A stretch of 64,000 nucleotides of DNA from Allodiplogaster sudhausi (Eukaryota; Nematoda; Chromadorea; Rhabditida; Diplogasteridae). Location: NCBI GenBank assembly GCA_945643635.1, contig CALZFC010000017.1, positions 1,702,501-1,766,500 of the forward strand, in the 5' to 3' direction. How positions within the stretch are numbered: the stretch's first letter is position 1; every line of letters starts with the position of its first letter. Below are positions 1 to 64,000 of this stretch, piece after piece. A program made the translations under genes and the position numbers. The notes beneath the pieces were generated by a model. The model was not told the origin of the DNA, did no database searches, and saw only the letters and a list, made by a program, of their open reading frames with translations.

Positions 1-183
1 CTCTTTCACTCGTTCTCTTGCTCTCTCTCCCCTCTCTTTATCCTCACTCCTCTTTCTCTTCTATCTCTCTCACTATTCTATCTCTCTCCCCTCTCTCTAT
101 CCTTTCTCCTCTCTCCTTCTCTCTCTCACCTCTCTCTATCCTTTCTTCTCTCTCCTCTATCTCGCCTCTCCCTATCCTTTCTC

Positions 184-214
<31 letters not shown>

Positions 215-240
215 TCTGTTGTCTTATTCCCTCTCATCCT
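1..240. repeat. CT-rich low-complexity tract
   Basis: Almost pure C and T on the plus strand, with runs of CTCTCT broken by CCTTT and CTATC words. It ends in a clean acceptor-like CCAG at 249-252, so it is probably the 3' part of an intron of the molybdopterin synthase gene that starts left of the window. Long open frames across it are low-complexity artefacts. Confidence 0.8.
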
Positions 241-252
241 CCCTCTGGCCAG

Positions 253-1094
253 TGGTTGATTTCCCCCGAAGCTCTCCGCCAATTCTTCCGTCCAGGCGGC
301 TTCTCCTTCCTGTGGCGCGACATCTCTATTCGTCGGCACCACGCGAGACACGTTCAATGGCCGCGCCGTCATCCGACTCGAGTACGAGAGCTACGATGAA
401 ATGGCATACATGGTGAGTGAGAGAAGCTTTTTTATTGTTTAGTTTTATTTTTTTTATTTTTTTAATATATAATAATATTTATTTATAATTTGGGATGGAA
501 TACATGGTGAAGGAATTTCTTTTGCTTGTTGATGTTTTCTTATATTTAATTTTTCTACCTTTTTGTCGAGGAGTGGGATGAATCTTTTTCTTGGTTATTA
601 TATATTTTTAATCGCAGAGCGAGGGATTCTTTTGCTCCCTCATTTTGTCGGTTTATTTATTTAATGTTTGCTTTTTCTTCATATTTATCGAGATGTTTTG
701 CATGGTTAGGAAATATTTACATGATTATTTTTAAAGTTATTTTACCTTCAGGGAGATGTGTCGCAGCAAGAAGAAAATCATTCAAATATTTTTTTTCTTT
801 TCCGGTAAATATTATTTGATCAGATCGCGCTAAAAAAATGAAATCGAAAATTTCTTGTTGCGAATAATGCATGTATAAAGAAAAAGATTTTAGCACTTTT
901 TTCTATGAACGTGACCTTATAATAATAATAATAATAAAAAAGAATCTGATGATATCAGGAAATGCGTAGCCTCTGCGGTCGGCTGCGACAATGCTTTCCG
1001 ACTGTGGAAAGATGCGTCATCTTTCATCGGATAGGAGAGGTTAGAGAAGAGAGAGAGAGAGAGAGGAAGATAGAGAGAGAGAGAGAAAGGAAGG

Positions 1095-1131
<37 letters not shown>

Positions 1132-2066
1132 AGGGAAGATAGAGAGAGAGAGAGAAAGGAAGGTAGAGAGAGATACAGAAAGAGGAGAGATAGAGGAGAG
1201 AGAGAATCAGAGGAAGGCCAGGCAATAAGAAAACTAAACTTATCTCAGTTAGTTTGAATTGAAGCCCTACTTTTATCTCTTCTCTATATGCAAAAAGAGG
1301 GATAAATGTTGGATATTTGAATAAAATTCATTTGTTTCTTTCCTTTTCATTTGTTTTTATTTATTTATTAAGATATTTTGTTATTATTTTTTATTTACAC
1401 CTTGACTCTCTCCCTCTCTTCATTCTCTTTCTCTCGCTATCTCTCTCTCTCTCTCTTGTTATTCTCACTCGTTCTCTTTCCTCTCTCTTTTTCTCTCTCT
1501 CTATCTCTCTCTTTACAGGTTACAGTCGGCGAGATATCCGTGATCATCGCATGCTCCTCACCACACAGAGCGGATGCTATAAGAGCAACAGAATGGGCGA
1601 TTGATGAACTGAAGAGAACTGTGCCGATTTGGAAAAAGGTGAGAGTTTGAGAGAGAGAGAGAGATAGAGAGAGAGAGAGAAAGATATAGTGAAAGAGAGG
1701 AAGGAAGGAGAGAGAGAAAATCTCCAAATGAATCATCTATCTTAATTATTATCATTATTGCTTTTCGTTTAATCTGTTGGGAAGACCAATTGCTGTTTTT
1801 CTTCTTTCTGTCTCTCTCTCTGTCTCTCTCTCTCTCTCTCTCCAGGAAGCCTACGCTGATGGGAGTGCGTCGTGGAAAGAGAATGCAGAGTGGCATCTCC
1901 GCCGCAACTCTGAGGAGCACCCACCGGGCAACAACAACATGGGAACAGTCCACGCAGCGGAAGCAGGAGGAGGGGGAGGACTAGCGATCAGCCAGAATGA
2001 GCAGCTTCCACTCACACCAGGTAAAGGGAGCGAGGAGAGAGAGAAGAGAGGAGAAGGAGAGAGAGA

Positions 2067-2103
<37 letters not shown>

Positions 2104-3394
2104 TAGAGGGAAAGGAGATAGAGGAAAAGAGAGAGAGAGAGAGAGAGAGAGAAAGAAAGATAGAGGGAAAGAGAGAGAGAGAGGTGATGAGGGATAGAAA
2201 GAGAGAGAGAGAGAGAGAGAGATAGGGAAAGTGAGAGAGAGAGAGATAGGGAAAGAGAGAGAGTGCTCTTATAAAAACGGAAGAGATTGGGAATTAATTC
2301 ACTTTATTCGACAAATGGGCAAATCAACGGAAAACTATTGCTGGGATACTTTATGTAATGAGTGGTGCATGTAAACCTCCTGTTTATTTTGCTTTTTTTT
2401 TTACAAAATTGTTTCAAACTTTTTATTCTTAGTTTTATAAATAAATAAATAAAATATCTTTCGCTTCCTGATCCCTTTCACCTACACGTTTTCTCACTAC
2501 TTTTCCTCTCGTGTGGTTTTTTTCTTTCCTCTCTCTTTTTTAAAACACTGCTTTCTTCTTGTGCCCATCTGTCCACATAGCGCTTATTATTTTCAGGTTT
2601 GTTTTTGAGCTAAAAAAAAGTATGTGTTAACAAGTTTGCGCACCTCCTAAACCTCGTGTGGGTTTTGCTTAAAAAAAAGTAGCCTGGCCATTGTATGCCA
2701 TACCGCTGCCTAAATACCGTTGAACTCATGTCCAGCACACACAACACTTTCCTACCGTAGTCCACAGTCCTGACTTGCAGGTCCTGACACGCAAGAAGAA
2801 AAGGCATTTGCGGCGGCCAGCAACGTGCGAGACGCGAACCGCAAGGTGAGGAAGGGAAAAAAAGTTATATCGACATTCCAAGGGCTGACCGATCAAAAGT
2901 TTCATTTTTTGAAGAAAAAAAATATTGCCAAATCCTTGTGAAAAATCTGTTAAATTAAAGAGTTATGTTTAAATATTTTTTTCTTCTGAAAAGTGGTCAG
3001 CCCTTTAAAATGTTGAACCAACTCCCAATTCCTCAAACCGCTGTTTGACACTTACACTCCTCCTGTGTAGAGCACTGCCAACCACCATTGTGTTTTACAT
3101 ATTTCGTGCACTAACTGATTTATCCCTTTGTTTCCAATTCCAAAATAAATTATTGAAGAGGATATTTATTTGAATCGAAGGTTGTAGCGGAGAAACGGTT
3201 ATTATTATTATTATTATTATTATTGTTATTATGATTATTATTATCAATATCATTATTATTATTTATTATTATTGATGTTAAGTAAACTGTAACGATTAGT
3301 AGCAAAAAAGGAACAATAAGTAATCTATCTTATCTTGTCTAGATCTTCTGGCTGAGGCATCTCCTCCGCCAGATGCAATCCTAGCATCATCTTC
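253..3394 (+). CDS. MOCS2: Molybdopterin synthase catalytic (large) subunit, MOCS2B/MoaE-like, 5' end incomplete
   Basis: Transfers sulfur to precursor Z to make molybdopterin, acting with the small MOCS2A subunit in the cytosol. Exons: about 272-412, 959-1039, 1519-1638, 1846-2020, 2781-2845 and probably 3353-3394; phases agree at every internal junction. Family blocks in order: [74 protein letters not shown], then [10 protein letters not shown]. This is the MoaE fold with the conserved HRIG, the SxxHR loop and the PIWKK lysines intact. An Ala/Gly/Gln-rich tail follows that human MOCS2B lacks. The 5' exon is awkward: [11 protein letters not shown], resembling the family's N-terminal strand, is in a different frame (from 253) from CGATSLFVG, and the latter frame has a stop at 257-259. 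Confidence 0.88.
1045..1205. repeat. GA tract just after the exon-2 donor of MOCS2
   Basis: About 160 bases of GAGA with AGGAAGGTA interruptions start six bases after the donor at 1040. The same intron ends in a CT tract (1438-1510) directly before the acceptor at 1518. The two are complementary. The 3' intron beyond exon 3 has the same arrangement (GA at 1649-1682, CT at 1808-1842). Confidence 0.85.
1436..1516. repeat. CT tract before the exon-3 acceptor of MOCS2
   Basis: A CTCTCT run with a few TTGTTATTC and GTT breaks, ending in TTTACAG at 1518. It acts as an over-long polypyrimidine tract and is the complement of the GA tract at the other end of the intron. Confidence 0.85.
2028..2265. 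repeat. GA microsatellite in MOCS2 intron 4
   Basis: About 240 bases of GAGA with GGGAAA and GATAG interruptions follow the donor of exon 4 at 2021. The remaining intron to 2780 is AT-rich and shows no coding signal. Confidence 0.85.
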
Positions 3395-5511
3395 ATCTTC
3401 TCACACAGCAGCATCACGCGCTGCCTTGGAGCGTGACGCGTTGCGTGCGCGTCGCGGTCTCTATGGCGAAGCGCGCATTCGTGCAGGCGCCTTTTTCCAT
3501 TAATAAAAAAAGTTGTCATCAGGGTTTCGTTTTGTGTCCTTGGATAGTTTTTGCCTTTCACGACTCGCTCCTTGTTCACTCGTGTATTTCATTCATTGGA
3601 TTTAGATATCATTTTTTTTTCTCGTCTTGTGAATTTATTTTGCTTTTAGAACGGATTAGTTATACATTTTAGATAATAACTTGAAAAGAAAAAAGGTTAA
3701 TTGTTGTTGCAGTTCCAAGTTCAACGTTTCGTTATACTAGTTGAAAATGTTTCGTTGTTAGTCTGAACGTTTAATTGTTCGATTCTTTTTTCTATAGACC
3801 CACCTCACAGATAGCTGTGATAACAGAGTTTAGCCGTGATCGAGTGCTACCGATGAGTTGTCTCCGTGCTAGTGAAATTTGAGACGTTGAATTATCGGTC
3901 GGTGTTCACGATACAACTTGAATCCCAGTTTTGACACCCAATCTAGTTCCACTTTTCAGACTATGAATCCCAGAGACATTCTTGTACGCTTCCATTTTGC
4001 TTCCAACTCGTTGCGAGACCCTAATTTTGACTGTTCTATATACATTTATGCTGTGAGAAGGTGAAACTACAACCAATTTGGCTATTTTTCGAACCATTTA
4101 TAAAAAAAAACTATTCTAGATTTTATTTTATTCTGCGTTGTATTCTTCAAGCATTTCGCACTGTTCTTCACAGCGCTTCCTTTCTATCTTTCTCGCTCCG
4201 GTCGCTCAATTGCTCTCACAATCTGGTTTTCTCTGTGTTAGCCCTCTCGTCCTGCCCCTCGTGGTCAAACTGTGTGCTGTTTTCACAAAATACTCGAGTA
4301 CATCTCTAGAACTTGCGAGTAGTAATCTCCCACATATTCGGCTAACCTAGGATTTTAATGAATTATGTAGAATGACGGATATTTCTTTCGTTGTTAGCTA
4401 AAGTTATAGTTGCGTTCTTTTTAGAAGCAATGAAGAATGCTTACACATTTCATGTTGTTGTGTCTGGCCGATAAATTTGAGCTGAATTCATGGAATTTTG
4501 CAGTTTAAGAGGTGAGGATCTAGGACGGGAGAAAGTTGTGGAAACGACGACGGGTAGGTAAGAGGGAGTGAGAGGGACAGAGTTTTCAGAGAGAGAGAGA
4601 ACTTTCGGGTCGATGAAAGTCATGTGCGGCTAGAAGACGCGACCACCTTGGGCCACTGAACGACAGAAGAATGAAACTAAACTATCATATATTTGAATAG
4701 TGGTAAAGTTTGAAGGAGGATGTAACTATTCAATTCTTATGTCCTTTTCTTTATCTCAAGAGAGAGGATGAGTACGAAAATAGCGACTTCAATACGGTCA
4801 TCGTGGTTGCCTTCACAACTGAACTCACTCACTCAGAACTGTTCGATGTACGCGAATTCGCTGGCATATCCATCACAGATTTGCCATGCCACCTTTCTAC
4901 ATTGTAACTTGCACTATAATGGTCTGTCTTGTATGAAAGAGCTGCAAAAAGTGCGAAAATTTTACTAGATAAAGAGATAGCGAGAGAAAGAGAGAGAGAG
5001 AGAAAATGATAATCCTTTGGAGTTAAAGAGTGCCAAGGGTGTGCTTGATCGGCTTGCAAACGCCCACGCCGAGTTCGCGCTGGCTGCCTCTACTTTTGAT
5101 GGGATCTCATGTGGCTTGGCAGATTGATTGGAAACACTCACACGGTGTGCTGGTGAATTATTTCACTATGCTGTGCACCCTTTTTTTAAACAATGCATGA
5201 TTCTGCATTTACATCATATTTGTATGTACATACATACATACATATGTAGACATTTCTTGGAATTTCCAATTGTTGCTTGAAAGCGCACAAATTAAGAGAT
5301 AATCTTGATTTTAGAGCAAATTTAAGTTCTGCAAATTGTTCACACAGACAGAAAGGATCTCTCTCGTTTTTCGTACACGAAGAATGCGACCGCTTCTTCC
5401 CACTATTCTGCTGCTTCACATTTTCAACTCGCCTCCACGAGTCAATGCACAAGGTTCGTCATTATTATACATACAAATACGTAAAAAAAATGTATATTTT
5501 TAAGAGAGCCC
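3395..5511. other. Intergenic region with two weak coding-like segments
   Basis: Mostly AT-rich. It holds an (ATGT/ACAT) palindromic microsatellite near 5225-5250. Two GC-richer stretches look exon-like. One runs from after an acceptor-like CTCAAG near 4760 to about 4906 and reads VIVVAFTTELTHSELFDVRE. The other, 5029-5127, reads SAKGVLDRLANAHAEFALAA up to a stop. I recognise neither family and cannot join them to a gene. The 5' exons of the lipase may also lie here, displaced by the foldback element that follows. Confidence 0.4.
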
Positions 5512-7795
5512 CTCTGTAAGGATCAAGCAGCCTTCCATTGGGGCCTGCCCCGGAGGAAAGTATCGGATTTTGATAACCAAATTTTAATGGGGGGTACCCA
5601 TACGTACAATAAAGAAAATTTGGTGGTCAATTTTGTTATAAAATTTTTTTCATTGACTGGGCATGCAATAGTATGTAAAATGTTTACGACCATATAACTT
5701 TCTGTAAACTTAATATTTTTCAATTTTATTTTTTTATTTGTTGTATATTCAGAAAGCGCACAAAAAAGTAATTGATGACCTTCTGAAAAAGTTTAATTAT
5801 TAACAAGTTTTATGCATTTTTAATTTTCAAAAATCGGTTTTTTGAGCACATCGTCTATTTTACGGTCCGGTTCTAGGCTGGAGAATAGCTGAGATGAAAG
5901 AGGAGAAAAAATGACACAAGATGTGGATTTATGAAGAAAATCGAAGGATATATATGTTTTCGAATTTTGACCTGAACCTGGTGCACTTGCACTTTCGCTG
6001 AGTGAGATAAACTAGTGTAACTTTTTTTAATGTCTTGCTTTTTAAACAATTTTTATCTCATCGAATTGGCCATTAAATTCTCTCCTATAAAAGTATAGAA
6101 CCAATCTGCCTAATGTTACCTTGAGCTTATAAATAAAATTTTCTCTTTTTTGAACAAAAATTAAATGGGTAATAACAACTGAGAACCAAATTTATGGGCC
6201 TTTGAGATATCCGGCTGAACCAATCAAACATATTATTAGATAGAGCGAAGAATTCTGTATACCATACCCTTGTTTCATGAGATTTCAAGGATATATATTT
6301 ACTTTTTACGAACAATTTCGGAAAATTTCCAGCATCGATCCAGCCGATAGATCAAGTCGAAAAATGAAAGGTGCTTGTTTATGTCACAAATAATGTTATA
6401 TGGTGTTTTTTGATGAGCGAAAAGAATAATTTCATCGAAAACCGATTTTTGAAAAAGAAAAATTCCAAAAAGTGGTTAAAAAATAAAACTTTTCAGAAAA
6501 ATAAGCATGGATTTTTTTGTTTTAAGTTCTCCCCGAAGCTTTGTATGTTTCTCTCTCTCTCTTTATCTTCAGAAACATATGCAATCAATACCATATTGCG
6601 CGCGTCCAAGCGATAAGTAGAAGTTGTAGCCAGACAACTCCTGAAAGATGTCTTTGAAAGCTCTATGCATGTGTTTAGAAGATATCATATTTGCTATTCA
6701 GTCCTCTACAAAAAGGCCTCTGTCATCCATCTGCCGTTACGGTGGAACTCAGAAAATGCAATTTAGCCCGGGGCTTGACTGAAATGATATGGGATTGGCA
6801 ACACATAAAGAAATTAAAATAAGTGAAAAAAAATTTTTTCGAAAAAAAAAATCAAACGAATAAAGAGTAAATGAAACGGTTTTCGATGAAATTATTCTTT
6901 TCGCTCATAAAAAACACCATATAACATGATTTGTGACATAAACATGCACTTTTCATTTTTCGACTTGATCTATCGGCTGGATCGATGCTGGAAATTTTCC
7001 GAAATTGTTCGTAAAAAGTAAATATATATCCTTGAAATCTCATGAAACAAGGGTATGGTATACAGAATTCTTCGCTCTATCTAATAATATGTTTGATTGG
7101 TTCAGCCGGATATCTCAAAGGCCCATAAATTTGGTTCTCAGTTGTTATTACCCATTTAATTTTTGTTCAAAAAAGAGAAAATTTTATTTATAAGCTCAAG
7201 GTAACATTAGGCAGATTGGTTCCATACTTTTCTAGGAGAGAATTTAATGGCCAATTCGATGAGATAAAAATTGTTTAAAAAGCAAGACATTAAAAAAAGT
7301 TACACTAGTTTATCTCACTCAGCGAAAGTGCAAGTGCACCAGGTTCAGGTCAAAATTCGAAAACATATATATCCTTCGATTTTCTTCATAAATCCATATC
7401 TTGTGTCATTTTTTCTCCTCTTTCATCTCAGCTATTCTCCAGCCTGGAACCGGACCGTAAAATAGACGATGTGCTCAAAAAACCGATTTTTGAAAATTAA
7501 AAATGCATAAAACTTGTTAATAATGAAACTTTTTCAGAAAGTCATCAATTACTTTTTTGTGCGCTTTCTGAATATACAACGAATAAAAAAAGAAAATTGA
7601 AAAATATTAAGTTTACAGAAAGTTATATGGTCGTAAACATTTTACATACTATTGCATGCCCAGTCAATGAAAAAATTTTTATAACAAAATTGACCACCAA
7701 ATTTTCTTTATAGTACGTATGGGTACCCCATTAAAATTTGGTTATCAAAATCCGAAACTTTCCCCCGGGGCAGGGCCACCTTGGCCCTAACAGAG
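5512..7795. mobile_element. Large foldback (inverted-repeat) element
   Basis: Two arms of about 0.93 kb (5512-6444 and 6877-7795) are nearly perfect reverse complements. A translated stretch of 62 residues at 6127-6315 on the minus strand recurs identically at 7005-7193 on the plus strand. They are separated by a loop of about 430 bases. The outer ends share CTCTGT...AGG but I could not settle a target-site duplication. No transposase is visible, so it is a non-autonomous foldback element or a recent palindromic duplication. The right end lies about 70 bases before the first recognisable lipase exon. Confidence 0.85.
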
Positions 7796-7864
7796 AGTTT
7801 CTTTTCACAATTATAATTAATCCTTTCTTCTCTCCTTTAATCCTACTCCAACGCGACTGCTGCC

Positions 7865-8004
7865 ATGTCCTTCCTCATGAACTACTACACTTGTGGGCCA
7901 TCGCCAGCTGCGTGCGTCGTGAAACACTTTCCGCAATATGTTTACGATTCCAGGTTTGATGTCGGTAACTCTTTCTCTCTTTCTCTTTCGGCCTCTCTCT
8001 GTCC

Positions 8005-8054
<50 letters not shown>

Positions 8055-8926
8055 AGCTCGCTCCCTCTCCCTCTCTAAATCTCTTTCCGTCTTTATCTCT
8101 GTTTCTTTGCGACTTCTCCTCAAATCTTTCTACTTATCGAACGCCTCAAAATGCTTATTTTCGTACTCCTTTTCTCTATCTTTCTGAAAAGAGCCTTGAA
8201 ATCTGTGTCAGAGTGGAAGTGGACACGGGCGGTCTGATGACGTCGGCCGCGGCCGTCATCTCCGTCTCGATCCCTGAGCGCACCGTCCTCGTCTCATTCC
8301 GCGGCCCCTCCGATACGGTCGCCTTCGTGCTCAACTCCATGACTTTGGGCTTGGTTCGGCATCATTTTTTGGTCCCGAGATAATCTTATTTAAGATTACG
8401 CTAGTCTGAATTAAAAATTCAAAGAAATATATCGATACAAATTCAATATGTTTTTCAATTTGTTCAACATTCTGTCGCTGGTAGCCAGACATGAAATGCG
8501 TTTAAAAAAAAGTTTAAAAAAAAAAAGTTCGAAAATGTGAATGATTTTTCTCACACTAAAGAAAACAAAGGAACAGGCCTTCGAATTACTAATGAAAAGC
8601 TTATGGTCATGGCTGACGTTTGCAAATAAGCACGCTCAACATGAAATACTTTTTGCCATTAAATTTGCCAGTGTGTTATTAAATGTTTGTAAATAAAACT
8701 AAATTATGAAATATTATGCAAAATTGAGGGCTTCATGGAACTGACCGGCTGGGAGGACGCTACTCTGCCAAAGGAATACGTCGATAATTTCAACGCGCTC
8801 TGGATGGCAGGCTTTGGGGCGAACATCAATCGTATATGGAGCGAGTACTGCGATTTCAAGCTTATGGCACGATTCTCTCTCTTTACCATTTTCAATCATT
8901 GTTAGCCGCTCTCTCTCCCTCCCTCC

Positions 8927-8959
<33 letters not shown>

Positions 8960-10126
8960 CCTCCCTCCCTCCCTCCCTCTCACTCTCTTTCTCTCTCTCT
9001 CTCTCATCTTTCTCTCTTTGGCTCTTTCTTTCACCCACACCCTCTGTTCTCACCATCTCTATCACGCTGCCTCTCTCCTCTCCCTCTCTCTCCTCGAATC
9101 GCTCTCGTTCACTGCAGATCAGTGGCTACTCGATCGGCTCCTGCCTCGCACAGATGTTCGCCGTTCGCATGTCTCGCAGAGGAATGTGGCCACCAGAGAT
9201 GATCGAAATGTACTTGGCTGGCTCGCCGCGATGCGGCCTCCAGGTCTCCTCTCACTTTGTCATTTTTTTCTCTTTTTTTTTTAAGAGAAAAAAAAAGATC
9301 TCTATTTTCTCTCATGTATCGCAATCCAACTCTCTCTTTCTCTCTCTCTCACTCTTTCTCTCTCTCTCTCTTAATCAATCTTATACAACTCTCTATCGCA
9401 CTCTAACCGCTTTTTAAACTCCAACTCACCCGTCCCTCAATTTCGCAAAGCATGAGCCAAATTATTCTATATATGTACATATATAAGGACTTCGCCGTCA
9501 TCGTTGACTCCGCTGCTCCTTTTGCGTGGCGCATCAACTGGAAGTCCGACCACGTGCCGAACATGCCGACGACGATGTGCTCGAAGGAGCCGCCCGCGCC
9601 GACAGCAGAGGACGCCAAGGCCTGCCACTGGCACTGCTGTGTTAGTCGAGTGCTGCCTACGTGACTTTCAGACTTTTTTTAAAATCTCTTTAGATGGATG
9701 ACGTCATAATCTTTAATTTTTTTTTTACTTTTATATTGTCGCGGTGTAGCAGTACAATCAATAAATGAAACACCGCCGCTTGATTACGCGGTCATGCTCC
9801 ATTTATTCTTACATAACAACAACAAACAAAGAAAATAATTCAGAAAGTTGCCAAGTACAACTTTCCTCTAATTGGGTCGCCTTCAATTGATACGTGCCTA
9901 TTTGCAGAGGACTCGAAATGCTCAGGTTAGGAAGTGAATTACAAGTGCGCGTATATGTGTGTTTAAAAAGTAATACTTTTATTTATATGTGAATGGACAT
10001 AAGCAATTCATGCTCAGAAATGACTTTATAGAATAAACAAGATTGTTTTCAGGTGGCCTTCTCATGACCGATCATCAGTACTACTTTGATGTTGACGTCG
10101 TCGATGCAATGACATTGACATGCTAA
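7865..10126 (+). CDS. Class 3 lipase (Lipase_3 alpha/beta hydrolase), nematode secreted type; 5' end uncertain
   Basis: Probably hydrolyses acylglycerols outside the cell or in the gut lumen. Exons: 7865-7953, 8212-8353, 8729-8866, 9118-9243, 9488-9644, 9908-9925, 10053-10126. Blocks: CGPSPAACVVKHFPQ (N-terminal cysteines), VLVSFRGPSDT, nucleophile elbow ISGYSIGSCLAQ (Ser in GYSIG, instead of the usual GHSLG), LAGSPRCG, the aspartate region SDHVPNMP, and DHQYYFDVDVVD with the probable catalytic His near the C-terminus. The reading frame upstream of 7865 closes without an acceptor, so the signal-peptide exon is missing or lies beyond the foldback element at 5512-7795. The exon 3 to 4 join needs a GC donor at 8867. 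The exon 5 donor (9645) is weak. The last exon is duplicated at 15087-15160. Confidence 0.75.
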
Positions 10127-10994
10127 TTAACAGTTAATAAAAAAATTAGCCTTAAAATAAAATCAGTGATGTATACTAAAGTTGTAGACTATCTAAAAAA
10201 AATCTAGTCAGCCTGGTGACAAAAAGATGTTAAAACGTTGAGTGAACTTGAGCTCACATAATAAGAGGAAAAAATAACTTTAGCAGGAAAACATGCACCC
10301 AATCACCTTATCTAATAGGCACACTAACAAATATGTTACATATCTTTAGTAAAACAAATTGAAGCATCGGAACATCTTTTCGTTCTGCTCTCGCGCTCGC
10401 TTGCTCTATACCGCTACTATGAAGATTTCAGCATAAAGTGTTTTATTCACGATCTCACATAGAACGCTGACATTCTATGTATTCCATATATATATCGTTC
10501 GTAATTACCTATTATATACATATATACATAGATACATACGTAGATGCATTTTCAAGAACGACTGAAAATATAATAACAAGGCATCGTAAGTTTGAAAGCT
10601 TCCAAAGAAGGGGAGAGCTACAAGGTAGGGCTCAGGTTACTGTTGGAAAGAGCGAACGTCAATATATGGACGGGGTGGGAAAAGAAAGGGACATAAGACA
10701 AAGCGCATGTAGGCAACATTCATTCCCACCACCGACGAAACAGCTGCGTTTTCATGTGTCTTTTTGGATCTCCTAGACATCATTTGTACTCCATGTTGGC
10801 TCTTTGCGAACTTTTCCATGAATTTAGCTAACAAACGTCTTAAAAACATCCTAAGGAAACGGTTCCTCACAATCAGCCCTTCAAAACAAAACTACTTAAG
10901 TTGTTATGGTGTATTTAAACTACTTTTAAGTGAACGTAGAAAGTTACGCTTCACGCATCATCCGTATCTGTGTGAAACCCTAGGCTGACATCGC
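10127..10994. other. Intergenic, part of a segment duplicated downstream
   Basis: No coding signal. Blocks recur further right. The lipase 3' flank (10036-10260) recurs at about 15055-15290. The stretch GGGCTCAGGTTAC with following GAAAGAGCGAACG (about 10628) recurs near 13868 and 15704. These are remnants of the tandem duplication that also copied the receptor-like genes. Confidence 0.7.
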
Positions 10995-13292
10995 ATGGAG
11001 TCGTCCAAGTCGTTTCGTCTCGGCTACTACGGCTTCTTCGACCTCCTCAGTTCTCCGGCATTCTCATCGAGCCCTTTCGCATCTTTGCCAGCATGCACGG
11101 ACTACGACTGCAGATGATCTTTGCTGATTACGGTATGTATTGGCTGCATTTATTGATACCACCATAAAGGAGGAAAAAATGTACCTGCGAAATAGCACTC
11201 GAAATTTGAGAGAGCATGTGTTCTCAGGGTGAGCGCGGCAATTCGAACGTGCATTAATTATTGATCGTCCTCTTTTAAACTGACTGAGCTAGCATTCGTC
11301 TAGAGTTGACTGCCGCCGCACTTCGCTCTGGTGCCCACGATGCCTCCTTCAATGACCTCGAGACGGGCCGACTCGACGCACTCGGCATGGGCTTTGCTGC
11401 ACTACCGCCCGACGTGCCGAAGCGCTTCAAGATCGCGTACTTCTACCAGGACGGTGTAGGCGCTATATAATTAAAGGAAAGCATGTGATTTAGAGAGACG
11501 TGAATGGTCAGGGACAAAGGTTTGTGATCCTTTAATGTGGATCTCTGTGGAGTTAGGAAGATACTTCTTTTTTTTACAAATAGGAACAGGAATCCATTTA
11601 TCCAACAATAACCTTCTTTTTAAAATTAAAAATGAATCGTCGTTACTTGTTTGAATTGTTCTACGTGTATATGTGCCAAAGTAGTAAAATATGTATTATT
11701 CATAAAGTTATATTCCTTTATTATTCAGTAAGGCCTTTACGTGCCTCGTCGAAGTTATCCGGACGCTCTGCACACCTTGCACAGCATCATCGTCTTCTCG
11801 CCGGCGACCCTATGCGTTATACTCTTCATTTATTTCGCTGTCTGCGTTCTCAAGCAATTTCACTCACGAATACAAGGAAGTCAACCTGGGAAAGGTGAGA
11901 TTAAATATGTATGTACACAAATTGAAACCTAGTAATATTTGTGTGGTTCTATGTTTTCCCTTCCTGCTCATCTCATACGATGAATTTAGGCGATACTTCA
12001 ACTCTGATTTTCCTCACCAGTCTTTTTTACGGTCTTTTCGTCCTGACATCTCGAACATTTAACGACTTTTATCAAGCAATGTTCAACGTTAAAACGATTT
12101 TTCCACATCGAAAGGATTGGTTGGTTGGAGAAAAGGTTGCTCTTACATTTTTATAAAGCCTGTTTTACTCAACGAAGCATTTATATTATTCAGAAGGTCC
12201 GCCAATTATTTTGTTCACAGGAATTTTGACACAATTGTCGCTGCCTTGCGAACAGGAAAGCTAGGACTGCTGAATTACTTTCTTCCACTTGACACCGAGG
12301 AGGTAGATCTTCATAAATACATTTAATCGAACCTGCTCTTCTTGTGTTCTCGAGGACCTTGCTGAACATTTTATTGAATCGTTTGAGCATATGTAATTAT
12401 GTACTATATGTGCCTCCAGACAGAACTGGCATTGAAATTTTGTCATAGATATACATACATAATCAAATGGAACAGTCGAGAATTTCTCGATTGCCCCTGA
12501 TGTTGTATGTTTAGCTGGAATTCTTCTTCGGCAGTAGCTCAGCTTCGAGTCGACGACTGCGTAACATTCCTGACACGAGTGACATGCTCGAAGAGCTATG
12601 CAGAGGCTCTGACAACATTGCCTTCGTGTTCACGGTCGATCTCCTCGCGCTGCAAATGCGACGGGATCACTGCATTATTGACCGGTTTGTGTGTCGTCAA
12701 TCAATTAAAGGAGCACGAAACTAAAGAATAATCAATTGGTATTGTTCTCGGCCTTTGTAGTCGCGTCTTCCTAAATTGCATGCTCTCTCGCGCTTGGGCC
12801 AGTGAAATGTGCCATTTTAATAAGAGGTCAACGAATAGCTAAACACGACATCGAATTTGTAAACTTAAATTTGCAGAATTGATGTCGGCACAAAGTTAGC
12901 CGCTTCCATGCCTCAGAATACCTTCTCACTTCGTCAAGACGACGAAGCGAGCCTTCTTCTTTTCAAGCACCTTTCGTTTCGTCGACCTGAGGAAGGAAAC
13001 AGTTTCCAGAACAGAGGATATTCTGAGGTTTTGCTGGATTTTTTCAGTTGCCAAAAACTAATTTGACACGAAAAATATGTTGCAGGATGAGCTTCCTGCA
13101 GCAGTTGTATCCTGTATTCCTACCTCTAATCCCTGCCTTTCTGCGATCGTCTTTCTTATTGAGCTTCTTGTGCCGCGGGTGCGAGAGAAGTCGAGACAAT
13201 TTAGAGCGCATGTAGATGAGAATGTCCCAGACGTCTTTGAGCGATTTGAGGCCACTTGGACTAAACCGCCAAGATCTCCCTGTTCAATGTGA
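10995..13292 (+). pseudogene. Receptor-like paralogue A, pseudogene
   Basis: Same nine-exon plan as paralogue B (19658-22647) but broken five ways. Exon 1 (10995-11132) has lost 13 and 12 bases relative to B, giving a net frameshift. Exon 3 (from 11729) starts with TAA in frame where B has TTA. The end of exon 7, intron 7 and the start of exon 8 are deleted, fusing CTTTTCAA to GCACCTTTCG near 12965 out of frame. Exon 9 (from 13086) has two extra bases in its membrane helix. Exons 2, 4, 5 and 6 (11304-11455, 11990-12119, 12221-12302, 12515-12684) are still open. High identity to B in the remaining exons points to a recent duplication. Confidence 0.85.
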
Positions 13293-14926
13293 TAGATTCC
13301 ATCTGTTCAATAGCCCAATAAGCTAATATTCAGTTTAGTAACTTATTTATTTAATGTACATGAAATCTCACAAATGCATGAAATAAAAATTTCATAAAAG
13401 TTCCCGCACATCATTTTTCCATAGAATAAAGTCGCAGCTGAGTTTCCCCTTGCTTCCTTTCCTTTCCACTGTTACTTAGAGAATTTCTGCAACATGTGAC
13501 CTGGCAGTAGAAAATGGTTTCTCATAACGATCTCACGTCGAGTGAGACGTAACATTCCATATTTCTGAGTCGTAGTATTCGAAGATATAAAAATAAAAAA
13601 ATTAAAAAAATTTGGTTATGAATTTTCATCTTTTATGAAAACTTTTTACCATATCATACTGTAAATTTAATCATTTCTTCTACTCTAATTAGCGTCACCA
13701 GTCTACTTTATTCTTTTTCGTCTGTTATATGAACATGCGATCTCGCATGAAAGACTTTAAATATGTACATGCATATATGTATGTATATTCGCCAGGCCGA
13801 TCAATTTGAATGCTCCCAACATCGGGTGCTTTCATACATTGGAGAGTACTATGTACGTACAAGATAGGACTCAGGTTACCGCTGGAAAGCGCGAACGTCA
13901 ACATTTGTAAGGAGTAGGAAATCCGATATGCAAGACCAAACGAATGCAGCGTGCACCCAAAAGCTGCATATCACCTCCATTGTCACTTGCCCTTTGTCGA
14001 CTATACATGATTCGCCCTCCACTTTCGCTAATGATACCTCTTTGTGAAATATTTCTTGATATTATCTAGTAAAACGCATATAAACATGCGAATCGTATCC
14101 CCTCAAAACAGAACGAACGAAAATCCCCTCAAAACAAATGATGGTTGAAAGTTGCTAACTTCATTTTCTGAGCACGCTTCTATATTATTAAAGGAGTCAA
14201 AGACTCGCGCCTGAATTCGCGACTTTTTGCCAGACACAATGGCGAGAGAGCATATGATTTAAAGAGGCGCGTCTGAACTGTTAAGAAAAATTCAAATAGA
14301 TTAAGGTTGCATTTCGTCCACCTTTTCAGATTCATTTATCGTAAAAATATATTATTGTGATTTTGACTTAACGAATCTATTCGTGAATAATGCAGGGAGA
14401 ATTAGTGTCTCCAAACTAAGTATTCGTAGAATGTTGCAGCGGGCAGCCGGATCCCACAGACGCAATAACTTTTTGCCGTTTTCTGCACAGTTTAAAGCTG
14501 TTTATCTGATTTTTTTTTCGATATTTGTCTTGATATCTATCTAGCAGACTGTCTGCCAAATCCTCTCTGTCATTTTCATGCTTGATCTGTAAATCTCTCG
14601 TCCGTTATAATTAGTTTTACACCCATTTGTGCAAATTTTCGCATCCATTTGATGAAAGTGACTATTTCACTCTCTCTCTCACTCTCTCTCTCAATCTCTC
14701 TCTCTCGATTTCTCTCTCTCTCTCTCCACCATCCTACAGATCAGGTTAGCTAATTAGCTTGCTTTTGCAAATGGTATGTTTTACTGGGTTTTCGAACGTT
14801 GAGTGAACAAAACAAAAAAAAAATAGAAGAAAATGCCAATAAAGTTCGCAAAAGTCGATAATTTAGCTAACCTGTGATCCGTTGTGATGTTGGGAGTCTT
14901 CGTCGGTGGTTGTAACTGGAAGTAGA

Positions 14927-14972
<46 letters not shown>

Positions 14973-16480
14973 TTTTGCTCCTGACCGGACCCGTTAAAAA
15001 AAACTAGTACCTTTATTTAAGGGTGAATAGACAAAAGCAATTCATGCTTATAGATAGCTTTATAGAATAAACAAGATTGTTTTCAGGTGGCCTTCTCATG
15101 ACCGATCATCAGTACTACTTTGATGTTGACGTCGTCGATGCAATGACATTGACATGCTAATTAACAGTTAATAAAAAAATAGCCTTAAAATAAAATCAGT
15201 GATGTATACTATATTTTGAGACCATCTAAAAAAAATCAAGTCAGCCTGGTGACAAAAAGGTGATGAAAGGTTGAGTGAACTTGAGCACACATAACAAGAG
15301 GAAAAAAACTTTTACAGGAAAAACATACACTCAATTACCTTATTTAATACACTAAAAACTTGTTTTTTTAAATGTTTAATGTCGATAACAAAGAATTCTG
15401 CATCGGAACATGTTTTCGTTCTGCATTGACGCTCGTTTCCTCTTTGCAATTGGCGCTCGCTATTGTGTCAATTTCTGCAACTTGTGGCCGGGCGAAAGAA
15501 AGTTTTTTCATCACGTTCTCACTTTGAGGGACCTTATTTCATAATTCCGAGTCGGATTATTCGAAGCTGGAGCGATACATTTCATCGTAATTACAGACGC
15601 GTACGAGCACTTTACAAGAACGACTGAAAATATAACAACAAGGCATCGCAAGTTTGAAAGCTTCCAAAGAAGGGTGAACTTTCTCCCTTTGGAGACAGGG
15701 TAGGGCTCAGGTTACCGCTGGAAAGAGCGAACGACTACGTATCGCTCGCGCTGGAAAGAGGACACAAGCCGAAGTCCATGTTTCTACCATCGACAAAACA
15801 CTTCCACTTGTCACGTGTCTCTTTGGCTCCTCTACACCATTCGTCCTACACTCTCGTCTTTTTGAACCGTTGGAGTTTGGCTAGTAAAATGCAACTAAAC
15901 ATGCGAACCTAAATGCGTGCCTCATCCCTAAATCAAAAACCACTTAATTTATTAAAGGACCTATCCATGGAGTTTAGAACCCGCTTGCGGAGAATTAACG
16001 TTTCAATTCGCGCATGATATTGCAAAAAGTATTGGCGGTATGCTAGCACAGTATCCATCACTACAAACTAGACTTTGTGAGTCTTTTTCTCTCTGCCTCT
16101 CTTCTCTTCCCTCGAATCTCAAGCGTAGCTTGCCGCTTCGCAGCTAGTTTTCACCTTCTTTCTGGTTGAATGAGGGTGTGCATATGGAGAAAATAGGCTA
16201 GGGATGATGACGTCATTCCCTAAATTCTACAGTACGGCGTCGGGAAAATGTGGATTTTCTCCTCAGGGCCCCTCCAGGACGCATTCTCACTTTTCCTAAT
16301 GATGTTTCTAGTTGGACCGGATAGAATTAACAAAAAATTCAGCAACATTGTAATCTCCATGGACGGCTCCATTAATGAGCATTTCACCTACTTGTGAGTG
16401 AAAGGCGAATGCTATGCTCCGCGTTACTTCCATTGCCGTGTTCAATGTATCAAGGGAATAATTATAATGTAGCGCTAGAA
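13293..16480. other. Long intergenic stretch of duplicated remnants
   Basis: No intact gene. It holds a CT tract (about 14670-14727), a GA tract (14932-14966), a copy of the lipase terminal exon (15087-15160) and repeated intergenic blocks. The block around 13480-13585 resembles 15465-15570, and 13865-13910 resembles 10625-10690 and 15700-15740. The pattern suggests two or more rounds of tandem copying of a unit made of lipase tail plus receptor gene. Confidence 0.65.
15087..15160 (+). pseudogene. Duplicated terminal exon of the class 3 lipase
   Basis: A 74-base copy of the lipase last exon (10053-10126), preceded by the same TTTTCAG acceptor and reading GLLMTDHQYYFDVDVVD to the same stop. 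Similarity extends about 30 bases before and 130 bases after it. No other lipase exon accompanies it, so it cannot make a lipase. Confidence 0.9.
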
Positions 16481-17301
16481 CACCACACACAAAGAATATT
16501 GTCTTAGACAATAATTGTCTTGAAGCCATTGTCTTGAGATTTGTCTTAGACAAAATTGTCTTGCAGGGAATTGTCTTAACCTGTCAAGACAATTTTCCAA
16601 GACAATTAAGACAATTCGGGAGACGGCGCCGCCTCGCCCAATTGTCTTGATTGTCTTGAAGTTTCGCTGCAGACACGAAGTAGCTATCTCGTCCGATCTG
16701 GCGAGTTAGGCAACGTCGAGCGGCGACACTTAGGGGTTCACATTCACATGCGAGTGAAAGTGCTCGGAAAAACTGTTTGTGCACTTTTGCATATTTTAAA
16801 TTATTTTCTTTTCGTGCAACATAATAAAATGTACATTCTTCCGTTAAAATTTTTTCATTTTGAGCTGTTTCATAAAAGCGTACATCATTCGGGTTTTTTT
16901 TTCCCTTTTTAGAGAAATGGTTGTTGTGACAGTACGGAACGATTAAATAAAATGTGAAGATTTCAGGATGGTTCAGCATTCAAGTTTTTGTAATGCGTTT
17001 TAGTTCGTTTTGTTTCTCCTTATGCTTTTAATTCATTGTTGTTTAGACACCAGTTCGAGGGTCAAGCTGCCTTGCCCAGTTAGTGCAGCGCCAGGCTGCG
17101 TGAGTGTGTTTGGAACAAGGTGGAGTTTTATTTTATTTATTTTTTGTTTTGCTCATTCTTGCAATTCTTGTTATCTCGTTTGAGCTTTTTTTTTACTATA
17201 TTTTTCCGCAATAATCTAAAGAGAAGGATATTTAACGTTCGTTATAGTTTGCGAGCTCCTTGCGAAGGCCGAGTCGGTTCCAAGCGTCGCGTGTTCCGTA
17301 G

Positions 17302-18354
17302 GGCTTCGACGAATGGTTCCGCGACGTCGCCTCTCACAAGGACGAGCTCTCCTTCGAATAGATCAACGTCGTCACACTCTCAATATCCACAGCGTAAGGC
17401 TTTCCTTTTCTACTCTCTAAAATCTATTCCCAAAAACCCAATTATCTTCGTATTTAATCCCTCTTTTTAATGTTTTCCGGGTCAGTTTTAACTATTATTT
17501 TAGTCTTCGATGTAAATAAATAATTTGAATTTTTTTCCTTTTTTACAACAACAATGATAGAAAAATCGATTTGAAACCGAGAATTCCACCATTTTCAGCA
17601 GCGGCCGGCCTAACTCAAGAATGGTGCTGCTCAAAGGCTACGGCAAGGAGGGCTTCACCTTCTTCACCAACTACGGTAGTCGCAAGGTGCGAGGCTTTCT
17701 GTTGTTTTATAGAAATTTCTTATAGTATTTCTTCGTTAGGCCAGGCTTAAGCTGGTGCTCTCATTTTTCGTTCAATGTTACTGTAGAATTCAAGAATGCT
17801 CATCTTTAGCATTTTTTTTCTGCCAGCCGGCCACGCCAAGCTACATGCATATTCGAGTGACCTATCGTATTTGGATCTGTTTCTCCCTTCCCTCTCTCTC
17901 CGCCTTTCTTCCTCAAAAGAGGGGCCCTCTCCCCATCTCACCTTCTCTCCCTTTCCATCTCATCTTCTCTCTCTCTCTATCCAGGTGCGCATCGAGGGAG
18001 TGGTGGTTCGTCTGTAGCCGCCGACGAGTACTGGTCGTCTCGGCCGATTGGCTATCACGTTTATCATCCTTTCATTTTACTTTTTTTAAGTTTATTTTTT
18101 GTAATAAATATTTTTAAAAATTCCAACTTACAACTACTGCCCCTTTATCAAAACGATATTGAAATATTGATTAACTATGTTAATTGATTGATAAATTCCT
18201 GTTTGCAGGGGCGGCTTCGTGTTGCGGCCGGGCTACTTTGAGTTCTGGCAAGGGCAGCCGATTCGACTGCACGACCGGAAGGTCTTCGACCGCCTTGAGG
18301 AGGTGGAATCTCTATCGACTCGCGCCATAGGCGCCACTGTCCTAAGCCCTAAGC
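17302..18354 (+). pseudogene. Pyridoxamine 5'-phosphate oxidase (PNPO), decayed copy
   Basis: PNPO is the FMN enzyme that makes pyridoxal phosphate. Recognisable exons: 17302 to about 17393 (FDEWFRDVASHKDELSFE, then INVVTLSISTA), 17599-17686 ([15 protein letters not shown], then [11 protein letters not shown]), 17985-18058 (VRIEGVVVRL, then ADEYWSSRPIGYH) and from 18210 (GFVLRPGYFEFWQGQPIRLH). These are the FMN-binding RMVLLKG and FTNY blocks, the RIEG strand and the C-terminal FWQGQ..RLH signature. Damage: an in-frame TAG at 17359-17361, a one-base loss at about 18015 creating TAG, and no detectable exon for the LVFYW block. Retained introns with good splice sites show it came from genomic DNA, not a retrocopy. 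It lies wholly inside the palindrome-ended segment 16486-19443. Confidence 0.8.
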
Positions 18355-18814
18355 CCTAAGACCTTAGCCCAATGACCTTAACCTAAGACACCCCCTCCCC
18401 TCTCCCAAAGGTCATCCTCATGACGTGTCCAGTCGCTTGGAGTGAAAGAGGATCATAGTAGTTGAATAAAAACTAATTCTAAAAAGATTTTTTGTTAGAA
18501 ATTTGCTGTAAATTTCCCGTTGTTGTTCTGAAAGTCCCCGTTGTTGAGCTGAATGCCCCCATTTGTTGTGCATTTTTACCCTTTCCTGTGAGTGTTCCCT
18601 CTTTTTTGAATGTTTTAAGAAGGCTATGAACGCTAAAGGATGATATGATGCTCACTTTCTCTCTCTCTGTCCCTCTTTCTTTCTCTCTGTCTGTATCTCT
18701 CTTTCTCTGTCTCTCTCTGTCTCTCTCTCTCTCTCTCTCCACAGGCAACCTCTGCCAGAATTCAAGCATTGAAGGCGCCCTTATCCTCTGGACAAGTTCT
18801 TCAGCATTCAGATA

Positions 18815-18890
18815 ACTAGGGCGGGTAGTGTGGTGGTAGTGGTTTGGGTGCTTGGGTCTGGTTGGTCGGGTTCGGTTCCCCGTGGTTGAA
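18815..18890 (+). repeat. tRNA-like sequence, possible SINE head
   Basis: GGTTCGGTTCC near 18870 matches the pol III B box (GGTTCGANTCC) closely, and a TAGTGTGGTGG stretch about 40 bases earlier resembles a D-arm/A box. No proper cloverleaf with a paired acceptor stem can be folded by eye. It may be a SINE head or a degraded tRNA. Confidence 0.3.
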
Positions 18891-19657
18891 AATATCTCTC
18901 ATTCTGATTCCAGGCAATACGGCGACGACTCAGCGACTCCGGACGAAGTCAGGTCAGTTCCTATGCACTTTTGCTGTTTTTGTTTTGCATCTTAGATCAC
19001 ATTATGCTTGCTTTTAGCTCGAATTCTGCATTTTCTAAGCAAGTTGGATGTTTTTAAAAGCATTTTTCATGTTTTATGCCCTTGTGGGTGACGGCAGCTG
19101 TTCTCATGTTGTTAAACAGAACCTGTTTATTGTAATAAAGCGTTTTGTTTATCGTAATAAAGCGTTTTGTATAATGAATATGCTTAAAAAGTAATGTTTC
19201 GAACTGCATTTGATCCGTGAGCGAGCTTGAAGATGAGAAGGGGGCGTGGCTTAGGTGCGCTGCGCGAAATTGTCTTGAGAGGTCAAGACAATTCTGCGAC
19301 GCGCAATTGTCTTGACCGGGCAAGACAATTTCGTCAAGACAATTATTGTCAAAAGCATGCAAGACAATATTGTCTTGATGGAAATTTAAGACAAATTGTC
19401 TTGAGCGATTGTCTTGACCTCTCAAGACAATCTTCTTTGTGTGCAGTTTGAATGCGCGGTTCATAAAGTTGGAGGACGGCTCTGACCTTCCGTAGCTAAT
19501 TCTAGACCCGCCAGATTTCACGTTAGTATTGCTCAGAATGTAATGGAAGAAAATCGCGAACTTGCTGGATATAAATAAATGAAATTATCAGTTTAGAAAA
19601 CAATTTGAGGAAACTATTCGCTGGATACCTTCATTAAGTTATTGACAGACATCCGAC

Positions 19658-22647
19658 ATGGAGTCGTCCAAGTCGTTCCGTCTTGGTTACTACGGCGTCT
19701 TCGATCTCTTTAACGAGCGCAACAAATTCTCCGGCAAATTCAGAGGCATTCTAATCGAGCCCTTTCGCATCTTTGCCAACATGCAAGGATTGCCACTACA
19801 CATGATCGAAGTTGATTTCGGTATGATTTTAATTACGTATAACGTTTCTGAATAGGCTAGAATTGATAACAGTTTCGCGGAGTGCGGTAACCGCAAAAAT
19901 TGTGTGAGATTTCAAGTGTCCGTGACCCTTTGCTCATGCGCTCCCAGCATAGTTGTGCGACCTGCGAACTAGCACTCAAGAATGGGAGAGTTCTCAGGGT
20001 GAGCGCGGCAATTCTAACGTGAATTAATTATTCATCGTCCTCCTATAAACTGACTGATCATTCATCGAGAGTCGACAGTATCACTCCGCTCCGGTGCCTA
20101 CAGCGCCTCCTTCAATGACCTTGAGATGGGCCGACTCGACGCACTCGATATGGGCTTTGTTTCACTAGCGTCCGACGTGACCAAGCGCTTCAAGATCGCA
20201 TACTTCTACAAGGATGGCGTAGGTTCTACATATATTGCTCAAGGAAGAAAAATTTGTTTTGAATAAGCGCCTTTTTGCGAAACACAAATTGTGCAATAAT
20301 AGTCTTTTTTAAATTAAAAATGAAGCTTCGTCAATCGTACGAATGCTCCTTCATTTATGTATGTGCATTTACATAAGTAGTGCAACAGTTTTTTTTTATT
20401 CTTTTATTATTTAGTTAGGCCTTTACGTGCCTCGTCGAAGTTATCCGGACGCTCTGCACACCTTGCAAAGCATCATCGTTTATTCGCCGGTGACACTCTG
20501 CGCCATTCTTTTCATTTATTTCGCTGTCGGCATTCTCAAGCAATTTCACTCACGCATACAAGGAAGGCAACCTGCAAAAGGTGACATTAAATATGTGACA
20601 AATTGTAACTTAGTGATATTTTTGTTGTTCTGAATTTTCCCCTTTCCTGCTCATCTTATACTGTGAATTTAGGCGATACTTCGACTCTGATTTGCCTCAC
20701 CAGTCTTTTTTACGGTCTGTACGTCTTGACATCTCGAACATTTAACGACTTTTATCAAGCAATGTTCAACGTCAAAACGATTTTTCCACATCGAAAGGAT
20801 TGGTTGGTTATAGAAAAATTATTCAACGTTGCTATTATATTTTTTAAGAACCTGTTTTACTCAAGGAATCATTTATATTAATTATGCAGCAAGTCCGTCA
20901 ATTAATTTGATCACAGGAATTTGGACACAATTGTCGCTGCCTTGCGAACAGGAAAGCTAGGAATGCTGAGTTACTTAACTCCATTTGACACCGAAGAGGT
21001 AGTCGATTAAAAGGTCTTTATAAATACTTTTAATCTAACCTGCTCTTCTAGCGTTCTCGTGAACACTGAAATTTTTGCCATGAACATTTTTGAATCCTAT
21101 TATGTACATATATACATACATACATGTACTTTAAAGAACTGGTATTGATATTTAGCCATAAACCGTATTTTCTCAAGTAGTACCCCGGGGTACTATTTTT
21201 CAATACCCTTGAGGAGGAGTGGCACTATTAGAGGGAGGGGTTCTATTAGAGGGAGGGGTACTATTTTTCAATGGGAGACACAAAATTTTAATAACAACAT
21301 TTTATTCCAAAAAAAAAGAAGAATCATAGCTCGAATTCAATGTAATCATCACTGTAATATTTGATTTACAACAGATTTTTCATGAATATGCCATCAGTTC
21401 ATTTGAGAGAGCATTCCATGCCTCCAGGATCCATTCAAGGTACAACTAGAGCTAAGGTACTAGACTGTTAGGGGAGGAGGTACTATTGGAGTGGGGGGGG
21501 GGGGTGGTTCTACTAGAGGGATGGGCACTATTTTTCAATGGCATTTTCAGAGGGGGGTACTAAATGAGAAAAACGGTACATAAGCAAATGGATCACAGTT
21601 CGAGGATCATTGCCCCTGATGCTGCATGTTTAGCTGGAATTCTTCTTCGGTAGAAAGTTGTCAGCGTCAAATCGACGGCTGCGCTACATTCCAGACACGA
21701 GTGACATGCTTGATGAGCTATGCAGTGGCTCCGACAACGTTGCCTTCGTGTTCACGGTCGATCTCCTCGCGCTGCAAATGCGACGGCATCACTGCATTAT
21801 TGATCGGTTTGTCTACTTAAAGGGAGGGGCATGTTGCCCAACCGTAATCTATTCTGAATTCTCCTCACCATTGTAATTGCGTCTCCCTAAATCACATGCT
21901 CTCTCCCGCTTGTGATAGACAAAATAGGACCGTATTAAAGATTGAGTCCTTAGCTCCTTTAAAGGAGCTGTTGCAAAGTGCCATTTTAATAGTTACGTCA
22001 ACGAATAATTAAAAAGAAATATAATTTATGGTATAAAGTGTGACAATTTGCAGAATTGACATCGACAAAAAGTTAGCCGATTCCATGCCTCAGAATACCT
22101 TCTCATTTCGTCAAGACGACGAAGCGAGCCTTCTTCTTTTCAATCGAAATGTCTCTCGCAGAACGGTCGAAGCCGTCCAGCGCATCATTCTCAAGATCTT
22201 CACCGACGATGCTGTGAGTTTTCTGAATGAAAAAAAACCTTTATGCACATTAAAAAGGATAGACTTGTAATCTTATAGCTAAAGACCATTCTGATAACAC
22301 GCTCTTCGGGCAACTTTCGTTTCGTCGACCCGAGGAAGGAAACAGTTTCCAGAACAGAGGATATTCTGAGGTTTTGCTGGATTTTTTCAGTTGCCAAAAA
22401 AAACTAATTTGACACGACAAATATGTATGTATGTTGCAGGATGAGCTTCCTGCAGCAGTTGTATCCTGTCTTCTTACCTCTAATCGGACTTTCTGTAATC
22501 GCCTTTCTAATTGAGCTTCTTGTGCCGATGGTGCGCGAGAAGTCGAGAAAATTTAGAACGCATGGAGATGAGAATGTCCCAGACGTCTTTGAGCGATTCG
22601 AGGCTACTCGTACGAAACCGCCAAGATCTCCCAGTTCAATGAGATAG
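19658..22647 (+). CDS. Receptor-like paralogue B (divergent ionotropic-receptor-like membrane protein), intact
   Basis: Nine exons: 19658-19820, 20070-20218, 20415-20580, 20673-20802, 20917-20998, 21634-21806, 22054-22213, 22279-22370, 22440-22647. All junctions are GT-AG and in phase, giving 440 residues. Order: an N-terminal half (FRLGYYGVFDLFNERNKFSG, then FNDLEMGRLDAL, FKIAYFYKDG), a helix in exon 3, a helix in exon 4 ending in SRTFNDFYQAMF, a second soluble half (exons 5-8), and a C-terminal helix in exon 9 (FLIELLVP). This split-domain order (S1, M1, M3, S2, M4) is that of ionotropic glutamate-like receptors, and SRTFNDFYQAMF sits where they have SYTANLAAFL. There is almost no room for a pore loop between the first two helices. 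The family call is inference. Intron 5 carries a MITE. Confidence 0.65.
21165..21583. mobile_element. MITE-like element in intron 5 of paralogue B
   Basis: About 420 bases with inverted ends: ACCGTATTTTCTCAAGTAGT on the left and, reversed, ACCGTTTTTCTCATTTAGTA on the right. Inside, GGGGTACTATTTTTCAAT-type words are repeated several times in both orientations. The other paralogues lack it at the same intron, which marks an insertion after duplication. Confidence 0.6.
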
Positions 22648-23175
22648 ATTCCATCTGCTCAAAAGCCCAGTGAGGAAACATACAGTTTATTTATTTATCA
22701 TACATGACACTAATATTTCGATATGACAGTACAATTGTATGAATGAAAAATATCGTATGTCTTAATGCTACATCAGGGCATTATGAGTACAGACAGATAA
22801 ACAGTATTTGAGCAAACTGCCCGAAACGCTGCCTTTATTTTTGAGCTTTCCACACACAGACACACATAAACATGCAACCCTGTGACCCTCTGATTATGCG
22901 CTAGGCGCTTCTGCACAGACGGCATGCACCGCTATCTGAGCCAAAAGAGGAGGAGGCTTCTGAGGGGGGGGGGGTGGGAAAGAAAAACGGGCGCAAACTG
23001 GTGAAAATTCAAAGTATGGAGACAGAGCAAGGTGAAGCGACCTCGTCTTGATTGGTCAAAGATTGTAAGTGGATTCATAGAATAAGAGATTATGAAACTT
23101 GACGCTCCATATTCCTTTTATCCGAGAATGAGCCGAGAAGGAAAGTACGGGGGGATAGGAATCGGGCTCTTAGGT
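22648..23175. other. Convergent intergenic spacer
   Basis: Lies between the 3' ends of paralogue B (plus) and the REEP-like gene (minus). AT-rich with a G run near 22960. I see no gene. Confidence 0.6.
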
Positions 23176-23635
23176 CTACTGAGAAGGTTCCGTGGTAGGT
23201 GCTGTGTTCACTTGCCCTCCCTTCTGCGAATCGATGATCTTGTCGAGAGCCGTCACGGCCGAAGCGACGTTAGCCTGCAATATAATTTTGAACTACTTTT
23301 TTTGAAATATTTAATAAATAGGCGTGGCCAATGAAATAGTACTATACTATTTTTTTAAACTCATTCACCCGCTGAGAATTTTCCGCGTCGCTGTGGACAC
23401 TTGCTCCTCCTTCTGCGAATCGATGCTCTTGTCGAGAGCCGAAGCGTCGTTTGACTGCAATAAAATTTTGAACTACATATGTATAATAAATTGCTTCGGC
23501 CAATAAGATAGTACTGTATTAAAAAACCTCTTTCGCCTGCTGAGATGGCTCCGTGCCGGCCGCTGCGGACGCTTGCTCTCCCTTCTGCCAAGCGCAGATC
23601 TTGTCGAAAGCCGTCACGGCCGGATCGATGTAAGC
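23176..23635 (-). repeat. Three tandem homologous terminal exons of the REEP-like gene
   Basis: All three begin in phase 0 after a CAG acceptor and encode the same pattern: a short start, A(V)TAxDKI, a QKxxxQ stretch, T..EPSQ and a stop. Copy 1 (23635-23519) reads DPAVTAFDKICAWQKGEQAS and stops after a run-on GTTTTTTAA. Copy 2 (23454-23365) lacks nine bases and ends KILSG. Copy 3 (23274-23176) ends EPSQ. Spacers are also similar (ATTTTGAACTA, NCCAATNA, AGTACTATA). Unit length is about 170-180 bases. Confidence 0.8.
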
Positions 23636-25033
23636 CTGGAATATGAGTTTGAACTATATAATGAATTAAACTGCCTTGACAAATAAAATAAAATATTATT
23701 TAAAAAAATTGTTGGTATTCCGGATCGGATTCCAATCGTGTTTCTAATAATGTGACCTTTCTCAGAAAGTATTAGCAGAATTGTTTCGAATGTTCAATAA
23801 TTATAGGGTTTCTTTTGATAGATATGAAAATATTCTCGGATTATCTAGGATATATTCGACCTTGTAGAGGTACTCGGCGCCATTGGTCTGCGGCAGGTAG
23901 AGGTACGTGAGGAAGAGCGCCTTGGCGATCAAGTAGTCTGGCAAGACGTGCACGATCGGGCCGACGAAGAAGTCGACAAGCGAGAAAGCAGCGAACACGA
24001 TCCAGTACGTCAGCCACTTTGTTCCGTCCTGCTCGCTGCGGATAGCCTATGAAGTTGATTCATACAAGTAGATGACCAGGGATTCCTAAAACATGGTCCG
24101 GGTCCAACATTTGCACTTGGGTCGGAAATTGGGCCTTCATGGCCTGGTTATGGACATTCATGCAGATCACCAATGAAAATGAACATGCTTTAGAGCAACC
24201 GATTCGGGCTTTATTCGTTCTGTTAATGAATGTTCTGAAATAGTACTGCTCTCTCACCTTGACCGACTCATAGCACGGGTAGGCGAAGCCAACGAAACAA
24301 CAGATAAAGTTGGCGAGTCCTCCGAACATGAGGTAGAGACCGAAGAGAGCGCCAGCGATGTAGGAAAGCTGTGAATTGGTGGAATTTTCAAAGAGTCATA
24401 GCTTATTGCCTGTTTAATGAAATATACAAAAAATAGTCCGCTCGGTTACAGGCAAGTGGTTAACAATTTTATCTCAACTTGAGCAACCAACAATTAGAAT
24501 TGGCGTCAATGCGAGTGCACGACGCAATTTTTTGCTGAGCCTTCGAAATTTGCATATTACGAAATCCATAACCTAGTTATCAAAGTCCAATAAAATACGC
24601 CGTTTTATTCCGCAGTACTGCAAATAAAAGATTCCACACTCTGTTGAATGGGAAGCAGGGGGAACGAGGGTTTTTTTTTCAATTAATTAATTTATTTTTC
24701 TCGTTGACACAAAGTTGAGCAGCACCACGACCTGCTCCCTCTTCATCTTCGTACGCTCTTCGAGTGTGTTGATGAACTCGTCGACTCGTGCTCCGTGGCT
24801 CTTGTAGAGGAACGACTGGAGATCGTACTGAAAATAATTTTGAATTTTTTCTTCTTAATTTTCAGATTGATATATAGAAGTATTAAATTGCTAGTTATGA
24901 AAAAATAACCACCAGTATCACTCAGTACCTTCGCTAGGTCGACACCAACTGCCGGCTCCTCAGCAGCTTTCCGTGCGACACGCCTGAGGGCGCGAGACAA
25001 GTCGATGCGGCTCTCGCTGTCGCAGTCAGCCAT
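23176..25033 (-). CDS. REEP5/YOP1 (TB2/DP1/HVA22) family ER-shaping membrane protein
   Basis: Family members bend tubular ER membranes through two hairpin segments. Exons on the minus strand: 25033-24929, 24827-24711, 24368-24258, 24046-23861, then one of three alternative last exons. The ATG reads MADCDSESRIDLSRALRR. Then come LEERTKMKREQVVV (cf. LEEKTGVKR in YOP1), FGGLANFICCFVGFAYPCYE (cf. GYGA.LLCN.IGF.YPAY), WLTYWIVFAAFSLVDFF, ALFLTYLYLPQTNGAEYLYK. All are in phase and diagnostic of the TB2/DP1/HVA22 domain. The N-terminus is longer than in typical REEP5. The C-terminal tail is encoded by three tandem homologous exons (23519-23635, 23365-23454, 23176-23274), each with its own stop and acceptor, so the gene could make three C-termini. 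Confidence 0.85.
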
Positions 25034-26241
25034 TCTTCAAAGACGAGTAGAGATGAAATGAAAGAGCCTGCCAAAAGAGTGGATTGCGAAAATTGTTGCA
25101 TTTTGTGAACAATGCCCTTGAAGTGCAGTAGGGTACTTATGCCGAAAGCACTTTTGTATCGTGCATAAAAAGTATTCTTCCTGGTTGATGAGATTTATTG
25201 CAGTGCCCTGCTGAAAGCACAGCTCTAATCCCTGTATACTTAATGTGTTGCATCTTGGGAAATAGTTGAGATATCTGTTTGCAATTTTATTTGCTTGTAA
25301 GCTAAATCATGTCTTTTTTGAGAACTGTTTGTCTCCTTATCATACCGACATGGTAATCAATATCACAGAAAGATACGGCATGTAAAGAAAAGAAAAGTAG
25401 AAGAATAAATCGGAAAACCAATGTATAAATACTAGTTGAGCATTCTCACTCCATGCCTCATCACTTTGGATCCCTTTTTGACTCCTCCTATTTAAACGTA
25501 CATTGATGATTGTAATGTTTTTTTGTGTAGAAAGAAAAGACTGCTTCAGTGAACCGCCATATCCTATGGGAAAGAGAAAAAAAAATGTAAACTCAAAACA
25601 CATCTTCCAACCAATGTAGACGTGAAAAAAAGGAATGTTTTCTTGGCTTGCGCAGCTATGAGATACGTAAGCCCCTGGTCATAGTTCAGCAATGCCTTAA
25701 ATATTCATTTACGTATGTATGTACATAAACTAACGCATTTTCATATCTATATGTGCATATGCATATACATGTGTATATCCACGCAAAACAATAGCGCATG
25801 AAAACATTCAACAAAACTTGAAAGTCTATAGGATCCTCAAAAACAAGGAAATTGAGATGCGTTTTACTCGCAAACTCTTCACGATCCTTGTGTTTGCGAG
25901 AGGTACGAGATACTTTGTATATGTTTCGGGCGTCAGATTACAGCTTCGGAACATGCGAATAGAAAAAAGGTGCAACAAAGAAAAGAACGCAAGCTGCGCC
26001 ACACACATGCACGATACTTGTTCACGTGTATTCATTCGCACCACCTTCTCTCTGATTCTCTAGCGCTTTCTCTTCATAACGCTTTCTCCACTTAGACCAC
26101 CTACCAAAAGAGAGCGATTCCAAAGGATTCAAGTTCAGGAGATTTTGTTTTGCTATATTGAAAAATTAGGACATATTTTTCCTCCCTTGCTATCGACGCC
26201 ATATATTACATAGATATGTATATCGCATTGAAACATCCACA
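25034..26241. other. Upstream region of the REEP-like gene
   Basis: AT-rich DNA with ATGTATGTACAT microsatellites near 25715. I see no exon with coding character. It should hold the promoter of the minus-strand REEP-like gene, but no specific element is identifiable. Confidence 0.5.
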
Positions 26242-26785
26242 ATCTTTTCACCCCGTCTAAAAAGAGACATTCGTGTATTAGAAAAGGCCCAGAATTACTT
26301 CACACGCATAATTTTCCGCCGTTGCTTAGGCTATTCCTCACTCGACTTGCCTGACAGTACTACGCGTAACCGCATCCTCTCTCTCCCGTCACTTCAATCG
26401 CGTCGCGAACATTTCGATTTCACTTTAGCTCGTCGTTTTATTTTTGGACACCGCCGTATCTCTGATCGTAATTGTCACTTTTTTAACTTTCGTAATTCTC
26501 GTACTCGCGGCCTTTCATTCCAACTTGCATACCCAACATCCCGTTCAGCCACCCGATCCCATTCATTTTTCATACGAGCCGGCAAGGCAAGGCATTCAAC
26601 ATCATAGCCAAATCTTGTAAGATGCCTCCCACTCTAATTTCATCTCCCTCCTCATGACTCTCCACCCTACATCCTGCTAAGTTATATACATTATATACAT
26701 CTTCTAATGTTTTACTGTTATATTATCCTTTCAACACGCCTTATGTACACCGTAATAAATCAATCAATCATCATCAAACATTATG
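26242..26785 (+). mobile_element. 5'-truncated non-LTR retrotransposon: 3' end of the ORF and tail
   Basis: Open frame from 26242 to 26607 reading IFSPRLKRDIRVLEKAQNYF, then TRIIF, then LSLPSLQSRREHFDFTLARR and later SRTRGLSFQLAYPTSR and FFIRAGKA. This matches the region just C-terminal to the reverse transcriptase thumb in CR1/jockey-type elements (consensus SP.LKKDI..LEK.Q..FTR, then LGL.SLE.RR...DL, R.RG...L, R...FF.R). The final W.LP block is shifted by a frame break. The tail ends in AATAAATCAATCAATCATCATC near 26775, as expected for a target-primed 3' end with short tandem repeats. The 5' part is missing. Confidence 0.75.
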
Positions 26786-26953
26786 TAGTTACCCTATAAA
26801 GCGAATCAAACTCCCCGATGAATTGTTTTAATTTTTTTTTACAGATATTGAACATAGTTGCGTCCATCTCGCTCTCTCTTCATAAAGATTTCGAAGCGAG
26901 CCAAGAGTTTCGTCATCATATACATATATGTATATTTAATAGAATTCCCGCCA

Positions 26954-29558
26954 ATGGAGTCACTACAAAATGGCTCATCTCATGACGAGTCCTTTCGCCT
27001 CGGCTTCTACGATTACGGCGACGACGACATCTTCTTGGAGCGCAATCAATTCACGGGCAAGTTCAGAGGCATGCACCACGAGCCGTTTCGTCTCTTCGCA
27101 GCCAAGCAAGGCTTACGGCTAGAGATGATCGCAGCGGCAACGGGCACGTGCAGTTTATGTTGATAGATCTTGATTTATGAAACTACTTAAACCGTCGTCT
27201 ATGCTGGACAGTTATATAATCCTTATTAGGTTTTAAATTCTATATACATAAAGTAATCGATATGTATTGTAAGTTAATGAGTTTCTCACTGGCCGCGTAA
27301 AATGCAAGCTATTCGTTGAACTCTTCCAGAGTCGAAGGCGGCCGTGCGCTCCGGACATTACAAGGGCTCATTCCGTGAGCTCGAGACGGGCCACCTTGAT
27401 GCTCTCGCTATAGCGCAGCCATTTCTGCCGCCAGAAGTACCGAAACGCTTCAAAATCGCCTACTTTTATCACGACGGCGTGAGTAAAAAATAACCATAGC
27501 TTAACACGTCTCGCCATCATATGTAATAAATCTCGCTTGAAGTTATGCTCATCATTAGAAGACATAGTTTATGTTACACAAGGGGAAGAATATGTTAGGT
27601 CAGATATCTCTGTGTGAATTTGTCCTATAAACTTGTAGCCAAGTCACTATGAAAAAAATGCTAAAATTAATAAATATATCATTAACTTCACTATGATAAA
27701 TAAAATTAACAATAACATAAAAATGAATTATCTTTGGTACGGCTTCTACTTGCCACGGCGGACTTACCCGGACGCGCTGCATACTCTGCGTACAATTCTT
27801 GTCTACTCTCCTTCTTCGCTCTGCGCCATTCTCCTCGTCTATTTCATTGTTTGCATCATCAAACAAATGCATGCGCGAATACAACGGCGAAGTCAACAAG
27901 AAGCAGGTTCAATGTATTTTCTACCGAGAATATCATGCCGCCCTTTTTAAAGGGGCCAAAATTCAAACTTGAATTCGCACCATTTTTCCTGACACAATGG
28001 TGAGAGAGCATAGATGATGTCGAGAGAAGCGACTACAGCAGTTACAATTATGCATAAATAGAATTATCATTTTGTAGACTCTTTAATCTCTTTAATTTCA
28101 CATTGAAAAGTCTCGTTTGTTTTACGGTTTTTCCTCAACACTCATCTGCCTCACGGGTCTTCTTTACGGCCTTTTCGTCCTTACCTCGCGAACATTTGGC
28201 GATTTTTATCAGGCAATGTTTAGCGGAAATGCGATTGCTCCTCCACGAAAGAAGTGGTTGGTTTGTTGGTCGAGGAGATTACATGGATTTTATGAATTTA
28301 CTCTCGCGAAAGTATTCATCACATGATTCCCAAATATACATGACAATTCAAATATTTTTTCTACTTTCTGTTTAAGTTTCATTTTTTTTGTTAATTGAAT
28401 ATATTGAAAAAAAAATGATATAAATATCTTTTAACAGGACCATCGAAATGGTAGTCGCTGCCTTGCGAGTGGGAACCTTACGAATGCTGAATTACTTTCT
28501 TCCATTTGACGCTGAAGAGGTAAACTTCTTGAAAGCAAACTCTCAAAACAACTTCAATAAGAATTGTATGTGTTATTCAAATTAAAGATAAACTGAATGG
28601 TGTTCTGATGCTTCTAAGTATTTGGTCGCTCAATGATATTTTTTTGTCTCAATTATTTAGTTTTAAAAATCACCCTCCCTTGAGCTGCAATTCTTCTTCG
28701 GCAGCAGCGTAAACACGAGTCAAGAGATCTACTTTTCTGACACGAGTGATCTTCTCGATGAGCTGTGCAGCGGCAGTCAGAATGTAGCTCTTCTCTTCAC
28801 GGTCGACCTCGTCTTGCTGCAGATGCGTCGGAAGCAATGCATTCTTGACCGGTGCGGTGCCCAAAAATTTTTTTTGAGAAAGCAAATTATATTGGCTATA
28901 TCAAACTCGGATTTAAAAGACCAGTTGTAAAAGTTCTTTTACCCGCCTCCATTTTTTACGAGTAATCGATTTTAGTATGCTAAGGAATAGAATACTGTGA
29001 AAAAAATTAATGCAGAATCCACATTGACTCCAAGTTCTCGTCGATAATGCCTCGGAACACTTTCTCCCTTCGTTCCAACGACGAAGCTGGCCTTCTTCTC
29101 TTCAATCGTCACGTCTCCAAGAAGACAGTCGATGCACTTGAGAGTATCATTCTCAGAATCTTCACGGATAATGCAGTAAGTTACCACTACTTTTGCAAAA
29201 AATTATATAGATTGACGACTAAAAATTAACTCTTTTCATGTTCTTATATCTAGATGAAATCCTTTATGATAACGCGGTTCTCTGACACCTTTCGTTTCAT
29301 CGATTCACGAAAGCCTAAAGCTCCGGAAGCCGAGATTATCAGGTACTTTAATTGGAAATAAAACTGCTCATCAATGTGATAAAGTGTTACAGGATGAATT
29401 TCATTGAGCAGCTCATTCCTATTTTCCTTCCTCTCGTTGGCCTGTCCAGTGTTGTTCTGCTGATTGAGCTATTTGCACCATATGTATTGGAACATACCCG
29501 CAAACATGTTCGGTATCGAAGTGGAATTACATGGATACAATCAATACACATTAATTAA
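26954..29558 (+). CDS. Receptor-like paralogue C; reading frames intact, several non-canonical splice sites
   Basis: Exons by homology: 26954-27143, 27330-27478, 27738-27906, 28127-28256, 28438-28519, 28685-28851, 29016-29175, 29254-29342, 29393-29558; 433 residues with every phase conserved. Landmarks: FRLGFYDYGDDDIFLERNQF, SFRELETGHLDAL, helix CAILLVYFIVCIIKQ, helix with SRTFGDFYQAMF, DTSDLLDELCSGSQN, C-terminal helix FLPLVGLSSVVLLIELF. Exon 1 must use a GC donor (27144). Exon 3 is preceded by TTTGG where paralogues A, B and E have AG, and exon 4 by TTTACG where all others have TAG; no in-frame alternative AG is nearby. Either splicing is non-canonical here or the gene has recently begun to decay with its exons still open. 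Its upstream region holds the retrotransposon tail. Confidence 0.55.
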
Positions 29559-32041
29559 TTTGTAGCTGTACATGTATGTATGTACATATGCATTATCATG
29601 TCATCGTTATCTTGTGTTGACAAAAAAAGAAAAACAATATCAATAGTGGTACTCAATGATTTCTTGTGAGTTCGATGATTTCTTGTACAATGAGTATATT
29701 CATTGTGTGTATCACATCTGTATGAACATTGTTTTAGATCTGCCGCGCATTTAATCTGTCTAAAGTTTACAACATGTTCGAAACAATCTTGTTTCGAACA
29801 TGTTCACAACAAAAGAAATGGCAATTTGTCAGCCTATCTTAATAGACATGTGTTCTGAACATGTATCCAGCTTGTCTTCACTTAATCGCTTGTGTGCACT
29901 TCCTGTTTCAAACTTCTGAGGTAGTCACTTGGTCAAAATAAACACAAAAATGGAGAGACAACGGAAAGATGGAGACGCAGGTTGTTACGAGCAAAAGCTG
30001 CTCTGGTTCAGCTTTGGCTCGTCACCAATGAAATAGCACAGGGCAGAGAAAAAAAGACGTCACCGGTCGTGCGGTGAATGCTTCCATTCTCTCCAGGCAA
30101 AGTACCCACAAAAGCGACGAAATAGTACAGGCAGAGAAAAAAAGACTCCTCGCACCTCTTCGAGTAAGACGAAGAGGTGAGAAGTGTCTTTTTTTCTCTA
30201 CCTGTACTATTTCATTGCTCGTGTGAGTATGTACTTTGATCAACCAGGAGAGAATGAGAATGGAGTCATGCACCGGGCGACCGGCGACGTCTTTTTTCTC
30301 TGCCCTGTGTTATTTCGCAGAGATTTGTTAGACTGTATTTCGCTCGAGATGTTGCCAGCTTCTTCTCAGTCTGTGACAACAACGGCAATGTTGGGAACAA
30401 GTGTTACGAACTTGTTTCAAACTTTAGGCAGATTGAATGAGCGGCTGAAATAAAAATATGCGATCAGTATTGATATTCCAACTTCATATTAGATCTTAGA
30501 CGAAGAGCGAATCCTCTCAATATATGTAAGTGGCTTTCGAATACATATCTTTCAATACGCAAAGTCGGCTTCAACAGCAGTCAACGATACTTTCGCTGGA
30601 ATCATTCGGAAAGTGCGACAAGAGAAGTCTAATGCAGCAGCAAATGCAAACACCTTAAACAAGATAATGACTTATTTTCTTAACTATCCCAATTCTTCCA
30701 ATCCTTTCATCGTTGACTCTGAAATAAAGAGAGAACTACGACTTGTAATTGCACATATGTATGTACATACATAATAACTGCAAGATCGGCAAAGTATGAC
30801 TGTTTTTATTAGTTGCTCATATGACTTAAGGATGGTAGATTTACATATTTACAATTGAAAACTTGCCATTTAGAAACATTAGGAAACATGTGGCGCCTGT
30901 TGTGATTATCCTATGTACACAACAATAATTTACTGTTTTGAGTTGTAATTCCAAATGCAACGTTCACTATCCAGTAAAATTTCTATTGCATTTAGGACAA
31001 ACTGACTTTTAAAAATTTTCTCTCAATTTATTTCGGTTTAGCCGTTATCTTGTCCTTGCATTTAAAATATTTAATTTTTCCCAATTTGGAAAATAGTCAA
31101 TTCAGCGTTTTGACCGCATTTTATGTTTCATTAGAAATGACAAACAGTGGAATGTTCTATGTCCCGGGAGAAAATCAAGGCAAACGAAAAATGAAAAAAA
31201 GCAAATAAATTATTAGTTGACATCTTCTTCAACGCATGCCTCCTATCATTCTTTATTATTATAGCATATAAACTTCTGTGTCTTTCCTTTCTTGATTCCA
31301 AAGGACAAGTAGCAGGTAAATTTTCACTTATAATATTGGTTCATTTAAAATACACTCCATTATCAGACATGAAACTCAAAGGTTCGCAAACGACACTTTT
31401 ACTCAGAAACTTAGCCACCTACTACATCATTCCGTGGCTCAAGTTGCGCTTGTGAACCATGCATTTTTAGTTCATTGTAAAGAACGGTTCATGAGAAGGG
31501 AAGACGGACACCAACATTCAGACATTTTTCACTTTTCCTTCCTTTTTCCAACACCCAGGCTGCCCTACTTTCCCATCATGCTTTTGTTTCTTCTCAGGAG
31601 CTCTATGAGCAACCATTTTAACTTCTGGTCATCTTCATCCCTTTCGAAGCACCTTCAATAACTATGGTTCCAAAATTCTCCACCGTCACTATAGTAAGCA
31701 CTTTTTCTCTGCCGAAGCCTCGAAGGACTTTCCACATATGTACATACATACATGTCAGAAAATGAAAAATTTTCTTCTGATGCTCCTGTCCCTTTCCACT
31801 TTCCAGCGTTTTGAATGTGCTTTCGATGGATATTCGGACGAATAGAAAATAATAGCTCAGTTGAATATAATTATTTTAATACCTCACGATTATCTTAATG
31901 CCTTTTCAACTCATTTAGCTACAGTAGGCTTGACCATTATCTTTTCCTCACATCCTAAAACGTATTTCTTCTTCGCAATTTCTTTCTTCTTCCAGGAAGA
32001 CAAGTTTGTATCTCCATTAGAGTAACAGTCACTTACCAGAA
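29559..32041. other. Intergenic region with a hairpin repeat
   Basis: About 2.5 kb with no coding signal. It includes the hairpin at 30020-30325 and a block at 31255-31560 that is repeated upstream of paralogue E (about 35820-36080), so the copy unit of D and E starts about 0.8 kb before their ATG. ACATACATATGT microsatellites occur near 30755 and 31735. Confidence 0.6.
30020..30325. repeat. Imperfect hairpin, MITE-like
   Basis: Two arms of about 145 bases fold around 30166-30172. The left arm has CAGGGCAGAGAAAAAAAGAC and, further in, AGTACAGGCAGAGAAAAAAA; the right arm carries their complements in mirror order (TCTCTACCTGTACTATTTC, then TTCTCTGCCCTGTG). Inside each arm the CAGAGAAAAAAAGAC word occurs twice, so each arm is itself a direct repeat. 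No target duplication is resolved. Confidence 0.75.
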
Positions 32042-34173
32042 ATGCAAACTCTCCGGCTCGGATTCTACGGCTTCTTGGACATCCTAATGGAGCGCAATAA
32101 ATATACCGGAAAATTCCGAGGAATCTACTATGAGCCATTTCGCATCTTTGCAAGCAAACACGGATTTCAATTGGAGATGATCGAGACCGCACTAGGCTAG
32201 CCTTCCTTACATTTATTTAATAAGGTACTATGTTTTGGCAGACTAAACTTGATCGAATATGGTCCAGTGATTCTAGCGAAAGAGAAAGTAATCTTGCTGT
32301 TACTTTTGCAAAAAAGGTCATAAGTCACAGTTTTCCTCTCTAGACTAAACAGACAAGTATTTTCCGAATCGAAAGCCGCAATCTTCGCCGGCCACTACAA
32401 AGATTCGTTCTCTGAGCTCGAGTCAGGCAGACTGGACGTTATCGACCTGGCTATGCCCTTTCTGCAAGCTGATATTCCGAAGCGTTTCAAGATTGCATAC
32501 TTCCACTACGATGGCGTATGTTAAAGAGCGTGAATTAAATACAGAAGCATCAAGCAGCAAAAGTTTCGACATGGCGTCCAAATTGGCTCTTTAAGGAGGA
32601 GGATCACCGAAAAAATAATTAATACAGATTCAAATTGCCGCGTTCATCCAGGGAGTGGGCGCTCTCATTCTCGTCTGTTATTTCGTAAGTTACAGAAATA
32701 TTCGGCGTGAAAATAGCATGAGCGAATGAGAGCGCGAAGAGCTGCGGCAATTTGAAAATCTCATATCTAAAATTTCCTTCGCTTTTAAAATTTTTGCAAT
32801 AAATGTGGGCTGGAATTGCTATTTGTTCAAAACTTGTACACATTTTGGTACTCTCTTTATGCGCCACGCCAGAGCCAGCCGAACGCTCTAATGGCACTGC
32901 ACAAAATCATTGTCTATTCGCCGTCATCGCTCTGTATGATTTTTCTCATTTATTTAACTGTCTTTCTCATCAAGCGACTGCATGCTCGGTTCACGAATGA
33001 AACTCAAGCAGACCCTGGAAAGTTGACTGGTCAATTTACATTCAAATTAATTTTTTTCTGTTTCCAATTAACTTATTGCAACTAATAAATACTTGATTTA
33101 GGCTTTTCATCAACACTCATCAATCTTACGGGTCTACTTTTGTAGGACCATTGAAACGGCTATTGAAGCATTGAGAATGGGATCACTGCGACTACTGAAC
33201 TATTTGCTTCCCCTTGACGACCAAGAGGCGAGTCATGGGAGAAGAACAAACAATCGAGTACAAAACAGCCTTCCAATGAAGCACTTAAATTTAGAGGAAG
33301 TTCTTATTCAAGGACAACAGTCAGGAAATTTATATTCCTGACACGAGTGATCTATTCGACAAACTCTGCAAGAGTACAGAAAACATTGCGATGCTTTTAA
33401 CAATCGACCTCATTCTGCTGCAGATAAGAAGGCAGCAATGCATTCTTGATCAGTGGGAAAGAACTTAAACTCAAAGAAAAAAAAAATAAAAAAAATTACG
33501 CCATCTTAAGATTAGCAGAATGTTTGTATATATGTAGTATGTATGTAGGCAGTACACAATACAAACACACATGTCAACGGATTCTAAAAAAGATTAAAAA
33601 AAAATTCAAAAGCAGAATCCTCATCGACTCACAGTTTGGTGCAACGATCCCAAGCAACACTTTCACGTTCCGCAACGATGAAGCTAGCTTTCTTCTCTTC
33701 AATCGAAATGTTTCGACACGAACTGTCAACACTATCCAGGACATCATTCACAAATTCTTCACAGACGACGCTGTGAGTACGATGCCGATTTTTACAATAT
33801 TCTTCTTTGTATACATAAATATGTATGTGCATATGTACATTCATTGATCTAATGTAATGTTTAGATGAAAACTGTTCTGATAACTCGGTCCTCCGACACA
33901 TTTCGTTTCGTCGATTCAAGCAGGCCAAAGAAGGCACCAGACGCCGACGTTCTCAGGTACAAAGCGTGGTTTTTTTTGTTGGATAGACTTAATTTTTGGA
34001 ATTACAGGATAAATTTCATTGAGCAGCTCATTCCTATCTTCGTCCCCCTCGTCTCCATTTCTACAATCGCGTTTCTGATTGAGCTATTGCTTCCGTTCGT
34101 GCTGAAGAGGTGCCGAAATATTTTCAGTATTTCAAGAATGCTGCCGCATGTCCTTTGCAAGTATTGCCATTAA
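32042..34173 (+). pseudogene. Receptor-like paralogue D, lacks the second membrane segment
   Basis: Exons by homology with E: 32042-32195, 32358-32515, 32849-33029, a remnant from 33102, 33146-33227, 33295-33452, 33616-33772, 33865-33956, 34008-34173. A deletion joins the first 40 or so bases of exon 4 (reading FSSTLINLTGLL) to the last bases of intron 4 (TTTTGTAG), leaving a stop where the helix and the SRTFNDFYQA motif should be. Introns 1 and 5 need GC donors (32196, 33228). Exon 2 uses an upstream AG that adds three codons, and exon 3 is preceded by TTTGG instead of TTTAG. All other exons remain open and in phase. Skipping exon 4 would need a different exon 3 donor. Likely a young pseudogene. 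Confidence 0.7.
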
Positions 34174-34983
34174 CTGTTATCGTCATTACATTCCTTCGAT
34201 GAATGCAAAATACATTTTATTACACGAGAATTTTAATCAGCATTTCAGATAATTCATGGTTTGTCATGGCAGCAAAAGAAATGTAAGATAAAATATGAAT
34301 AATGATTACAGAAGAATTCTTGAGTTGTAATTATAAGCATGCATTCAAGCAAATCAAACGCTAAGAAAACTATGTATATTAATGAATGATAAATGCACTT
34401 TCAGTGTTTCAAAATAAGAATTGTATGTGTATGTACACATGTCTGACGAGATATAAGGTGACAAACCAAAGAATCGAGAAATAGAGATTGAGAGAGGATG
34501 TAGCCATTCCCTGGGCTCTACACAAGTTGGCGGAGAACGACGAACTCTACGACCCGACCTCTAAAACCCTTTGACAAGTAAAGGAGGAGGAGAGAGCTCA
34601 AGAAAGGATTCATTACTTAGAAAGAACTCCAAGCAACAATACACACATATAGAGCAAGGCACAGAAAAGTACTCAAGTCCACTTGATCCCCTGACTGCTG
34701 CAGCCATTATAGAATTATAGAAGCTTGATGCCTAAATCGGGGCTTACATAATTTTGTGATCCGTGAGTTCCGTGCAAATATCACCAGTGCGTTGCAATTT
34801 TCGTGCTTCATTATGTCAATGTAAGTAAATAGGAGTGAAACTGATTTCTCAATGCACTGTTTGTGTTGTCCGAAAAGTGTACGCTTGAAAATGATATAAA
34901 AGCGAAGATCGTAAGCTATCCAACATCATTCTTCTTCTTCTCTCGGCGCCCCTTGGTCGTCTTTCGCGCTCGCTCTCTTCGCT
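34174..34983. other. Intergenic, 3' flank shared with paralogue E
   Basis: The stretch 34190-34500 resembles 38810-39180 after paralogue E (for example GCACTTT.AGTGTTTCA, then AAAATAAGAATTGT.TATGT and GACAAGATGTAAAGTG-like words). No gene seen. A pyrimidine-rich stretch (34930-34980) directly precedes the ATG of the small Gly-rich gene. Confidence 0.6.
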
Positions 34984-35312
34984 ATGGACCGATCGGCATA
35001 CATGGCGGCTCCCGCGCCCTCTGGCGGCGGCGGCGGTGGCAACTACGGTGGCCAGGGTTACGGTGGCTACGTCTCGGAGGGCTACGCCTGGGATCAGCCG
35101 GGCGGCAGCAGTCCTGCCTATGGCAACCAATCCTGTCGGTTTCCACAGCTTTCTAGCTTAAAATTCTGGAAGGGTCTAACCATAAGTTATCTTAGAAAAC
35201 TTTACAGACAAATAAGTCTTACGAAAAAATTTTTTTCCATCCATCCGCTTTTGCAGCTCCTGGCGTGACGAAGCCTCGCACCGATCAGTCCTGCTACCTC
35301 GGCCCCAACTGA
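34984..35312 (+). CDS. Small Gly/Tyr-rich protein, two exons, unrecognised
   Basis: Exons 34984-35134 and 35257-35312 join in phase to 68 residues: MDRSAYMAAPAPSGGGGGGN, then YGGQGYGGYVSEGYAWDQ, then PGGSSPAYGNQS and PGVTKPRTDQSCYLGPN. The codons are GC-rich, unlike the flanks, and the second exon ends in a natural stop right before an AT-rich 3' region. No signal peptide or membrane helix. The Gly-Tyr repeats suggest a disordered, possibly structural or RNA-binding tail, but no function can be assigned. It sits in the gap between paralogues D and E without a counterpart at the other paralogues. Confidence 0.6.
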
Positions 35313-36309
35313 GGTCGCTTTAAACGTGTATATTAGCCTTTATTTTCGAGACACCGTTTTTGATTCAATGATAATTAAATTTGTACGTGTGTTAATGGTG
35401 ATAACTGGATGTCCATTTCTTTTTCTTTTTAGTTGCGACGAATCCAGTCGCTCTTCGCACACTCTACAGACACTCTTCCCTGAGCCCTCAACCTTGAGCA
35501 TAAACGCTTGCAGTTCAACATCGCTCTTAAGACATTGCATTTTCGTACTTTTAAAATACGAATACTATATAGTGCTATGAGAATTTCTGTCTTGTGAAAC
35601 CAAGAAATTTCTCACTCTTTGTTCGCCAATGAATTAAGGCTACCAAAATACATTTATTAGACTTCGCTAATCAGTAGCAAATAGCAGAGTTTTAATACGG
35701 TACCACAGATAAACTGAGAGCATTCGCAGGGAAAGACTGAGGAGAAATGAAATATGAAAAAGAAATTGAAAATTTTGTTGTTAAACTTACATGCAGCACT
35801 TGTTACTGTTATAGCCAGTATGTTTCTGTGTCTCACCTTTCTTGAATTCAAGGGACAAGTAAAATGCAACGTTTCAATTTTCAATGTTGGCTCTTTTAAA
35901 ATAGAAAACTTTATCAGACATGAAACTATAAAGGTATGCAAAGGATACTTGTACTCAGACACTTGGCCGTTCTCTACATACATCATTGCGAGGCTCAAGT
36001 TACACTTATGAAACCTGCATTTTTAGTTCAGTGCACAAGAAGGCAAGGCGAATTGAAACAACATAGACACATTTCTCTTCTCTTTCTGTTTCAAAACCCA
36101 GTCTGCTCTATTTCCCGTAATGCTTTTCTTTTCTAGGGCGACTATTTTGAGTCTTGGTCCTTATCACCATTTTTGATGCTTTTTCAATGATAATGGTTTT
36201 GAACTTCACCACCGTCACTGTAGTAAATGTTGTTTTCTCGGCTGAAAAATCTTCGCAAACCTGAAAATATAAAATTTCCTTAATGAGATCCACTCTCTCT
36301 TAGCCAGAC
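35313..36309. other. Intergenic, 5' flank of paralogue E
   Basis: From about 35760 on it is homologous to the 5' flank of paralogue D (31210-31700), with shared words such as ATCAGACATGAAACT and GCATTTTTAGTTCA. No gene visible. The conservation could reflect recent duplication or shared promoter elements. Confidence 0.6.
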
Positions 36310-38785
36310 ATGGCAGTTATCCAACCAACTCTCCGCCTCGGATTATACGGCTTCTTCGACATCTTAACGGAGCGCAATAAATATACCGGAAAATACCGCG
36401 GAATCTACTATGAGCCATTCCGCATCTTTGCAAGCAGACATGGATGGCAACTTGAGATGATCGAGACCGCCCTAGGCTAGCTCTTTTGTATACAAACCTT
36501 TTAATTGGAAACATAAATCCTTTTGCAGAATAAACTCCGTCGATTATAGCGTCCCGTCTTTATTTCTAATAGGGCGAAAAAGAAAGTAATATTAATGAAA
36601 ATTAAAGAGCCCTTTATTTTTTTTTCAGTCAGTTTTTATTTAAAAAAATGTATATCTTATGGTAAGCAGACACTTTCCATTCAGAATCGAAAACCGCAGC
36701 GTTCTCCGGTCACTACAGAGACTCGTTATATGACCTCGAGACAGGCAAACTGGACGCTATCGACTTAGCAATATCCTTTCTGCCGCCCGATATATCGACG
36801 CGGTTCAAGATTGCATACTTCCACTACGACGGTGTAAGTGAAATGAGGGCGATAGACGAAAATATTTATTCAGGTTCAAATTGCCGCGTTCACCCTGAGA
36901 GTAATCACTTTCATTGTTGTTTGTTAGTCCGGATTAGGCGAAGGGCTGCGACGATTTGGCATCTCACATTATTTTTCGTCGATTGTCATCCGTTTAAAAT
37001 ATTTTTACGCTTAAAAATACTTTTGAAAAGAATTCGGACTGGACTAGACATTTGTTTTAAAAAGTGTAATCAATAACTTGTAAATATTTTTAGTACGCTC
37101 TCTATGCGCCACGCCATAGCCATCCGAACGCTATCCGTACCCTCCACAAAATCCTTGTCTACTCTCCGGCATCGCTCTGCATGATTTTTCTCATTTATTC
37201 AACTATCTTCCTCATCAAGCGACTGCATGCTCGGTTCGCCAGCGAAACTTATGCAGACGCCAGAACGTTTCCTGGTCAATTTGCAATTAATTGCGTTTTT
37301 TTTAAGATTTCAGTTTTTCCAGTTTTTTTTGGGTTTTAGTTTTTAGATTTTGCATTATTGCAAGTACCAAAAAATCCTTCGCATAGGCTCTTCCGCAAGA
37401 CTCGTTTGGCTCACGCCCCTTCTTTACGGCCTTTTCATCTTGATTTCGAGGACATTTAACGATTTTTATCAAGCAGTGTACAGCGTAAACACGATTGCTC
37501 CTCAGCGAAAGGAGTGGTTTGTTATGAAAGAAGTTCTTGAAAAGCTGGTATTGCGAAAATGACCGTTCATTGCACCCATGACAATCCCTTTTCTTCGCAG
37601 GACCATTGAAACGGCAATAGAAGCCCTGAGGAAGGGATCACTGCGACTTCTCAACTACCTTACTCCCCTTGACGACCAAGAGGCGAGTCATGGGAAAAGA
37701 GCCTTTCTTCAATGAAGAATTTATGCATGTTTTAGCGGAAGTTCTTCTTCAAGGACAAGAGCCAGGAAGTCTATATTCCTGACTCGGGTGATCTACTCGC
37801 TGAACTCTGCAAGGGCAGGGAGAACATTGCAATGCTTTTTACCATCGACCTTATTCTGCTACAGCTGCGAAGGCAACCCTGCATTCTTGATCGGTGGGGA
37901 GATCTCAAACCCAATGAAAGACACAAATATTTTTAAAGCATAAATTATGGAGTCCTCACAACTTTTGTTAATAGAAAAATATCGCAGAATATCTGCACAA
38001 GTCAAACATGTGTAATTAGGACATAAAGATAAATAAAGAAAATAAACAAAAATTATTTCTCAAACGCAGAATTCTCATCGACTCAAAGTTTGACGCCACG
38101 ATTCCAAGCAACACATTTACATTTCGTAATGATGAACCTGGCTTTCTTCTCTTCAATCGAAATATCTCGCGACGAACTGTCGATGCTCTCCAGGACATCA
38201 TTCTCAAATTATTCACCGAAGACGCCGTAAGTGCGAATGCCGGTTTTTACCTAATATTTCTTTGCATATGTACATACAAACATATGTAAGTATGTACATA
38301 GATACATTGAGCAAAAAACAATATATCTAAAGAAAATTTGATGAAGAATTCGTTTGCGACTAATTTCGATATTTCGCAAATATGATCAAAACTTGGATGA
38401 ACTAATGTTATGTTTGGATAAAAAAAACTTTTATGCTTTATGTTGGGTTTAGATGAAAACTGTTCTCATAACACGGTACTCCGACACATTTCGTTTCATC
38501 GATTTACCCAAGGCAAAGAAGGCTCCTGACGCTGACGTTCTCAGGTAGACGTGTTTCATTTCGCAAAGTACTTTAAATTGACTTTAACATTGTTCGAATT
38601 AAAATTATTGTTACAGGATGAATTTTATTGAGCAGCTTATCCCAATGTTCCTTCCTCTCGTCTTACTTTCTACAATCGTTCTTCTGATTGAGATGGTGCT
38701 TCCTTTCGTGCTGAAAAAGACCCGAAATCATTTCGGTCATCGAAATGGCATTTCAAAGATTCTGTCGCATTGCCTTTGTACATAA
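36310..38785 (+). CDS. Receptor-like paralogue E (divergent ionotropic-receptor-like membrane protein), intact
   Basis: Nine exons: 36310-36475, 36685-36833, 37094-37274, 37387-37516, 37601-37682, 37736-37893, 38070-38226, 38453-38544, 38617-38785; 427 residues, phases 1,0,1,2,0,2,0,2 as in the other copies. Landmarks: LRLGLYGFFDILTERNKYTG, LYDLETGKLDAID, FKIAYFHYDG, helix CMIFLIYSTIFLIKR, helix then SRTFNDFYQAVY, FKDKSQEVYIPDSGDLLAEL, NIAMLFTIDLILLQLRRQPC, final helix FLPLVLLSTIVLLIEMVLPF. Introns 1 and 5 begin with GC (36476: GCTAGC; 37683: GCGAGT); all acceptors are AG. No signal peptide is evident, so topology is unsure. Nearest relative is D. Function inferred only from domain order: possible chemosensory or neuronal receptor, but without an obvious pore loop. 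Confidence 0.65.
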
Positions 38786-39660
38786 GTGTTGACATCAACA
38801 CATGTCGTCATTAGACTGCTTCCTTGAATACAATAAAAAAAATTATTACACGAAAATTGCAATCAGCGCTTTAGATGATACATGTTTGTCACGGCACAAA
38901 GAGAAATGCTACAGAAAAGGGGGTTAATGATTACACAGGAGTTCTTGAGGTCTAATGAGAGTATTCTTTAAGGATTTCTATAGCTGCTCTGATAAATTAG
39001 TTTAAGTGGCATATGGTAAGTATGAATTCAAGCAAACATTCAGTAGCAAATGTGAAAAAAAGCATATTTGTACAAGATAAATGCACTTTAAAGTGTTTCA
39101 CAAAATAAGAATTGTGTATGTCTACATATGCCTGACAAGATGTAAAGTGGGAAACTCAAGGGCCAGAGAATCGAGAAAAAGATAGAGAGAGGGAGAGAGA
39201 GAGAGAGAGATTGCGCGAAGAAAGGAGAGGAGTTAGCGAAGCGATACAAATATCAATAAGTATAAAACTTCTTTTTCTTATGTTTGCTCGAAATGGCACG
39301 AGAGAAAAATTGTCGCAGGCATTCATATTTATGTTTCTGAGCAAGGTAGAGAAGTATTCGCTAAAGGCCATCTGAAATATACATCGCCTTGGAGACCGTT
39401 GGAAGGTTGTGCGGAAGAGGCTGAGATAGCGGGGAACGGATAGGCGAGAGTAACTCGGGTTCTCTCTTACTGCCCCTCCATAGGCCTGTGCTCGAAGGAA
39501 ACAGTGTGCGTCGTTTAATTTGTATCTTGTATAAAGGAAAAAAAAAATCCGCGTCATTGACTCTCAAAACATTTCGCGCGAAAGTAGTTATGTTTAGAGT
39601 GAGGAAAAAAAGAAGTTTAAGGCGGAGATTACTCAAGAAAGGTCGCCGTAGCCTTCCTTC
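38786..39660. other. Intergenic with a GA tract
   Basis: The first 400 bases match the 3' flank of paralogue D. A short GA tract lies at 39184-39210. No gene is seen up to the ATG at 39661. Confidence 0.6.
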
Positions 39661-40070
39661 ATGGGGACCTTCGAGGCTGTCGAAATGTTTGGCGTCGGCA
39701 ACGGGCTCACCTTCTTCTACTACGTCCTATATTGCTGCGCGGTCGGCTTTCTTTTCAGGTGTCTAATATTGAATTTGCTCTCTCGGACTTTTTTGAATCT
39801 ATTTACATATGTATATACAATAAGAAGTAACAACTAAAGTTAATTAGTTTGTGTTCAAAAAAGTGTCTGTGGAAAGAAAGAGAATATGGAAAGAAAATTT
39901 TTACATATTTGTAGGGTATGAGGGGGAGGAAGAATTCGAAAGAAAGAATGGGATATGAACGAGAAGAATTATGAGAGGAAGACATGCGAAAAGATAAAAA
40001 CGAATTGGTGCTAAAAATGTAATATTTAACATTAAATAGCCAAAAAATATATGTTTCTGTCTTCCTCTCC

Positions 40071-40115
<45 letters not shown>

Positions 40116-43100
40116 CTTGAGATGCCTCGGCTCGGCCCCGTCGACCATATAACGTGCCATCTCTTCTGTCTCAATGTCTGCTTCACGGCGCAACTCGCTA
40201 CTGACGTCATCTTTCTACTGTGTCTCATGTCCAGCGGCCTTAATCGCATCTTGTCAGAGAGAGAGAGAGAGTGAGAGAGAGGAAGGAGAAAGAGAGAGGG
40301 AGAGAAGGAGAGACAGATGGACAAAGGAGAGATAGAGAGATAGGTTGAAGAAACGAGATATAGGGGTATATAAACTAGGAGGCATAAACGTGACATGTTT
40401 CGATTGTTATCTTTTTGTTCAAGGCAACGCTAAGAATAGGCGAGAGAGAATTATATGTGCTGTAGGAAGGCGAGAAGATTACAGGGATTTAAGGTAGATA
40501 GGAGAGGGATATTTCTAATGTGCTCGAAAAAAAACGTGAGAAACAACGAAACGTGTCATGAAAAGAGCCATTAGCATCGGAAGAAGCGAAATGGGTCGGG
40601 AGTGAGAAAGGAGTGATCAACAAAAGAGATAGAGCGTGAGAGAGAGAGAGACAGAGAGGAAGAGAGATGAGAGATGGTGAGAGAAAGAGAAAGAGAGAAG
40701 CAAAGATACTATCAGCTTCGCCTTCGTCTACTACGCCGACCCGCTCTACTACATTCTGAACACGTTCTACGTCTCCTTCGGCACATGCACCTTCCTCGTC
40801 ACGGCTCTCTACGAGTACACGCGTGCCAACATCCCGCCGACTTACATGAAGCAAGGATGCAAAAAAAACACATTGTTTTTACTATGCAAAATACTCATGC
40901 GCAGAATAATTTTGAAATTTTGATGTACTTGCTTTAGTAGCTGCGCGAAATCAATGAAAATAGTATTTTTTCCCAGATATAGAGATAGATTTTTTAGAGC
41001 CTTCTTCTTCACAACATGGCTCTTTGCTCTCTTGCTCGCTTCACTGGAGGTACTTTTCAATTCAATATCTAATTATTAAGAAAACGAGGAAACAAATAGT
41101 TTTTCAAAGGGTGGAAATTGCTTTAACTGGTAATTTTGGACGAATAATCAACATAACAATAAAAGGAAAAAAAACAAAACAAAACACAATTTATACAAGG
41201 TTGGCGGCACGGGTCGCCTGACCATTCTTACTGCACTAATGGTGTTTATCGGCTTCTCGGTCGCCATGCTGCTCATTATCGTCGTGCGTTTTCATGACTA
41301 ATTCAAATATCTCTCTAATAATTAAAGTTTTTAAACTTTACTCAATATTATGAGATAAAAATAAAAGTTTTTTGAAATAGTCCTAGAAGTAATCAATAAA
41401 GTAGTAATTTCACGAGCTGTAGTTTTTTTTATTTAAACCATAAATAAAATAGATTGATAGCATTATCGATTTATCTTTCTCTCTCTAACATTTATATAGC
41501 TGCTGATGGTCTACTGCGTTTCTCCACTGAAAGTCTACTTTGCTCGCCGACACTTTTTCTTCTGTCTACTCTACGCCATTTTTACATGTGGCATGTACAT
41601 GCCAAGATACGGTAGCGTTTTAGATAGTAATAAGCAGATCGACACTTGTACATTTATACAGTAATTATTTATTACTAGATATAAAAATGTTTATGTTTTG
41701 GAGGTAAAAAAATTATTTTCTCTCTTTTATTCTCGGCATCGATTTTCAGCCGCTTCGATGGCGCTTCTCTTTGGCAGCAAGACGAGCGAGAATCTCGCAG
41801 GCTACTACTTCTCCATCATGTACAACTATCCGATGCTGAATAGGCTGTTTCCAAGTCCGAATGAGTCCATACTTTTATGAACGTTAAGTAATACAAGCAA
41901 AACTTTTCCTGTAAATAATTTTTCTATATATATACATATATACATATATATGAATAGATTGGTTTGATCATTTATAAATAAACAAACAATCAATCAAAAA
42001 CCTAAATTCAGCGATAACCATCCTCATCGCCTTCTGTCTCTTCTCGTCGATCCGCCACGCCGTCTACGTGCTTCCTTGGACGCCGGCGCCAGCGGCTGGC
42101 GTCCTTTCGGCGGCGTACTCCCGCAACAACGACGGCGTCGTCTTCCAGCGCCCGCCGAATGGTAAAAACAATGAGTTTGAAATAGAAGAAAAAAATATTC
42201 ACAGTGCACTTGTAATAACAAGACGCTGTTATTGTAGTCCAATTCTATGCCTTTCGATGTAGAAGGCGAAGGGAGGGATTGCCGTTTTACAGGTTTATTT
42301 CCGGAACCAGGAAAGCATCCGCCAACTAAGGCATAAGGAACCGCTCAACGGAGAGCCGGGGGGGGGGGGAGATTGACTAGAAATGCCATGAAAACACAAT
42401 TTCAATTGAATTGCTAGCACTTGGCTATCTTAATAAGGGGAAGGGCAGGAAGGAATGAGAAATTTCGCTACAAACTAGCTTAATTCAATATGTTTTAGGA
42501 ACTCTCTAGTGAGCAAAAAAACATTCCAGCTGTATCATCCAAATTTGTAACAGTATTTAAAGCAACAAAATACACTTTTGGAGTCTTTTCATTCCTTCGC
42601 TTCCATTGTATCCCCTTGCTTGCCCCTTCACATTAACTCTTACATCTATGAACCATGGGGAGAAAATAGGCAAATGATGGTGACGTCGTTGAATAATTTC
42701 CACTGCACTTTCGCGGTGAAAATAATATATGTAGCTGAGCCAGATTGTAGTAGCAAAAGTAAATCAAGTGGTGCGAAGACATGAAACTCCTAGCAAGAGA
42801 TCAAAGTTTTGCCTAATCTAAGCCGTAAATGAGAGAATGTGTAATTTGGAACGATTCGTCATTAATAAAACAAAGTCAGAAAGAAATTCAAATAGTACTT
42901 GAATGTTTAGCTGAAATGCCGGTTTCATCATTTGAGACCAAATATTCGACTTTTGAGGAGCACGAAATTTAAACGTATTTTTTTTAAATTCTCTCTATCT
43001 AAATGATATATATTTATCTTCTCTCCATTATGTCACGCAAAAAGACGCAAATTCAAGATTGACATTAACGCTTCTTTAAAGAAAATGAATTTAAAAAAAA

Positions 43101-43645
43101 ATGGAATTATGATTCACGTTCAGTAGGAACAGCAGCTGCAGCAGCTTCGCACTACAATCAGTCGTATGGATCAGCGCCGATGCCGCAGGCGCCTTCCGCG
43201 CCGCCACACGAACCGCCCGACTACTTCTCGGCGGCGCCGCGCCTACCTCCCAAGACCGCGCTCTCTGACGAAGGCCATTTCGGTGTGACAGCTTTTTTAA
43301 TGGATTTTTTTCTTACATATTGTTTACAAATTATCATTAAAACTGGTGAATATCATAAATTTAACATAGAAGATAATTAAAAAAATATATATATATTACA
43401 CTTATTTTATACTAAATACATACAAATATTCAGATGACTTTTCGGCGTCGCCCTTCTCCTCACTCGATCCCTACCACCTTCCGCCGCACTCTTCGAATAT
43501 GAGCACGAGGCAAGGAGGTGTCACCAATCCGAATTGGCTCGGTGCCAGCAACAGCAGCAGCAGCCATCATTTCGCATCGGACGACCCTTTCTCTCAGCAC
43601 TCATCTCTCTATCCCGTCATTGAGAATCGCAATTACAGAGTGTAA
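39661..43645 (+). CDS. Multi-pass membrane protein with Pro/Ser-rich C-terminal tail, unrecognised
   Basis: Exons: 39661-39758, 40122-40252, 40716-40850, 40977-41049, 41200-41283, 41500-41611, 41750-41854, 42012-42161, 43127-43282, 43434-43645. Segments rich in hydrophobic residues: TFFYYVLYCCAVGFLF; AQLATDVIFLLCLM; YYILNTFYVSFGTCTFLVTA; AFFFTTWLFALLLASLE; LTILTALMVFIGFSVAMLLI; FFFCLLYAIFTCGMY; ITILIAFCLFSSI, which makes about seven helices. The tail (SAPMPQAPSAPPHEPPDYFS, then SSLDPYHLPPHSSN) is polar and proline-rich and ends NRNYRV, a possible PDZ ligand. Phases agree from exon 2 on. The join of exons 1 and 2 leaves a phase conflict, so a small exon may be missed. Intron 3 needs a GC donor (AA|GCAAGG at 40851), giving MKYRDRFFRAFF. 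I do not recognise the family. Confidence 0.7.
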
Positions 43646-44557
43646 ATGTAAGCATCACATGAAAGGAGAAGACAATTCATTGTTCAATGCTCTCTTCTTT
43701 CTGTGTAAAATTTAGAGAGAAACCATGAAGAATACGGATGATGAATCATGATATAAATAATAATGTATTTTATTCTCAACGCATTACATTTGTTCGTAGG
43801 CTATCTGATAGCTGGGAGATTTCTTTGAGTGATTTTATTTTCAAAGATATAGATATGTTCGTATGTATTGTGAATCCACGAAGTGATATGGAACCTAATT
43901 TGGATTGCATTTTTCTCCATACATATATGTATATGTATGTACATATACATATACATACATATATATTTGCAGACACGTGAAATTTAAGTTGGATTTTTAA
44001 TTTATTGTCAGATCAGCGAAATTCTATTTCCCTGTGTATTTCTTTCAGTTTGACTATCATCCTGATTGGATTCTCACCTATGTTTATTGACAGATACATA
44101 TGTATGTGTGCATATCTGAATTTCCATATACTGTAAACATCGTGCAAATATTATTCGCATAATGTAATAGACCGCAAAGCTATTCTTGCACTTTGTATTC
44201 CTCAGAATGGTAGAATTATAGTGCCAAAAGAGGTCCAGTCATGTGCACCAAATTGCTGAATTGTGAGACAAATTCTGTGCTAACCTCTGCGCATCATGTA
44301 CGGTATTTTTGTAGGCATAATAAATAAGTACAATCTCAATCTTCCTTCAATTGCCTTAGGCTTGTTACATACATACATATATATATGTATGCAATAAATA
44401 TTTTAAATTAATTTTTTCCTACTCTGTCATTTTTTCGTATTGTTAGCAAAAAAATCCGCTCTATACTCACAAGAATGACACAATAAAACTTTATTCACCC
44501 GCATTGGGGAAAGAGACAGAGAGAAAAATATGTACATATGTATGCATGTAACTGTTG
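43646..44557. other. Intergenic between tail-to-tail genes
   Basis: Separates the 3' ends of the membrane protein gene (plus) and the chemoreceptor (minus). Contains ATGTATATGTACATA-type palindromic microsatellites at about 43920-43970, 44097-44112 and 44370-44390. No gene seen. Confidence 0.6.
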
Positions 44558-47377
44558 TCATAGCTTGTTGGTGCAGGAATGCGGGAACAAAGAATCCGTC
44601 GGGTCTGCTCTAGAATCCCGCGGCATACTCTTTTGTAAAGTCATAGTTAAATCAGCAGCCACGACGCCTACTTCGCGGCCCAACTGGATGCCCGAGAAGC
44701 CTTGCATCTCCCAGTCCTTGGCTTCCTGAGAGAGAGAGAGAGAGCAAAAGCAGGAAAAGAGAGAGGGGGGATACTAAGAAAAGTCTATAGTCTTTCTCTT
44801 GAAATTCTGTGTCGAAATAAAAGAAGGAATGCAACAAGTACAAAGACAGAAACAAAATCAGATGATTAAAATTTTATCAAATTTAGCATACATTTCGGCG
44901 CAACTAAATATTTTACCTCAATGCTATCAACAGCAACGGAATGTTCGCGTTTAGTCATCATTCTAATTTGATCACGGAAACACTTGACGAACATTATAAC
45001 AACAACAGGATCCGCGATCGGGAAAATGATAGTAAGCCTCATGAAAAGCGCGCCAGTTCTGCTGAGGTCGATATCTAAGCGATTTCATAATTAATGCATA
45101 ATTAAAAAGTAAACTCATCAAACCTGTCAAGGGAGCCAAAACGATTATAGCGAGCGGGATGTACGTGAAAAGAGTAGGGATAAGCGTCTGAAACGACCGA
45201 AATTCCGTAACAAAAATTCAATTGTTTATATTTTAGGGCATATATATGTATGTATATTTATGATTGTGAGGGCCTAAGTATTTCTTTTGCTCAAGTTTAT
45301 TATTACCATTCGTAGAGTGTTGTCTATGTTTAGTGCACATCGTATCGCGCACGTTTTTAATTGATGTTGAAATCCAAGTTCAGTTTCCATTCATTCAAAT
45401 GCTGTTTGATGGGTCTCAAATATACAATTACGGTAGAGCACGAATGATGACTATTTCGAATGTCTTACCGAATGCAAAGTCAGTAGTGTTTGTACTATGC
45501 TTCAATTGTACGGCAGCTAGCAGCTCTTCACCTTCCCTCTTTTATTTATGTCGTCACAGCATTCCAAGACCAACACATAACAACAACTCGAGTGGTCTTC
45601 AGCATCCAGTGATAGTTAGTAGTTGTCCAGTCACTATATTAATATCTCGTGGCGCTGTCTGCCACTCGTGAATGATGACAGCAGAGGCAAGTCAAGAATT
45701 TTTTTTACGATATCATCGACACTTGTGCGTAGTAAACCAGAAACTGCCGACTACTTGACACTTGAAATTCTCTGAGACCACATTTGCGTCAGCATTATAT
45801 TTACAAGGAAGAATTTATCGCTAGCAAAGAGACATTTATCATTTTTTTAAAATTTAAGAGCAAGTGTCGAAAAGAAATTTATCATAATCTTGATCTTATA
45901 TATAAAAATAGAAAAGAAAAACAAGTGAAACCTGCACGAGAAGAGCCTTTAGTAATTGTCGATGGAGTTCGTTTTCGGCGACATTTTCACGGTCCCAAAG
46001 GCAATGCGAATTCGCATGGTACAGAATGCGATGACAACTACAGTACCTGAGAGAAGTTAGAGTGAAGCTTAAAAAAAGAAAAAGACATTAAAAGAAGTGG
46101 AAATTGTCGAACAATCAATTTTAAACAAAAATTTTTTTTGTTGGATAGACATACATAAAATCAGCGACGTCCAGCCCAATATCGCTGTAATGTGTTTAAT
46201 ATTCCACACGAAACCTCCTTCACCGTCCGGAATCTAAAAAAAGATTCAAAGCTGCTTTGATTGCGGAAAAGATCCAAATTGAAATTTACTTCAGAATTTT
46301 AATAATTTTAAAGACCCGTAAGCACCTTGAGAATGAGCATAAAATATGAGTGTCGGTGACCATCAAAATTGTAAAATTCAAGCAGAGGAAGCTTGGTGAT
46401 GAGCTATGAAAAATAACATTTTATGTTTTTATAATTCTAAAAATTATAAGAGCATTGTTTTGCGACTGACAATACACACACAAATAAACACACACAGTTA
46501 TTTATGTAAGTACATACAGATCATTTTTTATATTATGTAAATATTTTCAACTGTACCGTATCCGAGAAATCTGTTGGACGACAGCACAAATGTGCAACTA
46601 GCATGCAGGCCGTGTTGAAGGCGAGCGTAATGGAGGCGACCAGAACAGAGACGTGCCAGATTCGCCATTGGCTGGCCCAGTTGAGGCATGCAGGCCTAAA
46701 CAAAATTGCTTCAATCCATAGTCCATAGGTAATTTTCAGCCATTTACCTAACCAAATAGTAGCCCACTTTTCGGGAATACATTTTAAAACATAAGTTAAA
46801 ATTTTCAACATCAGCAATGAAAATCACAGTTTTGAACACTTTTAAGCTCGACTCCGTTTGCGTACTGCAAGATAGCGTTGTATCGGTAGACGAAATGGAA
46901 GGCGAGCAGCACAAAAGTCTGGTAGAACAAAAGGAGGAAGGTCGAGCACGCGACGATGCCGCCAGAGAACGGAAGCATCGTCGCCAGTTCGGAGAAGAAG
47001 ACGTAGACTCCGGCCGTAGAATGGACGACCTGTCGTGGCGAGGCGGTCTAATTTACGGACCGTGAATTTAATTTTGTATGCACATACACATATGCATGCA
47101 TTTTTTAAATGCACAAACACGTAGTTTTGTTTAAAAAACATAATGAAAACTATTTTTTTTTTACAAAAAGTTTGATAAAAGTAACCGGTCTGATGATAGC
47201 GTGATCCAGCGCAATGACAATGTTGGAGATGGAGAATGCGAGCAGCAGCAGCCGGTAGTTGCCGATGCTCGCGCGCGCCAACGGCTGGAGAGTCAGGAAG
47301 GCGAGCAGACCATTCGTGCAGGTTGCTAGCCCCGTCCCGGAGAGCGTGAGCACAAGCTCTAGTGTACGCTGCGCCAT
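44558..47377 (-). pseudogene. Str/Srj-type seven-helix chemoreceptor with a one-base frameshift
   Basis: Minus-strand exons: 47377-47186, 47029-46866, 46695-46557, 46403-46326, 46233-46155, 46046-45932, 45187-45124, 45074-44917, 44725-44558. Features: TCTNGLLAFLTLQPLARASI, GNYRLLLLAFSISNI; FVYRYNAIL at the end of helix 3 (the family's DRY equivalent); FVWNIKHITAILGW; IPTLFTYIPLAIIVLAPL (helix 6); IIFPIADPVVVIMFVKCFRD (helix 7, D-P). These are diagnostic of nematode Str/Srj receptors. Exon 6 is 115 bases where phases on both sides need 116. Its first half reads TVKMSPKTNS and its second half, one frame over, RQLLKALLVQ (the QLf.aL..Q motif), so one base is missing near 45963. Everything else is intact: a very recent pseudogene, an allele, or an assembly error. 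Confidence 0.85.
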
Positions 47378-48078
47378 TGGTGGGAGCCTGTTTAAGTTCC
47401 CAAAAACTCAAGCTTGAATTTGCTCGTTCTTGCCTTGCAAGATGATGTGAGAGCATGAGATTTAGAAAGACGCGAATGCAATTGCCAGGAAAATGTATTA
47501 CAGCTGTGTTGCTTGCTTCCTTAGTATGACTTATACATGGAAAATAAGGAGCATTCGTCAGACAATTGCGCAGGCTTTTAGATATGAAGAGGATGTGAAT
47601 ATGTTTTAATTTTCATATCGAAGATCCGTCCTGCTCAAGATGAGTGTATAACGTAACTCGTTGCGTCGTATATTCGCTTCATGTGAAACTTGTGAAAAGG
47701 TACGATTGTCAAGTGTATGCGTAAATTGACAAGAATATCAAATTATCTTCCTTTTGGACATCTCACCTAAGGAAGAAAAATAGCGAGACAATTCAACTCT
47801 TCCGTTTCATTATCAGACGTAATTGCTGAGAAGTCTACTGAATAAAATATAGCACATGATCGTCATTTCCGCGACGCTAACTAATACTTTCCGTTTTAAA
47901 GGTCATCGCTGCCGGATTTCTTCTAGACGACCACTTGCGAGTCACAACATAAATGAAATATAAAGTGAAAGCTGTTCTTTTCATGGAAGCTTTCGACAGT
48001 GTATGCATAAACAAAACAAGCTTCACGAAATTATTGAAAATGCAACCTCTGATTTCTCTTGCTTTCTGAACCTTTCTG
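47378..48078. repeat. Dispersed repeat copy 1, partner at 58440-59130
   Basis: Long patches match the region 58440-59130 in the same orientation: TATAACNTAACTCGTTGCGTCGTATA; ATTCAACTCTTCC, then ACTGAAT.AAATAT.GCACATGAT; TCTAGACGACCAC. No coding signal is evident. Together the two copies frame the 48.08-58.36 kb segment. (Words longer than 20 bases are consensus with gaps.). Confidence 0.65.
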
Positions 48079-48274
48079 CACACAGCGCAGATAGTATTAT
48101 GAGGCCGCACTATAAGGCAGAACTATTTGGTTCGCCATCTCCTGTGGAACTAAATAGTTCGCCCTCACGCTTCTATCGATAGCTCATCTAAAAGGAACCC
48201 AATATTATTCCGCGATAGCTCGGCATGGCCGAACTATTACGGTTACCCGGCACCCCACCCTGGCAGCGGGTCCG

Positions 48275-48307
48275 CCCTCGCTCCAACCCCCCCCCCCCCC
48301 CCCCCTC
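48275..48307. repeat. C homopolymer
   Basis: Over 20 consecutive C near 48288-48305 on the plus strand. Long C/G runs are rare in this AT-rich window. It follows a short GC-rich patch. Confidence 0.9.
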
Positions 48308-48498
48308 CTTCTCTGCTACCCTACCGCTATTCCATGCTCTTTTACTTTCATCCACCCTCCATCCTTATTTCTTTCATTCAAGACGATAAACTGCGATAAA
48401 AACACTGCCAATTTATTTTTAGCAGTATTTATCACGTTCACAATCAATGTACAAAAAAAAACATGGTTTGCAACAATCAAATGGGGCCACAGAACTAT

Positions 48499-49839
48499 TC
48501 AACGTCGGGGAGCTGTCGAGGGGGTGGTCGTGGTGGTGGTGAACAGGAATGAACGCCGAGGTGCAGCTGCCATTGAGGATGTAGAAAGCGGGAGGGAGAT
48601 GGCGAAGGGCGTCTCGGAGAGGAACCCGGGGAGGTCACGAAACTGTAATAGTAGGAAAGGTTAGGATGGAAGAAAGCAGCGAAGGAAGTAAAGAAACTCT
48701 ACCCAGTAACATGGTATATCACTTCACTCATCAATCCCCCTACTTACAACATCGGCTGGAACACAAGCCAAGATTATCGCACATGTATTGGCGTAATGCT
48801 TTAAGGGATGCACGAAAATGATAAATTATAAGAATAAAAATGAAAATAAGTTATGATACATTTAATGGTTGATAAAGGTTGAACATGTCTTTATAAAAAA
48901 GATAAACCTTTGATACCGTCGCACCTCGTGATCGCTGGCGCCGGCGGCCGAGGTCTCCGAATGCAACTACAAAGTAGAATATATTTCAATTAATAAAAAA
49001 AGATCCAAATTATTAAAAAAAACCAAAAGCACATTAGATATCCCCGCTCTAATTCGAGTAGTTAAACAAATTTAATAAATAAACCAAGAATTTCACACAA
49101 ATTCCCATCCTTAACCTCGAAAGAATCGTAACCCTTCTTACATTATTGAATCCAATAATGTTCCAATCACATACAAACAGCTGAAAGAGTTTTACCGCCT
49201 CCTATCGAATACCCAAAATCATAAACATTCAAATAATATTCTAAAGCATTTTGGCAACACTACCTCACCCGATCTTGAAAAAGGAATACAAAAGGAATAC
49301 ATAAAAAAATTTATATAATGTATGAAAGGAAAAATAAAATTGAAGAAATCTAAAGCAGAAAAAAAATATGTAATACACTACTATAGCGCCTACATATTGC
49401 TTGTAAACACAAAAGAACAGCGCCCATTGCGAGTACCCTTGGCTCTGCCAGGTATATCCAATAGAAAAGAAAGTCAAGACAAACCCGCGAAGACGAGCCA
49501 CTGCTCGTCGCCGGGATCCCCTCTCGACGGCCACCGTCCAGTCGGCCGAATCATCAAGCGCCACAGTGCGCGCGGACTTCACGCAGATCTGCATAAAAAA
49601 ATGCCGAATCAAAGTGATAGAGGATTTCTACCAAATTCAAGTGTTATAAGTTCATAAAAAGCGGACAAGGGGCAATAATTTGAGAAATCAGGGGCATAGC
49701 CCCGAACAGTGTGAATTGAATTAGCAAAAAAAAGAATAAAAACCAAAACAATCAATCACAAACAAACCAAAGATGTAGGCCCTCGCGTCCCGTGGCGCCG
49801 GCGGAGCCGCTCTCCGACGGCTTCCACAATGTCGCCACT
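48499..49839 (-). CDS. Fragmentary minus-strand gene, unrecognised
   Basis: GC-rich blocks with good acceptors stand out from AT-rich DNA: 49839-49771 (GDIVEAVGERLRRRHGTRGP), 49588-49485 (ICVKSARTVALDDSADWTVA, then VERGSRRRAVARLRG), 48966-48908 and 48642-48499 (FRDLPGFLSETPFAISLPLS, then FTTTTTTPSTAPRR and stop). A possible first exon near 50217 starts MTLVEPTERNAVRSRRRR. The first two blocks join in phase but the third and fourth do not with the obvious donors. It may be a decayed or misjoined gene. No family recognised; the Arg-rich and Thr-rich stretches are low complexity. Confidence 0.3.
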
Positions 49840-50601
49840 AAAAGAAGCTTATGATATCAATAACATTGAATAATTGCATTAAAAATGCTTTTTATTAAGC
49901 GGAACAACGAAATATAAAAAAAAAGAACGAAGAAAACGCGTCGAAACTCGTTTGAAAGCCGAGCAAGCTCGCACTTTCCATATACTTGTGTTGATGCGCA
50001 GCGGCGCGAGAGCGCGAATTTTGAATTTGCATTTTGACAAAATTTTCTCAGCTTGAGTTTTGCAGTGCAAATATTTCATGTTGAAATGCCGCTTTTCACT
50101 GTTTCGTTTTAAAAACTTTTATTTGGCCACTTTATTCATTACAAGCTGCCAGCTTCGAGTGAGCCGTCTCCTTCTGGACCGAACCGCGTTGCGTTCCGTC
50201 GGCTCGACCAATGTCATGTTTACTCGAGGTTATTCACTCTTTCATTCTCATTTTCTTATTTTATTTCTAATGTTTCATACAACTATGCATTACGCACATT
50301 TAATGAACCGTATATTGTGCTAGCATTCGTGAGTTTTCAAATTTTTTTAATGTGTTTGGAAACAGCGATATTTCATCACAATGTCTTATGCTAAAAGCTA
50401 AATACTTTGTGTTTTATCGTTTTATTTTTGACACTGAAATTTTAATACGGATAACATAGTGCTGATTGCTATTTGTTCGCTTAAAGCCGGCATATTGCAT
50501 CATGAACGTCATATTTCGAATTTGAGTCAAATCATTCTTGGAACCTTGCCAACAACTAGTTACTTTTCCAGCAGCTCGCTCGACTGGAAGTTCACTGAAA
50601 G

Positions 50602-51165
50602 ATGCCGCTCGCACGTGATATTCTGCATCCGGACCCGGTTAAGGAGCGCGTGCGCTGCAAGCTCAAGCGCCTCGCCCAGCACCCGAACTCCTTCTTCATG
50701 GACGTCAAGTGCCCCGGCTGCTACAAGATCACCACCGTCTTCAGGTTCATAGCCAGCCTTTTTATATGGAAAGCTTCCATTTGTTGGGGTCTTTGATTTG
50801 AAACGGCAAGACCTTGTTCCTTTTGAATAACATCACTCTGAAGCGGGAATGGAATTGAATAATTGCTGCTATATTCTTTCTCGCTGAATACGGAATCCTC
50901 TTTTCTATTTCATCATTGACCGTTAAATACAAAAGTTTTCCTGTTTAAAATTCTTTTCCTGTTGCAGAGCAGCTTAACCAAACTAGTTTCCTTTGATTAT
51001 TTTTAGTGTGTTTCAAAGTCCTGCAGTTTTAGACATTGTTTAAAAAGAACAAATTACCTCCGTGAATGTAATTTGTTTTATTTATTGTTAAATTGTTGAT
51101 TCCTTTTACAGGCATTCCCATGGCCATCTGCTCAGGATCCAATGCAAGGGACTTCCCGCGCAAGG
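50602..51165 (+). pseudogene. rps-27: Ribosomal protein eS27 (RPS27) partial copy, second exon degenerate
   Basis: Exon 1 (50602-50744) encodes [20 protein letters not shown], then [20 protein letters not shown] and YKITTVF, nearly the standard eS27 N-terminal half with its first zinc-ribbon CPGC. A good donor follows. The next acceptor (51111) opens an exon that should give SHA..V.C.GC, but the matching codons (GCCATCTGCTCAGGATCC, ICSGS) are one frame off and the second CxxC has lost a cysteine. No trace of the C-terminal L.EGCSFR block exists before the next gene. A functional copy must lie elsewhere. It has an intron, so it is a duplicated fragment and not a retrocopy. Confidence 0.75.
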
Positions 51166-51962
51166 TTCATTTAGATTCAGTTCTTGTTGTACTAAAGAAC
51201 AGCAGGGGTTTCTTGTTGACGTGCATCTAATGTGTTTTGCCTTTGCTAGCTATAAATAATGCACTCTTAACGTTCAACAAAGTCGGTTTTTGCCCGGAGG
51301 TACTGTGATTAAGCCTTATCAAGCTATTATTATATTACTCTAGATTACAAAGTGATAAAGTAGAAATGAAAGTAATGCTAATAGAAAAGAATAACAAGTG
51401 CGTAAGTTGACATTGCTTTGCAGTGGATCATGACTGAGATGGCGACGTACGCCTATTCGAATGTCATCGTGCCCCTCTACGAGACTCTCGGCCCCGACGC
51501 ATGCGCCTTCCCTGCCCACCAGCCTCCTTCTCCTCACTCGCACATCGTCGCCTCCGCTCTTCTCACTCTCTCCGGCTTCATCTACATCTTCGCCGTTATC
51601 CACGCTGCTTGGCTAGTTCTTGTATGTGTTTACTTAGTCACATACATCATGTGACGACTTTTTTAAAAATAGTCGGCGACTCAGATTATCTTCTTTATAT
51701 CTTTTCAAAATTCATATCTTTTCGTGCATTTTTCCACCACTTGTCCTTGTTTCATGAAAATAGACAATGAACGTACTGAGTTCAGCCGCACGATTAATCT
51801 CCCTCGAGGACACAGACAAGCGTCTCTGACATGTCCAGGACATTTTATTGTCCAAGACATTTCAGAGACAATTTGTAGACATGTCAGGGACAAATTTTCC
51901 AAAATGAAAGCGAAGGGAGGAGGCCAAACTTTCATATTTTTAAATAGTTTACTCCTTTTTTA

Positions 51963-53193
51963 ATGTCAAATGTATTTAATTTTCGTCTGAAAATGTCGAG
52001 TTACGTCTTGAACTTCGGGAGCCAACAACGGCGTCCGAATCTGCTGTATGCCCGAAGAAACTTCATTGAGCTGTGCCTGCCGAATGAGGATCTCTTTGTT
52101 CGACGACATCGATTTAGCCCCATGGATGTCATTTTTCTGAAACGGCTTCTCTCTCCCTGGCTCAACCAGTACATGATCAAGAACTGGACAATTTCGCCGT
52201 CTCATCAAGTTAACTACCAGACATGTTATGAATGTGTTTAGTATGAAGAATGCATGAATCAGGTGCTCATTGTTCTCCGATATCTGCTCAGCAACGCTCC
52301 ATTGATTGTTCTCGCCGACGTCCTTGGATGCTGCGAATCTACCGTCAGGAACTGCCTCTGGCGCCTCATAACAGGAATTGAGGCGATTTCGCCTGAATCG
52401 ATTCGGTTTCCAGTCGACTCCATCGCTTACTGCCGACAATCAGCCGAAGCGTTCTCAAAACGCGCCAATTTACAAGTCAAATGTTTTTAAATGAAAGAAA
52501 ATAAGCTATTTTTTTGCAAATTATTTAAAAAGATCTCTTTACAGAATTAAATGAGTATTAAAAATTGTTTTAAAATGAGTCAAATTATGAAATTCATAAA
52601 AATTTATTTGAGATGTGATTGGCATCGTGGATGGGACCTTGATTCCCATCGCCTCACCCACTCTCGCGCCATGGCAGTTTCGATGCCGCAAGGAGTACAC
52701 CGCTATTAATGCCCTTCTTGTTGTCGATGCTTATGGTAGAATTATTTATGCCAACTGTACGTGGCCAGGATCATGCCACGATAGCTTCATTTTAAGATTT
52801 TCGGAACTAGGAAGTGCGATCTCTCAGGGCACAATACCTCCCGGATATGTGATCTTGGGAGACAAGGGGTTTCCCAATGGTGCTCATATTGTCACCCCTC
52901 TCCGCAGACCAAACACCCCTCAAGAATGTGACTTTAACAACGTGCACAAGCGAGTTCGTGTCCTCGTAGAGCAGGCAATTGGAGTGTTGAAGGCGCGGTT
53001 CCGCATTCTCTCTACGAGAATTCGGCTTACTCCAACCATGGCCTCTCGTTCCATTCATGCCTGCTGTGTCCTCCATAACATCCTTATTGATCGTGTAACC
53101 GGAGGCTTTCCGATCGGAAATGTGATTCTCGGAAGAATGCCCCACCCTCCTGTGGGAATTGACCCGCGTCAGCACATGATTAACTACATTTAG
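51963..53193 (+). CDS. PIF/Harbinger transposase (DDE_Tnp_4, HARBI1-like)
   Basis: Three blocks. 51963-52210: MSSYVLNFGSQQRRPNLLYA, then RHRFSPMDVIFLKRLLSPWL. 52262-52477: helix-turn-helix LADVLGCCESTVRNCLWRLI. 52613-53193: catalytic domain. The DDE residues are present: IVDGT (Asp codon 52630), LGDKGFP (Asp 52861) and VRVLVEQAIGVLKARF (Glu 52969), and the C-terminal H.ACCVLHN motif characteristic of HARBI1-like enzymes. Block 1 to 2 joins in phase. Block 2 to 3 does not with the visible donor (52478) and acceptor (52612), which are one base out, so the protein may be inactive or an alternative site is used. Confidence 0.85.
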
Positions 53194-53410
53194 ATATATT
53201 TCCTTTGAGTTGTACACTAACAAACACTCCCAATGTTATCCAACTTTGTTCCAACAATAAACAGTTCCAACAACAAACGGTTAACAAAATTTCTATTCTC
53301 ACAAACTGAATACAAATATTCTATTTTTATTCTCGTTAACTCTGAATAAATGATAGTCTATTATGCATCTTTAGAAAGAATGACTATGCTAAAGAGCACC
53401 ATTCTTCTAA

Positions 53411-54737
53411 CAAGGGAACCATCTGAAGATAAGTTGGAGAATTTTGATCTCACCTATCCAGATCGATAGTCCAAGTCGAGAAATGATGATAACCATTTTT
53501 ACTTTTTCCTTAATGGCCTCTGGCGATTTTATATTGATTTTTAAATTTTGCATAAAATCGCGGATTTAGTGACCTTGCCATTGTCAATGTGTCACTTAAG
53601 CAATTAAACATGGCCTGCGCGGCGCAGTGGGATGCGCGCTCGCCTGCAGTTTTGAGCGTCGCAGGTTCGAACCCCATTCGGTTCAAATATTTTGCTGCAG
53701 TTTTGCAAGTTCAAATTTGAAGAAGTACATAAAGAGAAAATTTTTTCAATGAGAGGAGAGTGCATATACACTTTAAATTGGTGTTAAAAAATTTTTACTT
53801 GTGTATAAGGGCATTCCGTGTTGGATGGTGTTCAATTCGCCCTTGCTTGCGAATCCACTATCAACCTATTCAGTGGGGCCTACCCCAAAAAGTCGAGGAA
53901 AAAAATTTCCCCGAAAATCACCACAGGGGGGTAATTTGGTGCGAGGATTGCGAATATCTAGTTTATTTTTAATTCTGAAGTCATTTAAAAAAAAGTTACG
54001 GTAAGTAGGTATGCGGTATAAATTCCAAAAAAGAAGTACGGCGTAAACAACAAGAAGTATGTAGACTATCTGTCCGAGTTCCTGTTGAGGAAACAGTTCG
54101 GAAAACAGAAAGGAGTCTTCTTCCACAAAAGGAGATCAAAACAAATTTCTATATTTTTTTTAATGACTTCAGAATTAAAAATAAACTAGATATTCGCAAT
54201 CCTCGCACCAAATTACCCCCTCTGGTGATTTTCGGGGAAAGTTTTTTCCTCGACTTTTTTGGGGTAGGCCCCACCGAATAGGTTGATAGTGGATTCGCAA
54301 GCAAGGGCGAATTGAACACCATCCAACACGGAATGCCCTTATACACAAGTAAAAAATTTTTTAACACCAATTTAAAGTGTATATGCACTCTCCTCTCATT
54401 GAAAAAATTTTCTCTTTATGTACTTCTTCAAATTTGAACTTGCAAAACTGCAGCAAAATATTTGAACCGAATGGGGTTCGAACCTGCGACGCTCAAAACT
54501 GCAGGCGAGCGCGCATCCCACTGCGCCGCGCAGGCCATGTTTAATTGCTTAAGTGACACATTGACAATGGCAAGGTCACTAAATCCGCGATTTTATGCAA
54601 AATTTAAAAATCAATATAAAATCGCCAGAGGCCATTAAGGAAAAAGTAAAAATGGTTATCATCATTTCTCGACTTGGACTATCGATCTGGATAGGTGAGA
54701 TCAAAATTCTCCAACTTATCTTCAGACGGTTCCCTTG
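53411..54737. mobile_element. Foldback element with TAA duplications, nested in the Harbinger transposon
   Basis: Arms 53411-53994 and 54154-54737 are near-perfect reverse complements (584 bases each). Ends CAAGGGAACC...GGTTCCCTTG are flanked by TAA on both sides (53408-53410, 54738-54740), the TWA target of Harbinger-type MITEs. Each arm carries a tRNA-like A box and B box. The loop (about 160 bases) contains an open stretch reading NNKKYVDYLSEFLLRKQFGK that faintly recalls the C-terminal helix of ISXO2/Merlin-type transposases. As a MITE it would be mobilised in trans. Confidence 0.85.
53612..53690 (+). promoter_or_regulatory. tRNA-like pol III A and B boxes in the foldback arm
   Basis: GGCGCAGTGGGATGCGC (53621) resembles the D-arm/A box of initiator-type tRNAs and GGTTCGAACCC (53664-53674) is an excellent B box, about 33 bases apart as in real tRNAs. 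The acceptor arms do not pair, so it is tRNA-derived and not a tRNA gene. An inverted copy lies at about 54457-54537 on the minus strand, so the two could be transcribed toward each other through the loop. Confidence 0.6.
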
Positions 54738-54778
54738 TAAGTAAACTGATAAAAAGGGGGAAATTGATCTAAAAACAT

Positions 54779-56607
54779 CTAGGCAAGGGTAGAGCCAGAC
54801 ACACTGGGTTCCAACGCTGGGTCCATTCCATCAGCGAATATGGCGGGGACGTACTGCGTACCATTCTCCTTCGCAGTACGCAGAAGGAAGTTCTCGTTGT
54901 GTGTGCGTGGAGACTGGGGAGCATCAACAAGTTCGTACGTCGTACTGCGGTCGAAGAAGCTCGTCGCCGTCTCCATCATCTCGACTACCTTCTGACCAAT
55001 AGCAGACATGGTCTGCATGGCAGACTTCATTGCGGCGAATGCCTCGATCTCCGTCTTAATGAAAATATTGTATAAAGAATGTACTTAATGAAAAGGAAAT
55101 ATTTAAAGAAAGTGTACCGTATGTACGAAAGTGTACCGTATAAGTTACGGTATAGTGTACCGTATAGTAAACCAAATATGATCATGTAAGATAAAAAAGA
55201 ATCGGATAACTCAACTCATTTAAGAAAGATTAAACAATAACCTGTACTAGTTCAAGCTGCTTACGGCGGAGAAGAGCATCTGAAGCTGCTCGACTCGTGC
55301 CAGGTGAACGATACTCCTCCTCAAATGAAAATGCGTACTTTTTATGGTCAATAATAATAAAAGAAAATAAATTAAAATCGATAGTAATTGAAAATTCGTG
55401 GAATATGTTTCAAAAGAACCTGTCCTGCCAGGAATCTTTCGTTCCTAGCGAGAACTCGGGGGGCGCGGAAGCTCGATTCTTCCCCTTCCTCTCCAAAAGA
55501 TGGCTTCCTTGCAGGGAGTCGCGGGGCGCGGAAGCTCGATGCTGCCTGCTGCTCTCCAACAGATGACTTCCTAGCAGGGAGTCGCGGGCCGCGGACGCTT
55601 GATGCCTCATCCGCGTCATCCTCGTCTAAGACGGATGGCGGCGACCTCTTCTTAAATTCGTACTTCAAAGTGATATCATTTTTAACACATTAAAAATTAA
55701 AAGTAAATACGGGAATGACATGCTCCCAATGCCCGAAAGAAAACATTTAAACTTAAAAAAAATATTCCCAATGTGCAAAAGTTTTACATAAAGTTACAAA
55801 CAAATTCTAACCCTCCCAACTTGTGTTTCGGCGCCATCTTTGATTCCTGCGAACGCCGGGGTTTCGCCGTAGTAATCTACCATCATCCTTGAAGTGGCAT
55901 CATCATCCAGAGCTTCCATCTCGTCCAAATCTTCTTCTTCATCGAAGTCAACGCCTCCGCCCGTCGTTCCCGCATACCTGTAACACAAAATAGGGCTTAT
56001 GTGAAGAAAACATCAAACAAAGTTGTTGCGGAATGCCAATGATAAATAGATTTCGCTGCAAGATATGCAGATTCAATACATTTATTCGAATTGTACTTTA
56101 ATATTGGAAGAAAACAGCTAGATTGCAAGACGGATTTAAGCTCCGCTTCATTTTTTAAATTTAAAAGCTAGCCATTAAAAGCACTCAACACAGCTCTGCA
56201 ACAAGAATGTTTCAACTGCAAATGATATGCAACCTTGCCCGCCTCGCTGCTGCTGCTCTGGCATCCGCCGTGGCCCTGCTCAGCATCTTTTTCAACTGAG
56301 CGTCAGTTACCTCGCGACTGAAATTTAACTAAATAATTCACAAATCGTGCAAATCAAATTAAAGGTGCATAGATAAAACAAGAAAAAGCTAAATGCATTA
56401 GAGATTTTGCCCGTTTTAGGCACATATAATCTTTACAAAACACTTACTCAAATTTGATCTGGGCGTAGAGTCGAATATCCGCCCAGGCCTGTCTGCAGTT
56501 GCTTCAGGCTGCCGAGTCCGATTGTTCTCAACCAGTATATGTTTCCTCTTCATAATCTCCTGTAGCAGCAGCTTCTTCTGCTCGCCAGTTAAGTGGGCGG
56601 AACTCAT
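54779..56607 (-). CDS. Myb/SANT-like DNA-binding protein of the Harbinger element
   Basis: Harbinger elements encode a Myb-like partner that binds transposon ends and imports the transposase. Minus-strand exons: 56607-56448, 56317-56234, 55977-55812, 55662-55420, about 55336-55243, about 55054-54779. MSSAHLTGEQKKLLLQEIMK (first helix), CRQAWADIRLYAQIKF (third-helix region with the conserved Trp) and REVTDAQLKKMLSRATADAR (the QLKK block) are typical. The first helix and the Trp block lie in different frames of exon 1, so a small indel near 56500 may have inactivated it. The middle has three repeats of SS.R.PRLPARK (55450-55620); acidic FDEEEDLDEMEAL and a C-terminal helical tail follow. Opposite strand to the transposase. 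Confidence 0.7.
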
Positions 56608-57730
56608 CTATAAGAATAATGAAAAACACTCGATAATAATTCACAGAATTATAGTAAATGAAAGTAATAAAAAATGCAGTAAAAGAAATATCCTTTTTGA
56701 AAGCCGCTTCTCGCGCCAAAAGCGGTTGCTACAGTAAGCATAAACAGTACGATTGCGCGTTCAATAAGACAAAGTCATAACTTTTGTCTCGGAGACACGA
56801 AATGACATTCAGCGTGTTTGTTTCGCCTCTCTTCAAATTGCACACTCTCTCGTCTCCAGAGGATGTCCTGGACATTGTCCCGGACATTCTCGATGTCCAG
56901 GACAAAATATTTTTCCAAAAGTGTCTGAGACATTTCAAAGACACACGAGTGTCATATAGAAGACCCGTGTATTAATATAGGACTATTCCATAGTGTCCGG
57001 GACATTTGTCTGCCACCTCAGAAAATGTCTTGGACATGTCTTAGACATTTGTCCATGTCCTCGAGTAAGATTAATCGTGCGGCAGGATTCGCTACGGCAA
57101 GGATCAGCGTTGGCTGGCCGGCATCGTGGATAAGGCGTGGGCGACGTTGAAGGAAACGCGGCCGGTCGGTGCCTTGCTGTCGCTGTACTCGTTGTTCTCT
57201 GGCTTCGACTTGGAAATGGAGAAGCAGAAGCTGGCTGTCTTCTCTGACAAGACCGGCATTCAAATCGACCTCCCGACTCTGCCCGACTGGCTCGTGTCTG
57301 CTGTCGACTTCTTCAATCGAATGGTCAACGGCGCCCTCTCACTGCTTGATTCGACCGTTGAATCGACTGGAAAGGTTTATTCTATCTCTTTAGTTTCTGT
57401 CTCACTTCCTATAGGTTTTCGCTTTTTCTTCCTCTCTCTCTCTCGTAGTCTCTCTCTCTCTCTCCCCTCTCTCTCTCCATTTTTTGTTTGTTTATCGAGA
57501 AGATCTACTTTAGTTGCTTCACTGGACTCGAGTTGCCGCCCCCGATGGAAGAGGAGGACGTGAGACTAGAGGACTCACTCAGCGATGGGTCCTCCACCCA
57601 ACAGCCACCTCCCGTGCCCGAATATGTCGGAGGGGCCCTCAGACTTCCCAACAGCTTCCATGATGAAGATGAAGTCGACAGCGTTGAAGTTGAAGAAGAA
57701 GAGAAGAAGAAGAAGAATGACGTCACCTAA

Positions 57731-58341
57731 ATAACCTACCTACCTCCCCGTTCGGCCCACCGCAACCACCCTTATCCCCACTTCCTCGATCGATCTCTCA
57801 CCACCTCCACTCATAACTGCTTGTGTATTGCCAACACATATTGTTGTGAATGTATATTACTGCTCGTTTTAAAGATCTTGCTCATTTCTGTAAACTATCG
57901 CGGTGTTCTTAAAGGTCATATAAAGTTGTTCAATCGTTCATTCGGAGAATTCAACAAGCTTGCAATTCAAATCGATTTTCAGTGCACAAATAAATGAAAA
58001 CAGCAGGTTGTTTTTTTATAAACTCTAAACGCCGCGGAGACTTGTCACGTGCACCATCCCCATGTTTCTCGTCCCCTATTTCTCTTCGTCTTAACCTGTG
58101 AAATACGCTCGCTAAAATGCTCATTGGTATTAGTGTGTTGAAGATACTAAAGAAGAATGGAAGGGGATTGGTGGGGAAAAATGTCATTCGAATGTTAAAA
58201 ATCCTCTGAATAGTTCAACAGTGAGGAAGCGAATTGAACTATTGCCGGAAAAGCTGGCAATAGTTCATCACCGGCTGGCACGATAGTTCGGTCAGGGTGA
58301 ACAATGAAACCGAACTATCCGCAGCGTGATAATAGTTCGGA
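57731..58341. other. 3' flank of the split gene
   Basis: No coding signal. The first 100 bases are C-rich, then AT-rich; AACTATT palindromes begin at about 58234. Confidence 0.5.
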
Positions 58342-58439
58342 ACTATTTGCGCTGTGTGTGTCTTTCCCACAGCCTGCTGGTCTGAAGCTATTTCGTCCTT
58401 CCTTTTTTCTTATTTTGAAATATCCTGAAGCGATTTTCT

Positions 58440-59130
58440 CGCCAAACTGCAGATTAGGAAGAGTAAACGTGTAGATTTCAGTTGAGTTTCATGATCCTTT
58501 AATGTGAATAATACTGGGAAAATAAGGCGAGAATTGCGCAGGCTTGTCAATCAGGAGCAATTTTAATATATGTATTTACATACATACATATGTATGTGTT
58601 CATGTACATATTTATTTCCATCACGAACAACAGTAGTGCTCAAAACTTGTATATAACTCGTTGCGTCGTATAAAGACTTTATGTGAAACTTTCTTGTGTG
58701 GAACAAAATATTGTACTAGCCAGGGAATTCAACTCTTCCATGTCATTAACAGATGAAAAACCTGACAGGTTTACTGAATGAAATATGGCACATGATCATC
58801 ATTGTCGCATTCCAAACTAATATTTCCATATGACTGATCTTCTTCTATTGTGAATATCATTTGGTCACTAACAATAATATGCTGGCTAGACTTCTATCAG
58901 AAATCTCATGCGTTGTCGAAGAAGAAAGATGCTGGCAGATTCCATGCTCGCTCGTCTAGACGACCACCTGCAGGTCACATTCACAGGATAAATGAAGCAT
59001 CAAGTGACAAGTGTTCTTTTGACGGCAACTTTTAACGTCCAATAAACGCAACAAGTCTCCCTGAATTATAAAGAGCTGCAATATATAATCTCTCTTGGTT
59101 TCTGAATCTCTTTGTATGCTTGTCTGAAAA
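58440..59130. repeat. Dispersed repeat copy 2, partner at 47378-48078
   Basis: Same orientation as copy 1 with patchy identity, notably AACTCGTTGCGTCGTATA, ATTCAACTCTTCC and CTCGTCTAGACGACCACCTG. It contains an ACATACATATGTATGT microsatellite at 58578-58598 absent from copy 1. Confidence 0.65.
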
Positions 59131-59420
59131 TAGTGCGTCCATAATGTTTCTTCACATGTTTTGAAATTACTTTTATCAAAGGTCTCACCAAATTTTTTTT
59201 TTTTTTTTCTACGACTATAAAAGTTACTATTTCTACCTTGGCATTCTTTTCACTGAATAGTGAAAAGGCTTCGTTAGTTTGAAGGATGTCATACCTCATA
59301 TTGTTTCTTTAGATTTGAATAAATTTCTTTACAAACAGCACACAAACATTTTTACAACAACAAACATCTCTTGAGCATTTTCATTGCACCATTAGACTGC
59401 TCATAAGAGTATGCATATAT

Positions 59421-59503
59421 ACGAGGCCGGGCAGTGGCGCCCCCGGCTTGGTACGACTGGCAAAGACGAGGCCGGGCAGTGGCGCCCCCGGCTTGGTACG
59501 ACT
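59421..59503. repeat. Two-copy tandem repeat with an internal stem
   Basis: The 37-base unit ACGAGGCCGGGCAGTGGCGC + CCCCGGCTTGGTACGACT occurs at 59421-59457 and 59467-59503 with no mismatch. Each unit contains CCGGG...CCCGG, able to form a short hairpin, and is far more GC-rich than its surroundings. Confidence 0.9.
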
Positions 59504-59639
59504 CGTGTGCGTCGATTCCCTATCCCCCCCCTTCCTCCCCAACATATTAGATCATTCGATTTAAGCAAACATTCCTTCCTATATTTTGTGCTGTCACATC
59601 GAAATATTAATTTCATGTACGATAAATAAATAAATATAT

Positions 59640-60024
59640 GACGCGATTTGCGAGAGAATCGTCGTAAGGAAGCCAAAGAGCCGCCTCTCCAAATTCTTGA
59701 GGCCGCTGAGACCATAAAAGTGAATATTTTCAAATTCTACTTTAGTAGCTTTATAAAGCAATATCTTGTCTATTTAAGACAAAAGTTTCACGAATATTGC
59801 TTTATTGCGTGCGAAACAGCGAACGCGAATGTGCGACCATCTCGGCACGTTTCATCGGGCTCTCGAATTTTAAACCTCGCACAGCTCGCTAAAATGGCGA
59901 TTTCAGACTCCCGGACCTATTCCAATCGTTTCGCCATGTTAAAAAGTACCTATAAAGAGCTTTTGAGCGAAATCTAATTTTGCCGGGTCCCCGGCCATTT
60001 TGATACTCTCGCAAATCGCGTCTT
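59640..60024. mobile_element. MITE, about 385 bases
   Basis: Perfect inverted ends GACGCGATTTGCGAGAG (59640-59656) and CTCTCGCAAATCGCGTC with at most one change (about 60007-60023). An open frame of 109 codons runs through it but has no recognisable protein character. Flanks are AT-rich; target duplication not settled. Confidence 0.75.
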
Positions 60025-60697
60025 ATGTATATGTAAATGTAGTTGAGTAGGAGAAAAAAGTTTTTGAGATCTCATATCAAAATTTGTATCCTCAGGGATG
60101 GTGACGATGTCAACTGCATTATTCACCTCTTTTTGTCTCCTTTGTTATGTCTGGATTCCCTGTTCTTTGCCACAAAGTTCTAGAGATCTCATTGTTGTTT
60201 GCCGCACTTTATATTTTCATTCTTGAGCTTTGATTGGCATCCAATTTTGTACCGCAATACATCTCGCTTCAGTTTGAAGGTAGCTGTGGTCTACTCTATA
60301 AGATTTCTCCACTTTATTTCTTTCTATCCAATTCATATTTTCTCATGATATCTCAAGGATTTTCTTAATAACTTTCCTGAGTACTTCCAAGTTAATGTAA
60401 TAGCAAACCATATTTAACGCTGATTAAAGACAATATACTGTTTGTCACTATGGGCCAAAACATAATTTTTTCTTATTTTAACGGACCTGTTCAGATGTCC
60501 GGTCGATGCTGATAGAGACTTCTTCACTTCTCAAAAGTGTAGATCTATAACAGCGTAATCGATTTTTAAATCGCCTCCTTAAAGCAATGGATCCATTTGA
60601 CATTATGACGCACATTGCATTGGGTTAGTAGAAATGGTCCCCACACAAGCTTCAAAAATAAAAATAAAATTAATACTATATGCATATTATATACATA
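60025..60697. other. AT-rich intergenic stretch
   Basis: No coding signal, no repeat recognised. Confidence 0.5.
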
Positions 60698-61254
60698 CAG
60701 TCCCGCTCAACATTGTTGGGTTCATTATTAATAGTATTAATAGTATTAATATAAATAATACAAACTGGAATAGCGCGCAGAATACGCATTTTGGTGGCAT
60801 TTCGCGAACAAGTTTACCTACTTCGACAATGGAGATTACGACTGTGAAGACCGTTTTCAAAAATATGCTGAAATGGCTCAGATCTCATAATATTGCATTT
60901 AATTTGGCCGTGTTTGGGTTCCAAACGGGCTGGCTTTAACTCCTGGACTACAAAGTGCAAAATAAAGTGAAATTTTCAGAGCACTTCTTACCTTTTTTGA
61001 GTTTCTTGCTTTATTTATTTTGAGTTTCTTATTTTGTTTATGTATAAACGACTAAAAAAAAATACAAAAAAATTTATTGCGGGCAAAAATATGTTCTCAA
61101 AAGGTACCGAACCGAGACCTCGAGATTGCCGTTCAAAGCTTACCAATACACTACAGACGATACAAACTGCCCTGATGATACCCTTCTTTGGACAGCATCA
61201 ATTGCCTCACAAAGGAAACTCCGATTATGAACACGTTGGCTCATTCTTTAGTGG

Positions 61255-61292
<38 letters not shown>

Positions 61293-61530
61293 TGTCAGGA
61301 GGGAATGCGAGAGAACGAGAAAGAGGGAGAGAGGGAGACAGAGAAAGAGAGACCGGTGGAGCGAGATATAGAGAGCGGGAGAGAGAGAATGAGATAGATA
61401 GAGAGAGCGAGAGAGAGAGAGGTGTTGTTAGCTGACAATGAGAAAAAATCGTTGGTCTAACGACATACCGTAGCTTCAGCCTTGAAACGGTGACGCAGAG
61501 TAGATGTAGTCGACGCTGCACCTTCTTTCG

Positions 61531-61569
<39 letters not shown>

Positions 61570-62129
61570 CCCACTAAAGTAGGAAACAGAGAGTGTTCAG
61601 AATCGACGTTTCCTTTGTGAGGCAATCGACGCTGTCCAAAGAAAGGTATCATCAAATCTGCTTGTACCGTCTGTAGAGTATTGGTAAGTCTTTGAACGGC
61701 AGTCTCGAGGTCTCGGTTCGTTACCCTTTTGAGAACAGATTTTTGCAAGCACGAAATTTTTTTTTGCTTTTTTCGTCGTTAATACATAAACAAAATGAGA
61801 AACTCAAACTAAATAAAACAAGAAATTCAAGAAAGGTAAGAAGTGCTCTGAAAATTTCACGTTATTTTGCACTTTGTAGTCCAGGAGTTGAAGCCAGCCC
61901 GTTTGGAACCCAAGCACAGCCAATTTAAATGCAATATTATGAGATCTCAGCCATTTCAGCATATTTTTGAAAACGGTCTTCACAGTCGTAATCTCCATGG
62001 TCGAAATAGGTAAACTCCTACTCGAAATGGCACGAAAATGCGTATTCAGCGCGCTATTCCAGTTTGTATTATTTATATTAATACTATTAATACTATTAAT
62101 ACCGGACCCAACAATGTTGAGCGGGACTG
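60698..62129. mobile_element. Foldback element with Tc1/mariner-like ends and TA duplication
   Basis: Ends CAGTCCCGCTCAACATTGTT on the left and the exact inverse on the right, each flanked by TA (60696-60697, 62130-62131), as in Tc1/mariner elements. Arms of about 570 bases (60698-61260, 61560-62129) are inverted copies with moderate divergence. The centre holds GA (61258-61300) and CT (61530-61566) tracts that extend the pairing. No transposase is seen. It lies 130 bases before the first exon of the second chemoreceptor. Confidence 0.85.
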
Positions 62130-62260
62130 TACATATGTTCATTGTATTAATTTTTTAAGGTTTGATATATGTACAACTACTCATAAATTCTGCTTCAGTT
62201 TTGATGTGTAGCTTATTAAATATGTAGATACATGAAATTACTGTATTCAACTTGCATATT

Positions 62261-63992
62261 ATGTTATTATCTTCATTTATTTTAGTTTCCGCGCTATGCA
62301 CAAACTTCTTGCTAATCTACCTAATTCTTGCGCGTCCTCATCTGCATTTTGGCGCCTACCGCTATTTACTTTTAATACTGTCACTATACAACACAGTTTA
62401 CTCCATTGCTCATTTCGTCGACGATCCGGTACTTCTTTTGCAATTATATATGCATAGTGTAGAGAAACGTTTCTTAATTCAATAAATATTAAGTTTAAAT
62501 AAATATTTTGAAATAAAACAGCGAACACATAGAATGTGCACAAAGAGACTTGAATTACAAGAAATTACATATGTGATTTTTAAGATAGCCTTAGTTTACA
62601 ATGACGCATTAATCGCTGTGTCCACCGGCTACTTCAATAGCCCCGAGAGTGTCTGCGCTTTCTCTGCAATGTATTCTGGCGAATATTATCTTCTTGCTGT
62701 AAATTTTCTGTATCGCTACATCGCCATGGTGAGGTTAGTGCGCAACAGAAAGGGAGGTCTTTTCTCTTCTATAGATATGATGACTCATCAATAAGCCTAT
62801 TTTTAAGAGGCCTAGAAGAAGGGATGAAAACTTTATAAATGTGTAACTATAATTAACATGAATGAAAATTTTTATAAATGTGTAACTATAATAAATAATG
62901 TTGAGGCCGCAAAAGATTGCGCTCTTCCGCCGGCCGCCCATGATTCTTCTTCTAGTCTTCATCTACATTGTCCAGTTCACGACGTGGTTCACGAGCATCT
63001 GCTACATCTGGGAGTTTGACGACATCTTCTACGCCACGCACTACGAGCTCCTTCGAACGTTCCCGCATGAAGGAAAGCGCGCGATTGGCGGGATGTACTG
63101 GGTCTGTCTTATTTTACAACTAGTCTAAAAAAGGCATTTTCTTTTCTCTTATTTTACAAGACAGTTTTTCTTATGGTTAGTTTGAACAATGGCTTCAAAT
63201 GGTTGTTAACAGTACTTGTTGGAAATTTTTCCACCTCTTAATTTTTCCTAGTTTATTAAACTCCTCTCTTTGACAGTCGTTTCTATAGACACATTATCGC
63301 TCACGTTAAGGATGTCTAGAAAAGATAAATGAAAAATATAGTATCTCCAGAATCCGATCGATGGCTCCTTTCGATGGCGCACCGGCCTCGGCGCATTCTT
63401 CGTCCTTTCAATCATGGCCAGCTGCATTTCGGTGAGCATCGTCTTGGCGACGCTCATTTACAGGCAACTTAATCGAGGTTAAGATGAGCTTTTTGTTTTT
63501 CCCGTTATGATTAAATTAACATTGATTAAAATCTGAATAAAATATCAAACAAAAAGGGGAGAAAGGTAATAAACTATATTGATAATGTAAAAAAAAATAC
63601 CGCGATCAGAATATGTAGGACGTGGATAAAAAAGTTAAATAGTGAAAGAAGGAATTGTGGGAGCGAGAGAGTTTGAAAAAACAAAGGAATAGAGACAGTC
63701 TAAAAGGAAAGAGTTCTAAATTGGTAAGACGCCAAGTTCATTAATTAGACTTTCTTCTTCACTTTTTACAGACAATTCACGCCAGAGTACGGTCGCCTCA
63801 CGAAAGACGTTGGCAATGCAGCGCAACTTTTTCTATACACTCATGCTTCAAGTTAGATTCAGTTTCAAATTGTGAGGAAAGTGCGTGACTTCAAAAGTAA
63901 TTCCCTGGTTATAAAATCATAGCTGATCATTCCGTTCTTCGTCGTCTACTTGCCAGTTGCTATTCTAGTTGTGCTCCCGGTCATTGTTCCAG
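62261..63992 (+). CDS. Str/Srj-type seven-helix chemoreceptor, 3' end beyond the window
   Basis: Exons: 62261-62428, 62585-62733, 62906-63101, 63351-63477, 63772-63851, 63923-63992, all in phase. Order: TNFLLIYLILARPHLHFGAY (helix 1 and the G-Y-R motif), NTVYSIAHFVDDP, GYFNSPESVCAFSAMYSGEY, FLYRYIAMVR (end of helix 3), RRPPMILLLVFIYIVQFTTW (helix 4), FRWRTGLGAFFVLSIMASCI (helix 5), SRKTLAMQRNFFYTLMLQ then LIIPFFVVYLPVAILVVLPV (helix 6). Intron positions match the minus-strand receptor at 44558-47377 except that its exons 3 and 4 are one here. Start at the in-frame ATG 62261 gives a short N-terminus; a 5' exon could have been displaced by the foldback element. Probably acts in sensory cilia. 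Confidence 0.8.
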
Positions 63993-64000
63993 GTCAGTGT

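Follow-up and report, generated by a model that had tools for sequence, protein, structure and literature searches.

The closest described relatives of the element reported here belong to the PHIS (PIF/Harbinger-ISL2EU-Spy) superfamily, within which Han et al. (2015; PMC4482050) described the NuwaI group. Our element, which lies in the window (the whole 64,000-nucleotide stretch of Allodiplogaster sudhausi DNA that was analysed), resembles the NuwaI members of that account in its CWG target duplication (CAG, known from one copy), in the combination of a DDE transposase with a second gene, here weakly Myb/SANT-like, in inverted repeats that fall inside the published 12-61 range, and in a length of ~3.95 kb after subtraction of a nested insert, compared with a published mean near 4.5 kb. 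It differs in that its ends begin with CCG, where NuwaI ends 'usually' begin with GGG, and in its nematode host, which is outside the 16 genomes listed in the 2015 survey (12 bony fish, a beetle, a crustacean, a mollusc and an anthozoan; no nematode). With classical PIF/Harbinger elements, as characterized in the same paper, it shares the transposase family and the two-gene layout, but the target is TWA there and CAG here. The CAG duplication hence fits the published CWG-type ('NuwaI') group; the element is nevertheless not firmly filed there because its ends start with CCG, although GGG is not treated as defining. Searches of one open-access library found no nematode NuwaI-type element in print, which does not prove absence.

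Two further systems are relevant for the surroundings of the element. Introners that recruit splice sites from the target duplication or the adjoining exon have been published (PNAS 2022, PMC9860276), and the present case shares with them a DNA element with terminal inverted repeats and an AG-containing target duplication within or bordering coding sequence. However, the families reported there comprise at least five copies each, with medians of 30-654 nt in length, whereas we find one 5.3-kb element that bears transposition genes and weak splice sites. The chimeric and orphan gene origins described for Pristionchus (PMC6643871) likewise offer a parallel, namely a gene lacking homologues beside recycled coding fragments, and the present genome contains a Pristionchus-like synthetase fragment.

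The transposon and its target-site duplication

The features of the element are as follows.

51786..57082, plus strand: PHIS (PIF/Harbinger-type) DNA transposon of exactly 5297 bases (ends, transposase profile match, relatives)
51783..51785, no strand: left copy of the CAG target-site duplication (sequence)
57083..57085, no strand: right copy of the CAG target-site duplication (sequence)
51786..51846, plus strand: left terminal inverted repeat (sequence)
57022..57082, minus strand: right terminal inverted repeat (sequence)
51993..53193, plus strand: transposase gene, 338 aa, with predicted start and introns (exons 51993-52208, 52263-52482 and 52613-53193) and a conserved DDE triad (profile match, alignment to relatives)
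53400..54748, no strand: nested foldback element between the transposon's two genes, arms of ~589 nt that are 98.5% identical (self-comparison)
54779..56607, minus strand: second gene, exons partly worked out, first part Myb/SANT-like, apparent frame change near 56490 (ORFs, weak PF13873 match)

The two CAGs directly border the element, and its inverted ends (CCGCACGATTAATC and GATTAATCGTGCGG) are perfect over the first 14 bases (14/14) and match at 85% over 61 bases. The initial annotation had proposed a Harbinger-type transposon with a CAG duplication at 51783-57085, and type, ends, duplication and span, the last being the 5297-base element plus both CAGs, all proved correct. Exact matches to the 14-base end occur at two sites in the window, both of them element termini; with up to three mismatches, five matches were found, compared with 4.74 expected by chance. 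The element itself exceeds chance expectation. One copy of it was observed, which counts against the explanation that we prefer below, and a search for its ends in viral contigs gave 0 matches.

The transposase matches DDE_Tnp_4 (PF13359) with an E value of 1.6e-34 in a Pfam search, and 6 of the 16 relatives recovered by a homologue search, for which the query carried an X at the TAG codon at 52239, bear the name HARBI1. Residues D7, D57 and E120 (ORF numbering), which we take to be the catalytic triad, are invariant in all eight aligned sequences, i.e., the ORF from the window and seven of the 16 relatives. Across two putative introns of 54 nt and 130 nt, a reading of 338 aa is free of stops and shows 34% identity to the relative P0002 over 293 columns, with no gap across the first exon join and a 2-residue gap at the second. 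The TAG at 52239 was considered as a premature stop, yet it lies inside a 54-nt GT-AG stretch (52209-52262) and was rejected as such because the reading aligns with P0002 again once this stretch is taken out. As donor of the second intron, 52483 (0.4 bits) maintains the reading frame and 52476 (0.8 bits) breaks it. The PF13873 match of the second gene (E 0.0022) scored 18.3 bits, below the cut-off of 21.7, for a query joined by hand from pieces of two frames and a later exon. Judged by its sequence, the element is a PIF/Harbinger-superfamily (PHIS) cut-and-paste transposon with an apparently complete DDE triad.

The reading frame across the empty site

Around the element, the following features were distinguished.

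51754..51785, plus strand: left part of the split, putatively coding stretch, with in-frame ATG, reading MKIDNERTEF plus AG (sequence)
57086..57374, plus strand: right-hand portion of the proposed split coding exon, with donor AAG/GTTTATT at 57375, 5.5 bits (codon statistics, splice scores)
57503..57730, plus strand: probable last exon, start at 57500 or 57503 among six possible acceptors, with an acidic C-terminus and a stop at 57728-57730 (ORF, codon statistics)
51424..51510, plus strand: long-chain acyl-CoA synthetase exon fragment of 29 codons, its link to the split gene unproven (homologue search)
50602..50744, plus strand: N-terminal exon of ribosomal protein S27, RPS27 (PF01667, E 8.3e-08, on 50602-50742)

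To the left of the element the frame reads ...ATA GAC AAT GAA CGT ACT GAG TTC AG and to the right G ATT CGC TAC GGC AAG. Dropping the element and one CAG creates the junction codon AGG and an uninterrupted frame that is open from ATG 51754 through 57374 (321 nt, 107 codons), in which the insertion point falls in codon 11. The product of this predicted single-CAG frame (MKIDNERTEFRIRYGK) starts with MKIDNERTEF/RIRYGKDQRW (slash, insertion point), and six of the nine listed acceptors share one final reading that ends at the stop at 57728-57730. The restored frame that the initial annotation described, with its AGG codon, two open halves and continuation into the last exon, was hence recovered. 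The upstream exons that it joined to the gene hold fragments of two unrelated genes, RPS27 and acyl-CoA synthetase. Over the 85 bases examined to the left of the junction, the annotated frame is open for 83 and the other frames for 22 and 6.

Frame closure alone is, however, weaker evidence than the element itself. Among 5000 first-order Markov sequences matched to the right part in length and composition, a given frame was open in 5.5% and at least one of the six frames in 52%, and after this control ORF length, not significant alone, was dropped as proof of coding. The GC content by codon position of the right part (0.55/0.40/0.75) counts in favour of coding; it is 0.51/0.37/0.55 in the 1835 training codons, which all come from a single tandem array of genes in this window, and 0.57/0.38/0.87 in the RPS27 exon, and the low value at the second position is common to all three. 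Codon use over 57102-57374 yields +36.8 bits, the top score of six frames, but the antisense frame comes second with +26.9 bits, so that GC content accounts for part of this signal. For the 11 codons across the junction the score is +4.3 bits, where exons have a median of 3.1 and stop-free intron or intergenic windows a 97th percentile of 4.6; a second frame of this stretch, at +2.6, counts against coding. The left flank has a pyrimidine content of 0.40 compared with an intron mean of 0.53, which is inside the intron range (minimum 0.20), and it has no stop over 32 nt when read in phase with the following exon, a property shared by only 3 of the 21 intron tails from the window that could be anchored in frame (three others lacked an anchor). 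Codon statistics, together with this open flank, point to a coding exon that was split rather than to the end of an intron, albeit not decisively.

No homologue of the split gene was found in two protein searches, whose reach was sequences sharing an exact 5-residue word (~144-457 and 231-735 residues). The best Pfam hit of the host exons had an E value of 0.14, below the cut-off; the joined 182-aa protein gave no Pfam match, and searches of PDB sequences, Rfam and tRNAs gave none either.

Proposed insertion into an exon and the competing readings

From our point of view, and with moderate confidence, the CAG that received this CWG-target PHIS transposon lay close to the coding start of a lineage-restricted nematode gene. 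The transposon would have entered this CAG by cut-and-paste and repair of the staggered cut would have duplicated it, the 32 bases on the left and the 289 bases on the right having presumably formed one exon from ATG 51754 (MKIDNERTEFRIRYGKDQRW...). From the occupied allele, no more than a truncated product of 69 residues, terminating within the element, would be expected, and the gene is most likely broken by the insertion. The perfect ends, the exact duplication and the unbroken transposase reading suggest that the insertion is young, with the apparent frame change in the second gene as a counterpoint. The initial annotation spoke of 'direct evidence of a recent disabling insertion', which is too strong: directly observed are the transposon with its ends and CAG duplication, the frame restored without it and a transposase reading with its catalytic triad, and recency is supported but undated. 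Its view of an element 'caught inside a coding exon' remains the best, though inferred, reading. The exon was drawn there behind an intron ending before 51764, which needs a phase-1 donor, e.g., 51626, and it competes with a start at ATG 51754 and with introns ending at the CAG or at 57101.

It is possible, though clearly less probable, that the element inserted into an intron and that the gene may be unharmed. Such an intron could run from 51622 to 57101 (phase 0), the exon resuming with GATCAGCG, or from 51651 to exactly the CAG, of which the right copy would still serve as 3' splice site. Splice scores were based on 25 introns inferred by a script from 35 exon pairs (10 pairs gave none). 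Among the donors scored in the vicinity, CTT/GTATGTG at 51622 ranks first (4.7 bits), and its phase agrees with that of the acceptor at 57101 (1.7), the AG at 57100-57101 that the initial annotation had rightly noted as a potential natural rescue and that we keep only as a rival. At the empty site, TTCAG/G is the best acceptor scored (6.1 bits; the AG at 51762-51763 reaches 4.3). An exon starting at the CAG would show just this, which counts against a split exon; TTCAG/G is also in phase with the donor at 51651 (0.1). The summed scores of the two models, 6.4 and 6.2, are nearly equal to the 5.8 of the annotated exon, and an AG competing within 23 nt before the acceptor occurs in 7 of 24 introns (one scoring -1.3 was left out), so this is not rare. 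However, the acceptor at 57101 is weak and was preceded, before the insertion, by the stronger TTCAG 16 bases away, the right CAG scores 0.9 after insertion, and both models require the upstream synthetase-fragment exon in the same gene. Moreover, the extension 51622-51651 is intron-like (-3.0 bits, GC 0.33) and the five codons 57087-57101 are coding-like (+2.9), and the open flank, being so infrequent among intron tails, also argues against an intron. The protein of a split exon would contain NERTEFRIRYGK, which is incompatible with insertion into an intron.

We regard it as unlikely that there is no functional gene and that the element sits in decayed or never-coding DNA in which pieces of genes (RPS27, acyl-CoA synthetase) lie together and frames are open by chance. 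The failure of both protein searches to find homologues, the incompatible frames of the RPS27 and synthetase fragments if the obvious splice sites are used (worked out by hand) and the frequency of open frames in the Markov sequences would agree with it, but the codon-position GC resembles that of known coding sequence in the window, the open frame scores highly, and the donor at 57375 is followed by an in-frame last exon.

It is very unlikely that the element sits in an exon and is removed as a new intron, with the donor TGA/GTTCAG at 51780, the right CAG as acceptor and an mRNA in frame minus two codons, since these sites score -2.9 and 0.9 bits and 5.3 kb with own genes is far above the 58-363 nt of the 25 inferred introns, even though this join alters the protein least among 11 in-frame joins (GT/GC donors 51755-51899 with AG acceptors 56900-57139) and introners are known to use such splice sites (PMC9860276); the full proposal, a gene-bearing PHIS transposon tolerated as a fresh intron through the duplicated CAG as 3' splice site and an exonic GT as donor, with the loss of two codons, would place a large element at the very beginning of intron birth in an animal and is the least credible of all.

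Implications

If the exon-insertion reading is right, the locus would represent a well-preserved CWG-target PHIS insertion in a nematode, a lineage missing from the 2015 species list of the group, with an empty site that is predicted to the exact base. As CAG, here the duplicated target, also matches the consensus with which introns end, the conversion of an element into an intron would become testable at one named locus. Apart from that, it would be a commonplace case of a transposon disrupting a gene that is young and poorly conserved.

The element, its genes and its group

The insertion occupies positions 51786-57082 (5297 bases), with 14 of 14 terminal bases matching in inverted orientation (the full inverted match of the ends covers 61 bases at 85%) and a CAG at either flank (51783-51785 and 57083-57085). 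The initial annotation had described these ends and CAG copies together with a host frame that is restored upon removal of the element, and it was borne out in the points checked, including the open frame of the empty site, i.e., the sequence minus the element and one CAG. Within the window, the ends have no further exact match.

An ORF at 52612-53190 matches DDE_Tnp_4 (PF13359; E 1.6e-34), and among 2294 candidates from 5.8 billion proteins searched, 16 relatives passed E <= 0.001, of which six bear the name HARBI1. In an alignment of this ORF with seven of the 16, the putative catalytic D, D and E, which we take to be the transposase triad, are invariant. Once inferred introns of 54 and 130 nt are removed, a stop-free reading of 338 amino acids starts at 51993 and aligns with P0002, a transposase relative from the protein search, at 34% over 293 columns; there is no gap where the first intron was removed, and one of 2 residues where the second was. 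The in-frame TAG at 52239 was rejected as a lesion, as it falls within the 54-nt GT-AG stretch 52209-52262. With a weak donor at the second intron (0.4 bits), whose alternative of 0.8 bits breaks the frame, the transposase is likely, rather than certainly, intact. The element further contains:

56607 to about 54779, minus strand (opposite to the transposase): second gene of the element
53400-54748: nested foldback element, arms of ~589 nt that are 98.5% alike, between the two convergent genes

The first part of the second gene resembles Myb_DNA-bind_5 (E 0.0022, under the Pfam cut-off), and since this likeness appears only with pieces from two frames joined in the query, the gene may carry a frame-shifting lesion. 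Its further minus-strand open frames (54779-55693) gave no Pfam match and include a 63-nt tandem repeat of 2.6 copies. The foldback interrupts neither reading, and its flanks, inspected by eye, showed no clear target duplication. Elsewhere lie large foldbacks at 5591-7729 (arms 821 nt, 98%) and 60691-62136 (arms 380 nt, 92%) and a dispersed repeat of ~450-500 bases at 47606-48073 and 58611-59109, in three pieces 71-78% identical.

According to a 2015 survey of 836 genomes (PMC4482050), classical PIF/Harbinger elements duplicate TWA, and the NuwaI group, recorded there from 16 animal genomes and no nematode, is defined by CWG duplications; its TIRs span 12-61 bases, and its second ORF is of Myb/SANT type. 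The CAG duplication agrees with CWG, whereas the ends start with CCG and those of NuwaI usually with GGG. Judged by the target of one copy, the element thus appears NuwaI-like.

A probably interrupted reading frame

The empty-site frame is open from an ATG at 51754, absent from the initial annotation, to a donor at 57375 (MKIDNERTEF R IRYGKDQRWLAGIVDKAWATLKETRPVGALLSLYSLFSGFDLEMEKQKLAVFSDKTG...), and it runs on via six of nine listed acceptors to an acidic last reading whose stop ends at 57730. In the occupied allele, this start yields 69 residues, the final 59 encoded by the element. Open-frame length alone is not significant: for the right-hand part, 5.5% of Markov sequences stay open in a given frame and 52% in at least one of the six. 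Codon use over 57102-57374 reaches +36.8 bits, the top of six frames (runner-up +26.9), and the GC by codon position of this right-hand part (0.55/0.40/0.75) shares its low second position with the 1835 training codons (0.51/0.37/0.55) and the RPS27 exon (0.57/0.38/0.87), which supports that the stretch is coding. The 11 codons spanning the junction score +4.3 bits (+2.6 in another frame); exons have a median of 3.1, and in intron and intergenic windows free of stops the 97th percentile is 4.6. Like the left flank, 3 of the 21 intron tails for which the downstream frame is known are open over 32 nt, giving a likelihood ratio of ~7 for coding.

Codon use and the open flank make it most likely that the element, a well-preserved PHIS transposon of CWG type, has split a coding exon close to where the exon starts; insertion into a coding exon had been proposed in the initial annotation. 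The disabling effect and recent date claimed along with this placement are further steps: the insertion would have cost the host gene its function, and it would be recent.

Competing gene models

Two features upstream bear on the gene structure:

51424-51621, plus strand: upstream exon required by models (i)-(iii), its first 29 codons from a long-chain acyl-CoA synthetase
from 50602, plus strand: RPS27 N-terminal exon of 47 codons and 2 bases (E 8.3e-08), preceding the synthetase fragment

The frame of the RPS27 exon, worked by hand, runs into a stop after the obvious splices, and the duplicated RPS27 and synthetase pieces at 50602-51510, whose frames are incompatible, form a mosaic next to the split gene. 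Since such a mosaic offers little to build a gene model on, we prefer that (iv) the host gene starts at ATG 51754 without the upstream exon, on which the other three depend. Coding evidence favours either this or (i), the initial annotation's intron with donor 51626 (1.5 bits) and acceptor AATAG before 51764 (4.3 bits), over an insertion into an intron, the main rival. The latter could be (iii) an intron 51622-57101 holding the insertion (4.7 + 1.7 bits), or (ii) an intron from 51651 that ends precisely at CAG, where the empty-site acceptor (TTCAG|G) scores 6.1 bits, the donor 0.1 bits and, after insertion, the right CAG 0.9 bits. Splice scores of (i)-(iii) lie within <1 bit of each other. Removal of the element as a new intron, most neatly among 11 in-frame joins from GT 51780 to the right CAG with two codons lost, is possible but not likely: published introners are known to take splice sites from the target duplication or an adjacent exon, yet the median length of an introner family is 30-654 nt (PMC9860276) compared with 5297 bases here, and the sites are weak (-2.9 and 0.9 bits).

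The probable host gene and its surroundings

Str-type chemoreceptors (7TM_GPCR_Str), which are nematode-specific, are matched at 47156-47326 (minus strand, E 5.5e-05) and 62291-62458 (plus strand, E 3.4e-10), which marks the organism as a nematode. About five paralogous multi-exon genes form a tandem array at 11000-38800; four queries from it gave no Pfam match over the cut-off, and by eye we take them to be reminiscent of ionotropic-receptor-like membrane proteins.

The joined host protein had no relative at E <= 1 among 1042 candidates. A longer query, which admitted relatives of ~231-735 residues, drew three of 4501 candidates at E <= 10 (P0017, P0018 and P0019), each an acyl-CoA synthetase or a protein with that Pfam domain; P0017 and P0018 were matched through the synthetase fragment, which is 77% identical to P0017 (labelled Pristionchus mayeri) over 35 residues (E 2.3e-13). 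From this single match, the nematode is probably a relative of Pristionchus. Because the database includes Pristionchus proteins (one from P. mayeri was found), yet returned no relative, the host gene is lineage-restricted, fast-evolving or outside what the search could reach by protein length and shared words. Orphans make up about a third of P. pacificus genes, and chimeric origin has been put forward as one of the routes to them (PMC6643871).
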